IMG/VR virus record: IMGVR_UViG_3300042868_009582
Coordinates: 1 to 33,577 of that record
Source: a virus
Reading direction: 5' to 3' (one strand)
Length of the DNA: 33,577 nucleotides
Below the pieces are notes generated by a model that saw only the letters and a program-made list of their open reading frames with translations, searched no databases and was not told the DNA's origin. Below are positions 1 to 33,577 of this stretch, piece after piece; within the stretch, counting starts at the first letter, position 1, and each line of letters begins with the position of its first letter. The position numbers and the translations under genes were made by a program.

Positions 1-127
1 CTACACTCGCACTTCTATCTATTCCGTAACAATCCTTAAAGTCAATTGTACCAGCAGTAGTTACATTTACTGTAATTGTTTGAACACATGGTGCAAATGT
101 TGTAGATGTTGTACTTGTAGTTGATGT
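1..127. repeat. Left copy of exact 127-bp terminal direct repeat
   Basis: These bases are identical to 33451-33577. An exact end overlap of 127 bases, a common maximum assembly k-mer, is the usual sign of a circular contig. The reading frame of the gene lying across it stays open when the ends are joined, which supports circularity. A physical terminal repeat is less likely but cannot be excluded. Confidence 0.93.
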
Positions 128-1072
128 TGAAGTAGATGTAGTACTTGTCGTACTTGTAGTAGATGTAGTACTTGTTGTTGATGTAGTTGAAGTTGTAGTT
201 GTTGGCGGTAAACAAGATGGACCATATTCTGTAATAATAAAGTCAGCTGTTCCACTAATAGTTGCAGTATCTATACAACCATCTGTTGAATAATCTAAAG
301 TTTGAACACCTGTACCTACTGAAGTGCTTCTACTAATTCCATAACAATCTAAGAAATCAATAGTTCCACCAGTAGTTACATTTACAGTTATAGTTTGTAC
401 ACAAGGTGCAAATGTTGTAGATGTAGTTGATGTTGAAGTAGAAGTCGTAGACGTAGTACTTGTTGTAGAAGTTGTCGTAGTTGGTGGTAAACAAGCAGGG
501 CCGTATTCTGTAATAATAAAGTCAGCTGTTCCACTAATAGTTGCTGTATCAATACAACCATCGGTAGAGTAATCTATTGTTTGTGTTCCTGTTCCAACTG
601 ATGTGCTTCTATCTATACCATAACAATCTTTGAAATTGATTGCACCAGCTTCTGTTACATTTACTGTAATTGTTTGAACACATGGTGCAAACGTAGTTGA
701 TGTAGTTGATGTACTTGTTGAAGTTGTAGAAGTAGTAGAAGTTGTTGTGCTTGTTGTAGACGTTGTTGTACTTGTCGTAGACGTTGTTGTACTTGTCGTA
801 GACGTTGTAGTCGTAGATGTTGTTGTACTAGGCCCAATATATTCAATTACTTCATTTAATAAACAACCTTCTGATAAGTTAACCAATTTAATACAAGTAC
901 TAGTATCGGGTAATGTTATAATTACAGTTGACCCAATTGAAGGTAAAGATACATTATCACCATCTATTGCAAGAGAATAACTTACACAGTTATCTGAATG
1001 ATATACATCATAGAGTGGTCCAGAGTTATTACCCTTTGCTGTAAGTGTTATTATTCTGTTTATATTTGGCAT
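1..1072 (-). CDS. Modular Thr/Ser-rich tail adhesin, N-terminal part (continues across the contig ends)
   Basis: Start codon is ATG at 1072-1070. The frame runs off base 1 and continues without interruption from 33450 to the stop at 32330, giving 730 residues in the joined circle. Residues 1-81 form a Cys-containing head domain. After it, Thr-Thr-Ser arrays (residues about 81-127, 196-220, 290-325) alternate with near-identical modules of about 70 residues. Each module opens with FAPCVQTITVNVT and carries DCYGI, YSTDGC and ITEYGP. It is the last of three consecutive tail-tip genes, 29 bp after the preceding stop. The likely role is a stalked receptor-binding appendage, but I know no function for the module. 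The repeats make the exact length vulnerable to misassembly. Confidence 0.85.
   Translation of the reverse strand, partial: MPNINRIITLTAKGNNSGPLYDVYHSDNCVSYSLAIDGDNVSLPSIGSTVIITLPDTSTCIKLVNLSEGCLLNEVIEYIGPSTTTSTTTTSTTSTTTSTTSTTTSTTSTTTSTTSTTSTSTSTTSTTFAPCVQTITVNVTEAGAINFKDCYGIDRSTSVGTGTQTIDYSTDGCIDTATISGTADFIITEYGPACLPPTTTTSTTSTTSTTSTSTSTTSTTFAPCVQTITVNVTTGGTIDFLDCYGISRSTSVGTGVQTLDYSTDGCIDTATISGTADFIITEYGPSCLPPTTTTSTTSTTSTTSTTSTTSTTSTSTSTTSTTSTTFAPCVQTITVNVTTAGTIDFKDCYGIDRSASV
98..202 (-). repeat. Thr-Thr-Ser coding array 1 of the modular adhesin
   Basis: Period-9 nucleotide repeat encoding Thr-Thr-Ser units between modules B and C. Ser is written AGT, TCT and TCA and Thr as ACA, ACT and ACG in irregular order, so the peptide pattern is more uniform than the DNA. 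Confidence 0.9.
413..483 (-). repeat. Thr-Thr-Ser coding array 2 of the modular adhesin
   Basis: About 24 residues of Thr/Ser linker between modules A and B, with one Ser-Thr-Ser-Thr phase break in the three-residue period. Confidence 0.88.
692..828 (-). repeat. Thr-Thr-Ser coding array 3 of the modular adhesin
   Basis: About 46 residues of Thr/Ser between the N-terminal head domain and module A. Part of it repeats at the DNA level (ACAACGTCTACGACAAGT, three near-identical copies), suggesting recent local expansion. Confidence 0.88.
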
Positions 1073-1074
1073 CT

Positions 1075-1086
1075 TATCTTTAACAA
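1075..1086 (-). promoter_or_regulatory. Leader motif TTGTTAAAGATA, copy 1
   Basis: The 12-mer sits three bases before the ATG at 1072. The same 12-mer occurs at 9145-9156, and an 11-of-12 match at 17382-17393, each in a short intergenic gap before a minus-strand gene. It could be a translation-initiation element or a phage promoter part; the sequence does not decide. Confidence 0.4.
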
Positions 1087-1101
1087 TTAATTATTCGGTT
1101 A

Positions 1102-2850
1102 TTATGAAGGACATCCACTTCCTGATACATTACAAATTGCTCCAGCAGTTGCGGTTACGTCTGATGGATATGAAGTAGAGAAGGTTCCTGATACAAAACA
1201 TCTTGTTACAGTAACTCCAGCATTAATAGGATAAAATGAAAGTGTACAATTTGCACAATCTTTACCACTATAATCTCTACTAACACCCGCACTATTTGAA
1301 ATCGTATAACTTATACAATCTGTTAATGAAGAAGTACATGGAGTTCCTAAATTAGTTAGTGAAGAGGATGCGTATCCACTCACATTTACAATTTGGCCAC
1401 TTTGAACACACAATGTAAGTGAAGAACTTGCTGGTAAGAATTGTTGTCTATACCCACTTGCACCACATGGTACATATGATACTTGTCCACCAAATGAAAG
1501 GCTTGAATTGACAACTTGATATGTTGTGCAACTTGGTGCTGCAGTTGTTGTACTAGTTGTTGATGTAGTACTTGTAGTAGAAGTAGTTGTTGTTGTTATA
1601 CAACTTGCGTTTGGTGCACAACTTCCACTATAAGAACGAGTTGACCATATTGGAAATGCAGCAACCGGATAACAACCTTGTTGCATTACTCTTGGTGTTC
1701 CATCATAATAATCACCATCTACATATACATAACTACCCGAAGAATTTATATATGAATAGTTAAAAAATCCAGCACTACCACCAGATTGACTTCCTGTAAA
1801 TGGATATAAACTACATGTAGAATATAACATAGGTGAACACATACTTGCAGTTTCTGGTACCATCCATGCATTTCCTTGAGCTTGCGGGCCTACTACACTT
1901 CCTCCTCCACCTAATGGAACATATACTGGGTTTCTACCAACAAATCTTCTTTGAACTTGACTACTTATAGTAAAACTAGCACTTTCATTAGTTATACAAT
2001 CCGTATAATCAACTCTACCTCTTAATCCACTTCCACCAATTATTTGTATTCTAAAATCAGTACATGGTGCACATGTTGTAGTCGTTGTTGTTGGTGCACC
2101 TGTCGTTGTTGAAGTAGTTGATGTTGTACTTGTAGTACTAGTAGTTGGTGCTGCAGTTGTACTTGTCGTAGACGTTGTAGACGTAGTTGATGTTGTACTA
2201 GTAGTTGGTGCTGCAGTTGTTGAAGTTGTGCTTGTAGTACTTGTAGTTGAAGTTGTGCTTGTAGTTGAAGTTGTGCTTGTAGTACTTGTAGTTACTATAA
2301 CGGATGAAGTAAATGCAAAGTTACATTGTAATGCAGGTTCTTGTTTAGAGAAAGTATCTGAAATAATAGGGCCTAACAATTGTATATCACACTCGCCTGT
2401 TTTAAGAGAATATTCATTAATTGCTCTTAAATGATAGTAATTACCTCTAAAGTTTACAATATCATTCAATTCCATTTTGAAATAATCAGCTAAAGGTATT
2501 ATTCCTTTTGCATTTAATAATCTTGTATATGGATTGTATAATAAACTTACATATGTTTCATAATACTCAGTATATAAAGATGCAGTTGGTGCAGTTCCAT
2601 ATGCAGTATTCTCATTATTAAAAAGTAATGATTTACTACCAGTTGTAGGAAAACTTCCACTTACAACATTATAATTGTCAAAATAAGGAAACTTAGTTAA
2701 TGGTATTGCAGACCCTGATTGGTTTTGAATATAATATGGTTGACAATCCAATGTATCGTTATAAAATAACAAACGTGGCAAAACAACAGCAGGAGAATAC
2801 TCTGCTGAATTTATATATGCCGGTATGTACATTGGTATCTGTTGACTCAT
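1102..2850 (-). CDS. Tail-tip protein with baseplate-like N-terminus, Thr/Ser stalks and Cys modules
   Basis: 582 residues. Residues 1-186 look like a globular tail protein (segments YNPYTRLLNAKGIIPLADYF and LNDIVNFRGNYYHLRAINEY). Residues about 187-260 are a Thr-Thr-Ser array broken by Ala-Ala-Pro. Residues about 262-415 are a second globular domain with CAPCTDFRIQI and Gly-rich loops. A short Thr/Ser array follows at about 417-437, then two Cys-containing modules to the C-terminus. The start lies 11 bp after the preceding stop. By position and content I infer a structural protein at the tail tip, carrying adhesive modules on flexible and possibly glycosylated linkers. I do not recognise a named family for the whole protein. 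Confidence 0.85.
   Translation of the reverse strand: MSQQIPMYIPAYINSAEYSPAVVLPRLLFYNDTLDCQPYYIQNQSGSAIPLTKFPYFDNYNVVSGSFPTTGSKSLLFNNENTAYGTAPTASLYTEYYETYVSLLYNPYTRLLNAKGIIPLADYFKMELNDIVNFRGNYYHLRAINEYSLKTGECDIQLLGPIISDTFSKQEPALQCNFAFTSSVIVTTSTTSTTSTTSTTSTTSTTSTTSTTAAPTTSTTSTTSTTSTTSTTAAPTTSTTSTTSTTSTTTGAPTTTTTTCAPCTDFRIQIIGGSGLRGRVDYTDCITNESASFTISSQVQRRFVGRNPVYVPLGGGGSVVGPQAQGNAWMVPETASMCSPMLYSTCSLYPFTGSQSGGSAGFFNYSYINSSGSYVYVDGDYYDGTPRVMQQGCYPVAAFPIWSTRSYSGSCAPNASCITTTTTSTTSTTSTTSTTTAAPSCTTYQVVNSSLSFGGQVSYVPCGASGYRQQFLPASSSLTLCVQSGQIVNVSGYASSSLTNLGTPCTSSLTDCISYTISNSAGVSRDYSGKDCANCTLSFYPINAGVTVTRCFVSGTFSTSYPSDVTATAGAICNVSGSGCPS
1540..1599 (-). repeat. Short Thr/Ser array in the 582-residue tail-tip protein
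   Basis: About 20 residues of Thr/Ser starting as a run of Thr and ending Thr-Thr-Ala-Ala-Pro, linking the middle globular domain to the C-terminal Cys modules. Confidence 0.85.
2071..2292 (-). repeat. Long Thr-Thr-Ser array with Ala-Ala-Pro breaks
   Basis: About 74 residues: a Thr-Thr-Ser tract, Ala-Ala-Pro, a second tract, Ala-Ala-Pro, a third tract, Gly-Ala-Pro, then poly-Thr. A DNA unit of roughly 60 bp ending in the Ala-Ala-Pro codons is repeated (near 2140-2220), so segmental duplication has contributed. Confidence 0.88.
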
Positions 2851-2861
2851 ATTATTTTATT

Positions 2862-4784
2862 TTATCCACATGGGCCATTATCTGTTATTGTTGCATTTCC
2901 ACTTGCCGTTCCTGTTTTTGCACAAACTGTTATCTGTGGGTTATTACTATCTAACCATTGTTCTTGATATCCACTATAACAATCTTCCCAACTTACATAC
3001 TCACCAAATAAACTATTGGTAGATATAGTGTAACTATTACAATTACTTGCAGGTGGGTTAGCACCTCCAACACTACCTGAAATACCTGTTCCTGCTATCT
3101 TTAACAACGGAGATGATGCAAATGTTGTTTGCACTTCATATTTTCCTTGTGAAAAATAGTTTGTAGTATCAATATAATACGTTTTACCGAATTCTCTGCC
3201 CTCACCCTTACTAAATTGTTGTGAAACATAATCACCGTCTAATTTGTCACCAAAATTCAATTCATTAACAGCTAAGTTATTAGCAGGTATCACTTCTATA
3301 TTCTCATCTAAATTAATATATTTGTTGAAATCTTTTCTTTCACCTCTAAAATACCAATTATTAAATGTTTCAACTATAAATCTATTTTGCGTAGTTCTAT
3401 CGGGGTATATTACTAAATTAAACTTCTTTTGTATGCCTGTTAAGAAATCAATTAATTTAATGCCTGAAGTTCCTTTAGGCATGTTAAGTGGTATATCCAT
3501 TACTTTACCTGCACCTGCTTGCATTATCTTAGTTATTTCTAAATAAGATTTTAATTCATTGTCAGGGTCAACTAATACACCAAAATTACTTGCATACAAT
3601 CTATTATACTTTATTCCAAACTTATAATTACCAGCTGGTAAAACTTGTGTTAGAAATCCAGTTTGCAATGTAAACTTCTCTTCAGGTGTTGATGTTCCTG
3701 TTGATATCCAATAATTTCTTAGTTCTTCAAAGTATGTATTATAATTTTGTAATGAAGAAGAATATATTGTTGATGTAGTTTGATTTGTTGCAGTTAAGAA
3801 AAACTCAGGTGTTCCAGTTCCTGCAGCAAATGGGTCTAATTTTAGATTTAAGTTTAATGTTCCTTTTATAGAGCTAGTAGTTGCTAATGTATAAACTAAA
3901 TTTGGTGATAATGAATTATATGGATTTTGTTCTATATTATACCACGTAAAATCAGTAACATCTCCAGGTATTAAAGTTCCCATACCACTGCCACTATTTA
4001 CTGACATTTTGAATAGTCCGTATTTTTCTAAATTATACTCATTATATAAAGGATATCTTAATTGATTATTGCAAACCATATATACATCATTCAAAAACCC
4101 TTCATTCATAAAAGAAGATGTATAGGTATATCCAAACTGTTCAAAGCAAGCATCAAATACTTCTTTAACTCTTATCGCAGGTTTATAATCTTGTATTGCT
4201 AAACTACCACTTATATCATCAATTCCGTAAAAGTTATCTTGTGGAGTATATTGTATTCTTTGGCCATATTCTGCCATAGGATAAACAATTGCACCACTAA
4301 ATAAATTACCACTCCAACTACCTGTTATATTTTCTAAAGATGAAGTATGATTGAATTGATTTAATACAGATAAATCAGTTAAGAAGTTAGTTTTTAAGTC
4401 TCTCGCAAATGAAGATAAACTTCCAAAGATTGTTACCTCATACGACTCAATAAATTTATTTGCCTTAACATTTACTTTGTTTAATTGTAAATAACCTTGT
4501 GATACATAAACAGAGTCAAAATCAAAATAAGCTGGAACCTTCTGGTTTGTTGCAAATAAAAATGGATTTACAATACTAATATCATATACATGTTCAAAGA
4601 ATGCATTATTGGTCTTTGAACCAGGTAAAACTATTTGTCTTGTAAAATCTGCAGGCAATACACCAATATCAAATAGACCTGTTATGTTATCTGATACTAA
4701 GTAATCCTCATCTGCAAATAAATCTAATTCTGTTCCATTTGCAATAAGTCTAAAGGTAAATCCTTGTGTGCTTATTATTCCCAT
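2862..4784 (-). CDS. Baseplate/tail-hub-like protein with C-terminal Cys module
   Basis: 640 residues. The N-terminus (MGIISTQGFTFRLIANGTEL) and the first roughly 570 residues lack low-complexity sequence and look like a large phage baseplate or hub protein; this resembles proteins I associate with Bacteroidota siphoviruses at this position. The last 60 residues (about 581-640) are a separate module with SWEDCYSGYQEQWL and ITVCAKTGTASGN, related in layout to modules of the next two genes but joined without a Thr/Ser array. It starts one base after the stop of the 387-residue gene and is followed 11 bp later by the 582-residue gene, so the three are probably co-transcribed. Confidence 0.8.
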   Translation of the reverse strand: MGIISTQGFTFRLIANGTELDLFADEDYLVSDNITGLFDIGVLPADFTRQIVLPGSKTNNAFFEHVYDISIVNPFLFATNQKVPAYFDFDSVYVSQGYLQLNKVNVKANKFIESYEVTIFGSLSSFARDLKTNFLTDLSVLNQFNHTSSLENITGSWSGNLFSGAIVYPMAEYGQRIQYTPQDNFYGIDDISGSLAIQDYKPAIRVKEVFDACFEQFGYTYTSSFMNEGFLNDVYMVCNNQLRYPLYNEYNLEKYGLFKMSVNSGSGMGTLIPGDVTDFTWYNIEQNPYNSLSPNLVYTLATTSSIKGTLNLNLKLDPFAAGTGTPEFFLTATNQTTSTIYSSSLQNYNTYFEELRNYWISTGTSTPEEKFTLQTGFLTQVLPAGNYKFGIKYNRLYASNFGVLVDPDNELKSYLEITKIMQAGAGKVMDIPLNMPKGTSGIKLIDFLTGIQKKFNLVIYPDRTTQNRFIVETFNNWYFRGERKDFNKYINLDENIEVIPANNLAVNELNFGDKLDGDYVSQQFSKGEGREFGKTYYIDTTNYFSQGKYEVQTTFASSPLLKIAGTGISGSVGGANPPASNCNSYTISTNSLFGEYVSWEDCYSGYQEQWLDSNNPQITVCAKTGTASGNATITDNGPCG

Positions 4785-4785
4785 A

Positions 4786-5949
4786 TTACATTATCAATTT
4801 ATATGCCTGACCATAGTTAAATTCAAATTGATATTGAATTAATTTATCTACTACTCCCGTCTTAAATACCATATTAGATGTTGCAATAGTTATAGGCCTT
4901 AAATCACCTGTTGTTTCATTATAAATCCAATATATCTCATCACTAACTAAAAGTTGTTTGAATATGTCATTATAACTTTCGGGCACATAGAATGTATTTA
5001 CAGATAACCCCTGTTTTGAGTCATCAATATAATTTAAGATACCACTATCGTAATTTTGATATGAAAGGGTTGAACTTTCCCAACTACCTAATTGCGGTTG
5101 ATATGTTTTCCTTTCAGTAGTAAAAGATGTTGTACTTACCATATAGAAATTAAACCAATCAAATTGGCCATATCTATTTTTCCATTTAATTCTTACGTTA
5201 GGATACTTCTGTATGCAATCTACGTTGTATTTAATAGGAGTTCCCAATGGAGTTGTAGCATTATATGCTTGAACAGTATAATAAGTTAATCCTGTGGTTG
5301 TAATTGGAAATCCAGCTTGTGATGGGCCTATTGGATATTGTGCAATTTGACCAGTTGTTGCAGTTGTTGCAGTTAATGCAAAATCAGCTGTACCGGTATT
5401 ACCTGTATAAACTATCTTAGTTGGAGCAGTTGCACCAACACTACCAACATACACACCAGCATTTCCTTTATTTTCAATCAATGCAGATTGTGTTGCAGGG
5501 CCATCGGTCATTAAAGGCCAATGTGGAGTTTTAACAGATATCTGTTGTCCTATTGGTTCTTGGAATATACCATAACCATCTAATGCTTTATATGTAGATG
5601 ATTTAACATGGCTACCAGTTACATAAGTGCTACCTGAAAGATATTGCCAATAAAAGTCTGATGCAAAATAAACTACATTAGAAGTATTAGCTTGAGCGTA
5701 ATCTGTTAATGTAGAGTTTATAATTCTATTTAAGTCAAAAATACCAACACCAACAGTATTTGGAAACTTAGTAATTGTGTAATTAGGAACAGACCCGGAT
5801 GCAGTTGTTGCACCTTGCCAGTAAAATAATTCACCAATATATTGAAACGATGAAGAAGTATAAACAGGAGTATTCTCACTTAATGTAAATACAATAGGTG
5901 ATTGTGCTAAAGATGCTGTTGCTGGGGTTTGTGTAATACTTAAAGCCAT
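4786..5949 (-). CDS. Putative distal tail protein
   Basis: 387 residues, rich in Ser, Thr, Tyr and aromatic residues, with no signal peptide or membrane segment. Its place directly before the 640-residue baseplate-like gene, and the C-terminal segment VVDKLIQYQFEFNYGQAYKL, suggest a distal tail or baseplate ring component. The start ATG is preceded by AAAGTA, typical of this genome's A-rich leaders. The family assignment is by context and general resemblance only. Confidence 0.65.
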   Translation of the reverse strand: MALSITQTPATASLAQSPIVFTLSENTPVYTSSSFQYIGELFYWQGATTASGSVPNYTITKFPNTVGVGIFDLNRIINSTLTDYAQANTSNVVYFASDFYWQYLSGSTYVTGSHVKSSTYKALDGYGIFQEPIGQQISVKTPHWPLMTDGPATQSALIENKGNAGVYVGSVGATAPTKIVYTGNTGTADFALTATTATTGQIAQYPIGPSQAGFPITTTGLTYYTVQAYNATTPLGTPIKYNVDCIQKYPNVRIKWKNRYGQFDWFNFYMVSTTSFTTERKTYQPQLGSWESSTLSYQNYDSGILNYIDDSKQGLSVNTFYVPESYNDIFKQLLVSDEIYWIYNETTGDLRPITIATSNMVFKTGVVDKLIQYQFEFNYGQAYKLIM

Positions 5950-6001
5950 TACTTTATTCTTTTATTATCTAACCATTCAAAATAAAAAAATCAGTGATGG
6001 A

Positions 6002-6397
6002 TTATGGTTTTCTAATTGATTGTCTTAATTCGGTTGCAACCGATACACCTAATGCTTTAGCATAATTTTTTATAGATTGTTTAACTTGGGAGTTATTGAT
6101 GGCTTTATCACCATAATCAAAGCTTTGTGGATATTTCTTTTTTAGAGTTGCAGTTCTACCACTACCTGCTCCATAAGGACTGTTCCAATATTTACCATAA
6201 GTTGCACCTGGAGGCCCTACTGAATAAATAATATCAGCACTACCTTTAGGCCCATATTTAATCATTCTATCAGGTGTGTTATAAGAATTTAATGTATTTC
6301 TTAAATTACCTGAATTATATGGGGCCAATTTAGCTGCAATGTTTCTAATTGAAAGTGCAACTTGTTTAATTTCTTTAGGATGCTTTATAGTAGCCAT
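6002..6397 (-). CDS. Putative neck/tail-completion protein (HK97 gp10-like position)
   Basis: 131 residues from the ATG at 6397. That ATG overlaps the upstream stop as TAATG, which decides it over the in-frame TTG six bases earlier. The protein is basic, with a helical N-terminus (KEIKQVALSIRNIAAKLAPY) then GNLRNTLNS and a Gly/Tyr-rich centre (VGPPGATYGKYWNSPYGAG). This size, charge and order fit the small gp10-type proteins that follow head-tail connectors in siphophages. The function is inferred from context. Confidence 0.6.
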   Translation of the reverse strand: MATIKHPKEIKQVALSIRNIAAKLAPYNSGNLRNTLNSYNTPDRMIKYGPKGSADIIYSVGPPGATYGKYWNSPYGAGSGRTATLKKKYPQSFDYGDKAINNSQVKQSIKNYAKALGVSVATELRQSIRKP

Positions 6398-6948
6398 TAA
6401 CAATTAGGATTATTTGTATAGGACCCTGATGGATAAAGGTCAAACAAACATCTTGGTCGTGAATTGTGTGTAGTTAAATCAAATGTTGCAACGTGTCCTG
6501 CCAAACCATTGTTAAATCTATCCATAAAAGGTTCACAGACGATTTCTCCATCTATGTCAAAGGAAGATACCGAATACTGCGTAAATGACGTTAAATCGTT
6601 TATAATTGCAAGTGTGTTAGCTAGTATATCAATAGTGTCATCAGTTCCGTAAAATGGTATATCCTGCATATTTGTCACAGGATTACTTTCGTTATTCTTT
6701 AATTTAATTTTATCAGCTATTACCAATTGTACTTGGTGTATTGTTGTTGAGTCACTAATTCTACTTTGCAATATGTTTACATTACCAAATAAATACATAG
6801 GAAACTCTTTATCATCTATTGTTGTCAAATCACCAGTAGTTACTTTCGTAATAGAAGGATGATTATTCATAATAGTTTCAAAGTAATCCAATACATTGTA
6901 GTAAAGTGTATAGTTTACTCCCTGATTATATTGTAAGTAATTGCTCAT
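6397..6948 (-). CDS. Putative head-tail connector / tail terminator
   Basis: 183 residues. The N-terminal segment YNVLDYFETIMNNHPSITKV and the later LANTLAIINDLTSF recall small head-tail joining or tail-terminator proteins that begin with a long helix and form rings. It lies seven bases after the preceding gene and overlaps the next by TAATG. No catalytic motif is seen. Confidence 0.55.
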   Translation of the reverse strand: MSNYLQYNQGVNYTLYYNVLDYFETIMNNHPSITKVTTGDLTTIDDKEFPMYLFGNVNILQSRISDSTTIHQVQLVIADKIKLKNNESNPVTNMQDIPFYGTDDTIDILANTLAIINDLTSFTQYSVSSFDIDGEIVCEPFMDRFNNGLAGHVATFDLTTHNSRPRCLFDLYPSGSYTNNPNC

Positions 6949-6954
6949 AGTTTA

Positions 6955-7473
6955 TTATAATTGTATACCACCAAAAAATTGATTTGTTTGGTCTGGGTAT
7001 ATTTGTGTTTGATTGCCTACTGACTCTAAGTATTGTGGTATCTCGTTTGAGTAAGATATCAAATAGTTTTGTAATCTTAAAGCATAATAGTCAGCATTTG
7101 CTTGTGATTGTTGTTTAAGATAATCTATTTCCAATTTAGAAGGTGCAGTTGCCTGTTCAGATGATTGTCTAACTGCTCCATTTGATTTGAATTGAATAGA
7201 ACTAAATGGAATATATTCTACACATGTATACCAAATTAAAGTTGGTTTGATGTGGTCGTCTAATAAGTCTTGATAAGCTATTGGTAAACTACCAACTGTA
7301 CCTGCAATGATTTGTGCCTGTAAGTAATCGTATAAAACTGTACCTATAAGGTTTTTGATATACTTTACTTGTGCAGTGTTCATAAATGGTAGTAATGCAT
7401 CTGCATCTACTGCTCCACCTAATGGACTATTCTTTATGATATCATTTCTTGTTATAAAAAGTGCTGTTGCCAT
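6955..7473 (-). CDS. Putative head-tail adaptor protein
   Basis: 172 residues, predominantly helical, with no low complexity. It contains LLPFMNTAQVKYIKNLIGTV, then HIKPTLIWYTCVEYIPFSSI, then a charged C-terminal helix. That layout, and a position five bases after the portal gene, match the gp6-type adaptors (including DUF6712-like proteins of Bacteroidota phages) that dock under the portal. I am confident it is a structural connector, less so of the exact family. Confidence 0.6.
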   Translation of the reverse strand: MATALFITRNDIIKNSPLGGAVDADALLPFMNTAQVKYIKNLIGTVLYDYLQAQIIAGTVGSLPIAYQDLLDDHIKPTLIWYTCVEYIPFSSIQFKSNGAVRQSSEQATAPSKLEIDYLKQQSQANADYYALRLQNYLISYSNEIPQYLESVGNQTQIYPDQTNQFFGGIQL

Positions 7474-7478
7474 AATGG

Positions 7479-8768
7479 TTATTTATATATTTCGTATTCT
7501 TTACTTAATGATGTCGGCATTCTAAATGTTTCCTCATCTGCTTTGTTTGGCAATGGTTCCTCTACTGTTTGGTCTTGACTTTCTTCAGTAGTTGCTGGAT
7601 TTTCCATTGCTTTATTAGTTTCATCGTCTACTTGTGCAACTGATTTGTCTTGTTCCTCAGCTTGTTGTGAAAGAATTACTAATGGAGTAGCCTGTTCAAA
7701 GTATAATTCCATATCACTATATCCACCTTCTCTCAATGCCATATCTAAACTATTTAAGATTAAGTTTTGGAATGGAGAGATAGTCATAGATTGCATGATA
7801 CTAAATGCAGTCATCATTTCCTCTGACTGAGAACTAAATCCGTTGTTTTGAGTTCTAATACCGAATAACAGGGGAGAAGTAATTCTATGTGCAACTAATA
7901 TTCTATCTTGTGCGTATTCTGCAACATATTGAAACTTCTCATGTAAGTTATCTATTTGGATAACATCAATTGTCGGTTTAGTTGTAGGGTCGTCATTGAA
8001 CGACAACATAAACTTACCAGCGTTTTTAGTACCTGTAAATTTAGCATATAATAAATCTTCTATTGTTTGTCTTTCTTCTGGTGCCGGAACTCCACTATTC
8101 ATATTCAGCATCACCATTGGTAAGAAACCATTTTCAATGTTGTTTAAGTGTAAGTTAGATAATTCACCTTCAACGATTGAGTATTGCATTGCAGATACCC
8201 AATCAGGCAAACTATAATAGTATAAATTTGGAGTATAATTCTTTACCCATAGTATTTCCATCTTTTCTCTAGATGTTCCAAATGCAGGTATCTTTTTCTT
8301 ATCTCTTACCTTTCTTTGGTCATTCCAATCTACACAATAATAATAATTTTCTATCTTAGGATTATCATATAACTTTTCAGCTCGTAAAGTCTGAATTGGT
8401 GTATGAAACATCTTAATTATTTTAGTATGTTCATCATTCCAATAAACTTGATATGCTGCATTACCAAATAACTTTAAGTCAAATGATACTCTTTTAGTTT
8501 CTTCTTGCGGAATTATCTTTTGTAATATCTCATTAAATGCCTCATTCTTTGAGTATAAACCTTTACCATAAATTAAATCAGCAATACCTTCTACACATGC
8601 AGCATTAGTTGTTGATGCGTTGTATGCAATATTAACTGCATCAAAGAAGTCATCATGTCCATAAACACCGAATGGCACCCATGCATGACGAGATTTAGTA
8701 TCCTCTGTAATATAAGGAAGTTGGTTATTGGTTACATTTACAATTGAAAGTTTCGTTTCTTTTTTCAT
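7479..8768 (-). CDS. Portal protein
   Basis: 429 residues, a usual length for HK97-type portals. Recognisable stretches are the central wing/stem region with FLPMVMLNMNSG and TGTKNAGKFMLSFNDD, then HRITSPLLFGIRTQNNGFSS and PFQNLILNSLDMAL near residues 290-345. The C-terminal 60 residues are acidic and Gln-rich (QAEEQDKSVAQVDDETNKA), as in many portals of Bacteroidota phages. It forms the dodecameric ring through which DNA enters the head. Unusually, it lies downstream of capsid and tail tube rather than next to the terminase. Confidence 0.85.
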   Translation of the reverse strand: MKKETKLSIVNVTNNQLPYITEDTKSRHAWVPFGVYGHDDFFDAVNIAYNASTTNAACVEGIADLIYGKGLYSKNEAFNEILQKIIPQEETKRVSFDLKLFGNAAYQVYWNDEHTKIIKMFHTPIQTLRAEKLYDNPKIENYYYCVDWNDQRKVRDKKKIPAFGTSREKMEILWVKNYTPNLYYYSLPDWVSAMQYSIVEGELSNLHLNNIENGFLPMVMLNMNSGVPAPEERQTIEDLLYAKFTGTKNAGKFMLSFNDDPTTKPTIDVIQIDNLHEKFQYVAEYAQDRILVAHRITSPLLFGIRTQNNGFSSQSEEMMTAFSIMQSMTISPFQNLILNSLDMALREGGYSDMELYFEQATPLVILSQQAEEQDKSVAQVDDETNKAMENPATTEESQDQTVEEPLPNKADEETFRMPTSLSKEYEIYK

Positions 8769-8769
8769 A

Positions 8770-9123
8770 TTAGTCTATAATTACATATTCGTTTGCAGAA
8801 GGATGTGAAATAAATCCATCATTCTGTGTATTGTATTCAGGTTTAGTTACACTTTGAGACATGTATGCTTGTATTGACCCATTCCAAAGTGTATTATTAC
8901 CACTAGTTAATGTTGCTCTGTATTCTTCACCTACTATTGCACCACTTATAGATGCAGTAAATGATAACATACTTTCACATTTATTGTATGATATGTTTGA
9001 TAAAGATGCAGTAGTATTTGTTAATCTTGTCATATCTTGTAATGACAATGTGAATGCACTACCTGTCGTTTGATTGGTTCTAAGTGTGTATCCATTGCTA
9101 CCAGATATAAAATAAGTAAGCAT
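8770..9123 (-). CDS. Hypothetical structural protein before portal
   Basis: 117 residues, rich in Ser, Thr and Asn with alternating hydrophobics, so probably all-beta; one Cys. I do not recognise it. It is the first gene after the terminator at 9180-9204 and the promoter candidate at 9166-9173, and its stop lies one base before the portal ATG, so it is likely expressed with portal and connectors. Confidence 0.6.
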   Translation of the reverse strand: MLTYFISGSNGYTLRTNQTTGSAFTLSLQDMTRLTNTTASLSNISYNKCESMLSFTASISGAIVGEEYRATLTSGNNTLWNGSIQAYMSQSVTKPEYNTQNDGFISHPSANEYVIID

Positions 9124-9144
9124 TATCTTGTATTAGTTTGTTCT

Positions 9145-9156
9145 TATCTTTAACAA
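9145..9156 (-). promoter_or_regulatory. Leader motif TTGTTAAAGATA, copy 2
   Basis: Identical to the 12-mer at 1075-1086. Here it lies ten bases after the -7-like box at 9166-9173, so it would be at the very start of the transcript and 21 bases before the ATG at 9123. Confidence 0.4.
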
Positions 9157-9165
9157 TGCAAATTA

Positions 9166-9173
9166 CAAATATA
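9166..9173 (-). promoter_or_regulatory. Candidate Bacteroidota-type -7 promoter box (TATATTTG)
   Basis: Minus-strand TATATTTG fits the TAnnTTTG -7 consensus of the primary sigma factor of Bacteroidota. It sits just after the intrinsic terminator at 9180-9204 and before the 117-residue gene, where a new start would be needed. No TTTG -33 box is visible at the expected spacing, so this is a candidate. Confidence 0.5.
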
Positions 9174-9179
9174 CTCAAT

Positions 9180-9204
9180 AAAAAAACCCTCTACTATGAG
9201 AGGG
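9180..9204 (-). terminator. Intrinsic terminator after tail tube gene
   Basis: On the minus strand a perfect six-pair stem (CCCTCT, loop CATAGT, AGAGGG) is followed by seven T. It lies 28 bp after the stop of the tail tube gene and separates capsid/tail tube from portal and tail-tip genes. Confidence 0.85.
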
Positions 9205-9231
9205 CTTTAATAATATATTGTGATATACTGA

Positions 9232-9786
9232 TTAGTCATTAGTTCCGTAAACAACAGTTGGGGCTCCAGAGCCTGATAATGCTGCGAATGGATTTGAAAT
9301 AGTAGAGCCAGAGATAAATGCTGCTGGTAATTTCTCCATACCTGTCATAGTAACAGAATAACCATAAAGGTCTCCCATTGCTGCTCCTGTTTGAATTGTA
9401 CCTGCAGTTAAATCTGCACCTTCTACTTCACCAACTAATAAAGCATCTCCGTTTTGTGTATGAACAACGATTTGAGGTCTACCATAAGCCATAAGCTTTA
9501 ATTGAGTAGTCATTTCGTTTGTCAATTTCTTCAAGTTAAGAACTAATTCTTGTGAGAAGAAAGTTGTACCATTTTCGCGAGATGTGTTAACTGTCTCAGT
9601 ATAAGCACTTGTTCCTTTTAACTGGTAGTAGTAAACTATACTTCCTGAAGGGAATGCAGTAACTTCTCCAGTACCATTCTTAGTGAAAGAGCCTGTTGTA
9701 TATTGTTGAAAAAAGTATACACCGCCTAAGCCACCTATACTATCTTTACATACTTCGTTTCTTCCAGCTGATAAATTACAAGCCAT
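9232..9786 (-). CDS. Major tail tube protein
   Basis: 184 residues. The N-terminus MACNLSAGRNEVCKDSIGGL followed by VYFF is a pattern I associate with tail tube proteins of Bacteroidota siphoviruses. The central region (FSQELVLNLKKLTNEMTTQL, LVGEVEGADL) fits the beta-barrel tube fold with its helix, and DLYGYSVTMTGMEKLPAAFI near the C-terminus also fits. It polymerises into the tail tube around the tape measure. It follows the capsid gene, with a hairpin in the gap (9812-9841), and is closed by the strong terminator at 9180-9204, giving a two-gene high-expression unit. Confidence 0.75.
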   Translation of the reverse strand: MACNLSAGRNEVCKDSIGGLGGVYFFQQYTTGSFTKNGTGEVTAFPSGSIVYYYQLKGTSAYTETVNTSRENGTTFFSQELVLNLKKLTNEMTTQLKLMAYGRPQIVVHTQNGDALLVGEVEGADLTAGTIQTGAAMGDLYGYSVTMTGMEKLPAAFISGSTISNPFAALSGSGAPTVVYGTND

Positions 9787-9811
9787 ATCTGTTAAGTTTT
9801 AATTTGTTATT

Positions 9812-9841
9812 AAAAAGGGTGAGTGTTTCTACCCACCCTTT
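9812..9841 (-). terminator. Terminator or attenuator hairpin between capsid and tail tube
   Basis: On the minus strand AAAGGGTG pairs with CACCCTTT around a 12-base loop, and the stem runs into five T. It lies 15 bp after the capsid stop. It could end part of the capsid transcripts or protect the message 3' end; no separate promoter for the tail tube gene is visible. Confidence 0.65.
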
Positions 9842-9855
9842 AATTAGTTTTTTTA

Positions 9856-10827
9856 TTAGTAAGCACCATAGTAAACGATGTCTTGTCCGATACCGAACTG
9901 AACACCTGCTGTATATCTCATGATAATTCTAAAGTTTTGAGAACCGTCGATGTTAGCCATATCCAATACTTTTACTTCATTGTAGTCAGATAATAAACCT
10001 GTTCCGAAGAATAAGTTTGATTTTTGAGCTGCAACTACTTTGTTAGCAGACATACCAGGACACATTACGATATCAATACCATTGAAGTTGTAAGGTTTTT
10101 CTCCTACAGTCAATTGGTTGTTGTATCCGTTTGCACCTACTGCACCACCACCTAAAGCAGTTTGATAAGCTTTTGCAACACCTGTACCTACATACAATAA
10201 TAAATCTTCTTTACCATAAACAGCATCAGGGATAGTGTTTACGATATTGTTTAATTTTTCTATTACATTCGCTGATGTGATACTACCAGAGATAATAACA
10301 CTACCAGATTTTGCTGCTAATACTGCTGATGCACCACCTGCTGCAACTGATGCAGAAAATAATGTTTCAAATCCTGCGAATTGACCATTTACATTAGTAC
10401 CTTGCCAAATAGATTGTTCAGTTGCCTCGGCAACCTTTCCGCCAGTATATGACACCAAGTAGTCGTTGAAATTAGCAGGGATAGTATCGAAAGCGCTGTA
10501 CCCGAGCTGCATTGCTTCCCAGCTATCTACGAATTCTTGCTTACATAATGACAAGTTAACTTGTAATTCTTTTGGTTGTAAAATTCTTTCAGATAATGCA
10601 ACACTACCAGATGTTACGAAATCACAAGATGCATCTTGTACGATACCAGATACTTCTAATTTTTGGATTACTTCTTTGAATTTCACGTTAGGGTGAATTT
10701 CAACATACTTGTTATCCAAAGTCTTTGCACTTAATAATGCAGCCGCAATGTACTGACCTGCAAATTCACCAGCATAAGTGCTAGTAATTGTAGGTTGTCC
10801 AGTTGTGAAATTTTGTTGTTTTTTCAT
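9856..10827 (-). CDS. Major capsid protein (HK97 fold)
   Basis: 323 residues. It has an N-arm-like start, an alpha-helical spine region (KQEFVDSWEAMQLGYSAF, NDYLVSYTGGKVAEATEQSI), an A-domain-like stretch (VYGKEDLLLYVGTGVAKAYQ, NFNGIDIVMCPGMSANKV) and a C-terminus MRYTAGVQFGIGQDIVYYG typical of HK97-type capsid proteins of this size. It directly follows the acidic scaffold-like gene and precedes the tail tube gene. The prohead protease candidate is unusually far away, at 25934-26962. Confidence 0.85.
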   Translation of the reverse strand: MKKQQNFTTGQPTITSTYAGEFAGQYIAAALLSAKTLDNKYVEIHPNVKFKEVIQKLEVSGIVQDASCDFVTSGSVALSERILQPKELQVNLSLCKQEFVDSWEAMQLGYSAFDTIPANFNDYLVSYTGGKVAEATEQSIWQGTNVNGQFAGFETLFSASVAAGGASAVLAAKSGSVIISGSITSANVIEKLNNIVNTIPDAVYGKEDLLLYVGTGVAKAYQTALGGGAVGANGYNNQLTVGEKPYNFNGIDIVMCPGMSANKVVAAQKSNLFFGTGLLSDYNEVKVLDMANIDGSQNFRIIMRYTAGVQFGIGQDIVYYGAY

Positions 10828-10854
10828 TTTTTTAATTTAATGATTTTAATAATT

Positions 10855-11562
10855 TTATTTATAAAGTTTAGATAAGAATGAATCTTGTGAATTCATAGTT
10901 TTCTTACCATAATTTTTCTTGTTTAATTCTACTGAAGCCATTTTAGTTTCAACAGGTGCTCCGTCTAATTTAGGAAGTTCCATATCAATGTCATCTTCTT
11001 TTTTAACATCTGCTTCTTTGTCTACTACTTCTTCATCCATCTTAGGTTCAGCCATCTCCATCATTTTCTTTTCCATCTCTTCAATTCTGTATGCCAATTT
11101 AGCAACCATATCTTTTAATTCAATTTCAATAGATGGTTCGTCTTCGGTATCTGCAGGCATTCCGTCACCAGTTGATGGTAATGGGCCTACTTCTTCTGTT
11201 GTTTCTGCCATTTGGACATCTTCAACAGGCTTTGCTCCGTCTGCCGGTGCAATTGCTTCTACCTTTACCATCTCAGCATCAGCGTCAGCTAATTCTACAT
11301 TCTCTCTTTCTACAATCTTACCATCCTTAGAGATTACTTTAAGCATGGTTTCATTACCTTCTGTATCTCTTAACATTAAGTCGTGAGTTCCGTCTGGTGC
11401 AGGAGATTTTGTACCATCTTCTGATACTACGAATAGGTCTTCACCTACATCGAATGTTGCAGACTCTACGATTGTTCCGTCTGCTAACTTTGCATAAGTT
11501 AATTCTACTTCGTCTTTTGATAAAAGTGTCATTATCTTATTTAATACTTGTTTCGCGTTCAT
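10855..11562 (-). CDS. Acidic scaffold-like protein upstream of capsid
   Basis: 235 residues, strongly acidic. Residues 1-90 form a domain with regular beta-rich pattern (ELTYAKLADGTIVESATFDV, GNETMLKVISKDGKIVEREN). Residues about 95-150 are Asp/Glu/Pro-rich and disordered. Residues about 150-175 form a Met-rich coiled coil (AYRIEEMEKKMMEMAEPK), and the last 20 residues are basic. This charge layout and the position just before the capsid gene suggest a scaffold or capsid-assembly factor. Leader bases include ATTGTTAAAA, close to the recurring leader motif. Confidence 0.6.
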   Translation of the reverse strand: MNAKQVLNKIMTLLSKDEVELTYAKLADGTIVESATFDVGEDLFVVSEDGTKSPAPDGTHDLMLRDTEGNETMLKVISKDGKIVERENVELADADAEMVKVEAIAPADGAKPVEDVQMAETTEEVGPLPSTGDGMPADTEDEPSIEIELKDMVAKLAYRIEEMEKKMMEMAEPKMDEEVVDKEADVKKEDDIDMELPKLDGAPVETKMASVELNKKNYGKKTMNSQDSFLSKLYK

Positions 11563-11587
11563 GTTTGTTTATTTTAGTTTTAACAAT

Positions 11588-11605
11588 ACTATTTTTAGAA
11601 ATAGT
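11588..11605. other. AT-rich hairpin before scaffold-like gene
   Basis: Plus-strand ACTATTT, loop TTAG, AAATAGT form a perfect seven-pair stem followed by seven T on the plus strand. On the minus strand it lies in the 53-bp gap between the fibre gene and the scaffold-like gene and lacks a downstream T run. It is either a 5' leader stem or an intercistronic processing/stability element; it is a weak terminator at best. Confidence 0.45.
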
Positions 11606-11615
11606 TATTTTTTTA

Positions 11616-14600
11616 TTATGAATTATTGATTATAAACCATCCTACTGTATCAGTATCACCATTATGATTAGAGGTAATTGTGAAACTACCTGCACTCTTA
11701 GCACTTACTGCTACATATCCATTAGGATGGTTAAGAGTTTGTTTACTTACCATTATGATAGAGTTTGCAGTTACCAATGAGTTTGATACTGTTACTGTAC
11801 CTGGGTTTGCACCATCTAATACTGCAGTTCCTGCTTGTTGATTACTACCTGTTGTAAATAATACTTCATTAGTAAATCTTGTTCTTGCATTGATTTGTAA
11901 AGTTTGATTTGCGGTTGTAGTATCCATCTTACCCCACATCAATGACCCACTTCTATCAGCATTTAGTGAACCATAGTTACCATTACCAATATAGAAGTTT
12001 CCACTACCTGTTTCATTATATCCTGCGTATGCACCAATTGCTATATTACTTGACCCACTTATATTTTGATTTAATGCTTGGCGACCAATACCAACATTAT
12101 TATCACTTGTTGTTTGGTTTTTAAGTGCTTCAAATCCAATACCCACATTTGCATTACCATCTACTAATCCTGCCAATGTTGCATTACCAATTGCAACGTT
12201 AAGTGTACCTGTTGTATTTGAGTCCAATGTATATGAACCAATCGCCATATTTCTGTCACCAGATATATTTTGTTGTAATGCATTATCACCTAATGCTATG
12301 TTATCAGTTCCAGAAGTATTTAATTGTAATGCATTTGTTCCTATCGCAACATTACCACCACTTACTGCGTTTTGTAATACATTAACTCCTAAACCGGTAT
12401 TATTACTTCCACTACCTCTTGTTACCGATAATCCATTAAGAGAAATTGAGGCACTTACTATTAAACTGCCTGTTATTCTTTGAGTACCATTGAATGATGA
12501 ATTACCTATTACCGATAAACTACCTGTCATAGTAGTGCTACCACTTACATTAAGAGTTCCCTCTATGAATGTGTTAGACCCACTATCTATTAAGAAGCCT
12601 GTTTTTCTTGCTGTTGATGTTCCCGTTCCAACTACGAATATGTTTTCTCCAGTTAGTGCCCTAGTGCCATCTTGTGCATTATATCTACCAGTAAATAATG
12701 CTCCTGCAGGTTCAGGAAATACACTACTACCCGTTACAATAAGACCTCTACCTAATATACTATTTGAGTTAAACGCATTGTTAGTTCGTGATAAATCAAT
12801 TTTCACTATGTTACTCGTTCCAAATATAATATTATCAGAATAAGAAGATGCTGTTCCTGCATTTTCTGCAATGATTGAATTTATTTGACCACCAACATTT
12901 AATCTATTCATCGCCAAACTACCTGTTCCTGGTACACCAGTAAAAGAATTATTAGTTATGGTAAAACCACTATCATTTATATTACAATTCGCCATTGAAA
13001 TAGCTCCTGATGCTGCAGTTATTGTTGCAGTTCCATTTAAGTTATTATTATTAAAAATTAAGGTATTAGCTAATAATTCTTTATTTGCAATTATACTAAG
13101 ATTTCCTGCAATTTGATTACCAGTCATAGTTAATGCTTGAAGCTTTTCTGCATGGTTTGTAGCTGATGAACCAATACTTACATTTCCTAAAATGCTATTA
13201 CCATTGATATTATATGTACCGATTGTGGATACTGGCCCTCTAATTGTTATTGCACTTGTGTTACCACCAATGTAGTTATTATTCATTGTTGGACTAAATG
13301 TCATACTGCCACTTATTTGTGGGATTGAACTCGCTAGCAATATTATGTTACCACTACCACCAATGTATCTCTTAAATCCAGTAGTTGGTGCAGTTGGATT
13401 AGTGAATATGTTGTTACTACCTGATATAATTGTGTCTGCAGTATTATTATTGTTCTTAAATGCTAAATTGACTTGTCCGTTTGCTGATGCACTTATGTGT
13501 GCAAATGATGATGAAGTAAATGTATTTGCAACTAATATTAAACTACCTGAATAAGGATTTAATGTTGGGTTGATATATGTTGTTCCACCACTAACTGTTG
13601 TAAATGATAATACCTTACTACCATTAGTAGTTAATACTTGTCCATTAGTTCCATCGGTAGTAGGATATGTAAAACCTTGCATTTGTAAAGTAGAGCCTGT
13701 TATAGTAATACTATTTCCTGCATTAAATGTCATGCTACCACTATTCAATGCAAATTGCATAGTTGCAGAAGGGCCACTATTATTTGTAAACTTTATTGCT
13801 CTACTTCCACTACCATATATGAAAAAGTCTAATCCTCTTGTTAATGGATTATCAGTATCACCTGTGAATTGGAAATCTTCATTTTCACCACCTTGCATCC
13901 ACATTTTGTTTGGAAATTGTATTCTTGGGCCACCACTACCTTCTAAGTTTATACCTTGTTGTCCTTGTAATGTTATACCATATCCAAACCCACTACCAGA
14001 AATTGTTATTGCATTATCTGCAAGTATCGTTTGTTGTCCTGTAAATGTGTTACTACCTGTTGTTGCGAATATAGATAAATTACCACCACTAATAGGTAGT
14101 CCATTTACTAAGTATTGTCCAGTTATATCTATATTACCTTGTACTGCTACACTACCTGTGAATTGAGACCCTGATACAGTATTAACAACTAAAAATCCAC
14201 CATTAGTTGCTCCACCTGCATTAGTCTTTATTAAAAGATTAGTTCCATTGTCGTCTTGTATTGTTCCTGGGAATAAAGTTTGTGCGTATAATTGTGGAAA
14301 TCTACTTATTTGTCCATTCATTATTTCTGCCCTTGCACCACTTCCACTATCATATACAAACATAGCACCGCTTATAATTTGGGTTCCTATGAATGTATTA
14401 CTTCCAGTTATTGCGAAACTACCTGTATTGATACTTGTTCCAAATGAGCTAGTTGCTACTAATGTAGTTCTACCATTTGCATCACCAACATAAGTAAATC
14501 CTTGTGCTAAACTTGCAGTTAATGTATTTTGTATATCTACACTACCTGTAAATGCCCAACCACTATTATAGATTGCTCTTAAATTCTGGCCACCATCTGA

Positions 14601-17075
14601 TAATGCAATTACACCATTTTCATTTCCTTTACCTTGGTACGGCCCTATAAAAGTATTATTACTACCACTAGTATTATATCCTGAAGTATGACCTATAAAT
14701 GTATTACCACTTCCTCCACGTACTTCAGCTCCTGCAGCTTGTCCTATGATTGTATTGCTACTACCAGATGTAAGAAATACTCCTGCATTTTGTCCTATGA
14801 TTGTATTACTTTCACCAGTTGTGTTTAACTGACCAGCTGAAACTCCTATTGCGATATTATTAGCACCTGTATTATTAGCTAATGAATTAAAACCGATTGC
14901 AATACTTGATGTACCTGCAGGATTACCAAAACCAAACTTAACACTACTTACTGTAATGTCTTGTGTTGTTGTAATACTACCAGTAATGATTTGACTACCA
15001 TTGAATGAGTTACTTCCAGTTGTTGCGAAACTACCTGTATTGATTATTCCACCACTACCTGTGATTGCTAATATTCTTGCATCTAATGATGCAGAGAATG
15101 GAATAAAGTTTACACCTTGTATTGTTGTTGCACTACCTGTAATTCCAATAGTACCATTATAGTTGTAGAAATCTAATGAAGAAGTTCCAAATTGTTCAAA
15201 ATACATAGCATTGTTAGAGAAGTTTCTAAATTGCATTCCTGTATTAGAGTCTGCAGATAATCTACTTCCACTATCACCACTAAATGTTCCATTGTTTGCA
15301 AATCTTAGTGCTTGATTATTATATATTCTTTGTTCACCTACGAATGTATTACTTCCAGTTGTTGCAAAACTACCTGTGTTAATTGTGCTACCAAATGATG
15401 ATGTTGCAACTTGTGCATTTTGTCCTAATGAATTACCTACCCATGCATATCCATTTTGTAGTGATGCAGTAAATCCTGCACTTGCACTTAACGGAGTAAA
15501 TGCAGTTATTCTACCATCGGTATAATTTGTAGTATTTTGGAAACCAAACATAGCTTTATATGCTAATGTATTATCTGCAATCCATATAGAAGGGCCGCTG
15601 AAATTAGTTACACCTAAGTAATCACCATTTATTGTAAGTCCTATTTCATTACCATCTAAAGTTCCATTATCTAGACCTCCTGGATATATTGCTGAAGATT
15701 GACCAGCTGCTCCAACACCATTATCTGAAACATTTATGACAGTAGATGATATATTTACAGTTCTTGTTCCTCTTAATATAGTTATTTTATCAGGAATAAG
15801 TTGCATTGACCCTGAGCGTGAACCACCCGCAGTTCCACTAAGCGGACCAGATATATTTATTTGTGGTTGAACTGTTGACCCAGATGCGAACATATTTGAA
15901 GAAGATACCCAAAGTTGTCCTTCTATGATTACATCTTTTTGTGTGGAACTAGATACATAAAGTGAGCCAGTTATTATTTGGTCACCTACAAAGTTATTGC
16001 TTCCAGTTGTTGCGAAACTTCCTGTGTTTATTGTACTACCACTAACATCAGGAATAACAACACCAAATGTTGATGCATCCCCTTTTGTAAATGTTAAAGT
16101 GTTTCCACTAAATGATGCAGTTATTAAACTACTTGCAGTTACTGATGAACTAACAAATCCTAATGAACTGATTTGTGCAGATGATGATATTGTCCCTGCA
16201 GGTATTGCACTTGCAGTTAAGTTAGCACCATAAACATTTGCAGATGTAGATATGTCGTTTGATGAAGTTAAAGCACTACCTGTTAAAACTAAAGGTGTGT
16301 TTACTATTCTTACCTTACCACCATTCAAAGAAGCAAAATCTAAATTGCCTCCACCTTGATTTATAATCTCTAAGTTATTAAATCCTGCAGTAGGGTCAGT
16401 CCAATATATTCCGTTAGTATATAACTTACTTGCTCTATCTATTATTTGATTGCCTGTAAATGTATTACTACCTGTTGTTGCAAATGTTCCGTTTAATGCA
16501 ACTTGTGATTGTGTGAATTGATTTATATTCGTTATAGAAGTGCTTAAACTTGCAGTGGTTGTATTCAAATTACTTATTGATACATTTACACTAGCTGAAT
16601 TAGTTTCTAAAGAATTAAGTCTTAAATCCGTAGATTGGGTATAAGCATTGAAAGATGCAGTAGTAACTAAACTACCTGTATCTACACTAACACTACCTGT
16701 CAAAACTGGAACTCCATTTACAGTCAGACTACCTTGTACCTTTACACTACCACTTAGGGTTTGTACATCTATTAACTCATCTCCAAATTGGTTTGAGCCT
16801 GATGAGTATATTACTGATGCTGTTTCTGTTTGCACATATAATACACTTGCAGAGATAACACCACTAACATTTAAGTTACCGGTAATGGTTTGATTTCCTG
16901 TGAAGTTATTACCACCTGCCAATTCTGCATATTCACTCATGCTTTGCGTTAACTGCATTGCATCAATCATATCAGTATTGAATTGTCTTAATAATTCAGG
17001 AGTGATATATCCGAAATTATTATTGGGAAAGTTTGTATTATTTTCTACTAATAAAGCTTGTTTACTTAAAGGCAT
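11616..17075 (-). CDS. Giant repetitive tail fibre / YadA-head-like adhesin
   Basis: 1,819 residues, about 16% of the genome. An N-terminal segment (PLSKQALLVENNTNFPNNNF) is followed by a cassette with the core TGSFATTGSNTFVGEQ, seen about six times (near bases 16470, 16010, 15360, 15020, 14410 and 14050) with different inserts between copies. Two blocks of NIAIG / NTIIGQNAG-type repeats (bases about 14690-14900 and 12010-12400) match the left-handed beta-roll head repeats of trimeric autotransporter adhesins. The C-terminal about 60 residues (NGYVAVSAKSAGSFTITSNH) form a distinct domain. I see no S74-type intramolecular chaperone. It is probably a trimeric fibre binding the host surface. The next gene downstream is the scaffold-like gene. 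Confidence 0.75.
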   Translation of the reverse strand: MPLSKQALLVENNTNFPNNNFGYITPELLRQFNTDMIDAMQLTQSMSEYAELAGGNNFTGNQTITGNLNVSGVISASVLYVQTETASVIYSSGSNQFGDELIDVQTLSGSVKVQGSLTVNGVPVLTGSVSVDTGSLVTTASFNAYTQSTDLRLNSLETNSASVNVSISNLNTTTASLSTSITNINQFTQSQVALNGTFATTGSNTFTGNQIIDRASKLYTNGIYWTDPTAGFNNLEIINQGGGNLDFASLNGGKVRIVNTPLVLTGSALTSSNDISTSANVYGANLTASAIPAGTISSSAQISSLGFVSSSVTASSLITASFSGNTLTFTKGDASTFGVVIPDVSGSTINTGSFATTGSNNFVGDQIITGSLYVSSSTQKDVIIEGQLWVSSSNMFASGSTVQPQINISGPLSGTAGGSRSGSMQLIPDKITILRGTRTVNISSTVINVSDNGVGAAGQSSAIYPGGLDNGTLDGNEIGLTINGDYLGVTNFSGPSIWIADNTLAYKAMFGFQNTTNYTDGRITAFTPLSASAGFTASLQNGYAWVGNSLGQNAQVATSSFGSTINTGSFATTGSNTFVGEQRIYNNQALRFANNGTFSGDSGSRLSADSNTGMQFRNFSNNAMYFEQFGTSSLDFYNYNGTIGITGSATTIQGVNFIPFSASLDARILAITGSGGIINTGSFATTGSNSFNGSQIITGSITTTQDITVSSVKFGFGNPAGTSSIAIGFNSLANNTGANNIAIGVSAGQLNTTGESNTIIGQNAGVFLTSGSSNTIIGQAAGAEVRGGSGNTFIGHTSGYNTSGSNNTFIGPYQGKGNENGVIALSDGGQNLRAIYNSGWAFTGSVDIQNTLTASLAQGFTYVGDANGRTTLVATSSFGTSINTGSFAITGSNTFIGTQIISGAMFVYDSGSGARAEIMNGQISRFPQLYAQTLFPGTIQDDNGTNLLIKTNAGGATNGGFLVVNTVSGSQFTGSVAVQGNIDITGQYLVNGLPISGGNLSIFATTGSNTFTGQQTILADNAITISGSGFGYGITLQGQQGINLEGSGGPRIQFPNKMWMQGGENEDFQFTGDTDNPLTRGLDFFIYGSGSRAIKFTNNSGPSATMQFALNSGSMTFNAGNSITITGSTLQMQGFTYPTTDGTNGQVLTTNGSKVLSFTTVSGGTTYINPTLNPYSGSLILVANTFTSSSFAHISASANGQVNLAFKNNNNTADTIISGSNNIFTNPTAPTTGFKRYIGGSGNIILLASSIPQISGSMTFSPTMNNNYIGGNTSAITIRGPVSTIGTYNINGNSILGNVSIGSSATNHAEKLQALTMTGNQIAGNLSIIANKELLANTLIFNNNNLNGTATITAASGAISMANCNINDSGFTITNNSFTGVPGTGSLAMNRLNVGGQINSIIAENAGTASSYSDNIIFGTSNIVKIDLSRTNNAFNSNSILGRGLIVTGSSVFPEPAGALFTGRYNAQDGTRALTGENIFVVGTGTSTARKTGFLIDSGSNTFIEGTLNVSGSTTMTGSLSVIGNSSFNGTQRITGSLIVSASISLNGLSVTRGSGSNNTGLGVNVLQNAVSGGNVAIGTNALQLNTSGTDNIALGDNALQQNISGDRNMAIGSYTLDSNTTGTLNVAIGNATLAGLVDGNANVGIGFEALKNQTTSDNNVGIGRQALNQNISGSSNIAIGAYAGYNETGSGNFYIGNGNYGSLNADRSGSLMWGKMDTTTANQTLQINARTRFTNEVLFTTGSNQQAGTAVLDGANPGTVTVSNSLVTANSIIMVSKQTLNHPNGYVAVSAKSAGSFTITSNHNGDTDTVGWFIINNS

Positions 17076-17089
17076 ATCTTTATATTATT

Positions 17090-17368
17090 TTAATTAAGAG
17101 GAGAACCAATGTTGAAACCATCACTAAATCCATCAGAGAAGGCACCACCAGCGTGTATTCTAGTTCCTTGGATTACACCAATACCTTGTTCCATTAGTGC
17201 ACCATTACAACATGAAACATCGTAAGTATCTTTATCTAAACAAAGGCATGCTCGTCTACTATTTTTAGGTGATGATAATCCTCTTGTTGGCCCTATGTAG
17301 TATCCAGAATTGTTCTCTCTATTAACTGAATATCTTAATGCACCATTTCTACTATTACTCCAAGGCAT
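17090..17368 (-). CDS. Small Cys-rich conserved phage protein
   Basis: 92 residues with Cys at 41, 43, 53 and 54 in CLCLDKDTYDVSCCNGALM, then QGIGVIQGTR, and a Gly/Phe/Asp tail with FSDG twice. It resembles a small protein I have seen near tail genes of environmental phages but whose function I do not know. The cysteines suggest metal binding or disulfides. It lies 14 bp before the giant fibre gene, and a copy of the leader motif stands at 17382-17393. Confidence 0.6.
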   Translation of the reverse strand: MPWSNSRNGALRYSVNRENNSGYYIGPTRGLSSPKNSRRACLCLDKDTYDVSCCNGALMEQGIGVIQGTRIHAGGAFSDGFSDGFNIGSPLN

Positions 17369-17381
17369 ATGTGATGTTTTA

Positions 17382-17393
17382 TATCTTTAACAT
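17382..17393 (-). promoter_or_regulatory. Leader motif ATGTTAAAGATA, copy 3
   Basis: Eleven of twelve bases match the motif at 1075-1086 and 9145-9156. It lies 13 bases before the ATG at 17368, in the 47-bp gap after the tail-chaperone frameshift product. Confidence 0.35.
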
Positions 17394-17415
17394 TACTTAT
17401 TCCAAAAATGGTTGA

Positions 17416-17684
17416 TTATTTAATACCCTTAAGACTTTCCTTATGCAATAGTGTTTCTAATTGGTTTTTATCAGCTTTGAATGCTAAAAATAATAGACAC
17501 TTCTCTAATGGTTGTAAGACTACACTATCAAATCTTTCTATGTTGCCTTCTGCGAGTTCAAATATCGTTGCATAACTTGACCACTTTTTGCTAAAATTGT
17601 ATGAATGTTGGGAGGAAGTTCCATTTCCGTCAAAGATTTCAGGGTATCTTTCATTAAGTCCATTTGCAAATTGATAAAAAAAAA
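17416..17684 (-). CDS. -1 frame extension of the tail assembly chaperone candidate
   Basis: This open frame overlaps the 3' part of the 214-residue gene in the -1 frame. A slip at the nine T on the minus strand (plus 17676-17684) joins the first 169 residues of the upstream gene to 86 residues read here, making a 255-residue fusion. The extension is protein-like (KKWSSYATIFELAEGNIERF, CLLFLAFKADKNQLE) and ends at 17416. An internal ATG at 17724 exists in this frame but has no convincing leader. The arrangement matches the G/GT-type tail chaperones of siphophages, in which a minor frameshift product recruits tape measure and tube protein. An assembly indel in the T run is the alternative. Confidence 0.65.
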
Positions 17685-18182
17685 CAGACAACCAAAGTGG
17701 ATATCCATAGTAATGTTTAACCATTTATCTTCTTCTATGTTGCCATCGTATTGTTTAATCTGATATAAATCTAACTTATCTTTCTTTACTACTGGTCTGT
17801 ATAGTATTGACATTATCTTTGCCCAATTCTTATCTATTGTAAGTGTATCATATTTAGAAATGTCAGCATAAGCACCATATGTCATTTTAGATAAGTTAGG
17901 TTCAAATCCGTATTCAACATTATCAATAGTAACAAATCTTTGCAACTCCATTTGCTCTGGTGTCATAAACTTAGATAACTTTGATTTTAATACATTATAA
18001 CTTTGTGCGGATAAATTAGGAATTACTTCATATGGTATACCAGCTAAGTGATGTAGCATTAAAGTAGTTGTTGCCTCTTCATCATCTTTGTATGCATCTA
18101 TATCATGCATCATATCTAAATACTTACTTAGTGTAATGTCTTTCCATTCTGTTAATGCGTTTACTTCTATTGTCTTTTTCAT
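17538..18182 (-). CDS. Putative tail assembly chaperone, short form
   Basis: 214 residues. It begins MKKTIEVNALTEWKDITLSK; the phrases WKDITLSKYLDMM, MSILYRPVV and GCLFFFINLQMDL resemble tail assembly chaperone proteins of Bacteroidota siphoviruses. Codons 167-169 are TTT TTT TTT, part of the nine-T run where the -1 frame opens. It follows the 60-residue coiled-coil gene by one base and belongs to the terminase operon. Oddly, it is far from the tape measure gene (26981-28786), next to which such chaperones usually sit. Confidence 0.65.
   Translation of the reverse strand: MKKTIEVNALTEWKDITLSKYLDMMHDIDAYKDDEEATTTLMLHHLAGIPYEVIPNLSAQSYNVLKSKLSKFMTPEQMELQRFVTIDNVEYGFEPNLSKMTYGAYADISKYDTLTIDKNWAKIMSILYRPVVKKDKLDLYQIKQYDGNIEEDKWLNITMDIHFGCLFFFINLQMDLMKDTLKSLTEMELPPNIHTILAKSGQVMQRYLNSQKAT
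17676..17684 (-). promoter_or_regulatory. Candidate -1 ribosomal slippery site (nine T)
   Basis: Minus strand reads CTG TTT TTT TTT ATC in the 0 frame. Slipping back one base gives CTG TTT TTT TTT TAT and enters the open frame ending at 17416. Both frames remain open around the site. No clear downstream pseudoknot was identified by eye. Confidence 0.6.
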
Positions 18183-18183
18183 A

Positions 18184-18366
18184 TTATTGTGGGTTTGTTA
18201 AATAATTTATTGTCATTACTAATTTTTTTGTCTTTGCCTCTTCGTTGTTTAACTTAGCATTCATTACAATCATCTTTGCCTGTAAGTCCTCATTCTCTTT
18301 CTTTAAGTATTGTGTATACTCTAATAAGTCTTTCAGTTCTTGTTTAGTCCATACTTGTTCTTCCAT
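18184..18366 (-). CDS. Small coiled-coil protein
   Basis: 60 residues, highly charged, with a heptad-like helix through most of its length (KDLLEYTQYLKKENEDLQAK). It sits one base after the large terminase stop and one base before the chaperone candidate. Its role is unknown; it may be an accessory packaging or assembly factor. Confidence 0.6.
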   Translation of the reverse strand: MEEQVWTKQELKDLLEYTQYLKKENEDLQAKMIVMNAKLNNEEAKTKKLVMTINYLTNPQ

Positions 18367-18367
18367 A

Positions 18368-19549
18368 CTATCTTATTGTTATTGCGTAATTACCTGCGTT
18401 TATCTTTTTAGCATTCATTTGTTCCATCACTGCATATCTCATTGCATCCAACAGGTGATTGTTTGCATCCACAGGAACATTGGTTACACCTCCGTTGCCA
18501 TCATCTACCCACTCATACGAATAAAGTTCTTCTATAAGGTTTGTATTTGATTTAGGCACTACTATACGATACTTCTTAACTAAATCAATTCCCCATTGAA
18601 TACTATCCTTGCCTTTCTTAACACCTCTAGCTAATGGGAAACCACCTTTCTTTATTTCGTCTATCAGTCTAGGCTCACTACTATCTACAATGATTATATC
18701 TCTGCTATCTACATTTTCTTTAAGTATGTCTATTATCTGTTGTGTAATTAATCCTCTCTGATATATGTGTTCGTTTACTATTATCTTATCTCCACTTTTC
18801 CAAATTGCAACTAATGCAGTCGGGTCACTTACATATCCAATGTCTAATCCAAAACAAACAAACTCAGCCGTGTCAAAATCAAACTCATCAACAACTTCAA
18901 AGTCATAGATTTGTTTTTCATTCACAGCAAATTGACCTAAACCATATGTTTGCCAGTATCTAGGATTAGTTTCTCTATACTTCTCAATGAAACGGACTTG
19001 TTCTTCAGGCAAATAAGGATTGTCTCTATATGTTGTAATGTATGTCTGCACATCATCTCTTACACTTAATTCTTTTATTATCCAATGCTTAGGTGAGAAT
19101 GACGGGTTATAGCTCAATATGATTTGACCTGTTGTTCTAATTGCCAATTGCATAAACTGTTCTGAGTTTAATTCATTTGCTTCATCTATCCATAATATGT
19201 TTCTTCTAAGTCCTTTTAGTTTCTCTGCACTATCTGTTGAAAAGAATTCTATTACACTATCGTTATCAAATGTGTATGTGTGTTCCGTTGCCATCCATCT
19301 ATTATCATCCCATAAATCCATTCCTCTCATTATATCTTTGAAATCTCTAATAGCTGATGTTCTTAATGCAGGAAAGGTTTTTCTTACTACTGATATCAAA
19401 AGAGTTTCAGATATTGCTTTAACGATTAGATATTGTATTAAAGCAAATGACTTACCACTTCTTGCAGACCCTTGATGTAGTTGTATCTTTGCCTTACTAT
19501 CCCATGCGTTCTGAAATGTGATTGTTGTATCAACCTTCAATTCTGTCAT
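18368..19549 (-). CDS. terL: Terminase large subunit
   Basis: 393 residues. Walker A-like GSARSGKS at 27-34, Walker B ILWIDEAN at 118-125 and coupling motif SYNPS at 146-150 define the packaging ATPase. The RNase H-like nuclease follows with GLDIGYVSDPTAL (Asp236), IIIVDSSEP (Asp289) and DANNHLLDAMRYA (Asp361, Asp368), the expected acidic triad pattern. This motor pumps DNA through the portal and cuts it. Its start overlaps the small terminase gene by 20 bases. It looks complete and intact. Confidence 0.95.
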   Translation of the reverse strand: MTELKVDTTITFQNAWDSKAKIQLHQGSARSGKSFALIQYLIVKAISETLLISVVRKTFPALRTSAIRDFKDIMRGMDLWDDNRWMATEHTYTFDNDSVIEFFSTDSAEKLKGLRRNILWIDEANELNSEQFMQLAIRTTGQIILSYNPSFSPKHWIIKELSVRDDVQTYITTYRDNPYLPEEQVRFIEKYRETNPRYWQTYGLGQFAVNEKQIYDFEVVDEFDFDTAEFVCFGLDIGYVSDPTALVAIWKSGDKIIVNEHIYQRGLITQQIIDILKENVDSRDIIIVDSSEPRLIDEIKKGGFPLARGVKKGKDSIQWGIDLVKKYRIVVPKSNTNLIEELYSYEWVDDGNGGVTNVPVDANNHLLDAMRYAVMEQMNAKKINAGNYAITIR

Positions 19550-19835
19550 CTGGTCTATTTATGTTTATTGATATCTGTTGTATCTTTGCATTGATATCCA
19601 TACTTCCGTTTATATCTACACTTCTCATCTTAGGCATTGCATATTCCATTAGTCTCATTGCTAACTCCATTGCCTTCTCTGGGTTTTTCTTTTTTATCTC
19701 TAATAAGTCTGCTTGTATTGTAGATAGAGTATTGTTTACTGCACGAGCAATAGTTAACTTCATCTCTTCCGTAGAACGATTTAGTGCTCCTGGTTTTCTA
19801 CCACCTAACTTATTTCCCTTCTCAAACTTTGCCAT
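19530..19835 (-). CDS. terS: Putative terminase small subunit
   Basis: 101 residues. The N-terminal KFEKGNKLGGRKPGALNRST is a basic, DNA-binding type start common in small terminase subunits of Bacteroidota phages, followed by helices (EEMKLTIARAVNNTLSTI, ALRLME-like region) and a short polar tail. The overlap of its 3' end with the large terminase start supports the assignment. The 42-bp gap before it contains TGTTGTTAAAATCG, a partial match to the recurring leader motif. Confidence 0.75.
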   Translation of the reverse strand: MAKFEKGNKLGGRKPGALNRSTEEMKLTIARAVNNTLSTIQADLLEIKKKNPEKAMELAMRLMEYAMPKMRSVDINGSMDINAKIQQISININRPDDRIEG

Positions 19836-19877
19836 ACGATTTGTGTCGTTATTTATACGATTTTAACAACAGTAAAA

Positions 19878-19988
19878 TTATTTGTTAGTATATACCTCCC
19901 ATGCAATAGTTAATCCAATGGTGAGGAGATATGCAAGTAGTAGAGGTATTATAGGATACTTACCAAAACTTTCTTTTATCCATTTCAT
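19878..19988 (-). CDS. Very small single-span membrane protein
   Basis: 36 residues starting at an ATG inside the 3' end of the methyltransferase gene in another frame. A basic N-terminus (MKWIKESFGK) is followed by one hydrophobic helix (IIPLLLAYLLTIGLTIAW) and a short polar end. The topology would fit a small lysis-related or membrane-targeted phage protein, but there is no family evidence. The overlap with the methyltransferase and the compact gap to the small terminase argue that it is a real gene. Confidence 0.5.
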   Translation of the reverse strand: MKWIKESFGKYPIIPLLLAYLLTIGLTIAWEVYTNK

Positions 19989-21324
19989 ATTCTATTCTTT
20001 GTTTAGCAATTTCATAATATTCTTTTTCTCTTTCTATTCCAACAAACCACATACCTTCTTGCATTGCTGCTTTGCCAGTTGAACCACTTCCCATAAACGG
20101 GTCTAAGACTATACCATCTTTCGGTGTCACTAAACGAATTAAGTATTTCATTAAGTCAGTTGGTTTAACTGTTGGGTGATTATTCTTTCTTTTGAATACT
20201 TGGTTATCAGTTATAGGGTTATCACAACTACATATTGTTTCAGGACTACCAATAAACTTTTTACCACAACTTGCACATCTTGCATTGAAATCTCTTGTTC
20301 CACCTTTTGTTGCTCTCAATGCTTTTGCATCAGTTTCTATTCCACTATCTCTATCCTTTGCATTTGCCTTAGGACAATAGAAAAATCTACTTGCTCCTCC
20401 TTCATCTCCGTATGTATTATCATCTCTATAATCACTTGCTGCTGGTGTGTATGTATTAGTATGTTCTGTTGGTTTATTATACTTACTACCTCTCTTAGAT
20501 GATTTCTTATTTCCACTTTGTTTGTCTAATATTTGTCCGGCATGTTCATCCATTATTACATTTGCAGGCCATCTACCTCCTTCATGTGGCTCTGCTACAA
20601 TATATTCTTTTCCTTTTGCACTTTCACCATCTTCATATGAATTAAATGTATCGTGATATGCATTGTATCTTCTTATGTCCATTTTATCACCATCTTGCAT
20701 TTGTACTCTTGTCGCATCTATATTCAATCCACCTACTCCGTATTGTAATGTATTCTCTGCAACTGTTCCTTCTATTGGTTTCCTTGCCATTACTATTGGT
20801 TCATGTGCTGGTTTTAATGCAGTTCCCCAACCTTCTCCTACTGAATTACCTTTTGTTATAGTTTTTATTTCATATCCGTCATCGGTCATCTTTTGATTTT
20901 GTTTGCCATACACTGCTGCATTTTTAATAGCATTGTCCAATTTGTATGTTCCCTTTTCCTCTGCTACTACTTGCCTTTGATTGCCTTGCATCTTATCTAT
21001 TGACTTACCTACATTGTGTGATTTAGGAAAGCCACTACCATATATCCACATAATCTGGTCTCTAATATCAAACCCTGCATCTTCAATCCTTACTGCCATT
21101 CTATGATATGTTCTACTACCTGCGAATGCTAATAAGTGTCCGCCTGGTTTTAATACTCTTAAACACTCTTGCCATATTTCTACACTTGGCACATCATAGT
21201 CCCACTTCTTTCCCATAAAGGATAAACCATATGGAGGGTCCGTGACTATACTGTCTATACTATTGTTGTCTAATTCTTTGAGTTTGTCTAAGCAATCTCC
21301 ATTTAATAATCTTAATTCTTTCAT
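19960..21324 (-). CDS. Beta-class DNA methyltransferase with zinc-finger-like insert
   Basis: 454 residues. DPPYG at 29-33 (catalytic motif IV) precedes DPFMGSGSTG at 408-417 (SAM-binding motif I), the order of beta-class N4-cytosine or N6-adenine methyltransferases. RVLKPGGHLLAFAGSRTY follows motif IV. The long middle region is probably the target recognition part. It includes a Cys4 cluster at residues 350, 353, 365 and 367 (CASCGKK and ICSCDN), which looks like a zinc-binding insert. No partner restriction enzyme is nearby, so its role is more likely protection of phage DNA or regulation than a restriction system. The target sequence cannot be predicted here. Confidence 0.88.
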   Translation of the reverse strand: MKELRLLNGDCLDKLKELDNNSIDSIVTDPPYGLSFMGKKWDYDVPSVEIWQECLRVLKPGGHLLAFAGSRTYHRMAVRIEDAGFDIRDQIMWIYGSGFPKSHNVGKSIDKMQGNQRQVVAEEKGTYKLDNAIKNAAVYGKQNQKMTDDGYEIKTITKGNSVGEGWGTALKPAHEPIVMARKPIEGTVAENTLQYGVGGLNIDATRVQMQDGDKMDIRRYNAYHDTFNSYEDGESAKGKEYIVAEPHEGGRWPANVIMDEHAGQILDKQSGNKKSSKRGSKYNKPTEHTNTYTPAASDYRDDNTYGDEGGASRFFYCPKANAKDRDSGIETDAKALRATKGGTRDFNARCASCGKKFIGSPETICSCDNPITDNQVFKRKNNHPTVKPTDLMKYLIRLVTPKDGIVLDPFMGSGSTGKAAMQEGMWFVGIEREKEYYEIAKQRIEYEMDKRKFW

Positions 21325-21334
21325 AATTTGTTTT

Positions 21335-21517
21335 TTATCTTATTCTTTCTATGTGAAACCCATGCAGTAAATCTCCATCTTTATCATATATCATAAACAT
21401 ATGATAGTCTAGCTTATCATCGGATACTAATACAAACTCACAATGTTTTATAAATTGCCAGTCAAAGTATAGTTCCAAATACTTAGCCATTCTTTCGTTA
21501 GTATTCGTAGTAGTCAT
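21335..21517 (-). CDS. Small hypothetical early protein
   Basis: 60 residues with alternating aromatic and charged residues (YLELYFDWQFIKHCEFVLVS, HMFMIYDKDGDLLHGFHIER), probably a small alpha/beta fold. It overlaps the zinc-finger gene upstream by 20 bases and precedes the methyltransferase by 10. I do not recognise it. Confidence 0.55.
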   Translation of the reverse strand: MTTTNTNERMAKYLELYFDWQFIKHCEFVLVSDDKLDYHMFMIYDKDGDLLHGFHIERIR

Positions 21518-21929
21518 GTGTGTTTGGGTAATCTCTTTGAATGGTTTTTTTACTCTTTACTTGTTTAGCATCTGCAGTTTCCTTATCCCTTCTATCGTTT
21601 ATCCATTTCATTAAGACTGCATCATTAAATATCTCCTCCAATCTTTCCTTAAAGTATGCCTGCCATTCCTCTCTTACTCTCATCTTATGTAGTTTTGCAC
21701 GAAGTGGATAAAACCTACTATGGTAATCGTGATTAGGTCCTTGATATGGATATGGTTGTTTCTTTTCATATTGACTTCTTTTCTTTTGTTCTATTACCTT
21801 TTGCTTTATATTGACACATGCATTACATCTCCATCTAGGTTTAATTGTGTGAAACGATGCTCCACATTCTTTACATATGCGTGTCTCACCATTAGTGTGG
21901 TCAAACTTTGTATTCCATAATCCTCCCAT
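21498..21929 (-). CDS. Zinc-finger protein of the early region
   Basis: 143 residues. A Cys4 zinc ribbon at the N-terminus is visible: C19 and C22 in RICKECG, then C35 and C38 in RWRCNACVN. The rest is basic and helical (PLRAKLHKMRVREEWQAYFK) without a complete HNH active site that I can see. It lies six bases after the sigma-like gene. A DNA-binding role is likely; nuclease activity is not supported by visible residues. Confidence 0.6.
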   Translation of the reverse strand: MGGLWNTKFDHTNGETRICKECGASFHTIKPRWRCNACVNIKQKVIEQKKRSQYEKKQPYPYQGPNHDYHSRFYPLRAKLHKMRVREEWQAYFKERLEEIFNDAVLMKWINDRRDKETADAKQVKSKKTIQRDYPNTHDYYEY

Positions 21930-21935
21930 AACTTA

Positions 21936-22487
21936 TTATTGAAAAGGGTTGTTTATAACTTTTTCTAAATGTTTGCGCATCCGTTTGATTTGTATGAACA
22001 CAGTGCTTTTACTTATTCCTATCTTATCTGCTAATTCTTGTAGTGTGTCATCTCCCATCCAATATAATTCATATAGTTTAGCTGATGTCCATAACTTTGT
22101 TCTTTGCAATCTTTTCAATTCTTGTAGGACTTCTTCATGTGACTTAACAATACTTTCGTCTAATTCATAATTATATTCTTCAAACGGGTCATCATGCGTT
22201 ATCTCTCCTACATACTTTACTCTATTTAATTTCTTTACTTTGTTTATCCATCTATGTTTTAGGAATGCCATTGCATACATTCTATTGTATGAGTCATGCC
22301 AAAATAGTTTAGGATGACATTTTTTAATTAGATATTCCCACAAATCAGCAACTAAGTCTTCAGACTCTTCTCTGTTCTTTGTGATGTTGTATGAGACCTG
22401 GTGTAACCAGACAGAACTATCTTTATAAAAGTTTTCTAATCTTCTATTACACTCAGTCTGCATACTACTAGTTAACTCATTAGACAT
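21936..22487 (-). CDS. Sigma-70-like / ECF-type transcription factor
   Basis: 183 residues. Residues about 20-90 resemble sigma region 2, with SEDLVADLWEYLIKK and a helix MAFLKHRWINKVKKLNRVKY. After an acidic linker, residues about 148-175 form a region-4-like helix-turn-helix (LQELADKIGISKSTVFIQIK). The spacing and size fit an ECF-like sigma factor or a sigma-derived phage regulator. It could redirect host RNA polymerase to late phage promoters, which would explain late genes lacking TAnnTTTG boxes. It overlaps the preceding gene by eight bases. Confidence 0.65.
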   Translation of the reverse strand: MSNELTSSMQTECNRRLENFYKDSSVWLHQVSYNITKNREESEDLVADLWEYLIKKCHPKLFWHDSYNRMYAMAFLKHRWINKVKKLNRVKYVGEITHDDPFEEYNYELDESIVKSHEEVLQELKRLQRTKLWTSAKLYELYWMGDDTLQELADKIGISKSTVFIQIKRMRKHLEKVINNPFQ

Positions 22488-22716
22488 TGGTAGACTCTAC
22501 CTGTTTTACAAAATTACGGATTGTCTCCGTTGCTCTTTTCCAATTTGCTGCTGCACTTCCACAACTACATGGTTGTGGCTCATTACTTTTTAATATCTTA
22601 TTATGATTGCCCCATATCCAACCCATCTTATCATGTGGTATATGTGTAGTAATTGATTGAATAGTTTCTTTTAATTCTATATACTCTGCCTGTGTATAAG
22701 GTAAATACTTTTCCAT
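22480..22716 (-). CDS. Small conserved phage protein with CxC motif
   Basis: 78 residues. HDKMGWIWGNHNKILKS and PCSCGSAAANWKRATETIRN recall a family of small phage proteins found beside sigma-like regulators in Bacteroidota phages; their function is unknown to me. The CSCG segment could bind metal. Its ATG overlaps the previous stop by one base and its end overlaps the sigma-like gene, indicating translational coupling. Confidence 0.55.
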   Translation of the reverse strand: MEKYLPYTQAEYIELKETIQSITTHIPHDKMGWIWGNHNKILKSNEPQPCSCGSAAANWKRATETIRNFVKQVESTNV

Positions 22717-22982
22717 TACTTCTTTAAGTTTTTCAATTTTGGTAATGTCAAATCCTTTTGTTCAGGTTGAGGTCTTGTAGGAATAGGTTTGTCTAATGCA
22801 AGGAATTGTTGGATATATTGAAATCCTGGATGCGATGGACTAAATTGAAACCCTACTACTGATAATATAGTCATAAGGTCATTTACTGATTGACATTTGC
22901 TGAAATCTACAAGATATAAACTATCTTTGTCAATTGTTGGTTGTATTGGTGTTCCGTCTAAGTTTGCTTTTTCTGTTATCAT
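22716..22982 (-). CDS. Small hypothetical early protein
   Basis: 88 residues, with LDGTPIQPTIDKDSLYLVDF, a short helical centre (VNDLMTILSVVGFQFSPSHP) and a basic C-terminus. No motif recognised. The stop is coupled to the next start (one-base overlap), so it is probably part of the same unit as the sigma-like gene. Confidence 0.55.
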   Translation of the reverse strand: MITEKANLDGTPIQPTIDKDSLYLVDFSKCQSVNDLMTILSVVGFQFSPSHPGFQYIQQFLALDKPIPTRPQPEQKDLTLPKLKNLKK

Positions 22983-22992
22983 ATATTTTGTT

Positions 22993-23175
22993 TTATAATT
23001 TAATTCCTTCTTTACAGCCTAACCAGCTGTTCATTTTAATTCTTCTGGCTTCACAACCACAATCTGTTTTGCGGTAGATATTCCAAGCAATCCATCCGGC
23101 CAGGTCTTTACCCCAGCCGAATGTAATCACTTCAATCAAACCAGCAACTATGTTTCCGATGCGTATTATACACAT
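22993..23175 (-). CDS. Small Cys-containing phage protein
   Basis: 60 residues. The N-terminal half is a mildly amphipathic or membrane-active stretch (IGNIVAGLIEVITFGWGKDL). The C-terminal half carries DCGCEARRIKMNSWLGCKEG, a Cys pattern I have seen in other small phage proteins and that may bind zinc. Function unknown. It sits between the HNH gene and the 88-residue gene, with about ten bases on each side. Confidence 0.55.
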   Translation of the reverse strand: MCIIRIGNIVAGLIEVITFGWGKDLAGWIAWNIYRKTDCGCEARRIKMNSWLGCKEGIKL

Positions 23176-23186
23176 GATATTTCTTT

Positions 23187-23561
23187 TTAGTATTTGTAAT
23201 TTGGATGATTGGGTGATGCAGCTCCATATAAAACTCCTGCTGCTTTTCCTTTCTGCATGTTTTCATATCCTGTAACCAACTCTAAGTTATCTAAACGATT
23301 ATTCTTTTTGTCATGGTCTATATGATTTATTTGTAATCCTTTTGGTATCATACCATTAAAACATTCGTAAGTAAATCTATGATTAAGATACATAGATATT
23401 CTACCAGCTAACCTTAATGAGTAGTGATTATAACCTCTACCATGATTTACTTTTGCAAGTTCTTTTACTTTACCTGCCTTAAATGAATAAACATTACCTT
23501 CTTTGTCTGACCCGTAATCTGTAAATACTGGGTGTTTTTTTAATTCTAATTGTGTTGCCAT
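23187..23561 (-). CDS. HNH endonuclease
   Basis: 124 residues from the ATG at 23561. A longer in-frame start at 23609 is rejected because it falls on the promoter-like box at 23607-23614, while 23561 has the A-rich leader AACAACAAAAGAA typical of the neighbouring gene. The HNH core is MYLNHRFTYECFNG, then GLQINHIDHDKKNNRLDNLE (residues about 57-94), with NHIDH supplying the metal and catalytic residues and the usual C-terminal LVTGYENMQKGK. Free-standing HNH enzymes in phages are often homing endonucleases; a role in packaging is less likely, as it is far from the terminase. Confidence 0.8.
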   Translation of the reverse strand: MATQLELKKHPVFTDYGSDKEGNVYSFKAGKVKELAKVNHGRGYNHYSLRLAGRISMYLNHRFTYECFNGMIPKGLQINHIDHDKKNNRLDNLELVTGYENMQKGKAAGVLYGAASPNHPNYKY

Positions 23562-23606
23562 TTCTTTTGTTGTTGTTTGTATACTAATATATATCGTTTT
23601 TATTTT

Positions 23607-23614
23607 CAAACGTA
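23607..23614 (-). promoter_or_regulatory. Candidate -7 promoter box (TACGTTTG)
   Basis: Minus-strand TACGTTTG fits TAnnTTTG and lies 20 bp after the stop of the 56-residue gene and 46 bp before the HNH start. No -33 TTTG box at the expected spacing. Confidence 0.45.
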
Positions 23615-23634
23615 ATAGTATTTTTTTTAATATG

Positions 23635-23805
23635 TTATTTACAATGTTTTCTAATAAGATTTGAAACTAATCCTGCCATCTTATAACCATGATGGTCACA
23701 ATAAGCTTTTAGAGTTGTGTGCACATCTTTTGGTATCATTATCAAAGAATAGTTATCTTGATATTTGTTTTTCTTTGTTGGTTGTTTTGTTTGTTCTGTT
23801 GTCAT
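23635..23805 (-). CDS. Ribbon-helix-helix-like DNA-binding protein
   Basis: 56 residues from the ATG at 23805. After a basic, disordered start (TTEQTKQPTKKNKYQDN) comes YSLIMIPKDVHTTLKAYCDH, then HGYKMAGLVSNLIRKHCK: a beta strand followed by two helices, the layout of Arc/MetJ-type repressors. It lies between the replication-initiator-like gene and the HNH gene, under the early promoter, and may regulate that promoter. Its leader is AAACAAACAAAA. I judge the fold from pattern only. Confidence 0.6.
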   Translation of the reverse strand: MTTEQTKQPTKKNKYQDNYSLIMIPKDVHTTLKAYCDHHGYKMAGLVSNLIRKHCK

Positions 23806-23833
23806 TTTTGTTTGTTTTATTTATGAATAAATC

Positions 23834-24505
23834 TTATTGATTTAATTTAATTGTAATTGTTGTGTCTAATTCTTTTTGTTGTTCAACTGATAAATTTAAT
23901 TTAGCAAAGAATTTATCCCATCCTATTTCTGTTATATCATCATATATCTCATTATATTCACTTAAAGGTATTTCATAGTTTAATAATTGCTGATATAGTT
24001 TATATGCTACTCCATAACTTAATCCTTGTTCTATATCTTTATCATTGTTTTTATCTATATCAATATCTTTATCCTTGTCTTTAGTCCTTATGTAATCATT
24101 ATCTAATCCTTCAACAAGGGTTATATAAGGGTTATCTAACTCTTTATTAATGGTTGGTAAAACATTATCATTAGGTTGTATAATGTTATGTGATATCAGT
24201 AATTCTTTTGCAGATACTATTGCAGGAGTTTTAGAAGTAAAAAAGTTCTTATACTGAAACATAATAAACTTTGGTATAAACCATTTATCAGCTTTAATAT
24301 AAATTCTTTCTTTTAGATACTCTATAATTTCAGTATCAGTTCTTTCAGTTCCAGTTTGAAACTTTAATAATTTTAGATTTACTTTATACACACCTGCATG
24401 GTCGCAAGTATCTAAAATATAAATCCACACCAATTTCATATCCATTGGTAAATCCGTAAACCAACTATCGTTCCATTTAGTTGTGTCAGTTAATCTTTTA
24501 GCCAT
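23834..24505 (-). CDS. Replication-initiator-like protein
   Basis: 223 residues. The start AKRLTDTTKWNDSWFTDLPM followed by KLVWIYILDTCDHAGVYKVN is a winged-helix type N-terminal domain typical of phage replication organisers (DnaD/O-like) in Bacteroidota phages. A low-complexity acidic/basic Lys-Asp linker covers residues about 142-159, and a short C-terminal helical domain follows. It is the first gene after the early promoter candidate and the control region, a usual place for an initiator. No helicase or polymerase is present, so the phage would rely on host replication proteins. Confidence 0.7.
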   Translation of the reverse strand: MAKRLTDTTKWNDSWFTDLPMDMKLVWIYILDTCDHAGVYKVNLKLLKFQTGTERTDTEIIEYLKERIYIKADKWFIPKFIMFQYKNFFTSKTPAIVSAKELLISHNIIQPNDNVLPTINKELDNPYITLVEGLDNDYIRTKDKDKDIDIDKNNDKDIEQGLSYGVAYKLYQQLLNYEIPLSEYNEIYDDITEIGWDKFFAKLNLSVEQQKELDTTITIKLNQ

Positions 24506-24557
24506 ACTTTTTTTGTTTTTGTTGTTGTTTGTTTATGTAATATAGGATATTTTTTTT

Positions 24558-24574
24558 AATATACCAAATATATT
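24558..24574. repeat. Inverted repeat around early promoter box
   Basis: AATATA, five-base centre CCAAA, TATATT. The -7-like box of the early promoter lies inside it, so it could be an operator; the ribbon-helix-helix protein two genes downstream of the start is a possible ligand. In very AT-rich DNA a six-base arm can arise by chance. Confidence 0.35.
24565..24572 (-). promoter_or_regulatory. Candidate early promoter -7 box (TATATTTG)
   Basis: Minus-strand TATATTTG lies 60 bp upstream of the first early gene (start 24505) and is identical to the box at 9166-9173. The flanking 24510-24660 is strongly AT-rich, with many A and T tracts. No good -33 box was found. Confidence 0.5.
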
Positions 24575-24662
24575 TTTTAATATCTTTTATAATAATATAT
24601 ATAAACTAAAAAAAGAAAACGCAAAGAATTTATAAACTTTTTTTTTATTGTATGTTAAATTG

Positions 24663-24762
24663 TATAAGGATTAAAAAATACTCTGCAGTCATAAGACGTA
24701 ATTCGCACGAGTTCCTTATATTCTCAGACCGGAGTTTTCTTGCCATCTCTCCGGTCTTTTTT
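24663..24762 (+). ncRNA. Candidate structured small RNA on the plus strand
   Basis: TATAAGGA (24663-24670) pairs perfectly with TCCTTATA (24713-24720). Directly inside, ACTCTGC (24680-24686) pairs with GCA-C-GAGT (24705-24712) with one bulged C, and a GTC-ATAA-GAC hairpin lies at 24688-24697. This is followed immediately by the plus-strand terminator at 24726-24762. The three-level nested pairing plus terminator, in a gap without minus-strand genes, supports a transcribed RNA of roughly 100 nt. It is not a tRNA: there is no T-arm consensus and no acceptor stem. The promoter is unclear; TAAATTGT just upstream is a poor -7 match. Confidence 0.55.
24726..24762 (+). terminator. Plus-strand intrinsic terminator
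   Basis: AGACCGGAG (24726-24734), 14-base loop, CTCCGGTCT (24749-24757), then T to 24762. It is GC-rich against an AT-rich background. No T run follows in the minus direction, so it acts on plus-strand transcripts, although no plus-strand gene is otherwise apparent. Confidence 0.8.
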
Positions 24763-24770
24763 ATGCACAC

Positions 24771-24796
24771 AAAAAACCCCGATATTTCTATCAGGG
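24771..24796 (-). terminator. Minus-strand terminator closing the tape-measure operon
   Basis: The minus strand reads CCCTGATA, loop GAAA, TATCGGGG, then six T. One pair is G-U in the minus-strand RNA but a C-A mismatch in the plus-strand RNA, which fixes the direction. It lies 25 bp after the last small gene (stop 24822). Confidence 0.85.
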
Positions 24797-24821
24797 TTAA
24801 AATGGTTATTCTTCGTATACT

Positions 24822-24956
24822 TTACCTACCTTGTCCTCTATATTGTTTTTTCTTTGGAGTATGTTTATTAAAAGATTTCTGCCCATTTAATTGTCCGGAC
24901 TTTCTTGTCCCAAATGAAATCTTATTATTACTTCCAGCTGATTTAATCTTTGCCAA
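24822..24956 (-). CDS. Small basic phage protein ending YRGQGR
   Basis: 44 residues if started at TTG 24956, inside the end of the lipoprotein gene. The sequence is strongly basic (GTRKSGQLNGQKSFNKHTPK) and ends KKKQYRGQGR, an ending I recognise from small basic proteins of many environmental phages, function unknown. No ATG is available in frame, so a TTG start coupled to the upstream stop is proposed. The terminator follows 25 bp later. Confidence 0.5.
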   Translation of the reverse strand: MAKIKSAGSNNKISFGTRKSGQLNGQKSFNKHTPKKKQYRGQGR

Positions 24957-25110
24957 TTGTATCTACTTTTAATGTGTCCACTTTTACTTCAGTTGAGTCT
25001 ATTTTCATTTCACTTTTTGGTGCAGTTCCACATCCCCATATACAAAATGCAAGTAATGTTATTGCAATAAATATTGTAAATATCTTTTGTGTTTTAGTTA
25101 ATTTTTTCAT
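24943..25110 (-). CDS. Small predicted lipoprotein, possible lysis component
   Basis: 55 residues. Basic start (MKKLTKTQK), hydrophobic core IFTIFIAITLLAFCIWG, then Cys27 followed by a small polar domain of about 28 residues with VKVDTLKVDTIGK. This resembles a lipoprotein signal with a loose lipobox (IWGC). A short lipoprotein near the end of a late phage operon could be an outer-membrane spanin subunit (Rz1-like), but no partner is clear; the preceding coiled-coil protein lacks a membrane helix. Its ATG overlaps the previous stop (ATGA). Confidence 0.6.
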   Translation of the reverse strand: MKKLTKTQKIFTIFIAITLLAFCIWGCGTAPKSEMKIDSTEVKVDTLKVDTIGKD

Positions 25111-25289
25111 AATCCTTTGTATTTGTTGTTTGATAAATAACTCACTTCTAATTGTAGTGAGTGTATGTCTTTTGATAATTGTAAAACTAATTCTCTTAGT
25201 TCGTTAATTTGTCTTTGTTGTGCCTCTATTTTCAATTCCATATCATAAAGAGTTGAATTGAATTTGTCCTTTCGGAATAAGTGCATCAT
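25107..25289 (-). CDS. Small coiled-coil protein
   Basis: 60 residues; nearly all of residues 14-52 form a coiled coil (YDMELKIEAQQRQINELREL). It overlaps the lipoprotein start by four bases, so the two are translationally coupled. Function unknown. Confidence 0.55.
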   Translation of the reverse strand: MMHLFRKDKFNSTLYDMELKIEAQQRQINELRELVLQLSKDIHSLQLEVSYLSNNKYKGL

Positions 25290-25295
25290 ATTATT

Positions 25296-25613
25296 TTATT
25301 TTGGTTCTGAAATAGGAACACAGTTAGGGACTTCTCTACCATCCATATCTTTTGTTCCAATTGCTTCGTAACCCTCCCAACAAGCGTCTTCTAATCCTGC
25401 TGCTTGTAAGTTTATTCCTCTAAACTTTGTATTGTATGCTACAGCAGCCATTACTTTTTCAGCAGTGTTGGTTATCTTACCCATCTCTTGTCTATCCCAT
25501 TTAGACTTACATATCGCGTAGGATTGGTCTTGTGGATAGTCCTGAGTTTCTTCACCCATACATCTACTTATAAATTGTTCTTCGTTTTCTGATTTACCTG
25601 GTTGTATTGGCAT
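25296..25613 (-). CDS. Conserved phage protein with protease-associated sequence style
   Basis: 105 residues. PIQPGKSENEEQFISRCMGE and DQSYAICKSKWDRQ form a Cys-containing segment that in many Bacteroidota phages lies at the start of head-maturation or protease-related proteins. The second half (GLEDACWEGYEAIGTKDMDG, REVPNCVPI) is another recurrent phage domain. No catalytic residues can be assigned. It is preceded one base upstream by the 109-residue gene. Confidence 0.55.
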   Translation of the reverse strand: MPIQPGKSENEEQFISRCMGEETQDYPQDQSYAICKSKWDRQEMGKITNTAEKVMAAVAYNTKFRGINLQAAGLEDACWEGYEAIGTKDMDGREVPNCVPISEPK

Positions 25614-25614
25614 G

Positions 25615-25944
25615 TTAATTTACTTTATATGTTTTATTGTCAAATCTTACTTTATATACTGTATTGAAATCTATTGTTCTCCAATCTCCTTGCAATCCTT
25701 TTACTTGAATATTATACATATCCATTTCAGCTTTTGTATCACTACCACCTGCAATTCCATCTCCAATAGGCCCGTCAACCCAATACATATCATAGTATCT
25801 TCTTTTACCTGTTTCAGTTATCCAACCTACTCTTGCAGGATTGTTAATGCTAGTTTGGTTTTTTAATCTATATTCAAATTCAGAAAAACTGATTGTTTGA
25901 GATATAAACTCAACTAACTTTTTACTTACTGAATTACTTGTCAT
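25615..25944 (-). CDS. Small beta-rich phage protein (SH3-like barrel possible)
   Basis: 109 residues. After a helical start (SKKLVEFISQTISFSEFEYR) the chain alternates strands and turns (ARVGWITETGKRRYYDMYWV, QGDWRTIDFNTVYKVRFDNK). This recalls small SH3-like barrel proteins annotated in crAss-like and related phages, but that is only a resemblance. Its ATG overlaps the end of the 342-residue gene by 11 bases. Confidence 0.5.
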   Translation of the reverse strand: MTSNSVSKKLVEFISQTISFSEFEYRLKNQTSINNPARVGWITETGKRRYYDMYWVDGPIGDGIAGGSDTKAEMDMYNIQVKGLQGDWRTIDFNTVYKVRFDNKTYKVN

Positions 25945-26962
25945 CTTTTTTCTTTTTAGCTACTTGACCTGGATAACTTGATACGATTGATGGTTGTACT
26001 TCAGTTTCAGTTAGTAATCCTAACTCTCTTAATTTATTTCTACTATATCCTAATCCTGCTTTACCTCCCCATAATAAGAATGAAATAGTTCCACAAGCAT
26101 TCATATCACTTTCGTCATAGTATACTTCTGCTCTACTTAAATACGAATACATTCTTTTCAAAGTCTCTACTGAAATAGGTTCTCCTTTTGCAAGTTGTTG
26201 TGCTCTTACCTTTCCTACTTGAGTTGCACATTTATTACCATTCTTTTCGTTTAATTCAATTCCTCTCTTTGCATTATTAGATATTCCACTACCATAGTCC
26301 GAATAAGATTCCATTTCTATTCTTTGTCCTTTTCCGTATCTCTTATCTTTCTTAATGATTGCTTTTATTTGTCCTAAGAATATTTCTGCTTCTTCCTCTG
26401 TTAAATCATCTATTGCTTTCTCTAATGATAATTTCAAATCTGATTTACGATGTTCAAACAATCCTTCTATTGAATATCCGTTAAATGTTCCGTCTTTTAC
26501 TTTTTTCCAAACATCATCATTCTCTACTTTGTATACTGCAAATAATGTTCCTTTTGGTAAAGTAAATCCGTATAAATTTGATTTATCTTTTGTTGGTTGT
26601 TCTACTAGCCACAATTCAGTTAAATAAACACCTGATACTTTCTTACCATGTTCTTCAGTTACCTCTGCACCAAATCCATTCTTCATAAACTTTCTAGCAA
26701 CATTCTCAATTGTCTCTTCACTAAAATATACATAGTATCTTTCACCATCTTCACTCATTCTTAATATCTTCTTATTAGGAATTAACATAGGGCCAGCAAC
26801 AAGTCTCTTTTCATCAGATACTTCTGCAAACTTTACTTCGTTTGAAAAGTATACAAAATCTCTTTCTATTGCTCCCGCAGCTACGAATGAGTTGGCAAAT
26901 ACACCATCTTCTTCGTCTTGTAATATAAGTTCAAATAATTCTTCCATATTATCTTTTAACAT
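25934..26962 (-). CDS. XkdF-like prohead protease candidate with C-terminal phage domain
   Basis: 342 residues. Residues about 10-200 resemble XkdF-type phage serine protease or head-maturation domains: KRLVAGPMLIPNKKILRMSE, GVYLTELWLVEQPTKDKSNL, then GTLFAVYKVENDDVWKKVKD and FNGYSIEGLF. Residues about 215-330 are a second recurrent domain (GNKCATQVGKVRAQQLAKGE, DESDMNACGTISFLLWGGKA). The C-terminus is Lys-rich. Two starts are possible, 26962 or 26947; the latter ATG is preceded by TGTTAAAAGATAAT, close to the recurring leader motif. It lies 18 bp after the tape measure and far from the capsid gene, which is unusual for a protease. Confidence 0.65.
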   Translation of the reverse strand: MLKDNMEELFELILQDEEDGVFANSFVAAGAIERDFVYFSNEVKFAEVSDEKRLVAGPMLIPNKKILRMSEDGERYYVYFSEETIENVARKFMKNGFGAEVTEEHGKKVSGVYLTELWLVEQPTKDKSNLYGFTLPKGTLFAVYKVENDDVWKKVKDGTFNGYSIEGLFEHRKSDLKLSLEKAIDDLTEEEAEIFLGQIKAIIKKDKRYGKGQRIEMESYSDYGSGISNNAKRGIELNEKNGNKCATQVGKVRAQQLAKGEPISVETLKRMYSYLSRAEVYYDESDMNACGTISFLLWGGKAGLGYSRNKLRELGLLTETEVQPSIVSSYPGQVAKKKKDDK

Positions 26963-26980
26963 AAGTAATTTTTTTTTTCA

Positions 26981-28786
26981 TTAGCTAAATGTAGCAGCTG
27001 AGTTTGTTCTTCTATCTAAAGCTTGTTGTGAACTCATTTTTTGTGAAACAACATATGCTTCAATTGGTTTTTGTGAAGCACCTATCGTTTGTGCAATTTG
27101 TTCAGTTGTATTTATTCCTTGTCCTGTTTGTATTTGTGGTGTTGGAATTGATGGTACACTACCCATACTTGGTGCAGGGCCTGCAGATGACATACCTTTT
27201 GCACCTGGTATCTTTGGTAATTGAGTTGATAAAATCTTTCTAACATTCATTAAACCTGCAACAATAACAGTTCCTGCTGCAATTGCACCAAATGGAGGTG
27301 GATATGCAGCTAATGCTTTGTTTGCACCGGCGTAAGTATCAATACCTGCCTGTGCAACTGCTAATGCTTTACCTGCAACTGTATTCTCTCCAACTAAAGA
27401 TGCAACTGAACCTAATGCATTTGATATAATTGCTAACTTTGTTTCTTGTGTTGCTCTTTCTATCTGTATTCTACCAGCTTGTGTCTGTTTATCATACGCG
27501 TCTAATTCATCATTAGTTGCTTTATGTGCAACCAATGTTTTTCTATCTAACTCTCTTGCATTTTCAAATACTGCTAAATCATCTTCAAATGTTGCTATAC
27601 CTTGTGCTCTTCTTAATGCGTATTCTGCTTCTATTAAATTAGCTTTACCTGCTCTATCTCTATCTGCTAATTCTAAATCCTTTGCAGCTTTCTCTTCATC
27701 TAATTGTTGTAATCTTTTTGCTAATTCAATTTCAAAATCAAGTAGCTCTTTATTTTTTTGTTCAGCTAATTCTTTTTGTTTTTGGTTGTTTGCAGTAGTA
27801 ATTTCTATAAATCCAGCTTCTGCATTTTCTTTTTCACCTTGTAAAGTTTTCCACTCTGCACTATCTTTTTTATATAATGCTTGTTTTTTATTTAATAAGT
27901 CAATTTGTAAATCATATGACTTCTTTGCAAACTCTTGTTCTACAAATAGTTTTTGTTCTTCACTAAATGCAGATTGCATTGCAATTGCTTTTTCTTTACT
28001 TAACCGACCTTCTTTAAGTTTTTGTTCTGCATCTAATTGTTTAATCAATTCTTGCAAATACTTATCTCTATCGTCTTTTTGTTCTTTAAGATTTTTCTTT
28101 TGAGTTTTGGTCATCTTAGATGCACCCTTCTCAAATCTATCAGTTGCTGCTTCGTAGTTATCACTAAATGATGTTACTGATGATTTAGCATCTTCCCATG
28201 CACCTTTGAAATCTCCTTGGAATAATTTTACAACAGCTGAACCTAATTTACCTAATGATTGGAATACTGCAGTTACTGCTGAATAAACAACTTTGAATGC
28301 CTTTGTTACATACGGCATTACATTAATTGCTAATTCAATAAACCCATCAATAAGTGGTGATAATGCTTCTAAAATACCACCAAAGATTTGTTCCATTGCA
28401 ATTAGTAATGGCTCAAACTTCTTCATACTACCTTCAGTCTGACTAAATGCAGCTACCAATCCACCTAATAAAGAAACAATTAAACCAATACCTGTTGCTT
28501 TTAACGCTGCACCAAATGATTGAGTTGAAACTTTTAATTTATTCAAAGCTGCACCTACCGAACCAATTGGCCCTCCAGCAGCCTCTAATGAGTCAATCCA
28601 ATCTGCAGATGTCTTTTTAGCCGATTTAATTTTATCTTCTAAGTCATCAATTTGATTAAATATTTTTTTGAACTCATCTGACCCTACAGCCGTTTGTTTC
28701 AATTGCTTTTTTAATTCTTTCAAATCTGCAATTGACTCACCCAAGTTAGATTGGACTTCAATGTCTATTTCAACTTTTTCTGCCAT
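26981..28786 (-). CDS. Tail tape measure protein
   Basis: 601 residues. N-terminal helical part (ESIADLKELKKQLKQTAVGS), a hydrophobic segment at about 94-115 (LKATGIGLIVSLLGGLVAAF), further hydrophobic helices at about 125-165, then a long coiled coil at about 225-430 rich in Lys, Glu and Ala, and a Gly/Pro/Ala C-terminus (PKIPGAKGMSSAGPAPSMG). This is the standard build of tape measure proteins. By the usual rule of about 0.15 nm per residue the tail would be near 90 nm. It lies after the glycosyltransferase cassette, not after the chaperone candidate. Confidence 0.85.
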   Translation of the reverse strand: MAEKVEIDIEVQSNLGESIADLKELKKQLKQTAVGSDEFKKIFNQIDDLEDKIKSAKKTSADWIDSLEAAGGPIGSVGAALNKLKVSTQSFGAALKATGIGLIVSLLGGLVAAFSQTEGSMKKFEPLLIAMEQIFGGILEALSPLIDGFIELAINVMPYVTKAFKVVYSAVTAVFQSLGKLGSAVVKLFQGDFKGAWEDAKSSVTSFSDNYEAATDRFEKGASKMTKTQKKNLKEQKDDRDKYLQELIKQLDAEQKLKEGRLSKEKAIAMQSAFSEEQKLFVEQEFAKKSYDLQIDLLNKKQALYKKDSAEWKTLQGEKENAEAGFIEITTANNQKQKELAEQKNKELLDFEIELAKRLQQLDEEKAAKDLELADRDRAGKANLIEAEYALRRAQGIATFEDDLAVFENARELDRKTLVAHKATNDELDAYDKQTQAGRIQIERATQETKLAIISNALGSVASLVGENTVAGKALAVAQAGIDTYAGANKALAAYPPPFGAIAAGTVIVAGLMNVRKILSTQLPKIPGAKGMSSAGPAPSMGSVPSIPTPQIQTGQGINTTEQIAQTIGASQKPIEAYVVSQKMSSQQALDRRTNSAATFS

Positions 28787-28920
28787 ATCATTCGTTTAAT
28801 TAATTGTTTTAAGGATTTCCATGTTGTTGGAATTTCATATCTTCCCTTTGCAATATCAACTCTTTTTGATACTGCATAATAGTCCTTTTCAGACAATAGG
28901 TCAATTGTATTCTTAATCAT
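28765..28920 (-). CDS. Small protein overlapping tape measure start
   Basis: 51 residues starting at the ATG at 28920. KNTIDLLSEKDYYAVSKRVD and YEIPTTWKSLKQLIKRMIWQ suggest a small helical, basic protein. The end overlaps the tape measure start by 22 bases in a different frame, implying translational coupling. By position it could be a second tail chaperone or tape-measure-associated factor, but there is no family evidence. Confidence 0.5.
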   Translation of the reverse strand: MIKNTIDLLSEKDYYAVSKRVDIAKGRYEIPTTWKSLKQLIKRMIWQKKLK

Positions 28921-28942
28921 ATACCTCTAACAAATAATAAAA

Positions 28943-29746
28943 CTAAAATAGTGGAGAGAAATACTTTTTATAGCATTCTACATCAATGACATTTTCCTGT
29001 GATTTAAGGAACTCATAGTATTTTTCATATACTTTATCTAACTCTAATTTATCTAACGGAATTAAGGGGTCTGTGCAATAATCACCACTACTCTTCTTAT
29101 GGTTTTCAAAGTTATCTGGATTATTTATATCTCCTGATTGTTTATGTCCTGCAACTTCTGCAGGGTCTGACCAATTAAAGCAGTATGATGGAATATATTT
29201 TTGGTTATATTCATCTAATTGCCTTTCATCTCTCAATCTTGTATACCAACTTAAACCTTCATAACCGGTCATATCTTCTCTAAAGCCAATCTCTTTAATT
29301 CTATTCATCTTTACAATTACAGATGCTTCTAAAGTATTTTGACAAAACTCTACTCTATCTCCAGTTGCAAATAAACTTTTCTGTGGTTTCCATGCATCTT
29401 TACCATTTTCAGTAATACCTTCTACAGCTTGTTCAATATGATAAGGTAAATAAATATCGTCATCATCTGCTAACATAAAGTAATCACCAGTTGTATGAGT
29501 TACTGCATCTCTACATATCTCACCTCTGTTTTTATACTTCTCGCCAGTTAAATAGTTTATATCATTATTTACTACAATAATAGTTGGGTCATCAAAACCT
29601 AATTCGTATGGGTATTCCATATCTGTATTGAATATAATCAACTCTTTATTTGGATATGTTTGTGCATGATATTGTGCAACTATTCTTTTCACACAATAAA
29701 ACCTTCTATATGAAGTGCATACAAATGAAACTTTCTTATCTACCAT
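28943..29746 (-). CDS. Family 2-type (GT-A) glycosyltransferase
   Basis: 267 residues. It starts VSFVCTSYRRFYCVKRIVAQ, the nucleotide-sugar binding strand-loop-helix of GT2-type enzymes, then YPNKELIIFNTD, DAVTHTTGDYFMLADDDD and IYLPYHIEQAVEG, with the metal-binding Asp cluster at 94-97. WYTRLRD and a C-terminal domain follow. It transfers a sugar from an activated donor; donor and acceptor cannot be read from sequence. Last of four overlapping genes (seven-base overlap with the preceding one). The likely acceptor, by neighbourhood, is a phage virion protein or host envelope glycan. Confidence 0.8.
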   Translation of the reverse strand: MVDKKVSFVCTSYRRFYCVKRIVAQYHAQTYPNKELIIFNTDMEYPYELGFDDPTIIVVNNDINYLTGEKYKNRGEICRDAVTHTTGDYFMLADDDDIYLPYHIEQAVEGITENGKDAWKPQKSLFATGDRVEFCQNTLEASVIVKMNRIKEIGFREDMTGYEGLSWYTRLRDERQLDEYNQKYIPSYCFNWSDPAEVAGHKQSGDINNPDNFENHKKSSGDYCTDPLIPLDKLELDKVYEKYYEFLKSQENVIDVECYKKYFSPLF

Positions 29747-30726
29747 ATTTTGCCTTTTTTGAATTTCTTTATAAAGTAATCATCACAATCTAATAAGTTG
29801 TGTTTTTCTAAATTTGCTGTAATAATCTCTCTGTGGTCATTTCTTCCTAATCCTTCATCTACTATAAAACTTCTTTCATCACCTTCAAATCTTTTTCTAT
29901 TCCATTTTTCAGCAATTATATCAAGCTTTCTTTCTATAAAATCATATTCATCAATCCATCCTTTATATCCTTCTGTTGATAACATCTCAGTAAACTTATC
30001 ATTTTGGAATGCGGTCACTCTTGTAGAGGATTGATTACTACTGCCTCTCTTAATTGTAGTGATATCATAATCTTCAACTAGGTTATTTAGGTTATTAACC
30101 CAATCCTGTTTTAGATGACATACTCCTGTAAGTTTTAATCCGTATTTGCTTCCCATCATTGTTCCCATCATAGCACTTAAAGACATTAATGTTGCTTCAC
30201 CTCTTTGTTTTGCTAAACGAGGAGAAACGTGTATAATTTCGTAGTTCTTTATGTTTGGGAAGGTAGGTATCCATTTCTTAAATAAAGTCCAATCAGGGTT
30301 ATAATTGTGGTCTTTAATTTGATTGTATGGGTCATCACCTATATGCATATGAACACCATCTTTAGTTTTTAAGTCAGGTGTAGAACAATCTGCAATAACT
30401 AAATTAAATGGTTGTTGTATAATTCTACTATTTACAGCTAATGCAAGTAAACATTGTTCAACTCTATTGCAAGATGTCATTATCAAACAATTCTCATCAA
30501 CATATTTTGTCTGAGGATATTTTAGATTTGCACCTTCGTTAACTTCAAAGAAATGTTCTACTCCGTTATCCTCAATCCAAATATGTAGTTTCTTTTCAAT
30601 ACCTGGTTTAGTATCTGTTAAATAATGATTAGATGCATTCAAAGATAATTTATCCTCTCTTACAAATAATTTATATACTTTGTCTAAAACATCTACACCA
30701 CCCCATTCTGCTTTAGTTATTTTCAT
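29740..30726 (-). CDS. Putative glycosyltransferase-associated protein with N-terminal accessory domain
   Basis: 328 residues. Residues 1-65 form a small separate domain (MKITKAEWGGVDVLDKVYKL, then KPGIEKKLHIWIEDN) resembling short beta-sandwich domains attached to bacterial glycan-related proteins. Residues about 75-328 start TKYVDENCLIMTSCNRVEQC, a GT-A-like opening, and continue with VIADCSTPDLKTKDGVHMHI. No canonical DxD was pinned down. Overlap with the methyltransferase gene (14 bases) and the GT2 gene (7 bases) ties it to the cassette. I infer a sugar transfer or glycan modification role, moderately. Confidence 0.6.
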   Translation of the reverse strand: MKITKAEWGGVDVLDKVYKLFVREDKLSLNASNHYLTDTKPGIEKKLHIWIEDNGVEHFFEVNEGANLKYPQTKYVDENCLIMTSCNRVEQCLLALAVNSRIIQQPFNLVIADCSTPDLKTKDGVHMHIGDDPYNQIKDHNYNPDWTLFKKWIPTFPNIKNYEIIHVSPRLAKQRGEATLMSLSAMMGTMMGSKYGLKLTGVCHLKQDWVNNLNNLVEDYDITTIKRGSSNQSSTRVTAFQNDKFTEMLSTEGYKGWIDEYDFIERKLDIIAEKWNRKRFEGDERSFIVDEGLGRNDHREIITANLEKHNLLDCDDYFIKKFKKGKIW

Positions 30727-31309
30727 TCTTAAACTTTATTAACATGCTACCTCTGAATGTTGGAATATATAATCCCCATTCAATTTTAGTTGTATTGTGT
30801 CTCATAAAATCGTTAGTAGAATTACGAACATCCATATGATAGTCGTAATCATCTAATATTACATAATTGCAATTACCCATTGCCAACTCTAAATCATGTA
30901 TCTTACACTTATATGAGTGACAACCATCAATTGAAATTAAATCGTAAAAACGGGGTAATTGTGTTGCAATTTGAGAGTCTTGTGTAAGTAAATCCCATTT
31001 TGTATCACCATTATAGTATTTTTGGATATGTTTTTTAGTTTCCTCATTATTATTACCATAGGTTTCTAAATCTAATCCTAATGCACTTTCCATCTTTGGA
31101 TTGCCTAATAAAGTTGGTAAAAAAGAGAATCCAAACCTAACACCTATTTCTAAGAATGATTTTGGTTTAATGGTTTTACTAATTGCATAATACCATTCAA
31201 AACAATTACCACTAAAAACGTAATCGTAACTATCGTATTTAGTAAAAAATTCAGATGGGATTATATCGTGAATTGAATCCGGTTTGTTCTTAAATAATTT
31301 TTCTATCAT
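30713..31309 (-). CDS. SAM-dependent methyltransferase of the glycan cassette
   Basis: 198 residues. SFLEIGVRFGFS (residues 52-62) is the SAM-binding motif I loop of class I methyltransferases. YDLISIDGCHSY (122-133) and NYVILDDYDYH (148-158) match the acidic strand positions of the Methyltransf_24-type group, often associated with glycan or small-molecule O-methylation. It overlaps the upstream 323-residue gene by four bases (ATGA) and the downstream gene by 14, so it is co-translated with glycosyltransferases and probably caps or modifies sugars. Confidence 0.75.
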   Translation of the reverse strand: MIEKLFKNKPDSIHDIIPSEFFTKYDSYDYVFSGNCFEWYYAISKTIKPKSFLEIGVRFGFSFLPTLLGNPKMESALGLDLETYGNNNEETKKHIQKYYNGDTKWDLLTQDSQIATQLPRFYDLISIDGCHSYKCKIHDLELAMGNCNYVILDDYDYHMDVRNSTNDFMRHNTTKIEWGLYIPTFRGSMLIKFKNENN

Positions 31310-32277
31310 AACAGTTTTGTATTTTTAGCAGCTTCACATATTGCTAACCAATACTGATATGATGCTGTATTGTTTAATAGAGTAAGTGTTACATCATACG
31401 GATATTTTTCCATATAATCTGCTTTATAAAATAATTGTTGTTTGTTGTGAATTACACCTGCATTGTGAAATATATTTTTTCTATGAAACTCTTCTTCTTG
31501 TGATGTTGCCCAACTAAAATCAAAGTTTTCATGACAGATAGTTTGATTTCCTCTTAACCAACCGTTCCATAATACTGCCCACATATCTGCACACCATATT
31601 TGTAACTCGTGATAGTTTGGATTGGCTTCTTTCTTTATTACATTCATTTCTGTAATTTCTTTGAACAATCTTTCACAATCCTTTTCTACTTTATCCCAAA
31701 AACTAAAATCAATATTCTTCATTAGGTATTGTGCACCGATATTAGCTAATTCATTAAGTTCAACTTCACCTTTAGATATGCCAACAATCTCACACATTTT
31801 ATCTAAGATATCTTGACCTTTAGATTTAATGTAAGTATGTCCTATATACCAACGAGTATCTGAACCATACCACTTTTTATCACCAATCATAATATTAGTA
31901 ATCCATTCAGTAGGTGGCTTTGTAAAAAGAATATCACAATCATGATAAAAGATTGCATCATCTTTTAATTCAGGATACTTTTCCCAATGTTGCTTTAAGA
32001 TGTTAGGACGAATTGAACTAATATAATGTTTAGTTTCTCTTGTATCATCGTAGAAAAAGAAACGTGCTGCATACCCATTAGCTAGTTTTATCCAACTTTC
32101 AGGTATTACACCATCTATTTTCCAACAAACGATATCAACCTGATTTAAGTTAATACCATGTTTTCTGAAGTTAGTTAGTAAAACTTCTACTTGCCATGCG
32201 TAATATTCATTTGCCGGTTGTGCACAAATAAATCGTAATTGTTTTTGTGGAGTATCTCCAATGTAAATTGATGCCAT
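31306..32277 (-). CDS. Putative GT-A glycosyltransferase (DxD type)
   Basis: 323 residues. QLRFICAQPANEYYAWQVEV starts a Rossmann-like nucleotide-sugar domain. The metal-binding DxD is DCD at 113-115 in AIFYHDCDILFTKPP, followed by YGSDTRWYIGHTYIKSKG and later HNAGVIHNKQQLFYKADYME. This layout recalls glycosyltransferases acting on protein hydroxyl groups (for example hydroxyproline arabinosyltransferase-like enzymes), which is notable next to Thr/Ser-rich tail proteins, but the resemblance is by eye. First gene of the cassette, 52 bp after the stop of the modular adhesin; the gap contains TGTTAAATAATAAAGG. Confidence 0.7.
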   Translation of the reverse strand: MASIYIGDTPQKQLRFICAQPANEYYAWQVEVLLTNFRKHGINLNQVDIVCWKIDGVIPESWIKLANGYAARFFFYDDTRETKHYISSIRPNILKQHWEKYPELKDDAIFYHDCDILFTKPPTEWITNIMIGDKKWYGSDTRWYIGHTYIKSKGQDILDKMCEIVGISKGEVELNELANIGAQYLMKNIDFSFWDKVEKDCERLFKEITEMNVIKKEANPNYHELQIWCADMWAVLWNGWLRGNQTICHENFDFSWATSQEEEFHRKNIFHNAGVIHNKQQLFYKADYMEKYPYDVTLTLLNNTASYQYWLAICEAAKNTKLL

Positions 32278-32329
32278 AAAAATTGCCTTTATTATTTAAC
32301 ACCACCAATTTACTTTTTCCAACTTCCGA

Positions 32330-33577
32330 TTAACAAGGTGTGCAATCCGCTGATACATTACAAGCTGTTCCACATAAAGTATCTGTTAAAAGTCCAGAGT
32401 TAATTATAACTGAACTTCCTGCTTGTATACAATGTGTTCTACTTGCACCTGCTACTAAGTTCGGTGATTGTTCTGTACCATTACAATTTGTAATTGTGTA
32501 GTTACCAGTCGTTCCACCTTCATTAAGTATTGTCATACATTCACAATCAGGTGCTGCTGTTGTAGTACTTGTTGTTGATGTAGTACTTGTTGTACTTGTT
32601 GTTGATGTAGTACTAGTCGTTGTTGTAGTTGGTCCACAATATGTACAATCAGCTGCTACATTACAAGTATTTCCACATTGAACATCAGTTAATAAGCCTG
32701 AATTGATTTGTGGTGCAGTTCCACCTTTTAAGCAATGTATCCTACTTGCACCAGATGCTAAATTTAGATTTTGTTCTGTTCCGTTACAATTAACTATATC
32801 ATAATTTCCTGTTGTACCACCTTCGTTATAAATTGCCCAACACTCACACGCTAATGTAGTCGTACTTGTAGTTGAAGTAGTACTTGTAGTTGAAGTAGTA
32901 CTTGTTGTACTTGTCGTACTTGTAGTTGAGGTAGTACTTGTTGTTGAAGTAGTACTTGTAGTTGATGTTGTAGAAGTAGTAGTTGAAGTAGTTGCCGGTA
33001 AAGAACAATTAGGTCCGAAACTATCAATTGTAAACATTGCTGTTCCACTCAAAGTATTTCTTTGAACACAGAATAATGATGTTCCAATTACTTCTGGTCC
33101 TATTCCTACATTTTGTATTTGTGATACACCGTAACAATCTAAATAAGTTACATTACCTGCTTCTGTTACCTCAATATTTACATATTCAACACAATCTGCC
33201 GGTGCTTGTGTAGTTGATGTTGTAGAAGTAGTTGAAGTAGTACTTGTCGTACTTGTTGTACTCGTAGTTGTAGATGTACTTGTAGTTGATGTTGTAGACG
33301 TTGTTGATGTAGTACTTGTCGTAGAGGTTGTAGTTGTTGGAGGAACACAAGAAGGACCATATTCTGTTATTACAAAATCAGCTGTTCCACTAATAGTAGC
33401 TGTATCAATACATCCATCTGTTGAGTAATCCAAAGTTTGAACCCCAGTTCCTACACTCGCACTTCTATCTATTCCGTAACAATCCTTAAAGTCAATTGTA
33501 CCAGCAGTAGTTACATTTACTGTAATTGTTTGAACACATGGTGCAAATGTTGTAGATGTTGTACTTGTAGTTGATGT
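32330..33577 (-). CDS. Modular Thr/Ser-rich tail adhesin, C-terminal part
   Basis: Continuation of the gene beginning at 1072; 33577-33451 duplicates 127-1. The unique part adds the end of module C, Thr/Ser linkers at residues about 394-438, 509-556 and 630-655, and three further modules. Module D (DCVEYVNIEVTEAGNVTYLD) is a divergent relative of A-C. Modules E and F are a second pair, sharing LNEGGTTGNYTITNCNGTEQ-like and INSGLLTD segments with several Cys. The protein ends CNVSADCTPC. About 220 of 730 residues are Thr/Ser linker. The first glycosyltransferase gene of the cassette starts 52 bp downstream of this stop. Confidence 0.85.
   Translation of the reverse strand, partial: TSTTSTTSTTFAPCVQTITVNVTTAGTIDFKDCYGIDRSASVGTGVQTLDYSTDGCIDTATISGTADFVITEYGPSCVPPTTTTSTTSTTSTTSTTSTTSTSTTTSTTSTTSTTSTTSTTSTTQAPADCVEYVNIEVTEAGNVTYLDCYGVSQIQNVGIGPEVIGTSLFCVQRNTLSGTAMFTIDSFGPNCSLPATTSTTTSTTSTTSTTSTTSTTSTTSTTSTTSTTSTTSTTSTTSTTTLACECWAIYNEGGTTGNYDIVNCNGTEQNLNLASGASRIHCLKGGTAPQINSGLLTDVQCGNTCNVAADCTYCGPTTTTTSTTSTTSTTSTTSTTSTTTAAPDCECMTILNEGGTTGNYTITNCNGTEQSPNLVAGASRTHCIQAGSSVIINSGLLTDTLCGTACNVSADCTPC
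32557..32630 (-). repeat. Thr-Thr-Ser coding array between modules E and F
   Basis: About 25 residues of Thr-Thr-Ser ending in Thr-Ala-Ala-Pro before the last Cys module. The Ala-Ala-Pro ending recurs in the arrays of the 582-residue gene. Confidence 0.88.
32854..32993 (-). repeat. Thr-Thr-Ser coding array between modules D and E
   Basis: About 47 residues, one of the longest arrays in this protein, almost perfectly periodic at three residues with mixed Ser and Thr codons. Confidence 0.88.
33208..33339 (-). repeat. Thr-Thr-Ser coding array between modules C and D
   Basis: About 44 residues with one Ser-Thr-Ser-Thr phase break, ending Thr-Gln-Ala-Pro before module D. Confidence 0.88.
33451..33577. 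repeat. Right copy of exact 127-bp terminal direct repeat
   Basis: Identical to bases 1-127; should be removed once when the contig is circularised, leaving 33,450 bp. It lies inside module C and the start of an array of the adhesin gene. It differs from the corresponding parts of modules A and B, so the overlap is specific. Confidence 0.93.

What the first reader, a model, noticed from the sequence alone, without database searches (positions are those of the whole stretch)
24663..24762. Structured plus-strand RNA with its own terminator in the early control region
Nested stems of 8 pairs and 7 pairs (one bulge) plus a small hairpin are followed within six bases by a strong GC-rich terminator that works only in the plus direction. 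Nothing else in the genome is plus-strand. It lies between the end of the tape-measure operon and the early promoter, running opposite to all genes. It may be a regulatory, host-interfering or replication-priming RNA. I do not recognise its class.
Basis: partly seen in the sequence, partly recalled or inferred. Interest (0 to 1): 0.72.

Follow-up and report, generated by a model that had tools for sequence, protein, structure and literature searches.

The report
Phage antisense RNA paired with endonucleases
A group of uncultured phages, probably infecting Bacteroidota, carries a small structured RNA whose final loop is, in most relatives, complementary to the start of a nearby DNA-cutting enzyme's message, which suggests that it switches that enzyme off and is re-targeted when the enzyme changes.

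Summary
The RNA is real. Window 24664-24766 (+) belongs to a conserved RNA family with no Rfam match; on 38 distinct relatives 24 of 26 base pairs show changes on both sides. A P1/P2/P3 scaffold with a nearly fixed GAUUAAAnAAUACU-type core is followed by a terminator hairpin with a large open loop. That loop is variable and antisense to the translation start of a neighbouring endonuclease gene (GIY-YIG, I-TevI-like fold, or HNH_3/NUMOD4). Loop and target co-vary: own pairs average -11.2 kcal/mol against -8.4 shuffled (0 of 20,000 shuffles as good); eight control gene clusters show no signal; pairs of scaffolds at least 90% alike with different loops favour their own nuclease in 8 of 8 cases; for six members found afterwards through the nuclease, the true pairing is the best of all 720 permutations. 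I infer a trans-acting antisense sRNA that blocks nuclease translation; it works like a type I antitoxin. Nothing was measured: expression, repression and toxicity are untested. In the window itself the match (7 bp at the HNH gene start, 23561) is modest and not unique, and two lineages fit a replication-type gene better than the nuclease.

The parts
24664..24766 (+). the small RNA (scaffold plus terminator), extent of the covariance model
   Evidence: R2 hit E 1.3e-14, 101.8 bits; covariation on A8
24651..24659 (+). promoter-like TATGTTAAA element, counterpart of the TAnnTTTGTTA / TATGTTA element found 7-20 nt upstream of P1 in relatives; weak in the window itself
   Evidence: upstream alignment of relatives; Flavobacterium sigma-A -7 box TAnnTTTG (PMC9723704, passages seen)
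24664..24719 (+). scaffold: P1 24664-24670/24713-24719, P2 24680-24686/24705-24712, P3 24688-24690/24695-24697
24671..24679 (+). unpaired conserved core UUAAAAAAU (GAUUAAAnAAUACU with the flanking stem bases)
   Evidence: alignment A8
24726..24762 (+). intrinsic terminator: 9-bp stem, 14-nt loop, T run
24735..24748 (+). terminator loop = antisense segment; UUGCCAU at 24740-24746 is the part complementary to the HNH gene start
23187..23561 (-). HNH_3 endonuclease gene (124 aa from ATG at 23561), the proposed target
   Evidence: Pfam HNH_3 3.7e-15 and 4.8e-15 for the longer TTG-start ORF; located
23555..23561 (-). proposed pairing site AUGGCAA at the start codon (7 bp; duplex -11.4 kcal/mol with extra pairs)
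   Evidence: rank 2 of 39 gene starts in the window
23565..23636 (-). leader/promoter region of the HNH gene, resembling the region upstream of the gene at 24505 (about 74% over 76 nt)
   Evidence: blastn; sequences
23834..24505 (-). neighbouring gene in the replication-type slot (223 aa, no Pfam or PHROG match of its own)
24775..24798 (-). separate terminator of the operon on the right; not part of the RNA

Best explanation
The RNA is a phage-encoded, trans-acting antisense small RNA made of two modules. A conserved scaffold (P1-P2-P3 with an invariant unpaired core) is followed by a terminator hairpin whose 12-20-nt loop is the seed. The loop pairs with the start-codon region of the mRNA of an endonuclease gene next door (GIY-YIG or HNH_3), which would block ribosome binding and keep the nuclease low; when the nuclease in the slot changes, the loop changes with it. 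Shown computationally: the RNA family, its structure, its own terminator and promoter-like element, the nuclease neighbour, and loop/target covariation. Inferred: transcription, pairing in the cell, repression rather than activation, and the benefit (limiting self-damage or silencing the nuclease of a co-infecting relative).
For: 24 of 26 pairs with changes on both sides, 95.1% of cells paired, covariation score 0.954 against 0.233 shuffled and at most 0.194 for slid versions. An endonuclease gene was found in 41 of 42 loci given. 35 distinct loop/target pairs: own mean -11.16 kcal/mol, shuffled -8.42 sd 0.40, 0 of 20,000; still 0 of 20,000 when shuffled only among targets of the same start type or the same nuclease family. 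By gene cluster: GIY-YIG z -5.6, HNH z -3.2; eight other clusters |z| at most 1.7. The nuclease start is the best-pairing gene start in 15 of 35 loci, 2.2 expected, and the best window along the nuclease gene in 16 of 41, 2.3 expected. Pairs with scaffold identity of at least 90%: 8 of 8 favour own target; L114 and L161 have identical scaffolds but different loops, each matching its own nuclease start. Nuclease-led search then R3: six members not used before, own pairing best of 720 permutations. In 18 loci printed a separate promoter-like block lies between the RNA terminator and the nuclease ATG, so the two are separate transcripts.
Against: No expression data. In the window the match is 7 bp and ranks 2 of 39 gene starts; the window/L004 contrast favours the swapped pairing by 3.2 kcal/mol. 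Poor or no nuclease match in L130/L138, L131/L141, L004, L012 and (partial gene) L041; L160 has no nuclease on its 4.3-kb contig. In L130/L138 and L131/L141 the best-pairing start is the replication-type gene. The start is not the best site in most single loci (20 of 35 not top). AUGGCA and AUGACA are common gene starts, so single matches are weak; the case rests on covariation.
Confidence: 0.72

Rival explanations
1. An early-region regulator with several targets: the loop blocks starts of several phage genes beginning AUGGC/AUGAC, including the replication-type gene next door, and the nuclease is only the commonest target.
For: L131/L141 and L130/L138 pair best with the replication-type gene start (-16.3 and -14.7); L134, L135 and L042 fit both; variant RNAs L047 (11 nt) and L056 (11 nt) fit that gene and L038 has two loops fitting different genes.
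Against: As a cluster the replication-type gene shows no loop/target signal (z -0.4), whereas both nuclease families do.
Confidence: 0.2
2. A type I toxin-antitoxin module: the nuclease is a toxin to the host or phage and the RNA its antitoxin (a stronger form of the best explanation).
For: Separate RNA and nuclease transcripts side by side, antisense pairing at the start codon; nuclease type I toxins SymE and RalR are known (PMC4147584, passages).
Against: Toxicity untested; free-standing homing-type nucleases are not usually host toxins (recalled).
Confidence: 0.2
3. A cis-acting leader or attenuator of the downstream gene.
For: In 18 loci the RNA lies 69-98 nt upstream of the nuclease on the same strand.
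Against: In the window and the other arrangement-A loci the nuclease is on the opposite strand, 581-1813 nt away, and no + strand gene follows; where co-directional, a strong terminator and a separate promoter-like block intervene.
Confidence: 0.03
4. A host-targeting or structural phage RNA (host message, packaging, replication primer) with the nuclease match secondary.
For: The fixed unpaired core in the scaffold is unexplained by nuclease pairing and could bind a protein or another RNA; the RNA lies next to a replication-type gene.
Against: No Rfam match; position and orientation vary between lineages; the variable loop follows the nuclease.
Confidence: 0.07

Closest known systems
Type I toxin-antitoxin pairs with nuclease toxins: RalR/RalA (rac prophage) and SymE/SymR of E. 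coli
   Same: Small RNA next to a nuclease gene, pairing with its mRNA to stop translation (PMC4147584, passages).
   Different: There the RNA is a single pair-specific antisense (SymR cis-encoded; RalA pairs inside the coding region, Hfq-dependent). Here a conserved scaffold carries an exchangeable loop that matches two unrelated nuclease families; toxicity unknown.
CfrI antisense RNA of cyanophage S-PM2, linked to homing endonuclease F-CphI
   Same: Phage antisense RNA beside a homing endonuclease gene (review PMC12197685, passage; the original paper is not held).
   Different: CfrI is described as an antisense RNA to psbA in the psbA-endonuclease intergenic region; no conserved scaffold with variable loop is described in the passage.
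Free-standing homing endonucleases (I-TevI/Seg-like GIY-YIG; NUMOD4-HNH)
   Same: The target proteins carry these domains: I-TevI catalytic domain Z 12.2 over 89 residues, HNH_3/NUMOD4.
   Different: Known control of such phage genes is by hairpins in their own mRNA (recalled); here a separate RNA is proposed.
Antisense RNAs of temperate phages (P22 sar, P1/P7 c4)
   Same: Small phage RNA that blocks translation of a phage gene (recalled; titles seen in the reference list of PMC12197685).
   Different: Different targets, no shared structure known, not a mobile scaffold with changing seed.

Membership tests
Type I toxin-antitoxin | RNA encoded apart from the toxin with its own promoter and terminator | tested here: met
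   Terminator and promoter-like element conserved; separate promoter-like block before the nuclease. Prediction only.
Type I toxin-antitoxin | RNA complementary to the toxin mRNA, usually at its start | tested here: met
   Family-wide covariation; modest in the window itself.
Type I toxin-antitoxin | protein toxic without the RNA | not testable with these tools
   Needs expression.
GIY-YIG homing-type endonuclease (target in many relatives) | GIY-YIG catalytic fold and motif | tested here: met
   1mk0/1ln0 I-TevI by profile E 0.0041/0.048; SegE_GIY-YIG 7.7e-4 in 1 of 12 and GIY-YIG in 2 of 12 members (below the Pfam cut-off where shown); model pLDDT 89, VIA Z 12.2. Foldseek itself gave no match at E 0.001.
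HNH homing-type endonuclease (target in the window) | HNH_3 domain, NUMOD4 in some | tested here: met
   HNH_3 3.7e-15 for the window protein; HNH_3 + NUMOD4 for L052 and L136.
Free-standing homing endonuclease | site-specific homing activity | not testable with these tools
   Biochemical.
HEARO / OMEGA RNA with IscB | match to the Rfam HEARO model | tested here: not met
   No match in the window at gathering level and none over the RNA at E up to 5 in L001, L041, L030.
phi29-type packaging RNA | match to the Rfam model | tested here: not met
Riboswitch / cis leader | regulated gene directly downstream on the same strand | tested here: not met
   Not in the window or in the other opposite-strand loci.

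The most novel reading that the evidence does not exclude
A re-programmable RNA module: one conserved scaffold, carried at a phage nuclease slot, whose terminator loop is rewritten to match the start codon of whichever unrelated homing-type endonuclease currently occupies the slot, so that the phage is protected from its own nuclease and can silence the matching nuclease of a co-infecting relative.
Probability: 0.35. Interest if true: 0.82.

Novelty: new variant of a known kind. Interest (0 to 1): 0.68.

Why it matters
Selfish endonucleases are widespread in phages and how a phage keeps them in check is little known. A small RNA family that follows its nuclease by rewriting one loop while the rest stays fixed would be a natural scaffold-plus-seed silencer in Bacteroidota phages, in a phylum where few RNA regulators of phage genes are known (recalled). 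It also offers a sequence-readable rule (loop = reverse complement of a start region) that predicts targets directly.

Tried and rejected
Rfam: no match at gathering level; permissive search of three loci gave only sub-threshold hits away from the RNA or on the other strand. Coding reading of the + strand ORF: not conserved (7 of 38). Long cis complementarity of the loop elsewhere in the window: longest other matches 9 nt, not at gene starts. Second pairing region in the window scaffold: best run 7 nt, nothing notable.

Distribution in cellular genomes: 0 of 395 Bacteroidota-side genomes, but only 10 candidates per genome were scored, so this says nothing; the genome-contig scans gave no relative and three pattern hits, of which I read one (L122, inside a coding gene) and did not read L121 and L123. 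Six named phage records (L124-L129) had no RNA match at the threshold used (weak E 2-5 hits in L124 and L127 not followed). blastn of an RNA-plus-nuclease region and tblastn of the GIY-YIG protein in the phage collection found no real relative, so the hosts are inferred: the nearest cultured phages by protein infect Nonlabens, Flavobacterium, Bacteroides and Phocaeicola, at low identity.

Selection bias: pattern scans 28, 53 and 54 required TGCCAT or TGYCATY, so loop conservation is partly built in; shuffling loops against targets is not affected. Model R1 was built from the window alone and later alignments were fitted to it, which favours the structure; R1 already found relatives at E below 1e-4. 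Rows dropped: identical RNAs (L109, L112, L115), duplicate loci, second nuclease genes farther from the RNA in L146, L159, L133, L137, and identical loop/target pairs (41 loci to 35 pairs). In one search, 58 of the 80 loci were given; of 26 loci with a full-length GIY-YIG match 18 had the RNA at E below 1e-6, 2 of the 8 misses are cut close upstream (L181, L187), 3 have weak hits (L196-L198), and L182, L188, L189 have none; none of the 32 other loci has it at that level (L198 and L199-L230 range: weak hits in L198 and L200 only). Contrast counts at lower scaffold identity include losses: 9 against 1 with 1 tie (at least 80%), 11 against 3 with 2 ties (70%), 15 against 5 (all).

Papers: searches found no description of this RNA or of a trans antisense RNA to a GIY-YIG/HNH phage nuclease start; only passages were read, the rest is search listing. 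Most subscription papers and preprints are not held.

Full report
Observation. Folding is far better than shuffled sequence (z -4.4), though the reverse strand folds as well; direction rests on the T run and on relatives. No Rfam family matches and there is no tRNA.

A family. Relatives were fetched by the terminase (19 loci), a neighbouring Peptidase_S78_2 protein (80 loci) and RNA patterns. A model from the window alone (R1) found divergent relatives at once (for example L021 3.5e-9, L041 4.2e-9, L004 1.6e-8). Two further rounds gave 42 members, 38 distinct. On the 38, 95.1% of cells pair, 24 of 26 pairs have changes on both sides, and the covariation score is 0.954, against 0.233 in shuffles and at most 0.194 for slid versions; an earlier set of 14 distinct gave 23 of 26 and 0.872. 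The alignments were fitted to the structure, which inflates this, but the size of the effect and the slid controls make the structure secure.

Anatomy. Order: promoter-like TAnnTTTGTTA or TATGTTA, 7-20 nt, P1, unpaired GAUUAAAnAAUACU (or CUUAAUnAAUACUG), P2, P3, P2', GUUC-type end, P1', AT-rich linker, terminator. The -7 element resembles the Flavobacterium sigma-A box TAnnTTTG (PMC9723704, passages). Scaffold loops vary little; the terminator stem and loop vary a great deal.

Surroundings. The RNA is usually next to a replication-type gene (window 23834-24505; relatives Lin1244_N, DUF6291, DUF1376), in two main arrangements: divergent from it, as in the window, or just after it and 69-98 nt before an endonuclease gene on the same strand (18 loci). 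In the second arrangement a conserved block (TTTGGTAATATCAGnAATTAnTCGTATATTAC) with promoter features lies between the RNA's terminator and the nuclease start, so the nuclease has its own transcript. In the first the nuclease is on the opposite strand, 581-1813 nt from the RNA's start (1102 in the window).

The target. Comparing gene starts with the loops showed that the loop reads as the reverse complement of the start of the endonuclease gene. Of 42 loci, 41 have such a gene: either a zinc-finger GIY-YIG protein (profile match to I-TevI; model aligned to the I-TevI catalytic domain with Z 12.2, rmsd 2.3 over 89 residues; Foldseek alone not significant) or an HNH_3 protein, some with NUMOD4. 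Examples of loop reverse complement against nuclease start: L106 AACCGAUGGCA (11 nt); L042 AAAAUGGCAC (10); L005 AAUGACAAAA (10, just upstream of AUG); L053 AAAUGGAAC (9); L070 AAUAGCAA (8, upstream of AUG); L060 ACAAUGAC (8, upstream). The longest perfect run overlaps the AUG in 30 of 41 cases; median length 8.

Tests. (1) Shuffling targets among loops: 35 distinct pairs, own -11.16, shuffled -8.42 sd 0.40, 0 of 20,000; within start type -9.67, 0 of 20,000; within nuclease family -8.53, 0 of 20,000. (2) The same test on ten gene groups, which share the phages' relatedness: GIY-YIG z -5.6 (0 of 10,000), HNH z -3.2 (6 of 10,000), the eight others between -1.5 and +1.6. (3) Within genomes: best-pairing start in 15 of 35, expected 2.2; mean -11.2 against -6.7 for other genes. 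(4) Along the nuclease gene: start window best in 16 of 41, expected 2.3. (5) Nearest relatives: scaffold at least 90% identical but loop and target different, 8 disjoint pairs, own better in 8 (sign test 0.004); at looser limits 9:1, 11:3 and 15:5. L114 and L161 have the same scaffold letter for letter across the aligned columns; their loops differ and each fits its own nuclease. (6) New members: the GIY-YIG profile was used to search viral contigs without reference to the RNA; R3 found the RNA in 18 of 26 loci with a full-length match. Six of these were not in any earlier alignment (L176, L178, L180, L184, L185, L186); their own pairing is the best of all 720 permutations, -10.95 against -6.72.

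What speaks against. In the window the loop matches the HNH start by 7 bp (AUGGCAA, 23561-23555; duplex -11.4), the second best of 39 gene starts. An 8-nt AGAUGGCA also lies about 120 nt upstream of the HNH start (read). L004, L012 and L041 do not fit well; L130/L138 and L131/L141 fit the replication-type gene instead. Variant RNAs with different scaffolds (L038, L047, L056) carry loops that fit the replication-type gene or two genes. The function may therefore be wider than nuclease control in some lineages. The fixed scaffold core has no explanation here.

Mechanism. Shown by sequence: a free-standing RNA gene with its own terminator and promoter-like element, a conserved scaffold, and a loop that tracks the nuclease start. 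Inferred: the loop, held open on the terminator hairpin, pairs with the start codon region and blocks initiation. Bacteroidota initiate largely without a Shine-Dalgarno sequence (recalled), so covering the AUG itself would be the natural way to block translation. The likely benefit is to keep a DNA-cutting protein low, or to silence the matching protein of a competitor.

Comparison. It works like a type I antitoxin with a nuclease partner (SymE/SymR, RalR/RalA; PMC4147584, passages), but toxicity is untested and those RNAs are not scaffolds with exchangeable seeds. A cyanophage antisense RNA beside a homing endonuclease (CfrI) is known from a review passage (PMC12197685). Searches found no account of this family. 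I rate it a new variant of a known kind.

Noticed in passing
window 21936-22487 (-): Protein with a sigma-factor-like profile match (phrog_1740, 2.3e-7), conserved in the same operon in relatives; it might recognise the phage's promoter-like elements.
   Followed up: no
L038 7007-7120 (-), L047 10626-10751 (+), L056 5651-5786 (+): Variant RNAs with other scaffolds whose hairpin loops also match gene starts (10-11 nt), one of them with two different antisense loops.
   Followed up: partly
slot of window 23834-24505 in relatives (cluster c2): The neighbouring slot holds several different N-terminal families (Lin1244_N, DUF6291, DUF1376 and an unnamed one), as if replication-type genes are swapped there.
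   Followed up: partly
contig IMGVR_UViG_3300043395_001957 (L027, L034, L144, L170, L171): A 62.6-kb record with two RNA copies and two copies of the Peptidase_S78_2 gene; perhaps two related genomes joined or a chimera.
   Followed up: no
window 28943-32277 (-): Block with a glycosyltransferase-like and a methyltransferase-like gene (Glycos_transf_2 3e-7, Methyltransf_24 2.8e-6).
   Followed up: no
window 24517-24586 and 23565-23636: The regions upstream of the replication-type gene and of the HNH gene are similar (about 74% over 76 nt), as if a promoter/leader was copied.
   Followed up: partly

Follow-up and report, generated by a model that had tools for sequence, protein, structure and literature searches.

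The genome described here carries, directly behind two tail-tip genes with long arrays of Thr and Ser residues, a cassette of four genes that includes glycosyltransferases and a methyltransferase, which raises the question of what the cassette modifies: the virion of the phage itself, the surface glycans of its host or the phage DNA. A preliminary description of the locus favored the first possibility and proposed that the phage builds and caps O-glycans on its own arrays. Our analysis of the window (the whole 33,577-bp stretch of DNA) and of related loci upholds one part of this proposal, the tie between the first enzyme of the cassette and the arrays, on the evidence of co-variation, of a tree of tail proteins, of a shared variable slot and of an array gene found 43 bp from the enzyme; genes 2–4 of the cassette are not tied to the arrays in this way. 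In the absence of chemical data, we consider it very likely that the four genes make up a module for glycosylation of the phage's own virion, in which the 323-aa enzyme acts as the first-sugar transferase for the Thr/Ser arrays.

Organization of the locus

The window has a 127-bp direct repeat at both ends and, therefore, probably represents a circularly closed genome of 33.45 kb, in which almost all recognised genes are located on the minus strand. The terminase is closest to those of Bacteroides and Phocaeicola phages (37% identity) and the portal protein to those of Nonlabens phages (34% identity), from which we infer, on sequence similarity alone, that the host is probably a member of Bacteroidota.

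Along the direction of transcription, the minus strand encodes a 640-aa conserved tail protein (2862..4784; phrog_38559, E 1.7e-16), two Thr/Ser-array proteins of 582 aa (1102..2850) and 730 aa, the 323-aa enzyme (31306..32277), a 198-aa methyltransferase (30713..31309), a 328-aa protein (29740..30726), a 267-aa GT2 glycosyltransferase (28943..29746) and a 601-aa tape measure protein (26981..28786; phrog_3336, E 2.6e-8). A variable slot extends between the conserved tail protein, its left border, and the tape measure protein, its right border. The four cassette ORFs are located and oriented as first described, and their overlaps of 4, 14 and 7 bp are exact on the minus strand.

The two array proteins together contain 294 Thr and Ser residues in eight arrays, in accord with the earlier estimate of nearly 300. 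In the 582-aa protein, a conserved, tail-tip-associated N-terminal domain (residues 1–188) is followed directly by two arrays with 77 such residues (2095–2298 and 1537–1605) and by small beta-rich domains. The remaining 217 residues belong to six arrays of the 730-aa protein, the ORF of which is interrupted in the window, as both ends of the contig fall inside an array. Its N-terminal part (1..1072, minus strand) contains the arrays at 686–835, 407–487 and 92–208, and its C-terminal part (32330..33577, minus strand) those at 33203–33343, 32849–32998 and 32552–32635; when rejoined across the 127-bp end repeat, the protein is identical to its counterpart in locus L002, where all 730 aa are encoded without a break. 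The arrays are encoded by a mixture of codons (ACA, ACT, ACG, TCA, TCT and AGT) and, consistent with the Ala-Ala-Pro edges noted previously, are frequently bordered by AAP, FAP or PP.

The 323-aa enzyme is a predicted GT-A glycosyltransferase

The product of the first cassette gene belongs to phrog_4417 (profile match E 1.2e-61, with residues 15–315 aligned to positions 2–290 of 293), a family annotated as “prophage pi2 protein 34” of unknown function, with members in phages of Enterococcus, Lactobacillus, Lactococcus and Staphylococcus. The AlphaFold model of the enzyme is confident (pLDDT 95.9) and has 186 Foldseek matches in PDB at E<=0.001, the first of which is the catalytic domain of UGGT (GT24), with further matches to WbbM, COLGALT1, LARGE1, the GT6 blood-group enzymes and glycogenin (GT8); the best PDB and viral fold matches are GT-A enzymes. 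Structure prediction, suggested earlier as a check on this protein, thus points to a GT-A fold in the vicinity of GT24, GT8 and GT6. With UGGT, glycogenin and the blood-group transferases the enzyme shares this fold and the DxD motif, but the TM-score is only about 0.45 and the identity about 12%. No sequence match was detected in Pfam, NCBIfam or PDB, and these searches gave no support at the sequence level for membership in CAZy GT8 or GT24.

The DxD motif recognized in the preliminary description is the HDCDI segment with D113 and D115 (113–115), both of which are invariant in 41 aligned sequences, as are G181-A182-Q183, H271-N272-A273-G274 (the HNAG motif, 271–274) and K285. The late His...Gly...Lys cluster presumably resembles the metal and substrate site of GT8. 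Judging by the model, the 323-aa protein belongs to the GT-A glycosyltransferases and its metal motif is intact, its sugar transfer activity being inferred; from the fold neighbors, we also infer that it is probably retaining and nucleotide-sugar dependent. No membrane segments were found in any of the four cassette proteins. We observe in passing that, with searches against solved structures and NCBIfam empty at the sequence level, comparison of folds was the only informative approach to this family.

The enzyme is encoded next to Thr-rich proteins in unrelated phages

We examined 16 characterised phages, and in every one of them the gene just upstream of the enzyme encodes a Thr-rich tail (hereinafter T-tail), although its carrier differs from phage to phage and may be the major capsid protein, the major tail protein, a small protein or a tail-tip adhesin. 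For example, the enzyme gene of Enterococcus phage 4995_1 follows that of the major capsid protein, which ends in ...LGTTTTTTKPTTTTTTTQA, and the protein in the capsid position upstream of the enzyme in Coetzeevirus R3.3 ends in ...TTTTTTKAPTTTTTSSHA. The enzyme gene is preceded by that of a T-tailed major tail protein in Staphylococcus SA2, of a small Thr-repeat protein in Harbinvirus and of an array protein in Chryseobacterium phage MA9V-3. A T-rich gene was also found upstream of the enzyme in each of ten further phages picked for diversity. Among these are lactococcal 1706, in which the upstream “major structural protein” terminates in TTTTTTTTTTHHD, and the phages with the most divergent enzymes, which are paired with degenerate tags (TTTETQTQTQ in LP65 and TTVKPTTVAP in 521B). 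Among prophages (35 genome loci, mostly of Bacillota), the tails are located at the ends of TIGR01603 major tail proteins, of proteins in the capsid position or of small proteins. In unrelated phages, the enzyme gene lies inside the head-tail operon and adjoins the T-tailed gene.

For a count of this linkage, we took one relative per 70%-identity cluster and required a run of at least six Thr within 700 bp upstream; this measure was used in place of a 20-residue Thr/Ser window, which overlooked short C-terminal tails. Such a run is present upstream of the enzyme in 35 of 40 clusters, whereas of the remaining gene starts in these loci only 40 of 429 have one (Fisher p 1.5e-26). The five clusters that failed include two with arrays deeper in the upstream protein, two in which Thr runs are present at other positions of the locus, and a fragment. 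In one large clade, the enzyme gene does not adjoin that of the probable acceptor, and the stored stretch of two members shows no array.

The reverse association is far looser. Only 21 of the 161 array-bearing stretches had the enzyme, which in 20 cases lies no more than about 80 bp from where an array gene ends, and a whole-record search of 41 further array records detected the enzyme somewhere in four. Thus, arrays do not require the enzyme, and the enzyme is almost always accompanied by a T-rich acceptor. Related phages that keep the arrays while always lacking the cassette had been named as grounds for refutation; arrays without the enzyme do exist, both in other phages and, in one case (L604), in the family of the window. 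Arrays without the enzyme may depend on other transferases or on the host. Of 99 neighbor genes of such arrays, only 5 matched GT2, which is not enough to regard GT2 enzymes as a general replacement.

Arrays and enzyme share a variable slot and co-vary on homologous acceptors

The family of the window was sampled via the prohead protease, a choice blind to both arrays and enzyme. Among the 44 loci that include the whole interval from the conserved tail protein to the tape measure protein, 6 have both arrays and enzyme, 36 have neither, 1 has the array only and 1 has the enzyme only. Locus L604 has a short array in the slot without the enzyme, and L630 has the enzyme without an array in the slot, an array being present elsewhere in that locus. 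The length of the interval varies between 113 bp and 6.3 kb, which makes it a cargo slot, and arrays and enzyme share this one variable slot. In most enzyme-bearing relatives, T-arrays follow the 188-residue N-terminal domain, whereas in the enzyme-less ones (L604 apart), this domain ends within a few residues or runs into T-free sequence. In a control search of whole records, one supposedly enzyme-free contig turned out to encode the enzyme in a novel place, 43 bp downstream of the end of an array ORF.

A stricter prediction is that homologous acceptors carry a T-tail exactly when the enzyme is present. Loci were sampled by the acceptor core, with the tail and the enzyme excluded; the query cores themselves, however, were those of phages that have the enzyme. 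Among homologues of the major tail protein, 17 have a T-tail and an adjoining enzyme and 61 have neither (54, plus 7 truncated); among capsid homologues of the 4995_1 type, the respective numbers are 56 and 13 (11, plus 2 truncated). Mismatches were limited to two contigs, both of which break off directly behind the tail. Hence, in the capsid and tail homologues, enzyme and T-tail match in all complete loci, which answers the earlier call for a co-occurrence analysis. Because many of the capsid loci are near-copies, the tail-protein set carries more weight; in the tree of the latter, the T-tail and the enzyme change jointly at least ten times (about ten), and at least four of these changes are forced by well-supported branches.

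Genes 2–4 of the cassette

The 198-aa protein, described initially as a SAM methyltransferase, indeed matches PF13578 (Methyltransf_24, E 2.8e-6, above the gathering score), and the 267-aa protein, described as a GT2 enzyme, matches PF00535 (E 3e-7) and, by structure, SpsA (E 0.0017). Methyltransf_24 recurs in related cassettes, and one copy also matches the TylF macrocin O-methyltransferase; by inference, the 198-aa protein is likely a sugar-capping O-methyltransferase. The 328-aa protein, the “second transferase-like protein” of the preliminary description, is a genuine ORF, but its transferase label remains unproven given the absence of Pfam or NCBIfam matches and a poor AlphaFold model (pLDDT 55 overall, 80–93 in the N-terminal domain). 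The conserved N-terminal domain (approximately residues 1–70) is shared with 286–291-aa proteins in the same slot, and the C-terminal part has an unknown fold; residues ~80–116 might, by inference, represent a GT2-like start motif. Locus L081 encodes a protein 51% identical to it, and a search of IMG/VR with its own peptides yielded a single relative.

Gene clusters for glycan building usually open with a constant transferase and continue with transferases and methyltransferases that vary. A Pfam scan of 53 proteins whose genes follow that of the enzyme in diverse loci identified GT2 (8), radical SAM with SPASM (6), Gly_transf_sug (5), Methyltransf_24 (4), Caps_synth (3) and GT25 (2), as well as an epimerase and FkbM and TylF-like methyltransferases. 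Given the resemblance to this typical shape, we interpret the methyltransferase as a capping enzyme and GT2 as an extending one, and the building and capping roles of genes 2–4 are accordingly an inference from their families and variability. In Gram-positive phages and prophages, the enzyme is present without the other three genes, and genes 2–4 are therefore dispensable for whatever the enzyme does.

Proposed mechanism and alternative explanations

If these inferences hold, the 323-aa protein would be a dedicated, conserved and soluble GT-A enzyme, probably dependent on metal and nucleotide sugar and probably retaining. It would O-glycosylate Thr (and Ser) residues of the arrays in both tail-tip proteins whose genes lie directly upstream, with the arrays serving as its acceptor tag. 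Genes 2–4 would form a variable tailoring set, in which the GT2 enzyme and possibly the 328-aa protein extend the first sugar and the methyltransferase methylates the array sugar; the finished stalks could be stiff, heavily glycosylated spacers between adhesin domains. The data themselves establish the genes, the fold and catalytic motif of the enzyme, and its strict association and co-variation with T-tails on homologous proteins. Inference begins with the reaction and the sugar transferred, and extends to the functions of genes 2–4 and to any benefit for the phage, such as the rigidity, protease resistance or antigenic masking suggested in the preliminary description. A glycosyltransferase genetically tied to a virion protein, as virion self-glycosylation implies, is in place here, and self-glycosylation by the phage is strongly supported by inference, with its chemistry unproven.

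The most serious alternative, which we consider unlikely without being able to dismiss it, accepts that the enzyme acts on the Thr/Ser arrays and takes genes 2–4 as unrelated cargo; the variability of the slot and the phages that have the enzyme alone fit this possibility, but the tight, overlapping packing of the cassette genes and the richness of post-enzyme genes in glycosyltransferase, methyltransferase and epimerase families do not. The arrays could also be mere flexible, hypermutable linkers, with the enzyme hitchhiking. The many arrays without the enzyme are compatible with this explanation, which is nevertheless improbable given the perfect co-variation on acceptors where only a short T-tail ends a capsid or tail-tube subunit and no linker is needed, and given the repeated joint changes of T-tail and enzyme.

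Modification of host surface glycans, in the manner of serotype conversion or superinfection exclusion, would reduce the adjacency to tail genes to chance or expression timing. The cassette GT2 and other families do match enzymes of polysaccharide biosynthesis; however, gtr-type systems need membrane partners, and the cassette, devoid of membrane segments, does not meet the description of such a system with its membrane-embedded flippase and transferase partners. Neither would this scenario, which we judge very improbable, predict that the enzyme tracks T-tails on capsid and tail homologues without exception in complete loci, or that it resides within the head-tail operon by a T-tailed gene in unrelated phages. 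Glycosylation of DNA bases has a precedent in phage glycosyltransferases that act on DNA (cited in PMC12619734), but PHROG scans of the main window proteins recognised no gene for modified-base synthesis, and the enzyme is linked to T-tails rather than to nucleotide metabolism, which makes this role scarcely credible. We have set aside both host-surface and DNA modification.

Returning to virion self-glycosylation, we further propose, as a reading that appears probable in its entirety, that the T-tail and the dedicated glycosyltransferase constitute a hitherto unrecognised mobile module common to unrelated phages of Bacillota and probably Bacteroidota, such that any virion protein acquiring the tag beside the enzyme (capsid, tail tube or adhesin) becomes glycosylated, with longer tags added in some phages by ribosomal frameshifting.

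Relation to known systems and implications

Papers that cite Freeman et al., 2023 (PMC12619734, PMC11256854) report that in mycobacteriophages, among them Che8, the capsid and tail-tube subunits bear glycans at their C-termini. As described there, that system is similar to the present one in its phage-encoded glycosyltransferases and in C-terminal glycan sites that match the T-tail positions described here. The differences are that the putative acceptor is a repetitive Thr/Ser array encoded beside the enzyme and that, in the window, the acceptors are tail-tip adhesins. Because no mycobacteriophage was present among the 74 phage records that matched the enzyme in a tblastn search, the latter appears, by this search only, not to be closely related to the mycobacteriophage enzymes and to belong to a different family. 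A literature search of incomplete coverage, with few subscription papers, found no prior link of phrog_4417 or of phage Thr arrays to O-glycosylation or other glycosylation. Virion glycosylation as such, by other enzymes, is already known in mycobacteriophages. The dense Thr/Ser repeats with Pro edges and the proposed O-glycans are also reminiscent of eukaryotic mucin stalks, but this is an analogy only: the enzymes are different, the phage has no secretory pathway and no glycan has been shown.

The proposed role assigns a testable function to a protein family that is widespread in phages and had no known one. Glycosylation of virions, most reports of which have so far come from mycobacteriophages, may also be common elsewhere; the candidates suggested here are the phages of lactic acid bacteria, enterococci, staphylococci, bacilli and aquatic Bacteroidota. 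A short Thr tag that can be moved between proteins together with its dedicated transferase would be a useful tool for glycoengineering, and cultured phages with the enzyme gene exist.

Variable cargo and the genome ends

In the phage family of the window, the slot between the conserved tail protein (2862–4784) and the tape measure (26981–28786) holds hypervariable cargo, and its length ranges from 113 bp to 6.3 kb (loci L593–L672). The end repeat of the window (1–127 and 33451–33577) is 127 bp long, a common assembly k-mer length, and is located within a repeat array, so the assembly could show too few array copies around the junction. However, locus L002, in which the array protein is uncut, encodes the same protein as the one spanning the window junction. 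The genome that carries the cassette also encodes a DNA methyltransferase (19960–21324), a sigma-factor-like protein (21936–22487) and an HNH endonuclease (23187–23609).

The cassette protein encoded at 29740–30726 shares an N-terminal domain of about 75 residues, with the motif KATYGGxDCT...GDTxVGxVKYLEI, with proteins of 286–291 aa (alignment A8), whereas the C-terminal parts behind this domain differ, a sign that the cassette proteins are built from modules. In several loci, radical SAM/SPASM proteins are encoded downstream of the GT-A-fold glycosyltransferase (6 of 53 proteins in alignment A5, loci L004–L081), a hint of unusual chemistry on sugars or peptides.

Thr-rich tails and their variants

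In Staphylococcus phage SA2 and Arcanobacterium phage TPWB06, the major tail protein terminates in a Thr run and Pro, at ACTCCCTAA, and the +1 frame at this end is open and encodes a longer Thr array; in VPE25, another frame is open where the capsid gene ends and encodes an array (L087:7649–7927, L674:2220–2426 and L086:7728–7883). Judging from sequence alone, these look like T-tail extensions that would be added by frameshift to only a fraction of the subunits.

The most divergent glycosyltransferases, those of LP65 (21% identity) and 521B (28%; L678 and L679), are encoded beside degenerate tags, TTTETQTQTQ and TTVKPTTVAP, respectively, as if the putative acceptor and the enzyme had been altered jointly.

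Gp49 of Enterococcus phage phiFL2B (L673:2501–3409) is this glycosyltransferase, and the T-tailed protein is gp48; the label of gp49, 'major tail protein', is probably a misannotation. The protein encoded at L327:7662–9533 combines Thr arrays edged by poly-Pro with a subtilase-like GTSMASPQVAG motif; the glycosyltransferase gene is present on the same contig, not adjacent to it.
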